This document shows, piece by piece, positions 1 to 41,427 of a DNA stretch of 41,427 nt. The notes under the pieces are model-generated. The model searched no databases and was not told the DNA's origin. It saw only the letters and a list, made by a program, of their open reading frames with translations. This DNA comes from Bacteroidota bacterium (GTDB lineage Bacteria; Bacteroidota; Rhodothermia; Rhodothermales; Salinibacteraceae), in the NCBI GenBank assembly GCA_009908415.1, contig JAAAPH010000325.1, forward strand, positions 1-41,427, in the 5' to 3' direction. Position numbers and translations under genes: made by a program. Numbering within the stretch: the stretch's first letter is position 1; each line of letters starts with the position of its first letter.

Positions 1-216
1 CTCGGCGTATCGCTGGGGCGGGGACGCGCGCACCTGTTCAAGCACGGCGAGGTCGTCGGCACGGTCGACGAAGACGAGATTGTCGATGCCGTGCTCCAGG
101 CCATCGAAGAATGGGACGAAGAGGCCGATGATGCGGCCGACGCCGCCAGCGACGGCGCCTCCGAAGCCACGGGCGACGGCTCCGCCAACGTCAAAAAGCC
201 GGAGCTGCCAACGTGA
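1..216 (+). CDS. ispG: C-terminal fragment, probable 4-hydroxy-3-methylbut-2-enyl diphosphate synthase (IspG/GcpE)
   Basis: Frame 1 is open from the window edge to TGA at 214-216: LGVSLGRGRAHLFKHGEVVGTVDEDEIVDAVLQAIEEWDEE...; resembles the IspG C-terminal 'GIxxGxGxxxLFxxGExxxxVxEDExVDxLxxxI' pattern. Only the tail is visible. Confidence 0.55.
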   Translation, partial: LGVSLGRGRAHLFKHGEVVGTVDEDEIVDAVLQAIEEWDEEADDAADAASDGASEATGDGSANVKKPELPT

Positions 217-275
217 GCAGGGGAAAGTGTGCTTCGGCGCCGGCCACTACGAAGAACGGTCGATAGAGTTATGGA

Positions 276-291
276 GGGTAGGCGCCTGCCC
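276..291. terminator. Palindromic stem between convergent genes (possible bidirectional terminator)
   Basis: GGGTAGGCGCCTGCCC is self-complementary apart from one G-T wobble, followed by TTCATTTCG on +; lies between the ispG stop (216) and the stop of the minus-strand small ORF (321). Confidence 0.4.
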
Positions 292-320
292 TTCATTTCG
301 CTTAAAGCGGTGCCCACAGT

Positions 321-470
321 TTACGACGAGGGAATACCGAAGGTAAACATTCGTTCAGCTGTCGTTCTGAGTAACCCGGCTTCTCGACGCAGTTTAGGGG
401 CTTCAAACGGCTTGCGTTTCTCATTAGGGTGTGTCAAATCGGAGGATTGCGACTTATTTGCTTCTTTCAT
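321..470 (-). CDS. 49-aa RiPP-precursor-like peptide
   Basis: MKEANKSQSSDLTHPNEKRKPFEAPKLRREAGLLRTTAERMFTFGIPSS*. ATG at 470 preceded by GAGGTG with 6-nt spacing (AAATGAGGTGACGACCATG). Contains FxxPxL...T resembling the YxxPxL leader motif bound by RRE proteins. Confidence 0.65.
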   Translation of the reverse strand: MKEANKSQSSDLTHPNEKRKPFEAPKLRREAGLLRTTAERMFTFGIPSS

Positions 471-548
471 GGTCGTCACCTCATTTTTTTGGATGGCTGT
501 GATATACATCTGATATCAACTCCCTAAGACGGTGGTGATTACTTCTGC

Positions 549-622
549 CGTCACCCTGGACCTGATACAGGGCCCATCCTCCCGGTCGCTTCCTGGATAC
601 CGGCTCGGGAGCCGGAATGACG
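549..622. repeat. REPIN/MITE-like nested inverted repeat
   Basis: Bounded by CGTCA (549-553) and TGACG (618-622); internal hairpins CCCTG-GACCTGATA-CAGGG and CCGGCTC-GG-GAGCCGG. Confidence 0.55.
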
Positions 623-738
623 TTTGAAACAAAGCGACGGCGTGGAGTGAATTCATCGGTGGCACGCTGTAGTCCCTGCAATTACGGGGAGCTGGTAGAT
701 AAATAAGCTCGCAGCAAATGCGTCCTGCCCAGAGGCGT

Positions 739-776
739 TCCCAGCCGGAGAGCGTCCAATGGCTATCCGGCTGGGA
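739..776 (-). terminator. Stem-loop downstream of the secreted propeller gene
   Basis: 11-bp perfect inverted repeat TCCCAGCCGGA (739-749) / TCCGGCTGGGA (766-776), about 24 nt past the stop of the minus-strand CDS; no U-tract. Confidence 0.45.
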
Positions 777-799
777 CACGCTCGTGCGATAGGTTCTGC

Positions 800-3166
800 C
801 TACTTGACTACGGTCATGCGACGGGTAGCGGTCTTGTTACTGGCTTGAAGGCGTAGCAGATACACGCCACTGGCAAGCGCAGCGCCGCTGGCTGCTCGAC
901 CGTTCCACCGCACCTCATGGGGCCCTGCGCTCATCGGTTGATCAACGAGCGTGGCGACCTTGCGTCCCATCACGTCGTAGACGGCCAGCATCACCGGTCC
1001 CGCCTCATCAAGCACGAAGCTGACCGTCGACGGACCCCGAGTGGGGTTCGGGTAACCGCCCTCCAGGATGAACTGAAGGGCCGGAGAGACGTCAAATTCG
1101 AGGGGCGGGTCAATCACCGTCTCGGTACCACATCCGTTGTCGGTTACCAGGAAGTAGCCGGCGTTGGGATTGTTCAGGTCCACCTGATTCAGGTGCATCA
1201 CGACGGTCGTCGGCCGGTCGCCTGGGTCATCCGCGCTCCAGTCGATATCGCTCGTAGGATCGTCGCGGGAGAAACCGACATCTCCTCCGGAGTTGCTCGA
1301 CTCGATAAGCTGCACGCTCAGGTTGATAAGGAGTGGATTGCCGCTGGGGTCGGTGAAATTCACTGTCTCGATGCCTTCCGGATCGTCGATCGTAATTTCG
1401 ACACGGCGATCTGCGTCGTTAAACACCTCGTCGAAGTCGGAGGCTAGGCACTCGGCGCTGGCCGCCGAAATGGTTGCATCAAACAGGACCGGCGAGGCAG
1501 AGGCGGAGGTGTTGCGGGCGAGTGTCATCTGAATTTCGACGAACCGGCCCTGAATGCCGTCGGCGCTGAAATCGGTACCATTCAAGACCGTGGTGAATGG
1601 TTCACTGGCTAGTCCGGCCTGCGTGTTGGCAGCCCGTACCTTGCCGGTGATGCCGGTACCGGAGGGTTCGTCGCTGTTCCAGGAGAGCGTGTTCCACAAC
1701 AGGTCAGCGCTCCCGCCATCATGGACTACCGTCCATGTACCCTGCGGGGCCGTGCTGCCAATAGCGACTACGCCGGTCATATCGCTGTAGTTGTAGGGGC
1801 CAGCACCGGCGCCGAGGTTGACAGTCAGATCCACCGTACCCAGGCCATCGCCTCCACCGTTAGGATCGATGCGCATAATATTGTTCGAGTTGAGGTTTGT
1901 CACCCACACCTTGCCCGCGGCATCAACGGCAACTCCCGTAGGGGTGAGACCAACGGAGATTACCTTGAGCACATTGCCATTACTGTCAAGTCGGGAGACA
2001 TTGCTTCCCGCACTGTTTGCAATCCAGACGTGGTTGTCACTCGGCGTAACAGCAACGCCACGGTCACCAATTGCCCCGCCGGTTGATTTCGGGAACCCAG
2101 GCTGAATGACACCGGAAGGACTTATTTTGACAACACTGTTATTGTTGAACGTGGAATTCCAAATGAACCCATTTGTGTCGATGCCCAGCCCATATGATTG
2201 CGGATTGGGAATGCAGCTTCCTGTATCGGTGTTTGTGTCGTAACGAAGTAACCTGTTTTGGGAAATGCTGGCGGACCAGAGGACGCCATTCCCATCAATA
2301 AGTCCACCGTAGCCGCCGCATCCAAAGGGGCGAGCATTAAAGGAGTCCCGGATTTCGCCAGTGCTGCCGTCCAGCTTGTGGAACCGACGCTGGGCAAAGG
2401 GGTAGCCGCCGGTCCAGACGTCGTTGTTGGCGTCCACCGATAGGTGACGCACGGCATCGGCATCCGGCGTTCGCTGAAAGATGACAATGCATTCGTCTTC
2501 GGCATCTTCCACGGTCCCGGCACCGCGGCCATCCGCGTCCGTGTCGCCAATGCCGTCAGCGCCGCCCAGGTGGTCCGTGGTGCTGTTCCATGCGAGGATA
2601 TTGCCTAATCCGCGTGAGGTTTTGATGAGTCCATCGCTGTCACGATCCACGCACGTATTATAACCGAACGGGGGAGCGAGGTATTGCCCGCTGGGATCTG
2701 GAGTGCTGGATGCGTCTACGCGTGTCCCCCCAATGATGAGTCCGATTTTGACTACGGAGCCGTGCGGAACTGAACCCAGAACTGGATCTGTGAGAAATCC
2801 TTGTTCATTCCGGTTCCCGGTCCATACGTTGCCGAACAGATCGACGGTCGTGCGGGAAGGGTTGAGCCCATACCCCTGTGGAGCGGATCGGTATTCGCCG
2901 ATGATTTCACCGGTCTCCGTGTTCGTCCGCACGACGGTTCCGCGGTTTGAAGCGGCTACATTGATGAAAGGAAAGGTCGTCGTCGTTTCGTTAAGCTGTA
3001 GCTGGTCGTTATTCGGGGCGTCGTGGTTTACGTTAACGAGGGTGCCTTCATTAAAGTCGGCATCGGTCGTGTAGGTGCGTGATTGGGCCCAGACGCTGCT
3101 AGAGATGCTCACGGTAAGTAGTAGAGCGGCGGCAGCCCACCGTAGAAAAGCATGAGAATGGCGCAT
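800..3166 (-). CDS. Secreted beta-propeller (NHL/virginiamycin B lyase-like) protein with C-terminal T9SS type A sorting domain
   Basis: Start MRHSHAFLRWAAAALLLTVSISSSVWAQ with SD GGAGG upstream (CTGGAGGCCTTTCATG), so the ORF-track start at 3379 is too far upstream. Repeated 'GxxxxVAVDAAGKVWVTNLNSNNIMRIDPNG' blades; C-term 'GGYPNPTRGPSTVSFVLDEAGPVMLAVYDVMGRKVATLV...SGVYLLRLQA...RRMTVVK'. Confidence 0.88.
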   Translation of the reverse strand: MRHSHAFLRWAAAALLLTVSISSSVWAQSRTYTTDADFNEGTLVNVNHDAPNNDQLQLNETTTTFPFINVAASNRGTVVRTNTETGEIIGEYRSAPQGYGLNPSRTTVDLFGNVWTGNRNEQGFLTDPVLGSVPHGSVVKIGLIIGGTRVDASSTPDPSGQYLAPPFGYNTCVDRDSDGLIKTSRGLGNILAWNSTTDHLGGADGIGDTDADGRGAGTVEDAEDECIVIFQRTPDADAVRHLSVDANNDVWTGGYPFAQRRFHKLDGSTGEIRDSFNARPFGCGGYGGLIDGNGVLWSASISQNRLLRYDTNTDTGSCIPNPQSYGLGIDTNGFIWNSTFNNNSVVKISPSGVIQPGFPKSTGGAIGDRGVAVTPSDNHVWIANSAGSNVSRLDSNGNVLKVISVGLTPTGVAVDAAGKVWVTNLNSNNIMRIDPNGGGDGLGTVDLTVNLGAGAGPYNYSDMTGVVAIGSTAPQGTWTVVHDGGSADLLWNTLSWNSDEPSGTGITGKVRAANTQAGLASEPFTTVLNGTDFSADGIQGRFVEIQMTLARNTSASASPVLFDATISAASAECLASDFDEVFNDADRRVEITIDDPEGIETVNFTDPSGNPLLINLSVQLIESSNSGGDVGFSRDDPTSDIDWSADDPGDRPTTVVMHLNQVDLNNPNAGYFLVTDNGCGTETVIDPPLEFDVSPALQFILEGGYPNPTRGPSTVSFVLDEAGPVMLAVYDVMGRKVATLVDQPMSAGPHEVRWNGRAASGAALASGVYLLRLQASNKTATRRMTVVK

Positions 3167-3590
3167 GAAAGGCCTCCAGGTCAATTGGTCTGCGGTATGG
3201 TTTCTGGTCGAGCCCTGCGAATCGGTTTTGCTCGCTTGGCAGACAGTATCAGGAGGCTCCCTGAGCGTAGCGCCCTGTCGATGACATACTCCTTTGTGCG
3301 AAGATGTCTGTTTCCGGACGTCGCATTTAGCACTCGAAGGGGCAGGGATTTCCTGGGGGTGATGGGAAGGGCCGCCCACAAATCGAGGAGAAAACTCCTG
3401 GCGGGAGAACGGGGGGGTCGGATTGTGGCTATCCGGTCCTAAAGAGAATACTACAGGGGCGAAATGGAGACGCCTGCCCCATTAAAACGAGCAAGTTCGG
3501 CATCAGGGGAGCCCGAGCTGCCAAGTTGAAGCGAGGAATGGAGCACCGCGGTTGAGTGCTGAGAGCCCTTAGAACCTGGTATGTTGATTT

Positions 3591-3647
3591 TTCCTCGCAA
3601 GAGGGGCACCTTCCCGATCTTGTCGGGAACGATCCGAGGACCCTCGG
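3591..3647 (+). ncRNA. Cluster of three small hairpins upstream of IS110 relic; candidate bridge/seek RNA remnant
   Basis: TTCCTC-GCAA-GAGGGG (GNRA loop; outer U-G pairs), CCCGA-TCTTG-TCGGG (3613-3627), CCGAG-GACC-CTCGG (3634-3647), all in the non-coding segment upstream of the transposase start. Confidence 0.3.
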
Positions 3648-3837
3648 ACGGGAGGCGGGTCGCCCTGGTGAGAGCCTTTGGCCCCGGTGGTTGAAGCAAT
3701 GGCTTTAAGCAGTCTCAAGTACCGGTGAGCCCATAAAGCAGATCAGTTCCCACCTCCCTTTTCGGCGCGTTTGACTCCGAACAGCATCATAGGATGTTAA
3801 GCTTACTTTTAGGACATAGATCCTGTACGTACCAGCA

Positions 3838-4713
3838 TGGAAGAGGCACCGAGTAGTTCGAGCGCCGACAGCTTCCCGGTTTCCTTGGGCATCGATGTTG
3901 GCAAGTCGGCCCTGGAACTCGCCTTGTGAGAGAGGAAACCGTTGCAAAGACAACAGTACCTAACGGTCTGGAAGGACACGAGGCCCTGTTGGGTTGGCTG
4001 CGAGGCCGAGGAACAGGCCCGGAGGAGACGTGCGTTTGCATGGAGGCGAGCGGGGAGTTTGAGGGGGCCGTCGCCGAGCGTTTGCACGAGGGAGGCTACC
4101 GGGTTAGCGTCGTCAATCCGAGGCACCCGTCCTCATCGGCGGAGAGCCGGCTTTAGGAGCTTACACGAGCCCGCCAGGCCTTCCAGAAAGAGAAAACGAG
4201 GACGCAAAGTCGGCTGGACGAGGCTGATGACAAGGCGGTTCGCCGTGCACACCACCGCGGCCTCCTCGACGAAATCGAACGTCAGATTGAGGATCTGGAG
4301 GAAGAGATCGGAGAGCACGTCGGGGAGAATCCGAAGCTAAACGGTCGATGCTCGCTGTTGGACACGATACCGGGCCTAGGCCTGCAGGCCGCTGCGACCG
4401 TTGTCACCGAGCTCGGCTCTCCCGCGCGGTAGCGACCCACGCCGGCCTAGTGCCTCGTCATCGGGAGTCGGGTACGTCCGTTCGAGTCCATCCTTGAATG
4501 TCGAAGGCCGGCAACGGACGACTCCGTCGGGCGATGTGCTTTCTGGCGATGACAGCCCTTCGATTCAATTCAGCAGTGAAGGCCTTCGGGGATCGGCTCA
4601 AGGAGCGGGGTAAGGAGACGATGGTCGTGATTGGAGCGGCCATGCGGAAGCTCTTGTATATTTGCTACGGGGTTCTCAAATCCGGTCGTCCCTTCGACCC
4701 CTCGCTCCACCGC
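3838..4713 (+). pseudogene. Degenerate IS110-family transposase
   Basis: Fragments in different frames: MEEAPSSSSADSFPVSLGIDVGKSALELAL*; ETCVCMEASGEFEGAVAERLHEGGYRVSVVNPRH; LLDTIPGLGLQAAATVVTELGSPAR*; AGLVPRHRESGTSVRVHP*MSKAGNGRLRRAMCFLAMTALRFN...GVLKSGRPFDPSLH. Matches DEDD N-term and SKxGNxxLRR catalytic-Ser region of IS110; several stops and frameshifts. Confidence 0.87.
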
Positions 4714-4765
4714 GTAGTGGGGCTGTGGACCCAGAGCGAGCGCGATGTGCAGCCGCCGGGGCCGG

Positions 4766-5710
4766 TCAAAACGCCAGCCCGCTGCGGCTCTGCTTGAGCG
4801 TCTCGGCCGACGCCTGCAGGGCCCGCCGCTCGTCGTCGGACAGCGTGGGCGTCACGCGCGCCTCGACCCCTTCGATCCCCACGACGCACGGCACGCTCAG
4901 GCACACGTCGTCGATGTCGTACGCGCCGTCCGGGCGCGTGCTTATGGGCATCACGCTTTTCTGGTCGGACAGGATGGTGCGCACGATGCGGGCGATCACG
5001 ACGCCGATGGCGGTGTCCGTGTGGCCCTTTCGGTCGATGATTTCGTAGGCTGCATCGCGGGCCTGCTCGAAAATGCCCTGCATCACGGCGCGATCGAACG
5101 GCTGGCCGAGCACGGTGCGGTCGAGGATCGGCTGGCCGCCAATCGTCGCATTGCTCCAGATGGGGGCCTCCGAGTCGCCGTGCTCGCCCAGGACGTAGGC
5201 GTGTACCGAGCGCGGATCGACGCCGTAGTGCTGGCCGAGTAGCGCCCGGAAGCGCGCCGTGTCAAGCAGCGTGCCCGTCCCAATGACGCGTTGCGCCGGT
5301 CGCTCACTCAGTTCTTGCGTGATGTACGTGAGCACGTCCACGGGATTGGTAGCAACGACCAAGATGGCGCCCGGCGCGTGCGTGTCCAGCTCCGCAATGA
5401 TCTCCCGAAAGATGTCGGCATTGCGCTGCAGCAAATCGAGGCGCGACTCGTCGGGCGACCGCTGGCTTGCCCCGGCCGAGAGGATGATCACCTGGGCCTC
5501 GGACAGGTCCGCATAGTCGCCAGCGCGCACCGTCATGCGGCTCACGAGGATCTGGCCGTGCATGAGGTCCATCGCTTCGCCCTCGGCGCGCCGCTCGTCC
5601 TTGTCGAGCAGAATAATTTCGCTGGCGAGGCTCTGGTTGAAAAGGGCATAGGCCGCCGCGGCACCGACGTTACCGGTGCCCACGATGCCTACCGTGCGTC
5701 GTTGAATCAT
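4766..5710 (-). CDS. ldh: L-lactate dehydrogenase
   Basis: MIQRRTVGIVGTGNVGAAAAYAL; GASQRSPDESRLDLLQRN (Gln at the LDH/MDH discriminator); ATNPVDVLTYI; GEHGDSE. Confidence 0.9.
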   Translation of the reverse strand: MIQRRTVGIVGTGNVGAAAAYALFNQSLASEIILLDKDERRAEGEAMDLMHGQILVSRMTVRAGDYADLSEAQVIILSAGASQRSPDESRLDLLQRNADIFREIIAELDTHAPGAILVVATNPVDVLTYITQELSERPAQRVIGTGTLLDTARFRALLGQHYGVDPRSVHAYVLGEHGDSEAPIWSNATIGGQPILDRTVLGQPFDRAVMQGIFEQARDAAYEIIDRKGHTDTAIGVVIARIVRTILSDQKSVMPISTRPDGAYDIDDVCLSVPCVVGIEGVEARVTPTLSDDERRALQASAETLKQSRSGLAF

Positions 5711-5813
5711 GCGTATGCAGGGGGAGGAGATGCAGCGAGAAGATGCAGCGTTGGGCGGACGGATGCGGGGCAGCAGCCCCGAGTTGATGGGGGCGTGGCA
5801 TGACCCGTCGGCA

Positions 5814-6269
5814 TCACGAAATCTGCGCGCCTGCCCAGAAGAGCAAGATCATGGTGGCGACGAACGAGATCACGACGATGCTGATCCACAGGAGCGCCGA
5901 CCCGGCGCTCGTACGCGCCTCTTGGACGGGGGAGGCGGTGTCGGTCGAGGCGGTAGCCACGAACGACTGCGGGGCGCTCCATGCCGTGGGTCCGGACGGC
6001 CGCTCGGCCCGGACGCGCCAGTACAGCGGGTCGGACGTACGTGGAGACAGCGGCTGGTTGAGCGTATACGTCGTCGTGGGATCCACTGTTGTATCCAGCA
6101 GGAGGCGTTCGAAATCGGGGCCCGTCGCTACCTGGAGGCGATAGCCCGTGGCATCCGGGGCGGCCTCCCAGCGAAAGGTCGGCTGCATGCCGCCCGGCGC
6201 AGGGGCTTCGTCAGCGGGGGGGAGCGGGCGAGGCGCGGCAGCCGTAGGCGATGATGAGGACGAAGGCAT
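5814..6269 (-). CDS. Fn3-like domain protein with C-terminal transmembrane anchor
   Basis: PTFRWEAAPDATGYRLQVATGPDFERLLLDTTV...LYWRVRAERPSGPTAWSAPQSF then SALLWISIVVISFVATMILLFWAG near the C-terminus. Confidence 0.65.
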   Translation of the reverse strand: MPSSSSSPTAAAPRPLPPADEAPAPGGMQPTFRWEAAPDATGYRLQVATGPDFERLLLDTTVDPTTTYTLNQPLSPRTSDPLYWRVRAERPSGPTAWSAPQSFVATASTDTASPVQEARTSAGSALLWISIVVISFVATMILLFWAGAQIS

Positions 6270-6389
6270 AGGTGTGCGACAGTCGGTTGCAGGGAACGAA
6301 CGGGAGCGGGGAAGGCTACAGGGAGGGCTTTGCCAAAAACTTGAATCCGTGCAGCGAAGTCAAGAGAATAGAGCTGCGGCTGCACCCGT

Positions 6390-7268
6390 TCACGAGCTGG
6401 ACGCCGCAGAGTTGGACGGCGGCGCGACCAGGGATGGGCCAAACGAATGGACCAGAAAGATTGACGCGTCGAGCCGGCGCACCAGCTTGTCAGCCACGGT
6501 GCCCAACGGGTGGTCGGACTGGCCGGTGGACCCGTGGGAGGACAGAACGACCAAATCGCTGTCGGGCTCGTCCGCGAAGGAGGAAATTTCGTGGGCGGGA
6601 TCGCCGTGCACGATGTGGAACGCCACGTCGACGGCCGGGCCGTCCGTATCCTCCAGGAGCGTCTTTGCGCGCCGCAAGGCGCGCCGCTCCGGCAGTTTGG
6701 CATCCGAGAGGGCCAGCATATCGGTCGAGTTGAGCGCCACGTATGGAGGGCGCTCCAGCACGTGGAGCACGTGCAGCGGCGCGTCGAAGAGCGCCGCCAG
6801 CATTCGCGCGTGGGTCAGGCTCCGCTGCGCGTGCCGCGAGAAGTCGATCGGGGCGAGCACCCGCCGGATCGGCTGCGTGGCCGCCGCAGCGCGGCCGACG
6901 ATATGTACGGGGAGCGAGGTGCGCCGCGTGAGGTCGAAGCGTTCGTGCGCGGGCAAGGCGGCCACGATCAGATCGATGTCGTGCTCTGCTGCGTACCAGA
7001 GGGCCCCTTGGGTCAGGGAGGGCGCGTCCACATCCATGGCTCGCAGGTTGGTCAAGGGCAGGTCCATGCGCTGCGCGACGTCTTGCACGCGGCGACGAAC
7101 GGCCGAGGACGGGCGAGCAGTTGGCGGTGCCGGGACAGAGTCGCCACCCGCCACGTGCGTTTCTACAACATGCACGGTGGCCTGCAAACGGTGGCCCCAG
7201 AACAAGGCCTGCGAGAGAGCAGAGTCGGCCGAATCGACGGGCACCAAAATGTTAGCAATGCGAAGCAT
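6390..7268 (-). CDS. Universal stress protein, tandem USP domains
   Basis: MLRIANILVPVDSADSALSQAL...; second domain IRRVLAPIDFSRHAQRSLTHARMLAALFDAPLHVLHV...SDLVVLSSHGSTG. Confidence 0.88.
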   Translation of the reverse strand: MLRIANILVPVDSADSALSQALFWGHRLQATVHVVETHVAGGDSVPAPPTARPSSAVRRRVQDVAQRMDLPLTNLRAMDVDAPSLTQGALWYAAEHDIDLIVAALPAHERFDLTRRTSLPVHIVGRAAAATQPIRRVLAPIDFSRHAQRSLTHARMLAALFDAPLHVLHVLERPPYVALNSTDMLALSDAKLPERRALRRAKTLLEDTDGPAVDVAFHIVHGDPAHEISSFADEPDSDLVVLSSHGSTGQSDHPLGTVADKLVRRLDASIFLVHSFGPSLVAPPSNSAASSS

Positions 7269-7601
7269 GACAGGTGAGCCCCAGGAAAGATCGAGGACTG
7301 ACGTGGGCTGGACGCAAGCGGCGTCCCGATAAAACCCTCAGGTTCCAGGCTCAAAGTGGCGTCGCGCGTGCCTTCCAGCTGACGGAGAGCACCGACCTAT
7401 GGTGTGGGCAGAGCGTACCGGTGCCCTGTGGGGGAATCGCCTACATCGCAGACGCGTTGTGTTGGAGCAGTTTGTGGTGGCACGGCTCAAAATCAGCCGG
7501 CCTGCGGGATAAAACGAGCAACTCAGGCATACCAATCTTTCCTCTCCCTGTCGTGCATTGTACCGCGCGTGCTCTTTTTGACCAACTGCTGATACCGCGC
7601 C

Positions 7602-9068
7602 ATGCAAACCTTGCTCCTCGGGTCGGATGACGATAGACGGGCAGCACTCGAATCGATGCTTCAGCAGCGCGGCCACGCCGTCAATGCCGGGTCCACCGCC
7701 GGGGCGGCCTGGACGATCTACGAGCGCGAGCAGCCCGATCTGATTCTTTTCCCCCAACTGGAGGACATGCACCTCGCCTTCAGTCGCCGCGTGCGTGCCG
7801 TGCCGGACCGGAGCACCATGATGGTGGCGTTTTTTCAGCGGCGGGATCCGGAGCAGCTGGAGGCCGCCCACGACGCGGGCATTGATGATTGCCTGCAGGC
7901 AAGCGGGGCCATGGACGAACTCAGCAGTCAGTTCTTGTTTGTCGAGCGCCGCATCGACAAGATCGGGAAGCGCATCCGGGCCGAGCAGGCATTGCGCGAG
8001 AGCGAAGCCAAAGCCCGCGCCATCGTCGAAACGACCGTGGACGGCGTCATCACAATCGATAAGCGAGGGCGGATCGAGTCGTTCAATCAAGCCGCCGAAT
8101 CCATCTTCGGGTACGCCGCCGAGGAGGTCATTGGGGAAAACGTGAAAATGCTCATGCCCCCGCCCTACCGCGAGGAGCACGACGGCTACATGCGCAGCTA
8201 CCGCGAAACCGGGCGCCGCCAGATCATCGGCATCGGGCGGGAGGTCACGGGCAAGCGCAAGGACGGGTCCACCTTCCCGATGGATCTCGCCGTGAGTGAG
8301 GTGGGGCTGGGCGACCGGCGCATCTTCACCGGTATTGTGCGCGACATTACTGAGCGCCGCCGGTTGGAGAAGGAGATTCTCGACGTGACTGAGCAAGAGC
8401 GCCGCCGCATTGGGCAGGACCTGCACGACGGTCTCGGACAAATGCTCACCGGGATTGGGCTGCTCAGCCAGAACCTGACGCGCCAGTTGGAGGAGCGCGA
8501 CCTGCCCGAGGCCGAGGACGCTGCCGAGATTACCGACCTGCTGCGCGAGGCCGACCAGTATGCCCGTGACCTCGCCCGCGGGCTCACGCCGGTGGACCTG
8601 GAAGCGAGCGGGCTCGTTGCTGCCCTGCAGCGGCTGGTTGCGAATGCTGAACGCCTCTTTGATATTGAGTGTGTCCTTGACGAAGTCGGTTCCGCCCTTG
8701 TTCACGATGGCACCACCGCCACGCATATGTACCGCATCGCCCAGGAGGCCGTAAGCAACGCGGTGCGGCACGGTCAGGCCGATCGCATCAAGATCAGCCT
8801 GGCGTCGGGGGTGGAGCAGATCCGTCTTCGGGTGCAGGACGACGGCGTTGGATTCTCCGAAACCGAGCGCAATGGTGCGGGCATGGGGGTGCACATCATG
8901 AACTACCGTGCCCGCATCGTTGGAGGCACCCTGGACATCACCAGCGGCTCCGAAGCGGGCACCACGGTCACCTTTACGCTGCCACGCCGCTCGGTGCCCA
9001 CCAATACGGAGACGGAATCCGATGCCCGCTCGGAAAACGAAACGACGCCCTCTGAACGCCATGCATAA
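7602..9068 (+). CDS. Sensor histidine kinase: receiver-like N-domain, FixL-type PAS, HisKA_3, HATPase_c
   Basis: PAS 'LMPPPYREEHDGYMRSYRETGRRQIIGIGREVTGKRKDGSTFPMDLAVSE'; HisKA_3 'EQERRRIGQDLHDGLGQMLTGIGLLSQ'; HATPase 'YRIAQEAVSNAVRHGQADRI...DDGVGF'. Confidence 0.93.
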   Translation: MQTLLLGSDDDRRAALESMLQQRGHAVNAGSTAGAAWTIYEREQPDLILFPQLEDMHLAFSRRVRAVPDRSTMMVAFFQRRDPEQLEAAHDAGIDDCLQASGAMDELSSQFLFVERRIDKIGKRIRAEQALRESEAKARAIVETTVDGVITIDKRGRIESFNQAAESIFGYAAEEVIGENVKMLMPPPYREEHDGYMRSYRETGRRQIIGIGREVTGKRKDGSTFPMDLAVSEVGLGDRRIFTGIVRDITERRRLEKEILDVTEQERRRIGQDLHDGLGQMLTGIGLLSQNLTRQLEERDLPEAEDAAEITDLLREADQYARDLARGLTPVDLEASGLVAALQRLVANAERLFDIECVLDEVGSALVHDGTTATHMYRIAQEAVSNAVRHGQADRIKISLASGVEQIRLRVQDDGVGFSETERNGAGMGVHIMNYRARIVGGTLDITSGSEAGTTVTFTLPRRSVPTNTETESDARSENETTPSERHA

Positions 9069-9083
9069 GACAGTTCGACCGCC

Positions 9084-9737
9084 ATGCATAAGATAGTTAT
9101 CATCGACGACCATCCGCTGATGCGAAAGGGCCTCGCGCTCTCTCTTGACGCCGAGGTCGACCTCTCGGTCGTCGGGCAGATGAACAGCGCCGAGGAGGCC
9201 ATGGACGACTTGGAGCGCCTGGAGCCGGACCTCGCCATCATCGACATCTCGCTGCCGGGGATGAGTGGCATGGAGCTCGTCAAGCACCTGCAGGCCCGCA
9301 TGCCCGACATGCGCACGCTCGTCGTCTCGCGGCACGACGAGTCGCTCTACGCCGAACGGGCCATCCGAGCCGGCGCGCGCGGATACATCATGAAACTGGA
9401 GGCGGGCGACGTCATCGTGAAGGCCGTGCGGCACGTGATGAGCGGCGGCATCTACGTGAGCGATGAGATCAACGAGCGGCTGCTCCTGAGCATGGCCAGC
9501 GGCGGCCGCGAGCGCATCACCCAGTCGCCGCTCGAAGTGCTGAGCGATCGCGAGCTGGAAGTCTTCGAGCTGACCGGCCGGGGCATCGGCACGCGCGACA
9601 TCGCCGAGCGCCTCCACCTCTCGGTGAAAACGGTGGAGTCGTATCGCGCCCGGATCAAAAAGAAGCTTAACCTCGACTCGGCCACCGAGCTCATGCAGCA
9701 CGCCGTGCAGTGGGTCGAGAGCGAGAGCGCCAGTTGA
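9084..9737 (+). CDS. NarL/LuxR-family response regulator
   Basis: MHKIVIIDDHPLMRKGLALSLDAEVDLSVVGQ...DLAIIDISLPGMSGMELVK; HTH LSDRELEVFELTGRGIGTRDIAERLHLSVKTVESYRARIKKKL. Confidence 0.95.
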   Translation: MHKIVIIDDHPLMRKGLALSLDAEVDLSVVGQMNSAEEAMDDLERLEPDLAIIDISLPGMSGMELVKHLQARMPDMRTLVVSRHDESLYAERAIRAGARGYIMKLEAGDVIVKAVRHVMSGGIYVSDEINERLLLSMASGGRERITQSPLEVLSDRELEVFELTGRGIGTRDIAERLHLSVKTVESYRARIKKKLNLDSATELMQHAVQWVESESAS

Positions 9738-9762
9738 CGACGACGACTCCCGTTCCTATCGT

Positions 9763-9787
9763 GCCTGCGCTCTGCGGGCTTTTTTTT
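9763..9787 (+). terminator. Rho-independent terminator after the response regulator
   Basis: GCCTGCG-CTC-TGCGGGC stem (with G-U pairs) followed immediately by TTTTTTTT. Confidence 0.8.
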
Positions 9788-9809
9788 ACCAGATGAGTTG
9801 AACATCATC

Positions 9810-10757
9810 ATGCTTACGATCGAGAACATTCTCTTCCCCACGGACTTCACGCCGCGCGCGGAAGATGCCTTCTCGCACGCCGTGCACCTGGCCCATCAGC
9901 ACAACGCGCGCATCCACGTCTTCAACGTGGTGACGCCCGACGAGGCCGATCAGACCAATCCCATGGACTATCTGTCGCTGGAAGAGTCGGGCGGTGCACT
10001 CGTGCTTACCGCCGAGGACGTCGATCTGCCCGGGCCGCCCCAGCCGAAGATGAATGTCGAGATCGTGTACCACAAGATGGAAGGCGTGTCGCCGGCCAAG
10101 GAGATCGTGGAGTACGTGGCCGAGCATGACGTCGACCTCGTGGTGATGGGCACCCACGGACGGCAGGGACTCGACCGGCTGCTGAGTGGAAGCGTCTCGG
10201 AAGAGGTCGTGCGCCAATCGACCTGCCCGGTGTTCACCGTGCTGGGGCGCGACGAGCCGCAGCCCGGCCCGGAGATCCAGAGCGTGCTCGCCCCGGTGGA
10301 CTTCTCGGAGCCCGCGCGGCTGGGGCTGGCCCATGCGCGCGAGTTGGCGCAGGTCTACGATGCCACGCTCGACCTGATGCACATCGTCGAGGATGTCGTC
10401 TTTCCGTCCGTCTACGGCATCGACCCGATCGCCCCGCAGCTGCCCGACGTGCAGCAGCGTGCTGCGGAGGCGCTCGAACGCATGGCCGACGAGGTGATCG
10501 ATGGCGCCGTGCCGACGAACCTCCACGTGGTCGCCGGGTACGCCGCCCGCGACATCATCGACTTTGCGGACGAGAACGATACGGGGCTCATCGCCATGGC
10601 TACACACGGCCGCACCGGCCTGGAGCGGTTCCTGATCGGGAGCGTCACCGAGAAGGTCATCCGGAGCGCCTCGTGCCCGGTCTTCACGGTCAAGCCCTTC
10701 GGCAAGTCGCTGCTGCCGGCGTCGGTCCTCTCGTCGGATGCCGACGCGGCATCGTAG
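9810..10757 (+). CDS. Universal stress protein, tandem USP domains
   Basis: MLTIENILFPTDFTPRAEDAFSHAVHLAHQHNARIHVFNVV...VDLVVMGTHGRQGLDRLLSGSVSEEVVRQSTCPVFTV; second domain ends GLIAMATHGRTGLERFLIGSVTEKVIRSASCPVFTVK. Alternative TTG start at 9798. Confidence 0.93.
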   Translation: MLTIENILFPTDFTPRAEDAFSHAVHLAHQHNARIHVFNVVTPDEADQTNPMDYLSLEESGGALVLTAEDVDLPGPPQPKMNVEIVYHKMEGVSPAKEIVEYVAEHDVDLVVMGTHGRQGLDRLLSGSVSEEVVRQSTCPVFTVLGRDEPQPGPEIQSVLAPVDFSEPARLGLAHARELAQVYDATLDLMHIVEDVVFPSVYGIDPIAPQLPDVQQRAAEALERMADEVIDGAVPTNLHVVAGYAARDIIDFADENDTGLIAMATHGRTGLERFLIGSVTEKVIRSASCPVFTVKPFGKSLLPASVLSSDADAAS

Positions 10758-10890
10758 CCGTGGCGCGGGCGTAGGAGATTTACCCACGCGTACGGGCGGG
10801 AGCCTGCTGGCAAACGGGAGCACAGGGCGGTCGTACCTTCTAAGGTGGTTGACTCGATACGGAACGCATACACACGCGACGTGAGGCCTT

Positions 10891-11502
10891 ATGAGTAACG
10901 GCACGCCGGAATCGCTCGTCACGCTGGATACCAGCCGCTCCATCTGGGAGCGCTTTTTCATGGTAGCCCCGCTCATTGTGGTGGGTACGCGTGGGGACGA
11001 TGAATACAACCTCGCGCCCAAGCACATGGCGATGCCCCTCAGTTGGAAGCAGTACTATGGCTTCGTGTGTGCGCCGCACCACACGACGTATCAAAACATC
11101 CAGGCCACGGGGAGTTTTGCCATCAGCTATCCGCGTCCCGAACAGGTGACGGCCGCCAGCCTCACGGCCTCGGAGCGCCGCGACGGACCCGGCCTCGAAA
11201 AGCCGATTGTGGAGACGCTGCCCACGTTTGCCGCGACCCAGGTGGAGGGCTTGTTCTTGGAGGACGCGTACCTCTTCCTGGAGTGCGAACTCGACCGCAC
11301 GATCGACGACCTCGACGACAACAGCCTAATTCTCGGTCGCGTGGTAGCGGCCCACGTCCACGAAGATGCGCTGCGCGTCTCGGACGGCGACGACCAAAAG
11401 CTGCTGCATCAGGCGCCGCTCCTGGCGTATCTCCATCCGGGGCGCTACGCAACCGTTCAGGACACCAATGCCTTCCCGTTTCCTGCCGGGTTTTCGAAAT
11501 GA
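10891..11502 (+). CDS. Flavin reductase-like (split-barrel FMN-binding) protein
   Basis: APLIVVGTRGDDEYNLAPKHMAMPLSWKQYYGFVCAPHHTTYQNIQATGSFAISYP pattern. Confidence 0.75.
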   Translation: MSNGTPESLVTLDTSRSIWERFFMVAPLIVVGTRGDDEYNLAPKHMAMPLSWKQYYGFVCAPHHTTYQNIQATGSFAISYPRPEQVTAASLTASERRDGPGLEKPIVETLPTFAATQVEGLFLEDAYLFLECELDRTIDDLDDNSLILGRVVAAHVHEDALRVSDGDDQKLLHQAPLLAYLHPGRYATVQDTNAFPFPAGFSK

Positions 11503-11514
11503 GGAGGCCAACCC

Positions 11515-12741
11515 ATGACCCATGTCGATGCACAGGCCGTCCTGGAGCACGTGCGCGACCGCCGGCCGGCCATGACGGATTTGCTGGCGGACCTTGCGCG
11601 GGCGGAATCGCCGTCGGATGTGCCGGCGGCGCAGCGGCGCGTCTTTAACCTGCTGGCCGACGCGCTGCGCCCGGCTGGCTACGAGGCTACCCACCTTCCG
11701 GGCGATACCTCGGGCGGACAACTCTACGCCCGACCCGCGGACCGCCCGAATAGCTCGCCCGTGCAACTCCTGATCGGGCATGGCGACACCGTGTGGCCGC
11801 AGGGGACGCTCGATACCATGCCTGTCGAGGTGACCGACGACGGCCGCATGCGTGGCCCCGGCGTGTACGACATGAAGGGTGGGCTCGTGCAGATGGTCTT
11901 CGCGCTCCGCGCAATCCGGGACCTTGACATGACGCCTTCCGTCACGCCAGTGGTTTTCGTGAACTCCGACGAAGAGATCGGCAGCCATGACGCGCGGCCG
12001 CGCATCCATCGGCTCGCCAAGGTGGCCGAGCGGACGTTCGTGCTCGAACCGTCGCTCGGACCGCAGGGCAAGCTCAAGACGGCCCGCAAGGGCATCGGCC
12101 GGTTCACGATTCGCATCACCGGCAAGTCGGCCCACGCGGGGCTCGATCCCGAGGCCGGGGCCAGCGCTATCGTCGAGCTGTCGCACGTCATTCAAAAGCT
12201 GAATGCTCTCAACGACGCCGAGCGAGGCATCACCGTCAACGTGGGCATGATCGAAGGCGGGCAGCGCCCCAACGTGGTCGCTCCCACGAGCCGCGCTACG
12301 GTCGACGTGCGCGTGCGAACCGGGGCCGACGCCAAGACCATCGAAGAGACCATCCACAGCCTGGAGGTGTCCACGCCGGGCGTGACGCTCGACATCGAGG
12401 GCAGCATCCGCCGCCCGCCGCTGGAGCGCACGCCGCGCAACCGGGCGCTCTGGCGCTGCGCGCAGGCCGCCGCCGACCGGCTGCGCATCGAACTGGACGA
12501 AGGCATGGCGGGGGGCGCTTCGGACGGCAACGAGACGAGTGCCTTTTCGGCGACGCTCGATGGGCTCGGTGCCGTGGGGGACGGCGCGCATGCCGCGCAC
12601 GAGTACGTGGACCTCGAAAAGATGGTGGAGCGCACGGCCCTGCTTGTACTCTTGTTGCTCGCCGATCCGCTGGAGCCGGACGGCGACGGGGCGGCCGCTA
12701 AGGCCGCGGCGCGTGCTCCCCACCGCAAACTCTCCAATTGA
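11515..12741 (+). CDS. M20-family metallopeptidase (ArgE/DapE/carboxypeptidase G2-like)
   Basis: LLIGHGDTVWPQGTLDTMPVEV...GPGVYDMKGGLVQMVFALRAI...VFVNSDEEIGSHDARPRI; C-term GGASDGNETSAF. Confidence 0.92.
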   Translation: MTHVDAQAVLEHVRDRRPAMTDLLADLARAESPSDVPAAQRRVFNLLADALRPAGYEATHLPGDTSGGQLYARPADRPNSSPVQLLIGHGDTVWPQGTLDTMPVEVTDDGRMRGPGVYDMKGGLVQMVFALRAIRDLDMTPSVTPVVFVNSDEEIGSHDARPRIHRLAKVAERTFVLEPSLGPQGKLKTARKGIGRFTIRITGKSAHAGLDPEAGASAIVELSHVIQKLNALNDAERGITVNVGMIEGGQRPNVVAPTSRATVDVRVRTGADAKTIEETIHSLEVSTPGVTLDIEGSIRRPPLERTPRNRALWRCAQAAADRLRIELDEGMAGGASDGNETSAFSATLDGLGAVGDGAHAAHEYVDLEKMVERTALLVLLLLADPLEPDGDGAAAKAAARAPHRKLSN

Positions 12742-12766
12742 GTATTACCACGGGAGGAGGACCCCG

Positions 12767-13801
12767 ATGAACGATCTACGCCAGTACACATCCCTCACCC
12801 GCATTGCGCCCCTCCAAGAGCGCGGATTTACCGTGCGCTCCCTTCCGCGCGAGGAGTGGGCCACCGGCGACTACGTGATCGGCCGGGTACGCACGCCGCC
12901 CCGGGGCTACTCCGAGATCGAGGCGCCGAGCGGACGCATGGTCGAGGTGGCCGAGGATGTAGATGTCGTGGGCGCGCTGGGCGTGCGTCATGCCACGCTG
13001 GAAGTGACGGGCACGTGGGAACAGGTCGGCGCCGCCGGCCACCTCGACGTGCTCACGAGCGCCGGCCTGTTTGGCGCCATGACCTCCACGTCCCCGTATG
13101 CGAAGTCGCTCATCCAACTGGAATACACCGGCCATGCGTTCCTCGACGGCCAAAAAGCCACCATGCGCCGGTTTGTGCCGTCGGTGCCGCATCAACCGTT
13201 TGCCGTGCCTACCGTGCTCATGACGGGCACGTCCATGTCCGCGGGAAAAACAACGGCGGCCAAGGTGATCGTCCGGCAGTTGAAAGCCGCCGGCCTGCGC
13301 GTGCTGGGGGCTAAGCTCACCGGAGCGGGTCGGTACCGCGACATCTTGCACATGGCCGACGCCGGCGCCGATCACATCTTCGACTTTGTGGATGTGGGCT
13401 TGCCCTCGACCGTGCATCCTGAAGCGGAGTACACGCGTATCATTCAGGAGTTGCTTTCCAGGATGGCCGCCGTGGACCCCGATGTGGCGGTCGTAGAGAT
13501 CGGCTCCTCGCCGCTCGAACCGTACAACGGGACCGCCGCCATCCGTGCCATTGCGGATAGCGTGCGGTGCACCGTGCTGGCCGCCTCGGATCCTTATGCC
13601 GCGTACGGCGTGATGGAAGCCTTTGGGATGGAACCCGACGTGGTGACGGGCGTCGCGACGAACACGCAAGCCGGCATTGACCTGATCGAGTCGCTCTGCG
13701 GCGTGACGGCCCTCAACGTCACCGATCCGGCCGGCCCGCCCGCCCTCCGCCGCATCCTTGCCGAAACCTTGGACCTGGCGTCGTCTGCGCGTGCGCTGTA
13801 A
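12767..13801 (+). CDS. P-loop NTPase of uncharacterised family (distantly DUF1611-like)
   Basis: ATG at 12767 behind GGGAGGAGG. Walker A-like MTGTSMSAGKTTAAKVIVRQLKAAG; VAVVEIGSSPLEPYNG; N-terminal ~130 aa not recognised. Confidence 0.65.
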   Translation: MNDLRQYTSLTRIAPLQERGFTVRSLPREEWATGDYVIGRVRTPPRGYSEIEAPSGRMVEVAEDVDVVGALGVRHATLEVTGTWEQVGAAGHLDVLTSAGLFGAMTSTSPYAKSLIQLEYTGHAFLDGQKATMRRFVPSVPHQPFAVPTVLMTGTSMSAGKTTAAKVIVRQLKAAGLRVLGAKLTGAGRYRDILHMADAGADHIFDFVDVGLPSTVHPEAEYTRIIQELLSRMAAVDPDVAVVEIGSSPLEPYNGTAAIRAIADSVRCTVLAASDPYAAYGVMEAFGMEPDVVTGVATNTQAGIDLIESLCGVTALNVTDPAGPPALRRILAETLDLASSARAL

Positions 13802-13836
13802 CGCGCGGGCACGCCCTCACAAACGACTGTATACCC

Positions 13837-13977
13837 ATGGAGAACACCACGACTCGCAAATCCGATACGTCGGGCAGTAGAGCGCTTCAGGTGCTTCGCA
13901 ACACGCCAGACTGGCTGATTATCGTGCTCGTCATTCTGCTCGCCCTCGTGATTCTCGGTGTCAGCCTCGCCTTGTAG
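13837..13977 (+). CDS. 46-aa single-pass membrane mini-protein (not in ORF track)
   Basis: MENTTTRKSDTSGSRALQVLRNTPDWLIIVLVILLALVILGVSLAL*; 35 nt downstream of the P-loop gene. Confidence 0.5.
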   Translation: MENTTTRKSDTSGSRALQVLRNTPDWLIIVLVILLALVILGVSLAL

Positions 13978-14208
13978 GCAACGAAGCTGCTTGGCCGAGG
14001 CGTGGTGGGCCGAGCGACCACCGAGGGGCCTACTCCGATCCCGGCGTGGCCGAACCGCTTCAGAGGGCGTTCGCAACCGGTAGGGATGCTGGCGCGCGCC
14101 GCCGAGCGCCAGAACCGCCGTCTATGCGTTGTTAAAATCTTCGCATGCATTCGGGGTGGCTGCCTCCTACCTTACCACTCTTCGCCGTCGTAGCCGATCC
14201 GGGCTCTC

Positions 14209-14889
14209 ATGGTCGACCCCACCCCTGACGATACCACGCTGAACGAATGGTTGGGCCGGTTCTGGACCATCCCCAACGTGCTCAGCCTCGTGCGGATGGG
14301 ACTCGTGCTGCCCATCACGTATCTGGTCGTCGTCGACGGGCGCATCGACTGGCTCGTCGGCCTGATTGTGCTGGCGGCCTTCAGCGACTGGCTCGACGGG
14401 CGCATCGCGCGCTGGTCGCACACGGTATCCGAGTGGGGCAAGGTGATCGATCCGATTGCCGACAAGTTCGCGGCGATGATGATCGTCCCTGCGCTCGTCT
14501 TTCGCCCCGTTGAACCGACGCTGCCGCTGTGGTTGCTGCTCGTCGTCGTCGGGCGCGACCTGAGCATCGTGGCCGGCGGGGTGCTCATCGCCAAGCGCAC
14601 CGGGCGCATCGCGGTGAGCTCGTGGGCAGGCAAGCTGGCCGTCGCCGCGCTCTCCCTCACGGTGCTGGCCGCTATCCTGAAGGCCGATCCGCCCATTCTG
14701 CAGTTCTGCGTAGGACTCACCGCGGTGCTGATGGGGCTTTCCTTTGTGGTGTATACCACCCGCCTCATTCGCATCCTCCGCGTGACGCAGCACCGCCCGC
14801 CGCCGGCTCCGCCGCAGGAGGACGGTCAGGCCTCGGACGCGGTCCGGCCGCCGGCCGAGCGGGAAGAACAGGCAAAGTCGGTCCAGTAG
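14209..14889 (+). CDS. pgsA: CDP-alcohol phosphatidyltransferase (PgsA-like)
   Basis: TIPNVLSLVRMGLVLPITYLV; CDP-OH-P motif SDWLDGRIARWSHTVSEWGKVIDPIADKF (Dx2DGx2ARx8Gx3Dx3D). Confidence 0.85.
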   Translation: MVDPTPDDTTLNEWLGRFWTIPNVLSLVRMGLVLPITYLVVVDGRIDWLVGLIVLAAFSDWLDGRIARWSHTVSEWGKVIDPIADKFAAMMIVPALVFRPVEPTLPLWLLLVVVGRDLSIVAGGVLIAKRTGRIAVSSWAGKLAVAALSLTVLAAILKADPPILQFCVGLTAVLMGLSFVVYTTRLIRILRVTQHRPPPAPPQEDGQASDAVRPPAEREEQAKSVQ

Positions 14890-14988
14890 CCCGGGCTGCG
14901 GTGGACACTGCGGTCGAGCTGCGAGTTTGTGTTCAACCGTTGAGCAAAAGTCCGTTGACCGAAATCACATCAAGCTACGCGACGCTTC

Positions 14989-15963
14989 ATGGGCATTTTT
15001 GACCGGTTTACACGCACCAACGACGAACAGGAGCAGAAGAAGCTCGAAGAGGGGCTGGAGAAGACGCGGACCAGCTTCTTCGGAAAGCTGGATCGCCTCG
15101 TCCGCGGGAAGGACAACGTCGATGCCGAGGTGCTCGATGAGCTGGAGGAGGTTCTCGTTACGAGCGATGTCGGCGTCGACACCACGCTGGACATCATCCA
15201 GCACGTCGAAGAGCGGGTCGCGCAGGATCAGTACGTCTCCACCCAAGAGCTCAACCGGCTGATCCGTGACGAGATCGCGAAGCTCATGCTGGAAGACGCG
15301 CCGGAGCGGCCGGCCGACTTCGACGCGCCGCTGCCCGACAAGCCGTACGTCATCATGGTGGTCGGCGTCAACGGCGTGGGCAAGACGACGACCATCGGCA
15401 AGATGGCGTATCGCTACAAGCAGGCCGGCAAAAAGGTGGTCCTCGGCGCGGCCGACACGTTCCGCGCCGCCGCCATCGAGCAGCTCGACATCTGGGCCGA
15501 GCGGGCGGGCGTGCCCGTCGTCAAGCAGAAGCACGGCGCCGACCCGGCGGCCGTCGCCTTCGACGCCGTCGAGTCGGCCGAGAGCCAGGGCGCCGACGTG
15601 GTCATCATCGACACGGCCGGGCGCCTGCATACGAAGGGCGGCCTGATGGAGGAGCTCGCCAAGATCAAGCGCGTGATGGGCAAGAAGGTGACGGCGGCGC
15701 CGCACGAGGTGCTGCTCGTGCTCGACGCCTCGACCGGGCAAAACGCCATTCGCCAGGCCGAGGAGTTTACCAACAGCGTCGACGTGACGGGCCTCGCACT
15801 CACCAAGCTAGACGGAACGGCGAAGGGGGGCGTTGTGATCGGCGTCTCGCACGAGTTTCAGGTACCCGTCAAGTACATCGGCGTGGGGGAAGACCTGGAC
15901 GACCTGCAGGTGTTCGACCGCAAGGGCTTCGTCGAAGCCATGTTCGAAGGCGTGGAGAGATGA
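14989..15963 (+). CDS. ftsY: Signal recognition particle receptor FtsY
   Basis: VVGVNGVGKTTTIGKMAYRYKQAGKKVVLGAADTFRAAAIEQL; DVVIIDTAGRLHTKGGLMEELAKI; ALTKLDGTAKGGVVIGVS. Confidence 0.97.
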   Translation: MGIFDRFTRTNDEQEQKKLEEGLEKTRTSFFGKLDRLVRGKDNVDAEVLDELEEVLVTSDVGVDTTLDIIQHVEERVAQDQYVSTQELNRLIRDEIAKLMLEDAPERPADFDAPLPDKPYVIMVVGVNGVGKTTTIGKMAYRYKQAGKKVVLGAADTFRAAAIEQLDIWAERAGVPVVKQKHGADPAAVAFDAVESAESQGADVVIIDTAGRLHTKGGLMEELAKIKRVMGKKVTAAPHEVLLVLDASTGQNAIRQAEEFTNSVDVTGLALTKLDGTAKGGVVIGVSHEFQVPVKYIGVGEDLDDLQVFDRKGFVEAMFEGVER

Positions 15964-15964
15964 T

Positions 15965-15992
15965 TCGTTGAGCGTTTGGCGTTGAGCGTTTG
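15965..15992. repeat. Heptameric intergenic repeat (ftsY-fmt gap, left part)
   Basis: TCGTTGA|GCGTTTG|GCGTTGA|GCGTTTG. Confidence 0.75.
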
Positions 15993-16036
15993 GCACCAAA
16001 CCTACGATGTGCTTCCTCAACGCCCCCAAAGCATGT

Positions 16037-16078
16037 AACCCGCCCCGGACAACCCGCCCCACACAACCCGCAACCTGT
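16037..16078. repeat. Heptameric intergenic repeat (ftsY-fmt gap, right part)
   Basis: AACCCGC|CCCGGAC|AACCCGC|CCCACAC|AACCCGC|AACCTGT then C and ATG of fmt. Confidence 0.8.
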
Positions 16079-16079
16079 C

Positions 16080-17003
16080 ATGCGCCTTCTCTTCATGGGC
16101 ACACCCGAGTTTGCCGTGCCATCGCTCCGTGCCCTCGTGGAGGCGGGGTACCCGCCGGTTGCCGTCGCCACCGGGCCGGACCGCCCCCGCGGCCGGGGGC
16201 AGAAGATGACGCCAACGCCCGTCAAGAAGGCGGCTCAGGAGGCCGGCATCGATCGCCTGCTTCAGCCCGAATCGGTCAAGGACCCGACCTTTGCAGAGGC
16301 CGTGGCGGACGTGGCGCCGGACGTCATCGCCGTCGTGGCGTTCAAAATTCTGCCGCCGGAGGTCTTCACCGTCGCCAAGCAGGGCGCCTTCAACCTGCAC
16401 GGCTCGCTGCTGCCGAAGTACCGCGGCGCGGCTCCCATCAATCGGGCGGTCATGGACGGCGCGAGCGAGACCGGCGTCACGACATTCTTCCTGAAAGAGA
16501 AGGTGGATACGGGCGACATCATCTTGAAAAAGCGCATGTCCATCGGCCCGAACGAAACGGCGGGCGAGGTGCACGACCGCATGAAGCACCTGGGCGCCGA
16601 GGCCGTCGTCGAAACCGTTCAGCAGATAGACGCCGGCACGGTGACCACGACCCCGCAGCAGGACGCGGAGGCCACGCCGGCCCCCAAGATTCACACCGAA
16701 GAATGCGAGGTTCCGTGGGGTCGGCCGGCGGCCGACGTCCACAACCACATCCGCGGCCTGTCGCCGTATCCGGGGGCTTGGACTGTGCACGATGGCACAC
16801 GCCTCAAAATCTACCGTGCCCGACCGGCAGCAGGGCGTGGAGCAGCCGGCACGGTGCTCGAAGCCGGCGACCGACTCGTCGTCGCGTGCGGGGACGAGGC
16901 CGTCGAGGTGGTCACAATTCAGCAGCCGGGCCGCAGTCGGCTGGAGGCGCCGGACTTCTTGAATGGCTACGACCTGCACGTCGGCGACCGGCTGGGCGCA
17001 TGA
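16080..17003 (+). CDS. fmt: Methionyl-tRNA formyltransferase
   Basis: MRLLFMGTPEFAVPSLRALVEAGYPPVAVATGPDRPRGRGQKMTPTPVKKAA; NLHGSLLPKYRGAAPINRAVMDG. Confidence 0.97.
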   Translation: MRLLFMGTPEFAVPSLRALVEAGYPPVAVATGPDRPRGRGQKMTPTPVKKAAQEAGIDRLLQPESVKDPTFAEAVADVAPDVIAVVAFKILPPEVFTVAKQGAFNLHGSLLPKYRGAAPINRAVMDGASETGVTTFFLKEKVDTGDIILKKRMSIGPNETAGEVHDRMKHLGAEAVVETVQQIDAGTVTTTPQQDAEATPAPKIHTEECEVPWGRPAADVHNHIRGLSPYPGAWTVHDGTRLKIYRARPAAGRGAAGTVLEAGDRLVVACGDEAVEVVTIQQPGRSRLEAPDFLNGYDLHVGDRLGA

Positions 17004-17132
17004 GGGTTGAACGTAGCCGCGGTGTAACACGACGGGTTTGCATGTATAGCCGGCCCGGTGTACCCTCAATGGTGTGCTATAGCGCAGGGCCTCGCACCAC
17101 CATCAGTTCTACAGCACGGATCGGACGCGTTC

Positions 17133-18377
17133 ATGCCGCCTGATTCTTCCCCGCCGAAGGAGGGTTCACGCTCCTCTGTCATGTCCCCGCTCGGCTTGCT
17201 CGATCGGGCGCGGGCCTATGCCGCTACGCCACGGGAGGCGCTTGAGGATGCGGCACGTGAGCTGCTGGATGGAGCGCTCGGAACGGCATCCCATCCGTGG
17301 GCATCGGCCTCCGCACCGGCGGCCCTTAGCCTGATCAGTGATCACACGCACTACTCGAACGGATTCGCGCTGCTTATTCCTGTGATGCAGGGAACGGCCG
17401 TAGCCTTGCGCCGCACCGAGCACCGTACCGGGCGCGTCGTGATGGAAGAGGAGAGCACCGTGTATCCCCTGGACGGCGGGCCGGACGTCCCCGCCTGGGT
17501 CCAGGTCGTCGCCGCCACGATGGCGGCGATGGATGGAGGAGGCGAGGCGGTCGACGTCGCCATCGTGAGCACGGTCCCGTCGTCGACCTTCGATGCCTTT
17601 CTCGCAGCCCTAGCCCTAGCCACGGCGCGGGCCGTGATGGCGCACCAGGAGGCTCACAAGGCACCGGGCCGTAAAAACAAGCAGCTGGTTGCTCGTCTTC
17701 CGGCGCTTCGACAGCAGATTGCCGCCTGCACCGGCCTGCCGTTCAGCATCGCACCCCTGATCGGGTCCGCCATGGCCCAGCCCGGCGACCCGTTCACGCT
17801 GGTCGACACGGCGACGCGCGAGCAGCTGCCCGTGGAGACGGCCGCCCGGGACGCGTTGGCATGGCGCCTGCTCGACCCCCAGGTAGCACCGCGCGACGCC
17901 GCGTTTCATCGCCGCCGCCGCGATCAGGCGGACGAGGCGATCGACCTGCTGCAGCAGCGGGCCTTTCCGGAGCTGCGCTCCTTCCGTGAGCTGGAGCATC
18001 AAGACATCCCGCGGGCCATGGACGCGCTGCCCGCTCGGCTGACGTCCGTGGCGCGCCACCTGGTTACCGACAACCGTCGCGTGCAAAAGATGGTGGCGGC
18101 CCTGCGGCGCAGCGATTGGCAGATGGTGGGGGCGCTGCTTCTCATGTCGCACGCCTCACGCCGCGACGCGTGGCAGGGAACGAGCGCTGAAGCGGACTTC
18201 CTCGTCGAACACGTCGAGGCCATGACCCTGGAAGGCGTCTACGGCGCCTGCATGACAGGGCGGGGCGGGTCCGTCGTGATCGTCGGGCAGCCCCGGGCCC
18301 TTCCCCACGGCCTCGACCGCCTCACGGCGGCGTTCGACGATCGGTTCGGGCGCCCCCTTCGCACCATGCCGTTGTAA
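17133..18377 (+). CDS. Divergent galactokinase-like GHMP protein
   Basis: APAALSLISDHTHYSNGFALLIPV aligns with GalK '[21 protein letters not shown]'; RHLVTDNRRVQKMVAALRRSDWQMVGALLLMSHASRRDAWQGTSAEADFLVE...GVYGACMTGRGGSVVIV aligns with the GalK C-terminal half. Confidence 0.7.
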   Translation: MPPDSSPPKEGSRSSVMSPLGLLDRARAYAATPREALEDAARELLDGALGTASHPWASASAPAALSLISDHTHYSNGFALLIPVMQGTAVALRRTEHRTGRVVMEEESTVYPLDGGPDVPAWVQVVAATMAAMDGGGEAVDVAIVSTVPSSTFDAFLAALALATARAVMAHQEAHKAPGRKNKQLVARLPALRQQIAACTGLPFSIAPLIGSAMAQPGDPFTLVDTATREQLPVETAARDALAWRLLDPQVAPRDAAFHRRRRDQADEAIDLLQQRAFPELRSFRELEHQDIPRAMDALPARLTSVARHLVTDNRRVQKMVAALRRSDWQMVGALLLMSHASRRDAWQGTSAEADFLVEHVEAMTLEGVYGACMTGRGGSVVIVGQPRALPHGLDRLTAAFDDRFGRPLRTMPL

Positions 18378-18442
18378 GGGGGCTGCATGTCCCGTCACCG
18401 GGAGGCCCCAACGCATTCTTTGCGATCAATCGACTCTGCTTC

Positions 18443-19438
18443 ATGTCCCAGTTTGACCTTGCCCGCGTAAAGGACCGCATCGCGAGCGAAAGTGCGTTCG
18501 TCGACGACCTGCTGGACGAGATCGGGCGCGTCGTTGTTGGGCAGCGCTACATGATCGAGCGGCTCCTCATCGGGTTGCTGGCCGACGGCCACGTCCTGCT
18601 CGAAGGCGTGCCCGGCCTCGCCAAGACGCTCACCGTCAGCGCGCTCGCCGACGCCATCGGCACGGACTTCCAGCGCATCCAGTTCACCCCCGATCTGCTC
18701 CCGGCCGACCTGCTCGGCACGCTGGTTTACAACCAGAAGGAGGGCAGCTTCTCCATCAAGAAGGGCCCGATCTTCTCGAACATCATCCTGGCCGATGAGA
18801 TCAACCGTTCGCCGGCCAAGGTGCAGAGCGCCCTGTTGGAGAGCATGCAGGAGCGTCAGGTCACGATCGGCGACGAGACATTCCGGCTGGAGGACCCGTT
18901 CCTCGTGCTGGCTACGCAGAACCCCATCGAGCAGGAAGGCACGTACCCGCTGCCCGAAGCGCAGGTCGACCGCTTCATGCTCAAGATCAAGGTAGACTAT
19001 CCGACGCGCGAGGAGGAGTTGGAGATCATGCGCCGGATGGCCCGTACGGGCGGGCCGACCGAGGTGCGCGCGGTCGTGCAGCCGAATCAGATCCTCACGG
19101 CGCGGGACGTGCTCAACGAACTGTATATTGACGAGCGCGTGGAGCAGTACATCATCGACCTGGTGTTCGCCTCGCGTGCGCCCGCCGACTACGGCATGGA
19201 GCGCCTCGTCCCGCTCGTGGACTACGGCGCCTCGCCGCGGGCCAGTATCAACCTGAACCTAGCCGCCCGTGCCCACGCGTTCTTGCAGCACCGCGCGTAC
19301 GTCACGCCGGAGGACGTGCGGTCCGTGGCGCTCGACGTCATGCGGCACCGCGTCGTCATCACGTACGAAGCGGAGGCCGAGGAAGTCACGTCGGCCGACA
19401 TCGTCCAGCAGATCCTCGATACGGTAGAAGTCCCCTGA
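18443..19438 (+). CDS. MoxR-family AAA+ ATPase
   Basis: GQRYMIERLLIGLLADGHVLLEGVPGLAKTLTVSALADAIGTDFQRIQFTPDLLPADLLGT; ILADEINRSPAKVQSALLESMQERQVTIG; ATQNPIEQEGTYPLPEAQVDRFMLKI. Confidence 0.96.
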   Translation: MSQFDLARVKDRIASESAFVDDLLDEIGRVVVGQRYMIERLLIGLLADGHVLLEGVPGLAKTLTVSALADAIGTDFQRIQFTPDLLPADLLGTLVYNQKEGSFSIKKGPIFSNIILADEINRSPAKVQSALLESMQERQVTIGDETFRLEDPFLVLATQNPIEQEGTYPLPEAQVDRFMLKIKVDYPTREEELEIMRRMARTGGPTEVRAVVQPNQILTARDVLNELYIDERVEQYIIDLVFASRAPADYGMERLVPLVDYGASPRASINLNLAARAHAFLQHRAYVTPEDVRSVALDVMRHRVVITYEAEAEEVTSADIVQQILDTVEVP

Positions 19439-19479
19439 CCCGTAGTTCGGAGGGGGGAGTGAGCGGAAGCGCTCGCGGG

Positions 19480-19514
19480 GCATTCGACACTCGGCATTCC
19501 CAAATCGACACGCA
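19480..19514. repeat. Heptameric intergenic repeat (moxR-hprK gap)
   Basis: GCATTCG|ACACTCG|GCATTCC|CAAATCG|ACACGCA then TT and ATG of hprK. Confidence 0.65.
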
Positions 19515-19516
19515 TT

Positions 19517-20533
19517 ATGTCGCACAGGCCGAAGACCTTCCAGAAAGAATCCATTACCGTCGAGTTCATGGTGCGCCAGCTGCGCGAGTCGGTGGGCGTT
19601 GAGATTGAGGCGTTGAACGACGCCGATGCGAGCACGCGAGACGTGACCGAGAGCAACTTGCACCGTCCGGGGCTCGCGCTCGCCGGCTACGTCGATCTGT
19701 TCACGCACCAGCGCGTGCAGATCATCGGCAACACGGAAAGTCGGTACCTGAACCATCTGGACGCGGCAGCGCGGGAAGATGCCTTCGAGCACCTCACCCA
19801 GTTCCCGGTGCCCTGCATCATCGTTACCGCCGGCAACCCGTTCGAGGACGGGTTGGTTGACCGGGCGGCCGACGAAGGCATCCCCGTGTACCGGACGCCG
19901 CTCCCCACCGTGCGCTTCATGGCGGCCCTGCGCGGCTTTTTGACGGACCAGTTCGCGCCCCAACGGACCGTGCACGGCTCGCTGGTCGACGTCTACGGGA
20001 TTGGCATTCTCCTCATCGGGAAGTCCGGGATTGGCAAGAGCGAAGTGGCGCTCGATCTCGTGGAGCGGGGCCACCGCCTGGTGGCCGACGACGTCGTCAT
20101 CGCAACCAAGCAGGAGGGGCCGATCGTCATGGGCTCGGGCACCGACCTGGTGCAGCATTTCATGGAAGTGCGGGGGCTGGGCCTCGTGGACGTGCGGGCC
20201 ATGTTCGGCATCCGCGCCATCCGCTTCCAGAAGCGAATCGAGGTCGTAGTTAATATGCAGCTCTGGGATGCCGATAAGGAGTACACACGCATCGACATGA
20301 TCGAAGACACCCATGACATACTGGGCGTTGACCTGCCCATGGTGCAACTGCCCATCACGCCCGGCAAGAACATCACCGTGATCTGCGAGGTGATTGCCAT
20401 GAACTATCTGCTCCGGCACTACGGCTACGATCCGGCCGAGGTCTTTACCGAGCGGCTCCGGGATCAGATCCGGAGCGAAGGCGCCTCCGTGCCCGCACGG
20501 GGCATTGAGTACTTCGAGGGCGATTACGAGTGA
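19517..20533 (+). CDS. hprK: HPr(Ser) kinase/phosphorylase
   Basis: GILLIGKSGIGKSEVALDLVERGHRLVADDVV; MEVRGLGLVDVRAMFGIRAIRFQKRIEVVVNMQLWD; LPITPGKNITVICEVIAMNYLLRHYGYD. Confidence 0.96.
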   Translation: MSHRPKTFQKESITVEFMVRQLRESVGVEIEALNDADASTRDVTESNLHRPGLALAGYVDLFTHQRVQIIGNTESRYLNHLDAAAREDAFEHLTQFPVPCIIVTAGNPFEDGLVDRAADEGIPVYRTPLPTVRFMAALRGFLTDQFAPQRTVHGSLVDVYGIGILLIGKSGIGKSEVALDLVERGHRLVADDVVIATKQEGPIVMGSGTDLVQHFMEVRGLGLVDVRAMFGIRAIRFQKRIEVVVNMQLWDADKEYTRIDMIEDTHDILGVDLPMVQLPITPGKNITVICEVIAMNYLLRHYGYDPAEVFTERLRDQIRSEGASVPARGIEYFEGDYE

Positions 20534-20913
20534 GCGACCCCCGAGTCGACGTCTCGTGGTGCGGTTGTTGTGGCGTGATGTCACCAGCATAGAAGCAATA
20601 CGGAGAAAGGCGTTCAGCGCCGCTGAGCGCGGATGATACGCCCGCATCAGGTTACGATGCTACCGGTCGGTGTTACGAACATCCCGGCCGGAGTGATTGA
20701 TTTGAGCAGTGGGCACCCCTATATTGCCTGCCGTTGCATAGCAGGTTCGCTCTCATGTTTCCCCCATCTGACGACCGATATCCTGCGTAAGGCCTGCGAC
20801 GTTCTATGGCGTGGCTGAGCCGACGCGGTCCCCGTGCTTTACCGGGCGGGGCCGGGCGGTTCACGCGAGCGCGCTGGGCACACGCGGAGCCCATTCAACC
20901 GGATTCCATCCCC

Positions 20914-21894
20914 ATGGCTCAAGGAAACTATTACTTCGACCCCGAGACGTGTACGTTCGTCGAGGTCGAAACCAGCTATAAGCGCTATGTCAAACAGGCG
21001 GCGATGCTGCTTGGCGTCGCGTTGGTCCTCGCCGCGGGCATTACGTGGATGATCGACAAGTACTGGTTCGGCACCCCCGAAGAGGTGGCGTTGCGATCGG
21101 AGAACCAGGTGTTACAGGACCAACTCACGCAAGTCACCGAGCGGATGGACGTGCTCTCGGGAGAGCTCGACCAGCTGGCCGAAACCGATCGGGAGCTCTA
21201 CCGCACGCTCCTACAGGCCGATCCGATCTCAGACGACGTGCGCCAGGTCGGTGTGGGTGGATCGGATCCGTACGAATCGTATGACCGGTTCGATATGGAA
21301 ACGGCTTCGCTGCTTCGCAAAACGTCGCAGACGCTCGACCAACTGGAGCGCCAGGTCAACCTTCAGAATGAGAGCTTTCAGACCCTGACCGAAGAGGCCG
21401 AGGCGCGGGAGCGCTACTTGCAAGAGCTGCCCGCCTTGATCCCGTCGCAGGGCCCCATCGTATCCGGCTATGGCAAACGGTTCCACCCCATCCTCAAAGT
21501 GCGTAAGATGCACGCCGGCATCGACGTCTTGGTGCGTCCCGGCACGCCCGTCGTGGCACCGGCCGACGGCATCGTGCGGCGCGTTGGCAACAGTCCTACA
21601 TACGGAAAGTACGTCGATATTCGGCATCCGGGCTCCGGGTACATGACGCGCTTCGCGCACCTGTCCGAGTTCGAATCCGGGATGCGACGGGGCCTTCGCG
21701 TCGAGCGCGGCGATACCATCGCATTCAGCGGGAACTCGGGCCGCTCGACCGGGCCCCACTTGCACTACGAAGTGCGTGATCTCCGAACGAAGCGGACGCT
21801 GAATCCCGTCTATTTCTTCGCTCCCGACATGACGCCGGATCGGTACCAAGAGCTCCTCACGACGACCCAACGCCTGGAGGTGGCTCCCGGCTAA
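20914..21894 (+). CDS. M23-family peptidase (membrane-anchored murein hydrolase-like)
   Basis: MAQGNYYFDPETCTFVEVETSYKRYVKQAAMLLGVALVLAAGITWMI; SGYGKRFHPILKVRKMHAGIDVLVRPGTPVVAPADGIV...GRSTGPHLHYEVR. ORF-track start at 20806 is likely too early. Confidence 0.93.
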   Translation: MAQGNYYFDPETCTFVEVETSYKRYVKQAAMLLGVALVLAAGITWMIDKYWFGTPEEVALRSENQVLQDQLTQVTERMDVLSGELDQLAETDRELYRTLLQADPISDDVRQVGVGGSDPYESYDRFDMETASLLRKTSQTLDQLERQVNLQNESFQTLTEEAEARERYLQELPALIPSQGPIVSGYGKRFHPILKVRKMHAGIDVLVRPGTPVVAPADGIVRRVGNSPTYGKYVDIRHPGSGYMTRFAHLSEFESGMRRGLRVERGDTIAFSGNSGRSTGPHLHYEVRDLRTKRTLNPVYFFAPDMTPDRYQELLTTTQRLEVAPG

Positions 21895-21920
21895 GGGCGC
21901 GCTGACGTACAGGTTTTAAC

Positions 21921-21950
21921 GGAGGGTTCCTGATCGATCAGGAACCCTTC
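21921..21950 (+). terminator. Long palindromic terminator after M23 peptidase
   Basis: GGAGGGTTCCTGATCGATCAGGAACCCTTC: near-perfect 30-nt palindrome followed by ATTCGTTTGT. Confidence 0.65.
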
Positions 21951-22037
21951 ATTCGTTTGTGCGAACATTATTCCCGCTGGTCCACCCACCCAATCGCTCC
22001 GTTCGTTCGCTGCTGCGCCATCTCCGTATGTCCGTCG

Positions 22038-24566
22038 ATGCAGAAGCAACCGTCCAAGGCTAGGCCGCCCACGCTCGCTGGCCGGAACTGGAACCTGTGG
22101 AGGCTGGGCCTATGGATTGTAGCGCTGCTTGGAAGCAGCCTGGGAGCCGTGGACGCGGCGCGCGCCGGGCCCCCGCAACAAGCGCCCCGTGCCGACACGA
22201 GCCAAGCGCCGATCGTGCGTTCGGTGGCCTTCAGCGGCAACGCCTTCTTTGCGGACCGCGAGCTGCGCCAGCGCATCCGCATGCTCCCCAATCGCCAATT
22301 CCTGGGGATTCCGGGCTTTACGTGGTGGCGGTGGATCTATCAGCTGGGCGACTCCGGCGCCCTGGGCCGGCGTGTGGGCAATGCGCTGAAGTCGAGCGGG
22401 GAGCCGCCCGCGTACCTCGATTCAACGACCGTGCGCAGCGACGTCGAGCGCCTTGAAATCTACTACGAGCAGCAGGGCTTCCGCGACGCTTCCGTGTCGG
22501 CCGCGGTGCAGCCGCTGACCGATACGGATCAAGTCCATGTGGTGTACCGCATCGAGGCCGGGGCGCCCACCTACTTGCGTACCGTCACGTACGAGGGCCT
22601 CGGCCGGCTGTCCGACGCGCAGAAGCGGCGTCTCGTGCGCGAGTCGGTGCTGGAGCCGGCGCGCATCGACCCCGAGCAGCCCCTGACGTTTCGCGTCGCC
22701 TCGCAGCGGTATACGAAACCCCTGCTGCTCGAAGAGCGGCAGCGCCTGCTCGCGTTTCTGCGCGACGAAGGATTTGCCCGGGTGGCGCGAGACTCCATCC
22801 GGGCCCTGGTGTACCAGCCCGTCGCGGACTCGTTTGACGTCACGCTCCGGGTGCGGACGGGCGGCGCGTATCGATTCGGGGACCTCCAGTTTCGCGTCGT
22901 GGGCCTGGAGGCCGGCGTCGAAACCGAGATCGACACCGTGCAGGTCGAAGGGGCCGATGGGGCATCGGGGTACACGCCCACCGTCACCGCCCGGGTCGAG
23001 CGCGACCGCCGGCTGCGGTTGTCGCTCCTGCGTCGTGCACTTCAGTTCGAGCCCGGGGCGCCCTACAATCGATCGCAGCTGTTGGCCACGAAGCGACGGC
23101 TGGAGAGCACCGGCATCTTCACGTTCACCAATATCATTCCGCAGGCCGACGATACGGTGCGCACGGCGGCGGGGCCGGAGCTTTTTTTACCACACCGCAT
23201 CGAACTGCGCACGCGGCCGCGCCACCGGCTGCGTGCGGAAACGTTCATGCTTCAGCGGAGCGGCGTGTTGCGCGGTGCCGAGAACGAACTCGGCACGGGG
23301 GTCGGGTTCACGTACGAGAATGCCAACCTCCTGGGCGGTGGCGAAACCTTCCGCCTCGGCACGTCGGGCTCGGTGGCCGCCGACTTCGACTCGACGCTGT
23401 TCTCTTCCGCCCAGGCCGAGGTCACGGCCTCGCTCACAAGCCCTTATCTCATCCGCCCGTTCGACTGGCTGGATGATGCGCTGAACCTGTACGACGCCCG
23501 GACGCGCGTGTCGGTCAGCCTCCTCACGGCCCGGCGCGATCAGCTCCGGCTCAACATCCGCGGGCGCGGCTCGGCGCGGCTCCAACTGGAGATGCAGCAC
23601 ACCCCCATCATCACGTCGCTGGTGGACGTCTTCGACCTCAGCCTGAGCAATCCCGATACGCTCCGTGGCTTCCAGCGGCGCTTTCTGAATCGGGTGATTG
23701 GGACCGGGGACAGTCTCTTGATCACCGATCCCGTCCAGCGCGCGCAGATCATCGAGGACTACACGCAGCCTCAAATCAATACGGCGCTGCGCTATACCTT
23801 CCGCGCCTCGAACACGAATCCCTTGCGGCGCGAACGGGGATACAGCTACGAAGCAGCCGCCGAGGTGGGCAACACGGTGCCCTACCTCATCGACCGGTTT
23901 ATTTCGTCTCCTGATACCCTGGAGAACAGCATTCCCGGGTTGCCCTTCCTGCGCGAGAGCGAGTCGAGCCGGCTCATCTACCGGCCGTACGTTCGTTTTC
24001 TGGGCGACCTGCGCCGGTACAAGCCGTTGAGCCGCGGCACCGTCCTGGCCATGAAGCTGCTGGGCGGCGTATCGCATCCCATCGGGCGGCCCGACGTCGT
24101 GCCCTTCGACCGGCGCTTCTATGCCGGCGGCGCGTCGAGCGTGCGCGGGTGGAGCTTGCGCGAGCTTGGCCCCGGGCGCTCGACGCTCGACACGACAGCC
24201 ACCGCCGAAGGCACCACCAATGTGCTCGGCGGCGATATCAAGCTGGAAAGCAGCATCGAGTTGCGCACGACGCTGCTTCGCAATGTGCTGGCCGCTAACT
24301 GGGTGGGGACCACGTTCATCGATGCCGGCAACGTATGGTTCGGGCCCCGGAATCCGGGCAGCGCGGCCGGGCAGTTTGAGTTCGACGATTTCCTGTCGGA
24401 GATTGGAGTGGGGACCGGGGTTGGGCTGCGCTTCGTGTGGGATTATCTGATCGTTCGCTTCGACCTGGCGTATCGCGTGCATGATCCGATCCCCCAGCAG
24501 CAGGGGCTCTTTCCGGATGCCCTCCGGCGCCCTCAGCTTCACTTCGGCATCGGCCACGCGTTTTAG
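22038..24566 (+). CDS. Omp85-family outer membrane protein (BamA/TamA-like, POTRA plus barrel)
   Basis: VRSVAFSGNAFFADRELRQRIRM; GAPYNRSQLLATKRRLESTGIFTFTNI; barrel YAGGASSVRGWSLRELGPG; terminal LHFGIGHAF*. Confidence 0.9.
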   Translation: MQKQPSKARPPTLAGRNWNLWRLGLWIVALLGSSLGAVDAARAGPPQQAPRADTSQAPIVRSVAFSGNAFFADRELRQRIRMLPNRQFLGIPGFTWWRWIYQLGDSGALGRRVGNALKSSGEPPAYLDSTTVRSDVERLEIYYEQQGFRDASVSAAVQPLTDTDQVHVVYRIEAGAPTYLRTVTYEGLGRLSDAQKRRLVRESVLEPARIDPEQPLTFRVASQRYTKPLLLEERQRLLAFLRDEGFARVARDSIRALVYQPVADSFDVTLRVRTGGAYRFGDLQFRVVGLEAGVETEIDTVQVEGADGASGYTPTVTARVERDRRLRLSLLRRALQFEPGAPYNRSQLLATKRRLESTGIFTFTNIIPQADDTVRTAAGPELFLPHRIELRTRPRHRLRAETFMLQRSGVLRGAENELGTGVGFTYENANLLGGGETFRLGTSGSVAADFDSTLFSSAQAEVTASLTSPYLIRPFDWLDDALNLYDARTRVSVSLLTARRDQLRLNIRGRGSARLQLEMQHTPIITSLVDVFDLSLSNPDTLRGFQRRFLNRVIGTGDSLLITDPVQRAQIIEDYTQPQINTALRYTFRASNTNPLRRERGYSYEAAAEVGNTVPYLIDRFISSPDTLENSIPGLPFLRESESSRLIYRPYVRFLGDLRRYKPLSRGTVLAMKLLGGVSHPIGRPDVVPFDRRFYAGGASSVRGWSLRELGPGRSTLDTTATAEGTTNVLGGDIKLESSIELRTTLLRNVLAANWVGTTFIDAGNVWFGPRNPGSAAGQFEFDDFLSEIGVGTGVGLRFVWDYLIVRFDLAYRVHDPIPQQQGLFPDALRRPQLHFGIGHAF

Positions 24567-24616
24567 CACGGTACGCCGCCGCATTCGCTCAATCCAACCG
24601 CGACTTCTCCGGCCTC

Positions 24617-25222
24617 ATGTCTTCGTTTCGCACCGCTGCTCAAACCGCGCGCCGCCTCTACCAACGCATGTTTCGGCGGCAGGCCAGCGAACGCATCCGC
24701 GATGTGATAACGACGCTCGCGCAGGTCCCCGCCTTTGCGACGTGCACGACGAGCACGCTGCGCGCCGTGGCCGAGTCGATGCACCGCCGCACGTACCGAC
24801 GCGACGAGTACATCTACTACGAAGGCGACCCGGGCTTGGGGCTGTACGTGATCCGGCAGGGGCGCGTCCGGTTGCTGGCCGAGGCCTCGGACGACGGGCG
24901 CGCAGAGCTCGGACAGCTCGGTCCGCACGGCCTGTTCGGGACGCTCTCCATCTTCGGCGACTTTCGCCGGCTGGAGACGGTGCAAGCGATGACCGAGGCG
25001 TCTGTCGTGGGGTTCTTCCAGCCCGACCTCAAAAACCTGACGAAGCGGAATCCAAAGGCCGGTGCCGAGATCACGATGCTGCTGGCCCGGCACCTGGCGG
25101 AAGAGCACGTCGACCTGGTAGATGCCATGGCCCATGAGGTCGGCCGTTCATCGGCACTCAGCACCGTGGCCGACACCGCAGCGCGGGCCCTCGAAGATGA
25201 GCGGAGAGCGCGCGGAGCGTAG
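24617..25222 (+). CDS. Cyclic-nucleotide-binding-domain protein lacking an HTH
   Basis: FATCTTSTLRAVAESMHRRTYRRDEYIYYEGDPGLGLYVIRQGRVRLLAEASDDGRAELGQLGPHGLFGTLSIFG; no C-terminal Crp-like HTH motif. Confidence 0.8.
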   Translation: MSSFRTAAQTARRLYQRMFRRQASERIRDVITTLAQVPAFATCTTSTLRAVAESMHRRTYRRDEYIYYEGDPGLGLYVIRQGRVRLLAEASDDGRAELGQLGPHGLFGTLSIFGDFRRLETVQAMTEASVVGFFQPDLKNLTKRNPKAGAEITMLLARHLAEEHVDLVDAMAHEVGRSSALSTVADTAARALEDERRARGA

Positions 25223-25438
25223 GCGCGTCTGCCGGCCGGCGTTGTGCAGCGCGGCGCCTCGTGCCGCGGCCGGTCCGGACCCCGTTCCGTGATGCCGGTG
25301 CGGCGTGCGATAATGCGTGAATCCTGCTATAACCGGCGGCACGATGGATCTCAGGCCCCGGGCGTATCGTTTGCACGATGCTTCGTTGGTCGAGCCCGTC
25401 CGGCCCGCTTCCTCTCCTCCACGCACCCCCTTGATGGC

Positions 25439-27241
25439 ATGCGTCCGCTTGCACGGCTGAATCACTACTTCTGGACGTACAAGCACCTCTTCATCCCAGG
25501 GCTTCTCTTCACGATCATCTCGGCCGGCTTCCAGATCACCGTGCCGATGGTTGTCCGGCAGGCGATCGACAGCATCCCCCAGTTTGTGCGGCTGCAAGGC
25601 TTGTTTGAGGGGACGGGCGCGCAAGGCGTGCTCTACCAGTACCTGTTTATCGGCCTCCTCGTCTTTGCCGGAGCCATCGTGGCGCTCACGCTCGTGAGCG
25701 GCGTATTCAAGTTTTTGATGCGGCAGACCGTGGTCGTCGCCTCGCGGCACATCGAGTACGACCTGCGTAATGCGCTCTACGATCACCTGCAGACGCTCTC
25801 GCCCAAGTTCTACCAGGACTACTCGACGGGCGATGTCATCACGCGGGCCACGGACGACATCGAGAAGGTACGGCGCTACATCGGGCCGGCCATCATGTAC
25901 ATCACCCGCTCGCTCTCGATGGTGCTGGTGGCCCTGGCGGTGATGTTCGCCATTTCGCCCACGCTCACGCTCTACGCGCTCATCCCGATGCCGCTCTTGG
26001 CCGTGTCGGTGTTCTTCATGGCGCGCATGGTCCACCACCGCAGCGACCGGTTGCAGAGGCAGTACTCCAGCCTCACGAGCCGCGTGCAGGAGGCGCTCTC
26101 CGGCATCCGCGTGCTTAAGGCGTACACCCGCGAGCCGTCCGAGGCCGAGGCGTTCGAAGGCGAGAGCGACGAGTACAAAGATCGCAACCTCGACCTCGCG
26201 CTCGTGGAGGCGGCCTGGCGGCCGGCCTTTTTGCTGCTCGTCGGGATGTCGACCATCATCGTCGTGTGGGTCGGTGGGCGGCTCGTGGTGGAAGGCGTCA
26301 TCACGATTGGCAACATCGCCGAGTACATCATCTACGTTGCGCTCATGACGTGGCCCGTCGCGTCGATGGGCTTCGTGATCACGATGGTGCAGCGCGCCTC
26401 GGCGTCGGTCATCCGCCTCAACAAGATCCTCGACACCGAGCCCGCCATTCAGGACGACGAGCGGACGGATGCCTCTATCGAAGCCATCGAGGGCCGCATC
26501 GCGTTCCGGCACGTCAGCTTCCGCTACGAAGAGGAGGAGCCGCTCGTGCTCGACGACATCCACTTTGAGTTGCCGGCCGGCGGCACGCTCGGCATCGTCG
26601 GGCGCACCGGCGCGGGCAAGAGCACGCTCGTGGAGATGATCCCACGCCTCATCGAGCCGGACGAGGGTCTGGTGGAGATCGACGGGCACGACATCCGGCA
26701 GATTCCGCTGAAGGTGCTGCGCCGGTCGATCGGCTACGTGCCGCAAGACGTCTTTCTCTTCAGCGATACGGTGGCCAACAACATCGCCTTCGGCGTGCTC
26801 GACGCGGACGACGACGCCATCCGTGATGCGGCGGACGAGGCCGAACTGCTGGACAACATTCAAGACTTCCCGGATGGCTTCGAGACGTACGTGGGCGAGC
26901 GGGGCATCACGCTCTCCGGCGGCCAGAAGCAGCGCACCTCGATTGCCCGCGCACTCATCCGCGATCCCGAAATTCTAATCTTCGACGACTCGCTCTCGGC
27001 GGTCGACACGGCCACCGAGCGGCGCATCCTGCGCCACCTGCGCGCGCGGCAGGGCAAGCACACACTCGTCATCGTGAGCCACCGCATCTCTGCCGTGCAG
27101 GACGCGGATCTCATCCTGGTGCTCGACGAGGGGCGCGTGGCTGAGCGCGGCACGCACGACGAACTGTGCGCGAGCGATGGCCTCTACGCCACCCTCCACC
27201 GCAAGCAACTCCTCGAAGAAGAAATCGAAGCGATGAGCTAG
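25439..27241 (+). CDS. ABC transporter, fused permease/ATPase (half-exporter A)
   Basis: MRPLARLNHYFWTYKHLFIPGLLF...; Walker A GRTGAGKST; signature LSGGQKQR; Walker B-region EILIFDDSLSAVD. Confidence 0.95.
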   Translation: MRPLARLNHYFWTYKHLFIPGLLFTIISAGFQITVPMVVRQAIDSIPQFVRLQGLFEGTGAQGVLYQYLFIGLLVFAGAIVALTLVSGVFKFLMRQTVVVASRHIEYDLRNALYDHLQTLSPKFYQDYSTGDVITRATDDIEKVRRYIGPAIMYITRSLSMVLVALAVMFAISPTLTLYALIPMPLLAVSVFFMARMVHHRSDRLQRQYSSLTSRVQEALSGIRVLKAYTREPSEAEAFEGESDEYKDRNLDLALVEAAWRPAFLLLVGMSTIIVVWVGGRLVVEGVITIGNIAEYIIYVALMTWPVASMGFVITMVQRASASVIRLNKILDTEPAIQDDERTDASIEAIEGRIAFRHVSFRYEEEEPLVLDDIHFELPAGGTLGIVGRTGAGKSTLVEMIPRLIEPDEGLVEIDGHDIRQIPLKVLRRSIGYVPQDVFLFSDTVANNIAFGVLDADDDAIRDAADEAELLDNIQDFPDGFETYVGERGITLSGGQKQRTSIARALIRDPEILIFDDSLSAVDTATERRILRHLRARQGKHTLVIVSHRISAVQDADLILVLDEGRVAERGTHDELCASDGLYATLHRKQLLEEEIEAMS

Positions 27242-27243
27242 GC

Positions 27244-27320
27244 GCGTTGCGCGTTTGTACGTTTCAACGTTGAACGTTGGGCGAGCGCGCTCAACCTTCA
27301 ATGCCCCAACCTTTAACCCA
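27244..27320. repeat. Heptameric intergenic repeat (ABC-A/rnz gap)
   Basis: GCGTTGC|GCGTTTG|TACGTTT|CAACGTT|GAACGTT|GGGCGAG|CGCGCTC|AACCTTC|AATGCCC|CAACCTT|TAACCCA then ATC and ATG of rnz. Confidence 0.65.
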
Positions 27321-27323
27321 ATC

Positions 27324-28289
27324 ATGACCACCACGATCGTCCCGTTAGGTACCGCCTCGGCGATTCCGGTGCACGGCCGCCATCTGTCGGCGCTGGCGCT
27401 GGAGCGAAAGGGACGGGTGTGGCTCTTCGATTGCGGGGAAGGCACGCAGTACCGATTTCTGGAGGCCGGGCTGAAGCGCTCGCGCATCGACGGCATCTTC
27501 ATCAGCCACTTCCACGGCGACCACCTGTATGGCCTGATGGGACTGATGTCCACGATGGCGCTGCTCCGCCGCGAGGAGCCGCTGACCCTCGTCGCGCCGC
27601 AGGGCCTCCGGCAGATTATGGCTGTGATGCCGGGCACGGAGCCGGACCTGCTTCCGTTCCCCATCGAGTTTGTGGAACTGGACGAGGGCTTCGGCCACGC
27701 GACGGTGGTTGCGCACGACGAGTTCACCGTGACGGCGCGTCCGCTGGCGCACCGCACATTCGCGATGGGCTTTCGCTTCGAGGAGCATGCGCGGCCCGGC
27801 CACCTGCACCCCGATGCGGCGCGCGCGCTCGGCGTGACGGACTATGCCGACTTCCGCCGCTTGAAAGCGGGCAAACCGGTTACCCTGGGCGACGGAACGA
27901 CGATCGCGCCGAGCCAGGTACTGGGGCCCGAGCGCCCCGGCATCGCGTTTGCGTACGTGCCAGACACGCGCCCGTGTGCGGACGGCCGCCGCCTGGCTCG
28001 CGGCGTGGACCTGCTCTACCACGAGGCCACGTTCGGCGAGGAGCTGCAGCAGCGCGCCATCGACACGGGCCACTCGACGGCCCGCGAAGCCGCCACGGTG
28101 GCGCGCGACGCCGAGGCGGATCGCCTGCTCATCGGCCACTTCAGCGCGCGCTACGAAGATCCCACGGAGCTCGCCGAGGAGGCCCGCACCGTCTTCCCGA
28201 ACACCGAAGCCGCCGAGGAATTGAACCGCTATGTTCTCGACCCGCGCGAGAAGTGGGCTGCGCTTGAAGACGAACACGAACCCTCGTGA
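27324..28289 (+). CDS. rnz: Ribonuclease Z
   Basis: IVPLGTASAIPVHGRHLSALALERKGRVWLFDCGEGTQYRFL; ISHFHGDHLYGLMGLMSTM; DLLYHEATF; TGHSTAREAATVA; LLIGHFSARYED. Confidence 0.96.
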   Translation: MTTTIVPLGTASAIPVHGRHLSALALERKGRVWLFDCGEGTQYRFLEAGLKRSRIDGIFISHFHGDHLYGLMGLMSTMALLRREEPLTLVAPQGLRQIMAVMPGTEPDLLPFPIEFVELDEGFGHATVVAHDEFTVTARPLAHRTFAMGFRFEEHARPGHLHPDAARALGVTDYADFRRLKAGKPVTLGDGTTIAPSQVLGPERPGIAFAYVPDTRPCADGRRLARGVDLLYHEATFGEELQQRAIDTGHSTAREAATVARDAEADRLLIGHFSARYEDPTELAEEARTVFPNTEAAEELNRYVLDPREKWAALEDEHEPS

Positions 28290-28319
28290 ATCGGACGGAC
28301 GCTACACTTTTCCGAGAGG

Positions 28320-28347
28320 GCGTGATGCGAAATCCGTGATGCGTGAC
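28320..28347. repeat. Heptameric intergenic repeat (rnz/ABC-B gap)
   Basis: GCGTGAT|GCGAAAT|CCGTGAT|GCGTGAC; overlaps the left arm of an 11-bp inverted repeat. Confidence 0.65.
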
Positions 28348-28358
28348 GACCAGTCCGC

Positions 28359-30236
28359 GTGGGCATCACGGATCCTCCCCTGCGCCTCCCTTTCTCCACG
28401 AACCCCCGCATCGATTTGAGTTCGACGGACACCGCACACGATAACGAGAACCAGCGCGATACGCCCGGGCTGGACAGCCGGCTGCTGCAGCGCATCGGGA
28501 CGTACCTGCGGCCGTACACGGGATGGGTGGTGCTTGCGCTCACCCTCACGCTTGGCGCGTCGCTGCTCGGCCCGTTGCGCCCGTTTCTCGTCCAGAAGGC
28601 GATCGACAACTACATCGTACTGGGCGACCTCGACGGGCTGGAGCGCATTATTCTGTTCTTGGTACTCGCCCTGGTGGGGGAGGGCATCCTTGCCTTCGCC
28701 AAGAACTACCTGACGCAGTGGATCGGCCAGCACGCCATCTACGACCTGCGGACGAAAGTCTTCCGCCACATCCAAAACCAGCCGCTTGCCTTCTTCGACC
28801 GGACGCCGATCGGCCGCCTCATCACGCGGACGACCTCCGACGTGGAGGCGCTGAGCGACGTCCTTTCGTCGGGCCTCGTCGTCATCATGGGCGACCTGTT
28901 CCGGCTCATCTTCATCACCTACTTCATGTTCACGCTGAACGCGACGCTGGCCCTCGTCACGCTGGCCGTGATGCCGCTCATGGTGTGGGTCACGTTCTGG
29001 TTCCGGAAGAACGCGCGCGAGATGTACCGCGAGACGCGCAAGCAGGTGGCGCGGATCAACTCGTTCATGCAGGAGCACGTGACGGGCATGCGCATCGTGC
29101 AGCTCTTCAACCGGGAGAAGGAGGAGATGGACCGGTTCGAGGGGATCAACGACGACCACCGGCAGGCGCAGGTCCATACCATCTTTTACTTCGCCATCTT
29201 CTGGCCGGCCGTCCAGATCATCGCCGATGTGGCACTGGGCGCCATCATCTGGTTCGGCGGCCTGCAGGCGATGGCGGGGTCGCTCACGCTCGGCGTCGTG
29301 ATCGCATTCATCCAGTACGCGCGGCAGTTCTTCGACCCCATCCGCAACCTGTCGAACCAGTACAATACGCTCCAGCGGGCCATGGCCGGCGCCGAGCGCA
29401 TCTTCGGCTTGCTGGATGAGGACCACGCCATTGAGGAGCCCGACGCGCCCGTGGAGCTCGGCCGTGTCGACGGCGCCATCGAGTTCAAGAACGTGTGGTT
29501 CGCCTACGAAGACGGCGAGGACGGCACTCCCAACTGGGTGCTCAAAGACATCTCGTTCAAGGCCGAGCCGGGCCAGACCGTGGCGCTCGTCGGGGCAACG
29601 GGCGCCGGGAAGTCGACCATCATGAACGCCCTGCTCCGCTTCTACGAGATCCAGCGCGGCGAAATCCTCGTCGACGGCGTGGACATCCGGCAACTCCGCC
29701 TGCGCGACCTGCGGCGCCACCTCGGGATGATCCTGCAAGACGTCTTCCTGTTTTCGGGCTCCATCGAGAAGAACCTGACGCTGAACGATGACCGCATTAC
29801 GGAGGCGCAGATGCGGAAGGCTGCCGAGCTCGTGCAGGCCGACCGGTTCATCGACCAGCTGCCAAACGGCTACCAGCAGGACGTGAAGGAGCGCGGCGCG
29901 TCGCTCTCGCAGGGGCAGCGGCAGCTCCTCTCGTTCGTGCGGGCGCTCGTCTACGACCCCGAGGTCCTCGTGCTGGACGAGGCCACCTCCAGCGTAGACA
30001 CCGAGACGGAGGAGCTCATCCAGAACGCGATCAACCGGCTGATGGAGGGCCGCACGACACTCGCCATCGCGCACCGCCTCTCCACCATCCAGGACGCCGA
30101 CCAGATCCTCGTGCTGCACAAAGGCGCGATCCGCGAGCGCGGCACGCACCAGGAGCTGCTGGCCATGGACGGCCTCTACCGTAAGCTGTACGAGCTCCAG
30201 TACCGCGACCAGGAGCGGGTTGAGGCCGGGGCGTAG
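28359..30236 (+). CDS. ABC transporter, fused permease/ATPase (half-exporter B)
   Basis: Walker A GATGAGKST; signature LSQGQRQ; VLVLDEATSSVDTETE; six-TM exporter N-half. Exact start uncertain (GTG 28359 or TTG about 28416). Confidence 0.94.
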   Translation: MGITDPPLRLPFSTNPRIDLSSTDTAHDNENQRDTPGLDSRLLQRIGTYLRPYTGWVVLALTLTLGASLLGPLRPFLVQKAIDNYIVLGDLDGLERIILFLVLALVGEGILAFAKNYLTQWIGQHAIYDLRTKVFRHIQNQPLAFFDRTPIGRLITRTTSDVEALSDVLSSGLVVIMGDLFRLIFITYFMFTLNATLALVTLAVMPLMVWVTFWFRKNAREMYRETRKQVARINSFMQEHVTGMRIVQLFNREKEEMDRFEGINDDHRQAQVHTIFYFAIFWPAVQIIADVALGAIIWFGGLQAMAGSLTLGVVIAFIQYARQFFDPIRNLSNQYNTLQRAMAGAERIFGLLDEDHAIEEPDAPVELGRVDGAIEFKNVWFAYEDGEDGTPNWVLKDISFKAEPGQTVALVGATGAGKSTIMNALLRFYEIQRGEILVDGVDIRQLRLRDLRRHLGMILQDVFLFSGSIEKNLTLNDDRITEAQMRKAAELVQADRFIDQLPNGYQQDVKERGASLSQGQRQLLSFVRALVYDPEVLVLDEATSSVDTETEELIQNAINRLMEGRTTLAIAHRLSTIQDADQILVLHKGAIRERGTHQELLAMDGLYRKLYELQYRDQERVEAGA

Positions 30237-30373
30237 CTGCCCCGCGTAGATAGACCACGCAATGCGTGTAACGTTTTGGGTTTGAAGAGTTACCGAAGGG
30301 TATACGACATGCGTGGTTTGCGCCTGTGCGGTGACGCTGCGCCGTGTTGGTGCCTGCTCCACAGCGTCTTAGC

Positions 30374-31186
30374 ATGAGCGGTGTAACGCCGCGGTGCCGC
30401 ACCGCACCCACGTACGATAAGCAGACCTCCGCCTCAAACGCAGCACGACCCCCGATCCGAGCGTCTGACTCACATACCGCGATTCTCTTCTTCAGCCATC
30501 GGCCCGAGCGGGAGTGGTCGAACAAGCGGTTTGTCCGGCGCGACCGGGCGAAGAGCCAGCAGGTGGCAGGAGCGCTGTATGCGCACTCGCTGCACGCCGC
30601 GCGCAGTAGCGGGCTGCCCGTCCTTGAAATCACCGATGCCCAACAGCGGGGAGGCTCTTTCGGAACGCGTTTCGCCAATGCCTTCGCCGACGCGTTTGCG
30701 CAGGGATACGATCGCGTCATCGCCGTGGGGAGTGACTGCCCGCGCCTGCACGAGGTCGATTGGCAGGCCGCCGTCGAACGCTTGGAGCGCGGGGCGCCGG
30801 TGCTCGGCCCCACGACGGGCCGCGGCGGCGCCTACCTGATTGGGCTCCGCCGCGAGCAGTTCGACCAGGCGGCCTTCGCTGCGCTTCCCTGGCAGACGCC
30901 GGTGCTCTTTGCTGCGCTCGCGCAGTATCTTTTGGCGCACACCGAGACCGCCCCTTCGCTGCTCGCCGCGCGCGGCGACGTGAACGGCCACCGGGACCTC
31001 GTGGCGCTGCTGTACGCGCCTGCGTCTTTGCCCGTGGCCCTCATCGCTCGGCTTCGCACGGTGCTCGGACCGCTCGAGTACACCGTTCCCGTCGCGCAAT
31101 TCGCGTCTGCGGACCCTACCAGGAACCATCCGTCCCGGGCCCCGCCATGGTCCAACCGGCTCCGCCGTCTCCGCGCTCGCGCCTGA
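30374..31186 (+). CDS. DUF2064/TIGR04282-like glycosyltransferase-fold protein
   Basis: RDRAKSQQVAGALYAHSLHAARSSG...QRGGSFGTRFANAFADAFAQGYDRVIAVGSDCPRLHEVDWQAAVERLERGAPVLGPTTGRGGAYLIGLRR. Confidence 0.78.
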   Translation: MSGVTPRCRTAPTYDKQTSASNAARPPIRASDSHTAILFFSHRPEREWSNKRFVRRDRAKSQQVAGALYAHSLHAARSSGLPVLEITDAQQRGGSFGTRFANAFADAFAQGYDRVIAVGSDCPRLHEVDWQAAVERLERGAPVLGPTTGRGGAYLIGLRREQFDQAAFAALPWQTPVLFAALAQYLLAHTETAPSLLAARGDVNGHRDLVALLYAPASLPVALIARLRTVLGPLEYTVPVAQFASADPTRNHPSRAPPWSNRLRRLRARA

Positions 31187-31218
31187 ACGGCGTTCGCCGT
31201 CATCTCCGCGCGGAGGTG
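31187..31218 (+). terminator. Two consecutive hairpins directly after the DUF2064 gene stop
   Basis: ACGGCG-TT-CGCCGT (31187-31200) and CATCTCCGCGCGGAGGTG (31201-31218); no T-tract. Confidence 0.35.
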
Positions 31219-31382
31219 CTCTCAGCTCAACCTACTCAGCGTCTCCGCTAAGCAGACGGTCCGGGTGAGGACCGTGTCAAGCCCGCCTTGCCCGTGCCGT
31301 ATGTCGCCGATCCGTCATCGGTGCATAGGGTGTGCTCCGCTGCTTAGAGGCCTCGGCCCCACCTTAGTCCCTCTGTACGCCC

Positions 31383-34300
31383 ATGCCATCTTTTTCCGGT
31401 TTCTCGAATTGTTCTTCCCTCCCGCGCGGCGTCATCATGGCGTTGCTACTTGTCCTCATCGGAGGGGTCGGCGTTCGCGCGACACACGCCCAGGCCGGCC
31501 TCGAAGTGCGCGCGCTCAACACGCAGACCGGGGCGCCGGTCGAAGGGGCGCTCGTAAACGTCACCAACGAACGCATCGGCTTTGAGCGGCAGCAGCGTAC
31601 AGACGCACGGGGCCGGGTGTACCTGGCCGGCCTCTCCACGTCGGGTCAGTACGATGTATTTGTGAACGAGACGGACGCGTACTACCAGGCCCGCATGGAG
31701 AACGTAAGCCTCCGCGCCAACCACACGCGCAGCGTCACACTGCTGCTCACCCCGACCGCCGAATTCGAGCTGGACGAGGTGGTCGTGGAGGGAAACACCG
31801 GCGTGGCCGAGGTCAATCAGGTCAACGCCGAAGTGTCCTCGTCGCTCTCGGCCGCGTCTGTCGAGGCCATTCCTGTGGAGGGGCGCAACTTCACGCAGGC
31901 CCTGTACCGCCTGCCCAACGTCACGCCGGCGACGGGCTTCTTTTCGGAGGCGCCGAACGTGTCGATCAACGGCGCCAACGGCCTCTACACGCAGTACCTC
32001 GTCGACGGCATGGACAACAACGAAAATTTCCTGGGCGGGCCGCAGTTCGAGGTGCCTACCGGGATGGTGAAGGACATCACCGTGCTCACGAGCACGTACT
32101 CCGCCGAGTACGGGCGTACCGGCAACGGCATCTTCAACGTCACGACGAAGTCCGGCAGTAATCAGTTTACGGGCGAAGCGTTCTACCTGACGCGGCCCGG
32201 TCCGCCGATCGACGGCGAGTTTCTCGGCCCCGACAATCAGCCGCTGCCGCAGCGCGATCTCTCCGGGAATCAGGTCCGGGACGGGTTCCAGCGCCATCAG
32301 GGCGGGGTCGCATTCGGCGGGCCCATCGTACAGGATCAGACGTTCTTCTTCGTCAACCTCGAGCATACGACGGATTGGAAGGACAACCTGCTTGCATCGC
32401 CCGCGCTCGGCGTGGAAGAGACCGTCGAAGGGCAGAATCAGTTCACCTACGCCTCGGCGCGCGTCGACCACCGGTGGAGCGCAAACTGGCGCAGCACGGC
32501 GCGCGTCAACGCCAGCCGCGTCCGCGTCGACCGGCAAGGCGGTGCGCTGGGCGGCGGCGTCCGCTTCGCCTCGGCGGCCGACACGCAGGAGCGCGACGGC
32601 CTGCACGTGGCCCTGCAGAACACGTACGCCGGCGAGCGGCTCGTCTACGAGAGTAACGTCCAGTACAGCCGTTTCAACTGGAACTTCGCCAACCCCGCGC
32701 TGGCGGGCAGTCCGCAGGTCGTCCTCCAGGATCCACAGGGGGGCACAGTAGGCATCCTGGGCGATCCGGGCTTCCGGTTCGACAGCGTCGAGAACACATT
32801 GCAGTTTCAACAGAAGGTGACGGCCCAACGGGGTCGCCACACGCTGAAGGGCGGCATCGACCTGCTGTCGGCCGACTTCGCGCTGCAGGGCGGCGGCAAC
32901 CCGAACGGCAACTATCGCGTCCGGCTGACGCAGCCCCAGCTCGACACGCTCGCCCAGCGCGGGCTGGATCAGGACCTGCGGCCCGAGGCACTGACCGGGC
33001 TGCTGGACACCCTCAACGTGCTCAACTACGGCGTGGAGCTCCGGCCCACGACCTTCGGGGCGCGGCAGGACCTCGTTGGCCTCTACCTCGAAGACCAGTT
33101 TTCGCCGGTGGCCGGCCTGAACGTGACGCTCGGGCTGCGGTGGGACTATGACAGCCTCTCGAAGGGCGGCGATGACACAGGCGACTGGAACAACCTCGCC
33201 CCGCGCCTCAGCCTCAACTACGCCCTCAGCGAGCGGAGCAGCCTGCGCGGCGGCTACGGCATGTTCTACGACAAGATCGTCTACGCTGCCGTGAGCGATG
33301 CGCTGCAGTTCAACACGAATGCGGACGGCTTCAAGTCGCAGATCCGCCAGCTCGTCGACCAGGGCATCCTGCCCGCAGACACCAACATCGACCGCGTCAC
33401 GCGCCGGGGCAACCTGACGGCCAACGTGGACACAGTCGATGGGGACCCGGTGGGTTATCTGAAAGGCCCTTCCGCCGAGCAGCTGCGCGCCAACCGCGAG
33501 CAGGTCCAGAGCAACGAGCTGCGCATCCTCAACCCGAACGGCTATGACAACCCGCTCACGCATCAGGTCTCGCTGGGCGTCCAGCGCCAGTTCGGCAGCG
33601 AGCACCTGTTTTACGTGGATCTCATCCACACGCGCACGTTCAACCAGTTTCGGCTGCGCGACCTGAATGCGCCCGCGCCCTACCGCATCACGGCGGACGA
33701 GTTGGAGGCCGCGCAGCAAGATCCGGAGCGTTCGCCGGCCGACCTGGTCCGCTCGTCCGAGGCGGCGGATGCCACGCGCCCGGTGGCGCCGGTGCCTGGC
33801 GGGGCGAAGCGCATCATCATGACGGAGACGGCCGGTGAGGCGCGCTACTACGCCGCCAACGTGAATCTCATTAAGGACCGCGGGGACGACGCCTACGCGT
33901 ACCGCCTCAGCTACACGCTCTCGCGGCTGCGTAACAACACGGAGGACATCAACTTCCTCGCCGAGGACGCCAACGACTTCGAGGACGAGTGGGGGCCGTC
34001 GGTCAACGACCGGACGCACGTCATCAGCGCCGTTGGCTCGGTGTATCCGCTTGACGGGCTGTCGGTGACGCTGGCGGCGCTGATCCAGAGCGGCCAGCCC
34101 CTCACCCGCGTGCCGGACGCCTCGATCTTCGATCCTGACCCGGATGATAATCACCCGGGGGAAGACCTGAACGGCGACGGCCTGGCGCGCAGTGTCGATT
34201 TCCTCGGCAACGGCGACCGCTGGCCCGGTGCCGCGCGTAACGGCGACCGCCTGCCGTGGTCCGAGACGGTCGACCTCGGTGTGCAGTACGCCTTTCCGGT

Positions 34301-34487
34301 GTCCGGCGGGCGCGTCGTGGCCCGCGCCGACGTGTTCAACGTCTTCAACACGAAGAACCTGAGCGGCTTTGCCAACAACGCCACGCAGAGCAACCAGATA
34401 CAGATCGGCCCGCCCGGAGCGGATATCGAGCAGAAAAACGCCGGCCCGCCCCGCCAATTCCAGTTCGGCCTGCGGTATGAGTTTTAA
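31383..34487 (+). CDS. TonB-dependent receptor (Oar-like, N-terminal carboxypeptidase-regulatory-like domain)
   Basis: Signal peptide; LEVRALNTQTGAPVEGALVNVTNERIGFERQQRTDARGRVYLAGL; NVSINGANGLYTQYLVDGMDNNENFLGGPQFEVPTGMVKDITVLTSTYSAEYGRTGNGIFNVTTKSG plug; ends FGLRYEF*. Confidence 0.95.
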   Translation: MPSFSGFSNCSSLPRGVIMALLLVLIGGVGVRATHAQAGLEVRALNTQTGAPVEGALVNVTNERIGFERQQRTDARGRVYLAGLSTSGQYDVFVNETDAYYQARMENVSLRANHTRSVTLLLTPTAEFELDEVVVEGNTGVAEVNQVNAEVSSSLSAASVEAIPVEGRNFTQALYRLPNVTPATGFFSEAPNVSINGANGLYTQYLVDGMDNNENFLGGPQFEVPTGMVKDITVLTSTYSAEYGRTGNGIFNVTTKSGSNQFTGEAFYLTRPGPPIDGEFLGPDNQPLPQRDLSGNQVRDGFQRHQGGVAFGGPIVQDQTFFFVNLEHTTDWKDNLLASPALGVEETVEGQNQFTYASARVDHRWSANWRSTARVNASRVRVDRQGGALGGGVRFASAADTQERDGLHVALQNTYAGERLVYESNVQYSRFNWNFANPALAGSPQVVLQDPQGGTVGILGDPGFRFDSVENTLQFQQKVTAQRGRHTLKGGIDLLSADFALQGGGNPNGNYRVRLTQPQLDTLAQRGLDQDLRPEALTGLLDTLNVLNYGVELRPTTFGARQDLVGLYLEDQFSPVAGLNVTLGLRWDYDSLSKGGDDTGDWNNLAPRLSLNYALSERSSLRGGYGMFYDKIVYAAVSDALQFNTNADGFKSQIRQLVDQGILPADTNIDRVTRRGNLTANVDTVDGDPVGYLKGPSAEQLRANREQVQSNELRILNPNGYDNPLTHQVSLGVQRQFGSEHLFYVDLIHTRTFNQFRLRDLNAPAPYRITADELEAAQQDPERSPADLVRSSEAADATRPVAPVPGGAKRIIMTETAGEARYYAANVNLIKDRGDDAYAYRLSYTLSRLRNNTEDINFLAEDANDFEDEWGPSVNDRTHVISAVGSVYPLDGLSVTLAALIQSGQPLTRVPDASIFDPDPDDNHPGEDLNGDGLARSVDFLGNGDRWPGAARNGDRLPWSETVDLGVQYAFPVSGGRVVARADVFNVFNTKNLSGFANNATQSNQIQIGPPGADIEQKNAGPPRQFQFGLRYEF

Positions 34488-34536
34488 GCGTTGTGCGTTA
34501 AGCGTTGTGCGTTGCGTTGCGCATTGAAGGTTGATG
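34488..34536. repeat. Heptameric intergenic repeat (TonB receptor / substrate-binding protein gap)
   Basis: GCGTTGT|GCGTTAA|GCGTTGT|GCGTTGC|GTTGCGC|ATTGAAG|GTTGATG starting directly after TAA. Confidence 0.75.
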
Positions 34537-34623
34537 CCTCGGCGGAACAGGCGCCCGCAGAAGGGCAGACAGATCGCACGGCGCTACGAGCAGGTCATCC
34601 GTTCACTGAAGATCAGCACGTGT

Positions 34624-35853
34624 ATGCAAGCGAAACGATGGACTGAATGGGCGGGGGTGCTCGTCGCCCTGCTGTTGGGGGCCGGGTGCAGCGGCGGTGA
34701 GGCGCCGCCGCCGCTGGATCTCGCTGCGGTGACGTGGGACGAGATCGAAGCGCGGGCCGAGGGCCAGACCGTCAACCTGGCGATGTGGACGGGCGACCCG
34801 TCCGTCAACGACTACATGCGTGGGTATGTCGACTCCACGCTGCAGGCGCGCTACGGCATCGACCTGCAGATCAGCTCGGCGCAGGGCAACCAGATCGTGT
34901 CGATGCTCATGACCGAGCGGGAGGCCGGCGCCGCGCAGAGCGAGTTCGATATGACATGGATCAACGGCGAGACGTTTTACCAGCTGCGCCAGATCGACGC
35001 CCTCTATGGCCCGTTCGTTGAGGCGCTTCCGAACCGACGGTACCTCGACCTCGACAGCCGCTTCATCCACACCGACTTCCAGCAACCCATCGACGGCTAT
35101 GAGGCGCCGTGGGGCAACGTCCAGTTCGCGCTGATCGTGGATACGACCCGCGTAGCCGACCCGTGGCAGACGCGCGAGGAACTGGCGGACTGGGTCGAAG
35201 CCCATCCCGGCCGCTTTACGTTCGACGCCTCGTTCTCGGGGATGACCTTCCTCAAGATGCTGCTGATCGACATCGCGGGCGGCGGCGACGCGCTCGCCGG
35301 GCCGTTCGACGAGACGACCTACGAGCGGCACAGCGCGGCGCTGTGGGATTACATCCGCCGTTTGCAGCCGCACCTCTGGAAGCAGGGCGCGACGTTCCCG
35401 CGCGACGTGTCACGCTTGCACCAGCTCTACGTGAACGGGGAGGTCGACTACACGATGAGTAACAACGACGGCGAGGTGGACAACAAGGTGGCGCAGGGCC
35501 TCTTCCCGCTCACCTCGCAGGCGTACGTGCCCGCGTTCGGAAGCATCCAGAACACGCACTACTGGGGCATTCCCCAGCGCGCCGCCGACAAAGCGGGCGC
35601 GCTCGTGGCCATCAACTTCCTGCTCTCGCCGGAGGCCCAGCACCGCAAGCTGCGGCCCGACGTGTGGGGCGACGGTACGGTGCTGGACGTCGACGCGCTG
35701 CCGCCGCCGTGGCCGGCGCGGTTTGCCGCGGCCGCCGAGCGCGAGCACGCACCGGAGCGATCCGCCATCCAGGATCGCGCGCAGATGGAGCTGGCGCCCG
35801 AGTACATGATCCGCCTGTACGACGACTTCCGTACGGAGATTATCGAGCCATGA
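34624..35853 (+). CDS. ABC importer substrate-binding lipoprotein (YnjB-like)
   Basis: Lipobox LLLGAGC; NLAMWTGDPSVNDYMRGYVDSTLQARYGIDLQ...WINGETFYQLRQIDALYGPFVEALPN...APWGNVQFALIVDTTRV. Confidence 0.85.
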   Translation: MQAKRWTEWAGVLVALLLGAGCSGGEAPPPLDLAAVTWDEIEARAEGQTVNLAMWTGDPSVNDYMRGYVDSTLQARYGIDLQISSAQGNQIVSMLMTEREAGAAQSEFDMTWINGETFYQLRQIDALYGPFVEALPNRRYLDLDSRFIHTDFQQPIDGYEAPWGNVQFALIVDTTRVADPWQTREELADWVEAHPGRFTFDASFSGMTFLKMLLIDIAGGGDALAGPFDETTYERHSAALWDYIRRLQPHLWKQGATFPRDVSRLHQLYVNGEVDYTMSNNDGEVDNKVAQGLFPLTSQAYVPAFGSIQNTHYWGIPQRAADKAGALVAINFLLSPEAQHRKLRPDVWGDGTVLDVDALPPPWPARFAAAAEREHAPERSAIQDRAQMELAPEYMIRLYDDFRTEIIEP

Positions 35854-36815
35854 GCGAGGGGCGCGAACCGGTCCTGCATCCGCCGAGTGCCTCGGCGCCG
35901 CCCGGACCGCCGGGTGCGGGCGGGGCGAGGGCGTCCGCGGCGCAGCGCCTGCGGCGGCTCGTGGGAGGGGACGGCATCGGGGCCGTGGGGCTCGTGCTGT
36001 TCGTGACGATCGCCGTGCTGCCGATCGCCGTCAGCCTGGGCTACGCGCTGCTCTACAGCATCGGCGCCGTCGGGCTGCTAAGCGACGGACTCACGGGGGC
36101 GCACTGGCAGGTGCTCGTGCAGGAGGCCGAGATCTGGCGGGCGTTCGGATGGAGCCTCTACATCGCCGGGGCGACGGTCCTGCTGGCGATCAGCCTCGCG
36201 TTGGCGCTGGCGCTCGGCCTGCACCGCCCGCTCTCGGAGGGACCGCTCTCGACGATCATCTACCTGCCGTTGGCCATTCCCGGGACGGTGGCCGCGTTCC
36301 TCGTCTTCCAGCTGTTCTCCGGCGCCGGGTGGATGGCGCGCGTCGCGCTGGCCCTCGGCCTCATCGACACGCCCGCGCAGTTTCCCGACCTCGTGCAAGA
36401 CCCGTGGGGCATAGGCATCATCGCGGCGCACGTGGGGCTGGCTGTGCCCTTCTTCGTACTGCTGTTCGGGCAGATCTACGAAAGCGAGCGGGTGCGGTCG
36501 CTCATGGAGCTGGCCGCCACCCTCGGCGCCAGCCGGAGCCAGCGCCTCTATCGCATCGCCGTCCCCATCCTGCTGAAGCGTGCCTTCACCAACGTGCTGC
36601 TGTTGTTCGTGGCGGTGCTCGGCTCGTACGAGATCCCGCTCCTGCTCGACCAGCAGTCGCCGCAGATGCTGTCGGTGCTCACCATGCGCAAGTACGGCCT
36701 GTACGACCTCGCCGACAAGCCGGAGGCCTTCATCATCGCGCTCCTGTACACCGCCCTCGTCGGCGTCGTCATCGCCCTCGCCTTCCGCTACGGCCACGAC
36801 GCATACGACGTGTGA
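35850..36815 (+). CDS. ABC importer permease 1
   Basis: ATGA overlap with upstream CDS; multi-TM; EAA-type loop SLMELAATLGASRSQRLYRIAVPILLKRAF. Confidence 0.9.
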   Translation: MSEGREPVLHPPSASAPPGPPGAGGARASAAQRLRRLVGGDGIGAVGLVLFVTIAVLPIAVSLGYALLYSIGAVGLLSDGLTGAHWQVLVQEAEIWRAFGWSLYIAGATVLLAISLALALALGLHRPLSEGPLSTIIYLPLAIPGTVAAFLVFQLFSGAGWMARVALALGLIDTPAQFPDLVQDPWGIGIIAAHVGLAVPFFVLLFGQIYESERVRSLMELAATLGASRSQRLYRIAVPILLKRAFTNVLLLFVAVLGSYEIPLLLDQQSPQMLSVLTMRKYGLYDLADKPEAFIIALLYTALVGVVIALAFRYGHDAYDV

Positions 36816-36880
36816 ATGCCCAGGGGCAGGGGGATGCACCCATCCCCACCCCCAACCGTCCATCGCCAAACTGCTGAACC

Positions 36881-37681
36881 ATGCACGCACCCTCCGCTTC
36901 CATCTCCCGAGCGCAGGCGATCGTGGCGGCGCTCCTGGCCGCGGTGTGCCTCGTTCCGTTCGCCTACCTGGCGGCGCTCTCCGTGGCCGACCCGTGGACG
37001 TTTCCCGCGCTGGCGCCGGAGGGGTGGAGCCTGGCGCGCTGGGGGCGCATGCTGACCGGCGCCGGCGCGCTCGGCCCCAGCCTGAGCCTGTCGCTCAGCC
37101 TCTCGCTCACCGTGGCGATCGCCTCCACGGCCGCCGGGTACGTGACGGGCAAGTTCATCGCCTACCACCCGTGGCGGCGGCGCCTGCTTGTGCTGGCGTA
37201 CGTGCCCTTCGTGATGGCGCCCGTCATCCTCGGCGTCTGCCTCATGTACCTCTTTCTACGGATGCGCCTGGCCGGCAGTGTAGCGGGCGTGATGCTGGCG
37301 CAGACCATGTTCGCCTACGGCTTCAGTATCATCTTCTTCAACGCGTTCTGGAGCGCGCGCCTGAAGGCGATGGAAGACCTCGTCGCCACGCTGGGCGGGA
37401 CGACGGCCGAGGCCTACTGGCGCGTGCTGCTGCCCGTCTCCGTCGGCATGCTGCTGATTTGCTTCTTCCAGACGTTCCTGATTTCCTGGTTTCAGTACGG
37501 GCTCACGCTCCTCGTCGGCGCCGGCAAGGTGCAGACGCTGCCGCTGAAGGTGTACGACTTCGTGAGCGAGGCCAACATGTACTACGCCGCGCTTGCCAGC
37601 TGCCTGCTCGTGCTGCCGCCCGTGGCGCTGCTCTGGGTCAACAAGCGGTTCGTGTTTCGGCAAGGACTGGGGACGACGTGA
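36881..37681 (+). CDS. ABC importer permease 2
   Basis: EAA-type loop AMEDLVATLGGTTAEAYWRVLLPVSVGMLL; multi-TM. Confidence 0.9.
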   Translation: MHAPSASISRAQAIVAALLAAVCLVPFAYLAALSVADPWTFPALAPEGWSLARWGRMLTGAGALGPSLSLSLSLSLTVAIASTAAGYVTGKFIAYHPWRRRLLVLAYVPFVMAPVILGVCLMYLFLRMRLAGSVAGVMLAQTMFAYGFSIIFFNAFWSARLKAMEDLVATLGGTTAEAYWRVLLPVSVGMLLICFFQTFLISWFQYGLTLLVGAGKVQTLPLKVYDFVSEANMYYAALASCLLVLPPVALLWVNKRFVFRQGLGTT

Positions 37682-37730
37682 CGCAGGCTGGGGGCGAGGC
37701 GTGATCACTCAACGCACACCATCGATACCA

Positions 37731-38504
37731 ATGAGCACTATGCACCCATCCAACGGACGGGCGGCGGCCGATGCGTTTCTGACCGTGCGCGGCCTGCGGA
37801 AGACCTTCGGCGACGAGCCCGTGCTGCGCGGGGTCGACCTGCGGCTGCCGGCGCATCGGACGATGAGCGTGCTCGGCCGCTCGGGCAGCGGCAAGACGAC
37901 GCTCCTCCGCCTCATCGCCGGGCTGGAGCGCGCGGATGCCGGCACCGTGGTGCTCGGCGGCCGGTCCCTCGACGGCGTGCCCGCCCGGGAGCGCGGCGCC
38001 GTGTACCTCTATCAGGAGTCGCTGCTCTTTCCGCATCTGAGTGTGCGGGAGAACATCGCCTTCGGCCTTACGCTCGGTGCCCACCGGGGCCGCGACCTCG
38101 ACGGCGAGGTGGAGGCGATGATCGACGTGCTCGGCCTCACCGCGCACGCCGACAAGCGGCCGCACCAGCTGTCGGGCGGCCAGCAGCAGCGGGTGGCCTT
38201 CGGGCGGGCCGTCATCCTGCGGCCGAAGCTGCTGTTGCTCGACGAGCCGTTCGCCAACCTCGACGCCGCCATCCGCACGCAGATGCAGGACCTGTTCCAG
38301 CGCCTTGCCGCCGCGTACCAGATCACCGCCCTCTTCGTCACCCACAACCTGAAGGAAGCGCTGCTCATGGGCGATCGCCTCGCGCACCTGCGCGACGGCA
38401 TCCTCAAAACCTACGACTCCCGCCAGGCCTTCGTGGACGACCCCGTCGTAGGGGTGCGCGACGAGATGGCCTTCTGGACGGCGCTCCGTGAGGAGACGTC
38501 GTAA
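37731..38504 (+). CDS. ABC importer ATP-binding protein
   Basis: MSVLGRSGSGKTTLLRLIAGLERADAGTV; LSGGQQQRVAFGRAVILRPKLLLLDEPFANLD. Confidence 0.95.
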   Translation: MSTMHPSNGRAAADAFLTVRGLRKTFGDEPVLRGVDLRLPAHRTMSVLGRSGSGKTTLLRLIAGLERADAGTVVLGGRSLDGVPARERGAVYLYQESLLFPHLSVRENIAFGLTLGAHRGRDLDGEVEAMIDVLGLTAHADKRPHQLSGGQQQRVAFGRAVILRPKLLLLDEPFANLDAAIRTQMQDLFQRLAAAYQITALFVTHNLKEALLMGDRLAHLRDGILKTYDSRQAFVDDPVVGVRDEMAFWTALREETS

Positions 38505-38604
38505 GGCGGTCCGGAGCCTTCGAGGGCGCATCCGGTACACGCAGGGGCGCGCCGTCCGGGGCGCCACGACCCGCTAATTTCTCATCGGATCCATCCAGCC
38601 GACC

Positions 38605-39420
38605 ATGCCCGACGCCGTCGCTGCCATCCTCGGAAGCGCCTTCCAGGACGCCCTGCCCGAGCAGCTCAACCTGCACCCCGTCGAGGTCGAGACGGACTGG
38701 GGGCGGCAGACGCTCCACCGGGTGACCGACGTCGATCGGCCGGCGTACGTGCTCTTCCGTCACGGCCTGCCGCACCGGCTGCTGCCCAACCAGATCAACT
38801 ACCGGGCGCAGGCCGCTGCGCTGAAGGAGGTCGATTGCGGCGCGCTGCTCGTCACGAGCTCCGTGGGCGTGCTGGATGCGGACGTGCCCATCTACCGCCC
38901 GCTGCTCGTCGAGGACCTTATCATGCTAGAGAACCGGCTGCCCGACGGGCGCGCCTGCACGATGTTCGAGGCGCCGAGCGCCGACCACGGGCACCTCGTG
39001 CTGCACGACGGCCTGTTCGCGACCGAGTTGTCGGCGCAGGTCCGCACGCTGGCGGCCGAGGAAGATGCGCCGGTTGCGGACGAGGTGATCTTCGCGTACG
39101 TCGGCGGGCCGCGGGGCAAGACGGCAGCGGAAAACCGGCTGTGGCCGCAGCTTGGTGCGCAGGTCAACTCGATGACGCTCGCGCCGGAGGTGGTGCTCGC
39201 CAACGAGCTGGAGATCCCGTGCGTGGGCCTCGTCGTGGGGCACAAGTACTCCGTGCCCGATGCCGACGCGCCGGAGGACACGGCGATGGCCGACACGCTC
39301 GACCGCTCGCGTGCTGAGCAAGAGCGCATCGTAACGCGCTTCCTGCGCGCCGGAGCGCCCGTGCCGTTTGGCAACGAGATCTTTCGATTCGACGCCCATT
39401 CCACGGAGGACAACGCATGA
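38605..39420 (+). CDS. Purine nucleoside phosphorylase / 5'-methylthioadenosine phosphorylase family protein
   Basis: LFRHGLPHRLLPNQINYRAQAAALKEVDCGALLVTSSVGVL (MTAP 'RHGxGHRxxPHxINYRAN'); VGGPRGKTAAENRLWPQLGAQVNSMTLAPEVVLANELEIP (MTAP 'GPRFSTxAESRMYRxWGADVINMTxVPEVVLAKE'). Confidence 0.86.
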   Translation: MPDAVAAILGSAFQDALPEQLNLHPVEVETDWGRQTLHRVTDVDRPAYVLFRHGLPHRLLPNQINYRAQAAALKEVDCGALLVTSSVGVLDADVPIYRPLLVEDLIMLENRLPDGRACTMFEAPSADHGHLVLHDGLFATELSAQVRTLAAEEDAPVADEVIFAYVGGPRGKTAAENRLWPQLGAQVNSMTLAPEVVLANELEIPCVGLVVGHKYSVPDADAPEDTAMADTLDRSRAEQERIVTRFLRAGAPVPFGNEIFRFDAHSTEDNA

Positions 39421-40478
39421 TCGGCGAAGACGTGCTGCGCTATGTGCAAGAGCGGCGGCCGGATTTCGCGCCGGCCGGCCCGCCCGAGCGCCTTCCGGAG
39501 GGCAACCTCAATGTCGTCTGGCGCGTGCCGGGCGAGCCGGCGTCGATCATCGCCAAGTGGGCGCCGCCGTACATCGCGGCCAATCCCGACGTGCCGCTTG
39601 ACCCGTCGCGGCTCGTTTTCGAGGCACGCAGCCTGCACGCGCTGGCCCCCGGCGGCCCGCTCGCTCATGTGGTCACCGAGCGCGTCCGTCCGCCGCGTCC
39701 GCTCGACATGCACACCGAGCCGCACATCTTGCTGATGGAAGACGTCGGACCGCACCCGACCCTCGGCCGGTGGCTCCGTAGCGACGACGCCACGCCCGAG
39801 GCGGCGGTGCGCGTCGGCCGGCAGCTGGGCCGGTTTATTGGGCGGCTGCACGCGGCGACCGTCGGTGATGACGCGCTGGTTCAGCGCTTCGACAATCGGG
39901 CGATGCAAGAGACGCGCCTCGCCGTGCAGTACGAGGCCGTGGCAGAGATGCTGGCACGCGCCGGCGTCGACGATGCAGCCGCGCTCGGTGCGCGGGCTGA
40001 GGCACTCGGACGGCGACTGCTAGCGCCCGGCCGCTGCCTCACGATGGGCGATCTGTGGCCGCCGTCGGTGCTGGTGGCCGGGAGGGATCTGCGCATCATC
40101 GACTGGGAACTGGCGCACTACGGCCATCCGATGCAAGACATCGCGCACGTCGCGGCTCACGCGTGGATGCAGGCCCACCGCGCGCCCGACGCGGCGACGG
40201 CACAGGCGGCCCGTCGCCTGCGGGCCGCCACGCTCGTCGCCTATCGCGATGCCCTCGGCGTCGAGGCGGAGGCGCTCCTCACGCCGTCCGTGCTCGAAGA
40301 TGCCGCCGTCCATTTCGGCGCCGAGATCCTGGTGCGCGCCGTCGGCGGCTTCCAGGCGGGGTATGTGTACGACGGCCTTCCGCCCGAGGCGCCCGCCGTG
40401 CAGGAAGCCGTCGATACGGCAGCGGCTCATATCCGCCATCCGGCGGAGGGGGAGGCATTCCTAGTACTGAATACATAG
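39417..40478 (+). CDS. APH/methylthioribose-kinase-like phosphotransferase
   Basis: ATGA overlap with phosphorylase; NLNVVWRVPGEPASIIAKWAPPYIAANP; TMGDLWPPSVLVAGRDLRIIDWELAHYGHPMQDIAHVAAHAWM. Confidence 0.8.
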   Translation: MIGEDVLRYVQERRPDFAPAGPPERLPEGNLNVVWRVPGEPASIIAKWAPPYIAANPDVPLDPSRLVFEARSLHALAPGGPLAHVVTERVRPPRPLDMHTEPHILLMEDVGPHPTLGRWLRSDDATPEAAVRVGRQLGRFIGRLHAATVGDDALVQRFDNRAMQETRLAVQYEAVAEMLARAGVDDAAALGARAEALGRRLLAPGRCLTMGDLWPPSVLVAGRDLRIIDWELAHYGHPMQDIAHVAAHAWMQAHRAPDAATAQAARRLRAATLVAYRDALGVEAEALLTPSVLEDAAVHFGAEILVRAVGGFQAGYVYDGLPPEAPAVQEAVDTAAAHIRHPAEGEAFLVLNT

Positions 40479-40682
40479 CGGGGCGTCGCCTTTGTTGTCT
40501 GAATCGGAGGAATTAGGAGACATGCTCCAAAATCCCACAAGGCGAAGGGCTAAATCATACTCAATGCGGAAAGGGCCGAAGATTTATACTACGAAAACCA
40601 AGGTGCCTTTCTGGCGCGCAACTATGGAGCCATACAGGGATCTTGGTTCGCGTTCCTCGAGGACACCAATTCTCCCGCATTC

Positions 40683-41427
40683 ATGCGAGCCGTCTTTTCG
40701 TTCTGTCGCAATCGTCAGCGTTCTGTACTGTATGCCACGGTTTGGTTATCTCTGGGCTTGCTATTAAGCGGGATCCTCACCGTGCAGCCAGCGACGGCGC
40801 AAAATGCTTTTATTACCACATGGGAAACCACATCGCCCAATGAATCCATCACGATCCCGACGAATGGTGGATTCAGCGTTACCGATTATAATTTCGAAAT
40901 AGACTGGGGAGATGGTACCGTCGAAACCATAACCGGAGACGATCCGGATCCCACGCATATCTACGCGTCACCTGGCACCCACACGGTCGCAATCGAAGGG
41001 ACGTTTCCCCATTTCTATCTCAACGACCTATTGAACGACGATGTCAATTCAAACAAGCTTCAATCCGTTGAACAGTGGGGGACCATTCAGTGGGAAAACA
41101 TGCAAGCCGCGTTCGCAGGGGCGGAGAATATGGTGCTCAATGCGTCGGATGCCCCTGATCTGACGAACGTCACCGACATGAGCTACATGTTCTATCGGGC
41201 GGCATCTTTCAATCAGGGTATCAACGGATGGTCAGTCTCGGGGGTCACCGACATGGATTACATGTTTGCACGAGCCACCCGCTTCAACCAACCCCTCAGT
41301 GGATGGGACGTGTCGAACGTCACGGATATGAGCAATATGTTTGCTGGTGCTGAGGCTTTCAATCAAGATGTCAACGATTGGGATGTCTCGCGCGTCACGG
41401 ATATGAGTGGCATGTTCGATGGTGCTG
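40683..41427 (+). CDS. BspA-like (DUF285) repeat surface protein, truncated by the window end
   Basis: MRAVFSFCRNRQRSVLYATVWLSLGLLLSGILTVQPATAQ signal; FEIDWGDGTVETITGDDPDPTHIYASPGTHTVAIEG; repeats '(A)xxFNQxxxxWxVSxVTDMxxMFxxA'. No stop before 41427, hence absent from ORF track. Confidence 0.88.
   Translation, partial: MRAVFSFCRNRQRSVLYATVWLSLGLLLSGILTVQPATAQNAFITTWETTSPNESITIPTNGGFSVTDYNFEIDWGDGTVETITGDDPDPTHIYASPGTHTVAIEGTFPHFYLNDLLNDDVNSNKLQSVEQWGTIQWENMQAAFAGAENMVLNASDAPDLTNVTDMSYMFYRAASFNQGINGWSVSGVTDMDYMFARATRFNQPLSGWDVSNVTDMSNMFAGAEAFNQDVNDWDVSRVTDMSGMFDGA

Follow-up and report, generated by a model that had tools for sequence, protein, structure and literature searches.

A peptide gene and its upstream neighbor

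The window, i.e., the whole stretch of 41,427 nucleotides analyzed here, belongs to a draft MAG of 4.27 Mb that is 84.8% complete (G000). Near its beginning, a gene encoding a 49-aa peptide runs on the minus strand from an ATG at 470 to a stop codon at 323-321, directly downstream of a gene whose product is predicted to be exported by the type IX secretion system (T9SS). The features of this locus are as follows:

800..3379, minus strand: secreted beta-propeller-like partner protein, predicted to be T9SS-exported, directly upstream of the precursor (sorting domain; same arrangement in relatives)
1070..1453, minus strand: undescribed Ig-like pre-CTD domain (alignments, profile search, structural model with pLDDT 89)
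803..1066, minus strand: T9SS type A C-terminal sorting domain (TIGR04183, 35.7 bits with a cut-off of 23; PF18962, 27.7 bits with a cut-off of 27)
477..482, minus strand: Shine-Dalgarno sequence GAGGTG, 6 nt 5' of the ATG
321..470, minus strand: precursor peptide gene, 49 aa (ORF, homologues, dN < dS in relatives)
390..416, minus strand: leader motif RKPFEAPKL, residues 19-27, predicted to bind an RRE (invariant R, F, P and L in the alignment)
357..362, minus strand: conserved Thr37 and Ala38, the expected leader/core boundary (T-x; cleavage placed as in lasso leaders)
324..356, minus strand: predicted core ERMFTFGIPSS, whose C-terminal Ser is a predicted phosphosite by analogy with HprK homologues (PMC8498205)

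The peptide reads MKEANKSQSSDLTHPNEKRKPFEAPKLRREAGLLRTTAERMFTFGIPSS, with the leader RKPFEAPKLRREAGLLRTTA; it carries no signal sequence, is encoded once in G000 and matches none of the Pfam and NCBIfam models. The original prediction had placed the start at the ATG at 470, with GAGGTG 6 nt upstream, and had proposed a precursor of the RiPP type, with a leader of the RRE type, from FEAPKL and a following Thr. The sequence agrees with both the start and the register, which is formed by F22, P25, L27 and T37. The partner protein qualifies as T9SS cargo with a sorting domain scoring above the curated cut-off, and its gene probably starts at an internal Met before RHSHAFLRWAAAALLLTVSISSSVWA. The spacer between the two genes (471-799, about 330 nt) contains many short inverted repeats; the segment 525-640 was considered as a repeat family and rejected, being single-copy in the genome.

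Sequence comparison indicates that 321-470 is a real gene, a random ORF being ruled out by the homologues, the dN/dS values and the Markov shuffles. Clear homologues were found in two genomes of a single genus of the same family among the 60 relatives searched (one is Salinibacter altiplanensis AN15), and further members of the peptide family are present in other families of Rhodothermales among these relatives, where the distribution of precursors is patchy. The strict pattern of leader plus Thr is matched by two ORFs of the window (the second being the terminal part of a long gene at 21.7 kb), compared with a mean of 0.13 across 100 Markov shuffles. The aligned peptides retain R19, F22, P25, L27, R29 and T37, the register in the Rhodothermales relatives is [FY]xxPx[LIVM]-x9-T, and the aromatic residue and the Thr are 15 residues apart in 26 of the 27 collected peptides. 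We observed dN < dS in six pairs of relatives (dN/dS of 0.17-0.74 for the whole peptide and 0.08-0.39 for the last 31 codons; in the G020/G015 pair, dS = 0.94 and dN = 0.08 over these codons), a test that covers relatives, none of them a congener of the window genome. The original prediction had made its case depend on conservation of the frame in relatives, and the frame is indeed conserved.

Predicted core peptides and candidate maturation enzymes

Lasso leaders are cut after T-x. The same cut would release ERMFTFGIPSS in the window, DVTFTFGTAPMS in G033 and cores of only 6 residues in the putative Rhodothermus-genus genomes (GSFNFS, GGFVFS or GSFDFS), and the predicted cores range from 6 to 17 aa across the system. 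A C-terminal Ser is found in 19 of the 27 peptides, the other eight ending in P, T, W or R. Paeninodin-type kinases, which are HprK homologues, phosphorylate such a C-terminal Ser (PMC8498205). No ring acceptor is conserved, and a core of only 6 residues is too short to form a lasso. The T-x core of the window had been described as devoid of a lasso ring acceptor, which is correct (no Asp or Glu at positions 7-9). The alternative of a macrolactam between Gly1 and Glu8 after cleavage behind REA fails, as this segment is part of the leader that is conserved: at that stretch, relatives have RET-DLIRGTGD or RLGDVREITGD, so the Gly is not conserved.

Neither an RRE nor a lasso protease or cyclase was detected by profile searches of the window, as had been noted, and a canonical hprK (19517-20533) is the sole related gene. 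Two genes of MsbA-like ABC half-transporters (25244-27241 and 28359-30236, plus strand) lie 25 kb from the precursor and may be housekeeping genes. These three genes were set aside as probably unrelated. Maturation in trans had been proposed instead, and candidate enzymes were found on contig C344 of the same MAG, which carries the only RRE of G000 above the cut-off (PF05402 profile search). The features of C344 are as follows:

263-2701 and 2735-3562, plus strand: two genes with a T9SS CTD
3603-3713, minus strand: second precursor, MDTTDPARKPFVPPTLERLDDLVQATSQKFPPPPAS
3816-4871, minus strand: HprK-like kinase
4974-5255, plus strand: RRE (PqqD)
5318-6481, minus strand: NTP_transf_5 protein (PF14907, 1e-57)

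The tetranucleotide profiles of the window and C344 are highly correlated (r = 0.988), and their placement in one bin rests on composition and assembly. The nearest solved structure to the C344 RRE is TbiB1, a lasso RRE, and together with the leader motif this strongly suggests that the RRE binds the leader. The kinase retains the HprK motifs (His141, Walker A G161-K162 and D179-D180). By eye, we recognized neither an SpI-like leader peptidase nor an MsbA-like exporter among the predicted genes of C344. The rest of the genome had been proposed as a place to look for an RRE or for lasso B and C proteins: the former is present on C344, whereas G000 yielded no match to the B2 leader protease (PF13471) and only partial, AsnB-like matches to the lasso cyclase profile (PF00733). 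These absences are not proof, since G000 is an incomplete draft.

Similar enzyme sets were found in the relatives. Cassettes with a precursor, kinase and RRE, with or without the NTase, and lacking a cyclase are present in G005, G047, G001 and G009, while cassettes acting in trans would serve G013, G008, G016, G027 and the putative Rhodothermus-genus genomes. Kinase, RRE and NTase occur with no cyclase nearby in G005, G027, G042, G028, G078, G079 and G080, and kinase and RRE, with no NTase detected and no cyclase nearby, in G013, G008, G016 and G047. The cassettes of G001, G009 and G044 are more divergent; they contain the precursor, and so do those of C344, G005 and G047. The putative Rhodothermus-genus genomes have compact cassettes (NTase-B2-kinase-RRE) that include no precursor; the T9SS-linked precursors located elsewhere in these genomes would therefore need service in trans. 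A scan of GTDB contigs for the kinase returned only S. altiplanensis (G015) and a distant actinobacterium.

The peptide could be a lasso precursor whose cyclase and B2 protease are missing merely because the genome is a draft. Its leader ([YFW]xxPx[LIVM] followed by a Thr) and its RRE are of the lasso type, and genuine lasso clusters are found in the vicinity of members of the peptide family in G020, G015, G028 and G042. However, no lasso cyclase or B2 protease was detected in the draft G000, the T-x core has no ring acceptor, the homologous cores of 6 residues are too short, and G016 (90% complete) possesses a precursor, an RRE and a kinase yet zero matches to PF13471 or PF00733. In addition, a tree of 50 RREs places the cyclase-linked RREs within one supported clade (97/94) and the 16 RREs of the cassettes, among them the one on C344, all outside of it, in a topology based on few columns and with many unresolved forks. 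We consider a lasso precursor extremely unlikely, and the suggestion that the peptide might represent a class other than the described lasso peptides is supported.

Apparent genuine lasso clusters were observed separately in G020 (L077/L031, contig C1, 238-253 kb), G015 (L079/L032, contig C3), G028 (L186), G042 (L122) and G033 (L081). They combine an RRE, an Asn-synthetase-type cyclase and an HprK-like kinase, some with a B2 protease, and their precursors include, for example, MNEKKEYIKPSIVNYGSVEEVTRGGGASSSDG... and MRNTKRSWKTPVLVVHGKTQEITAGSCWYGKQGG...; several of the clusters are no more than about 15 kb away from a T9SS-linked precursor. A tandem pair of lasso-type precursors (MKTKSIWAAPALQVHGSVESVTGKDFDEANC... 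and MSNFQAWSAPKLSLHGSVESLTGGDFDEANC...) is found near a cyclase in G013 (L087, contig C201), and one genome of the order presents an unusual RRE-like expansion, with 12 PqqD-domain matches on few contigs (G032, C181 and C118).

Pairing with T9SS proteins and the pre-CTD domain

The precursor had been described as an orphan, a status that it loses here: it forms a unit with the T9SS gene directly upstream. The same succession of a T9SS gene and a precursor on one strand was observed in the window, G020, G015, G033 (three loci), G013, G016, G027, G047 (two loci) and the putative Rhodothermus-genus genomes, and the T9SS genes are convergent neighbors of the precursor on C344 and in G005. Overall, a T9SS gene is adjacent in 13 of the 14 evaluable matches to the peptide profile (E ≤ 1e-3), and each genome contains only 15-141 T9SS genes. 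We found no paper linking T9SS, Rhodothermus or Salinibacter with such a RiPP or lasso-type system in the full text of the openly licensed papers searched, and the pairing itself appears in no paper of that literature.

Most partner proteins share a domain of about 120 aa directly N-terminal to the sorting domain; G, N, P, C and DP are invariant in it, and its first Cys nearly so. AlphaFold2 predicted a confident all-beta fold (pLDDT 89, pTM 0.80), and a search for this fold in the PDB returned generic Ig-like matches only, none with E ≤ 0.001. The N-terminal halves above the domain differ, with a beta-propeller in the window and a beta-helix in G020. The vWA-like protein of C344 possibly contains a divergent copy (hhalign probability 71, E = 3.7e-5). 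In some cases (G047, G001 and G044), the T9SS protein adjoining the precursor lacks this domain.

Other T9SS-linked arrangements were also observed. Two precursors of another type in G047 (contigs C20 and C5; L124 and L126) have longer acidic cores ending in GGDPSDDPS or GGDPTDDPS, and their partners show no apparent relation to the pre-CTD domain. In G020, G015 and two loci of G033, the precursor is followed directly by a second conserved T9SS protein (which begins ...DFVVEQSAPA...DTVAFSF...), forming a T9SS-precursor-T9SS triplet (L031, 5933-7936; L032; L033; L123); the window has no such second protein.

We then searched 115 genomes of the order with a profile of the domain only, which gave 23 matches. 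A precursor-like peptide lies directly downstream in 18 of the 22 readable domain genes, including cases that had not contributed to the profile (G028, G078 twice, G077, G008, G037 and G027); the remaining four genes represent two orthologue pairs. Strong kinase matches are present in 14 of the 15 domain-positive genomes (the exception is G077) relative to 3 of the 100 others (Fisher test, P = 3e-14), and an RRE was found in all 14 precursor-positive genomes of the 60 relatives (P = 3e-4); these P-values ignore shared ancestry, the relatives being non-independent samples. The three domain-negative genomes with a kinase (G005, G047 and G048) all present precursor-like peptides. Finally, among 397 sampled genomes of the phylum, the domain was detected only within Rhodothermales.

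The co-occurrence of RREs with precursors and of the kinase with the domain, the presence of several precursors within an enzyme cassette and the maintenance of the 15-residue register argue against an unmodified small protein that would serve the T9SS protein, for instance as a chaperone or stability factor, and resemble a leader by accident. Such a helper would fit the observations that adjacency to T9SS genes exceeds adjacency to enzymes and that many precursors lie far from enzymes; we nevertheless regard it as very unlikely. A second explanation accepts the modification and assigns the peptide to a regulator or toxin-like product, the T9SS link then reflecting shared regulation or mobile cargo with no physical interaction. 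The lack of a signal sequence in the peptide and of an exporter in the C344 cassette, the differing N-terminal halves of the partners and the patchy distribution all agree with this explanation, which is a serious possibility, if short of probable. In contrast, a precursor can be predicted from the shared pre-CTD domain in different families of the order, which would be unexpected if the neighbor were irrelevant.

Known systems and a proposed function

Clusters for linear polyphosphorylated peptides (LPPs) combine an RRE, an HprK-like kinase and an NTP transferase without a cyclase and produce linear phosphorylated peptides; they have been reported from Bacillota only (PMC13381572, Nat Commun 2026). 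Judging from gene content, the Rhodothermales system resembles the LPPs: both present a discrete lasso-type RRE, an HprK-like kinase and an NTP transferase with no macrolactam cyclase, a leader of the [Y/W]xxP type and frequent proximity to lasso clusters. However, the window leader follows FxxPxL-x9-T and not the LPP pattern YxxPxVLxHQxIxFETxxS, and the cores have 6-17 aa and mostly end in Ser, whereas the 45-aa LPP core is phosphorylated at Ser3. LPP clusters also include an SpI-like peptidase and an MsbA-like exporter, neither of which was recognized in the cassette here, where some relatives have a B2-type protease. The chief difference is the pairing with T9SS proteins: LPPs neighbor capsule loci, whereas the present precursors are scattered.

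Phosphorylated lasso peptides of the paeninodin/pseudomycoidin type similarly involve an RRE, an HprK homologue acting on the C-terminal Ser and a nucleotidyltransferase (PMC8498205), but our system differs in its lack of a lasso cyclase and ring acceptor, in precursors that are not clustered with the enzymes and in its T9SS partner. The HPr-rel-A system (TIGR04352/TIGR04353) likewise joins an HprK-related kinase to a PqqD-family protein; the C344 proteins are not members, since they score below the cut-offs (kinase, 44.5 bits for a cut-off of 200; PqqD, 25.1 bits for a cut-off of 35). As for T9SS type A cargo, the partner proteins have the standard sorting domain but differ in their dedicated, undescribed pre-CTD domain and the linked RiPP-type precursor gene.

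Our conclusion, held with good confidence, is that this gene specifies a RiPP precursor whose short, linear product is phosphorylated at the C-terminus and paired with a T9SS surface protein. From the genes, we infer the following steps. The discrete PqqD-type RRE of C344 would bind FxxPxL in the leader, the adjoining HprK-like kinase would phosphorylate the C-terminal Ser of ERMFTFGIPSS, and the neighboring NTP_transf_5 protein may attach a sugar or nucleotide to the phosphate, with no cyclase involved. The leader may be cut after T-x by the B2-type protease where present (putative Rhodothermus-genus cassettes) and by another protease in the window genome. Each precursor would be matched by one T9SS-exported protein, usually with the dedicated Ig-like pre-CTD domain, and the likeliest role of the modified peptide would be that of a ligand or attachment of this surface protein. 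That the core binds the pre-CTD domain is the reading of the gene pairing that we prefer, with rather less than even confidence. With similarly limited confidence, the system may represent a new class of RiPPs: a T9SS-exported surface protein would have its own very short peptide, phosphorylated or phosphoglycosylated, as a ligand or covalent attachment, a purpose-built Ig-like domain would recognize this peptide, and one enzyme set would serve several such pairs per genome.

The gene-by-gene association of a similar enzyme set with a defined exported partner makes the function of phosphorylated lasso peptides and LPPs testable. The putative Rhodothermus-genus genomes, with their compact RRE-kinase-B2-NTase cassette and 6-residue cores, are suited to laboratory tests. 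The system would also join RiPP chemistry to type IX secretion.
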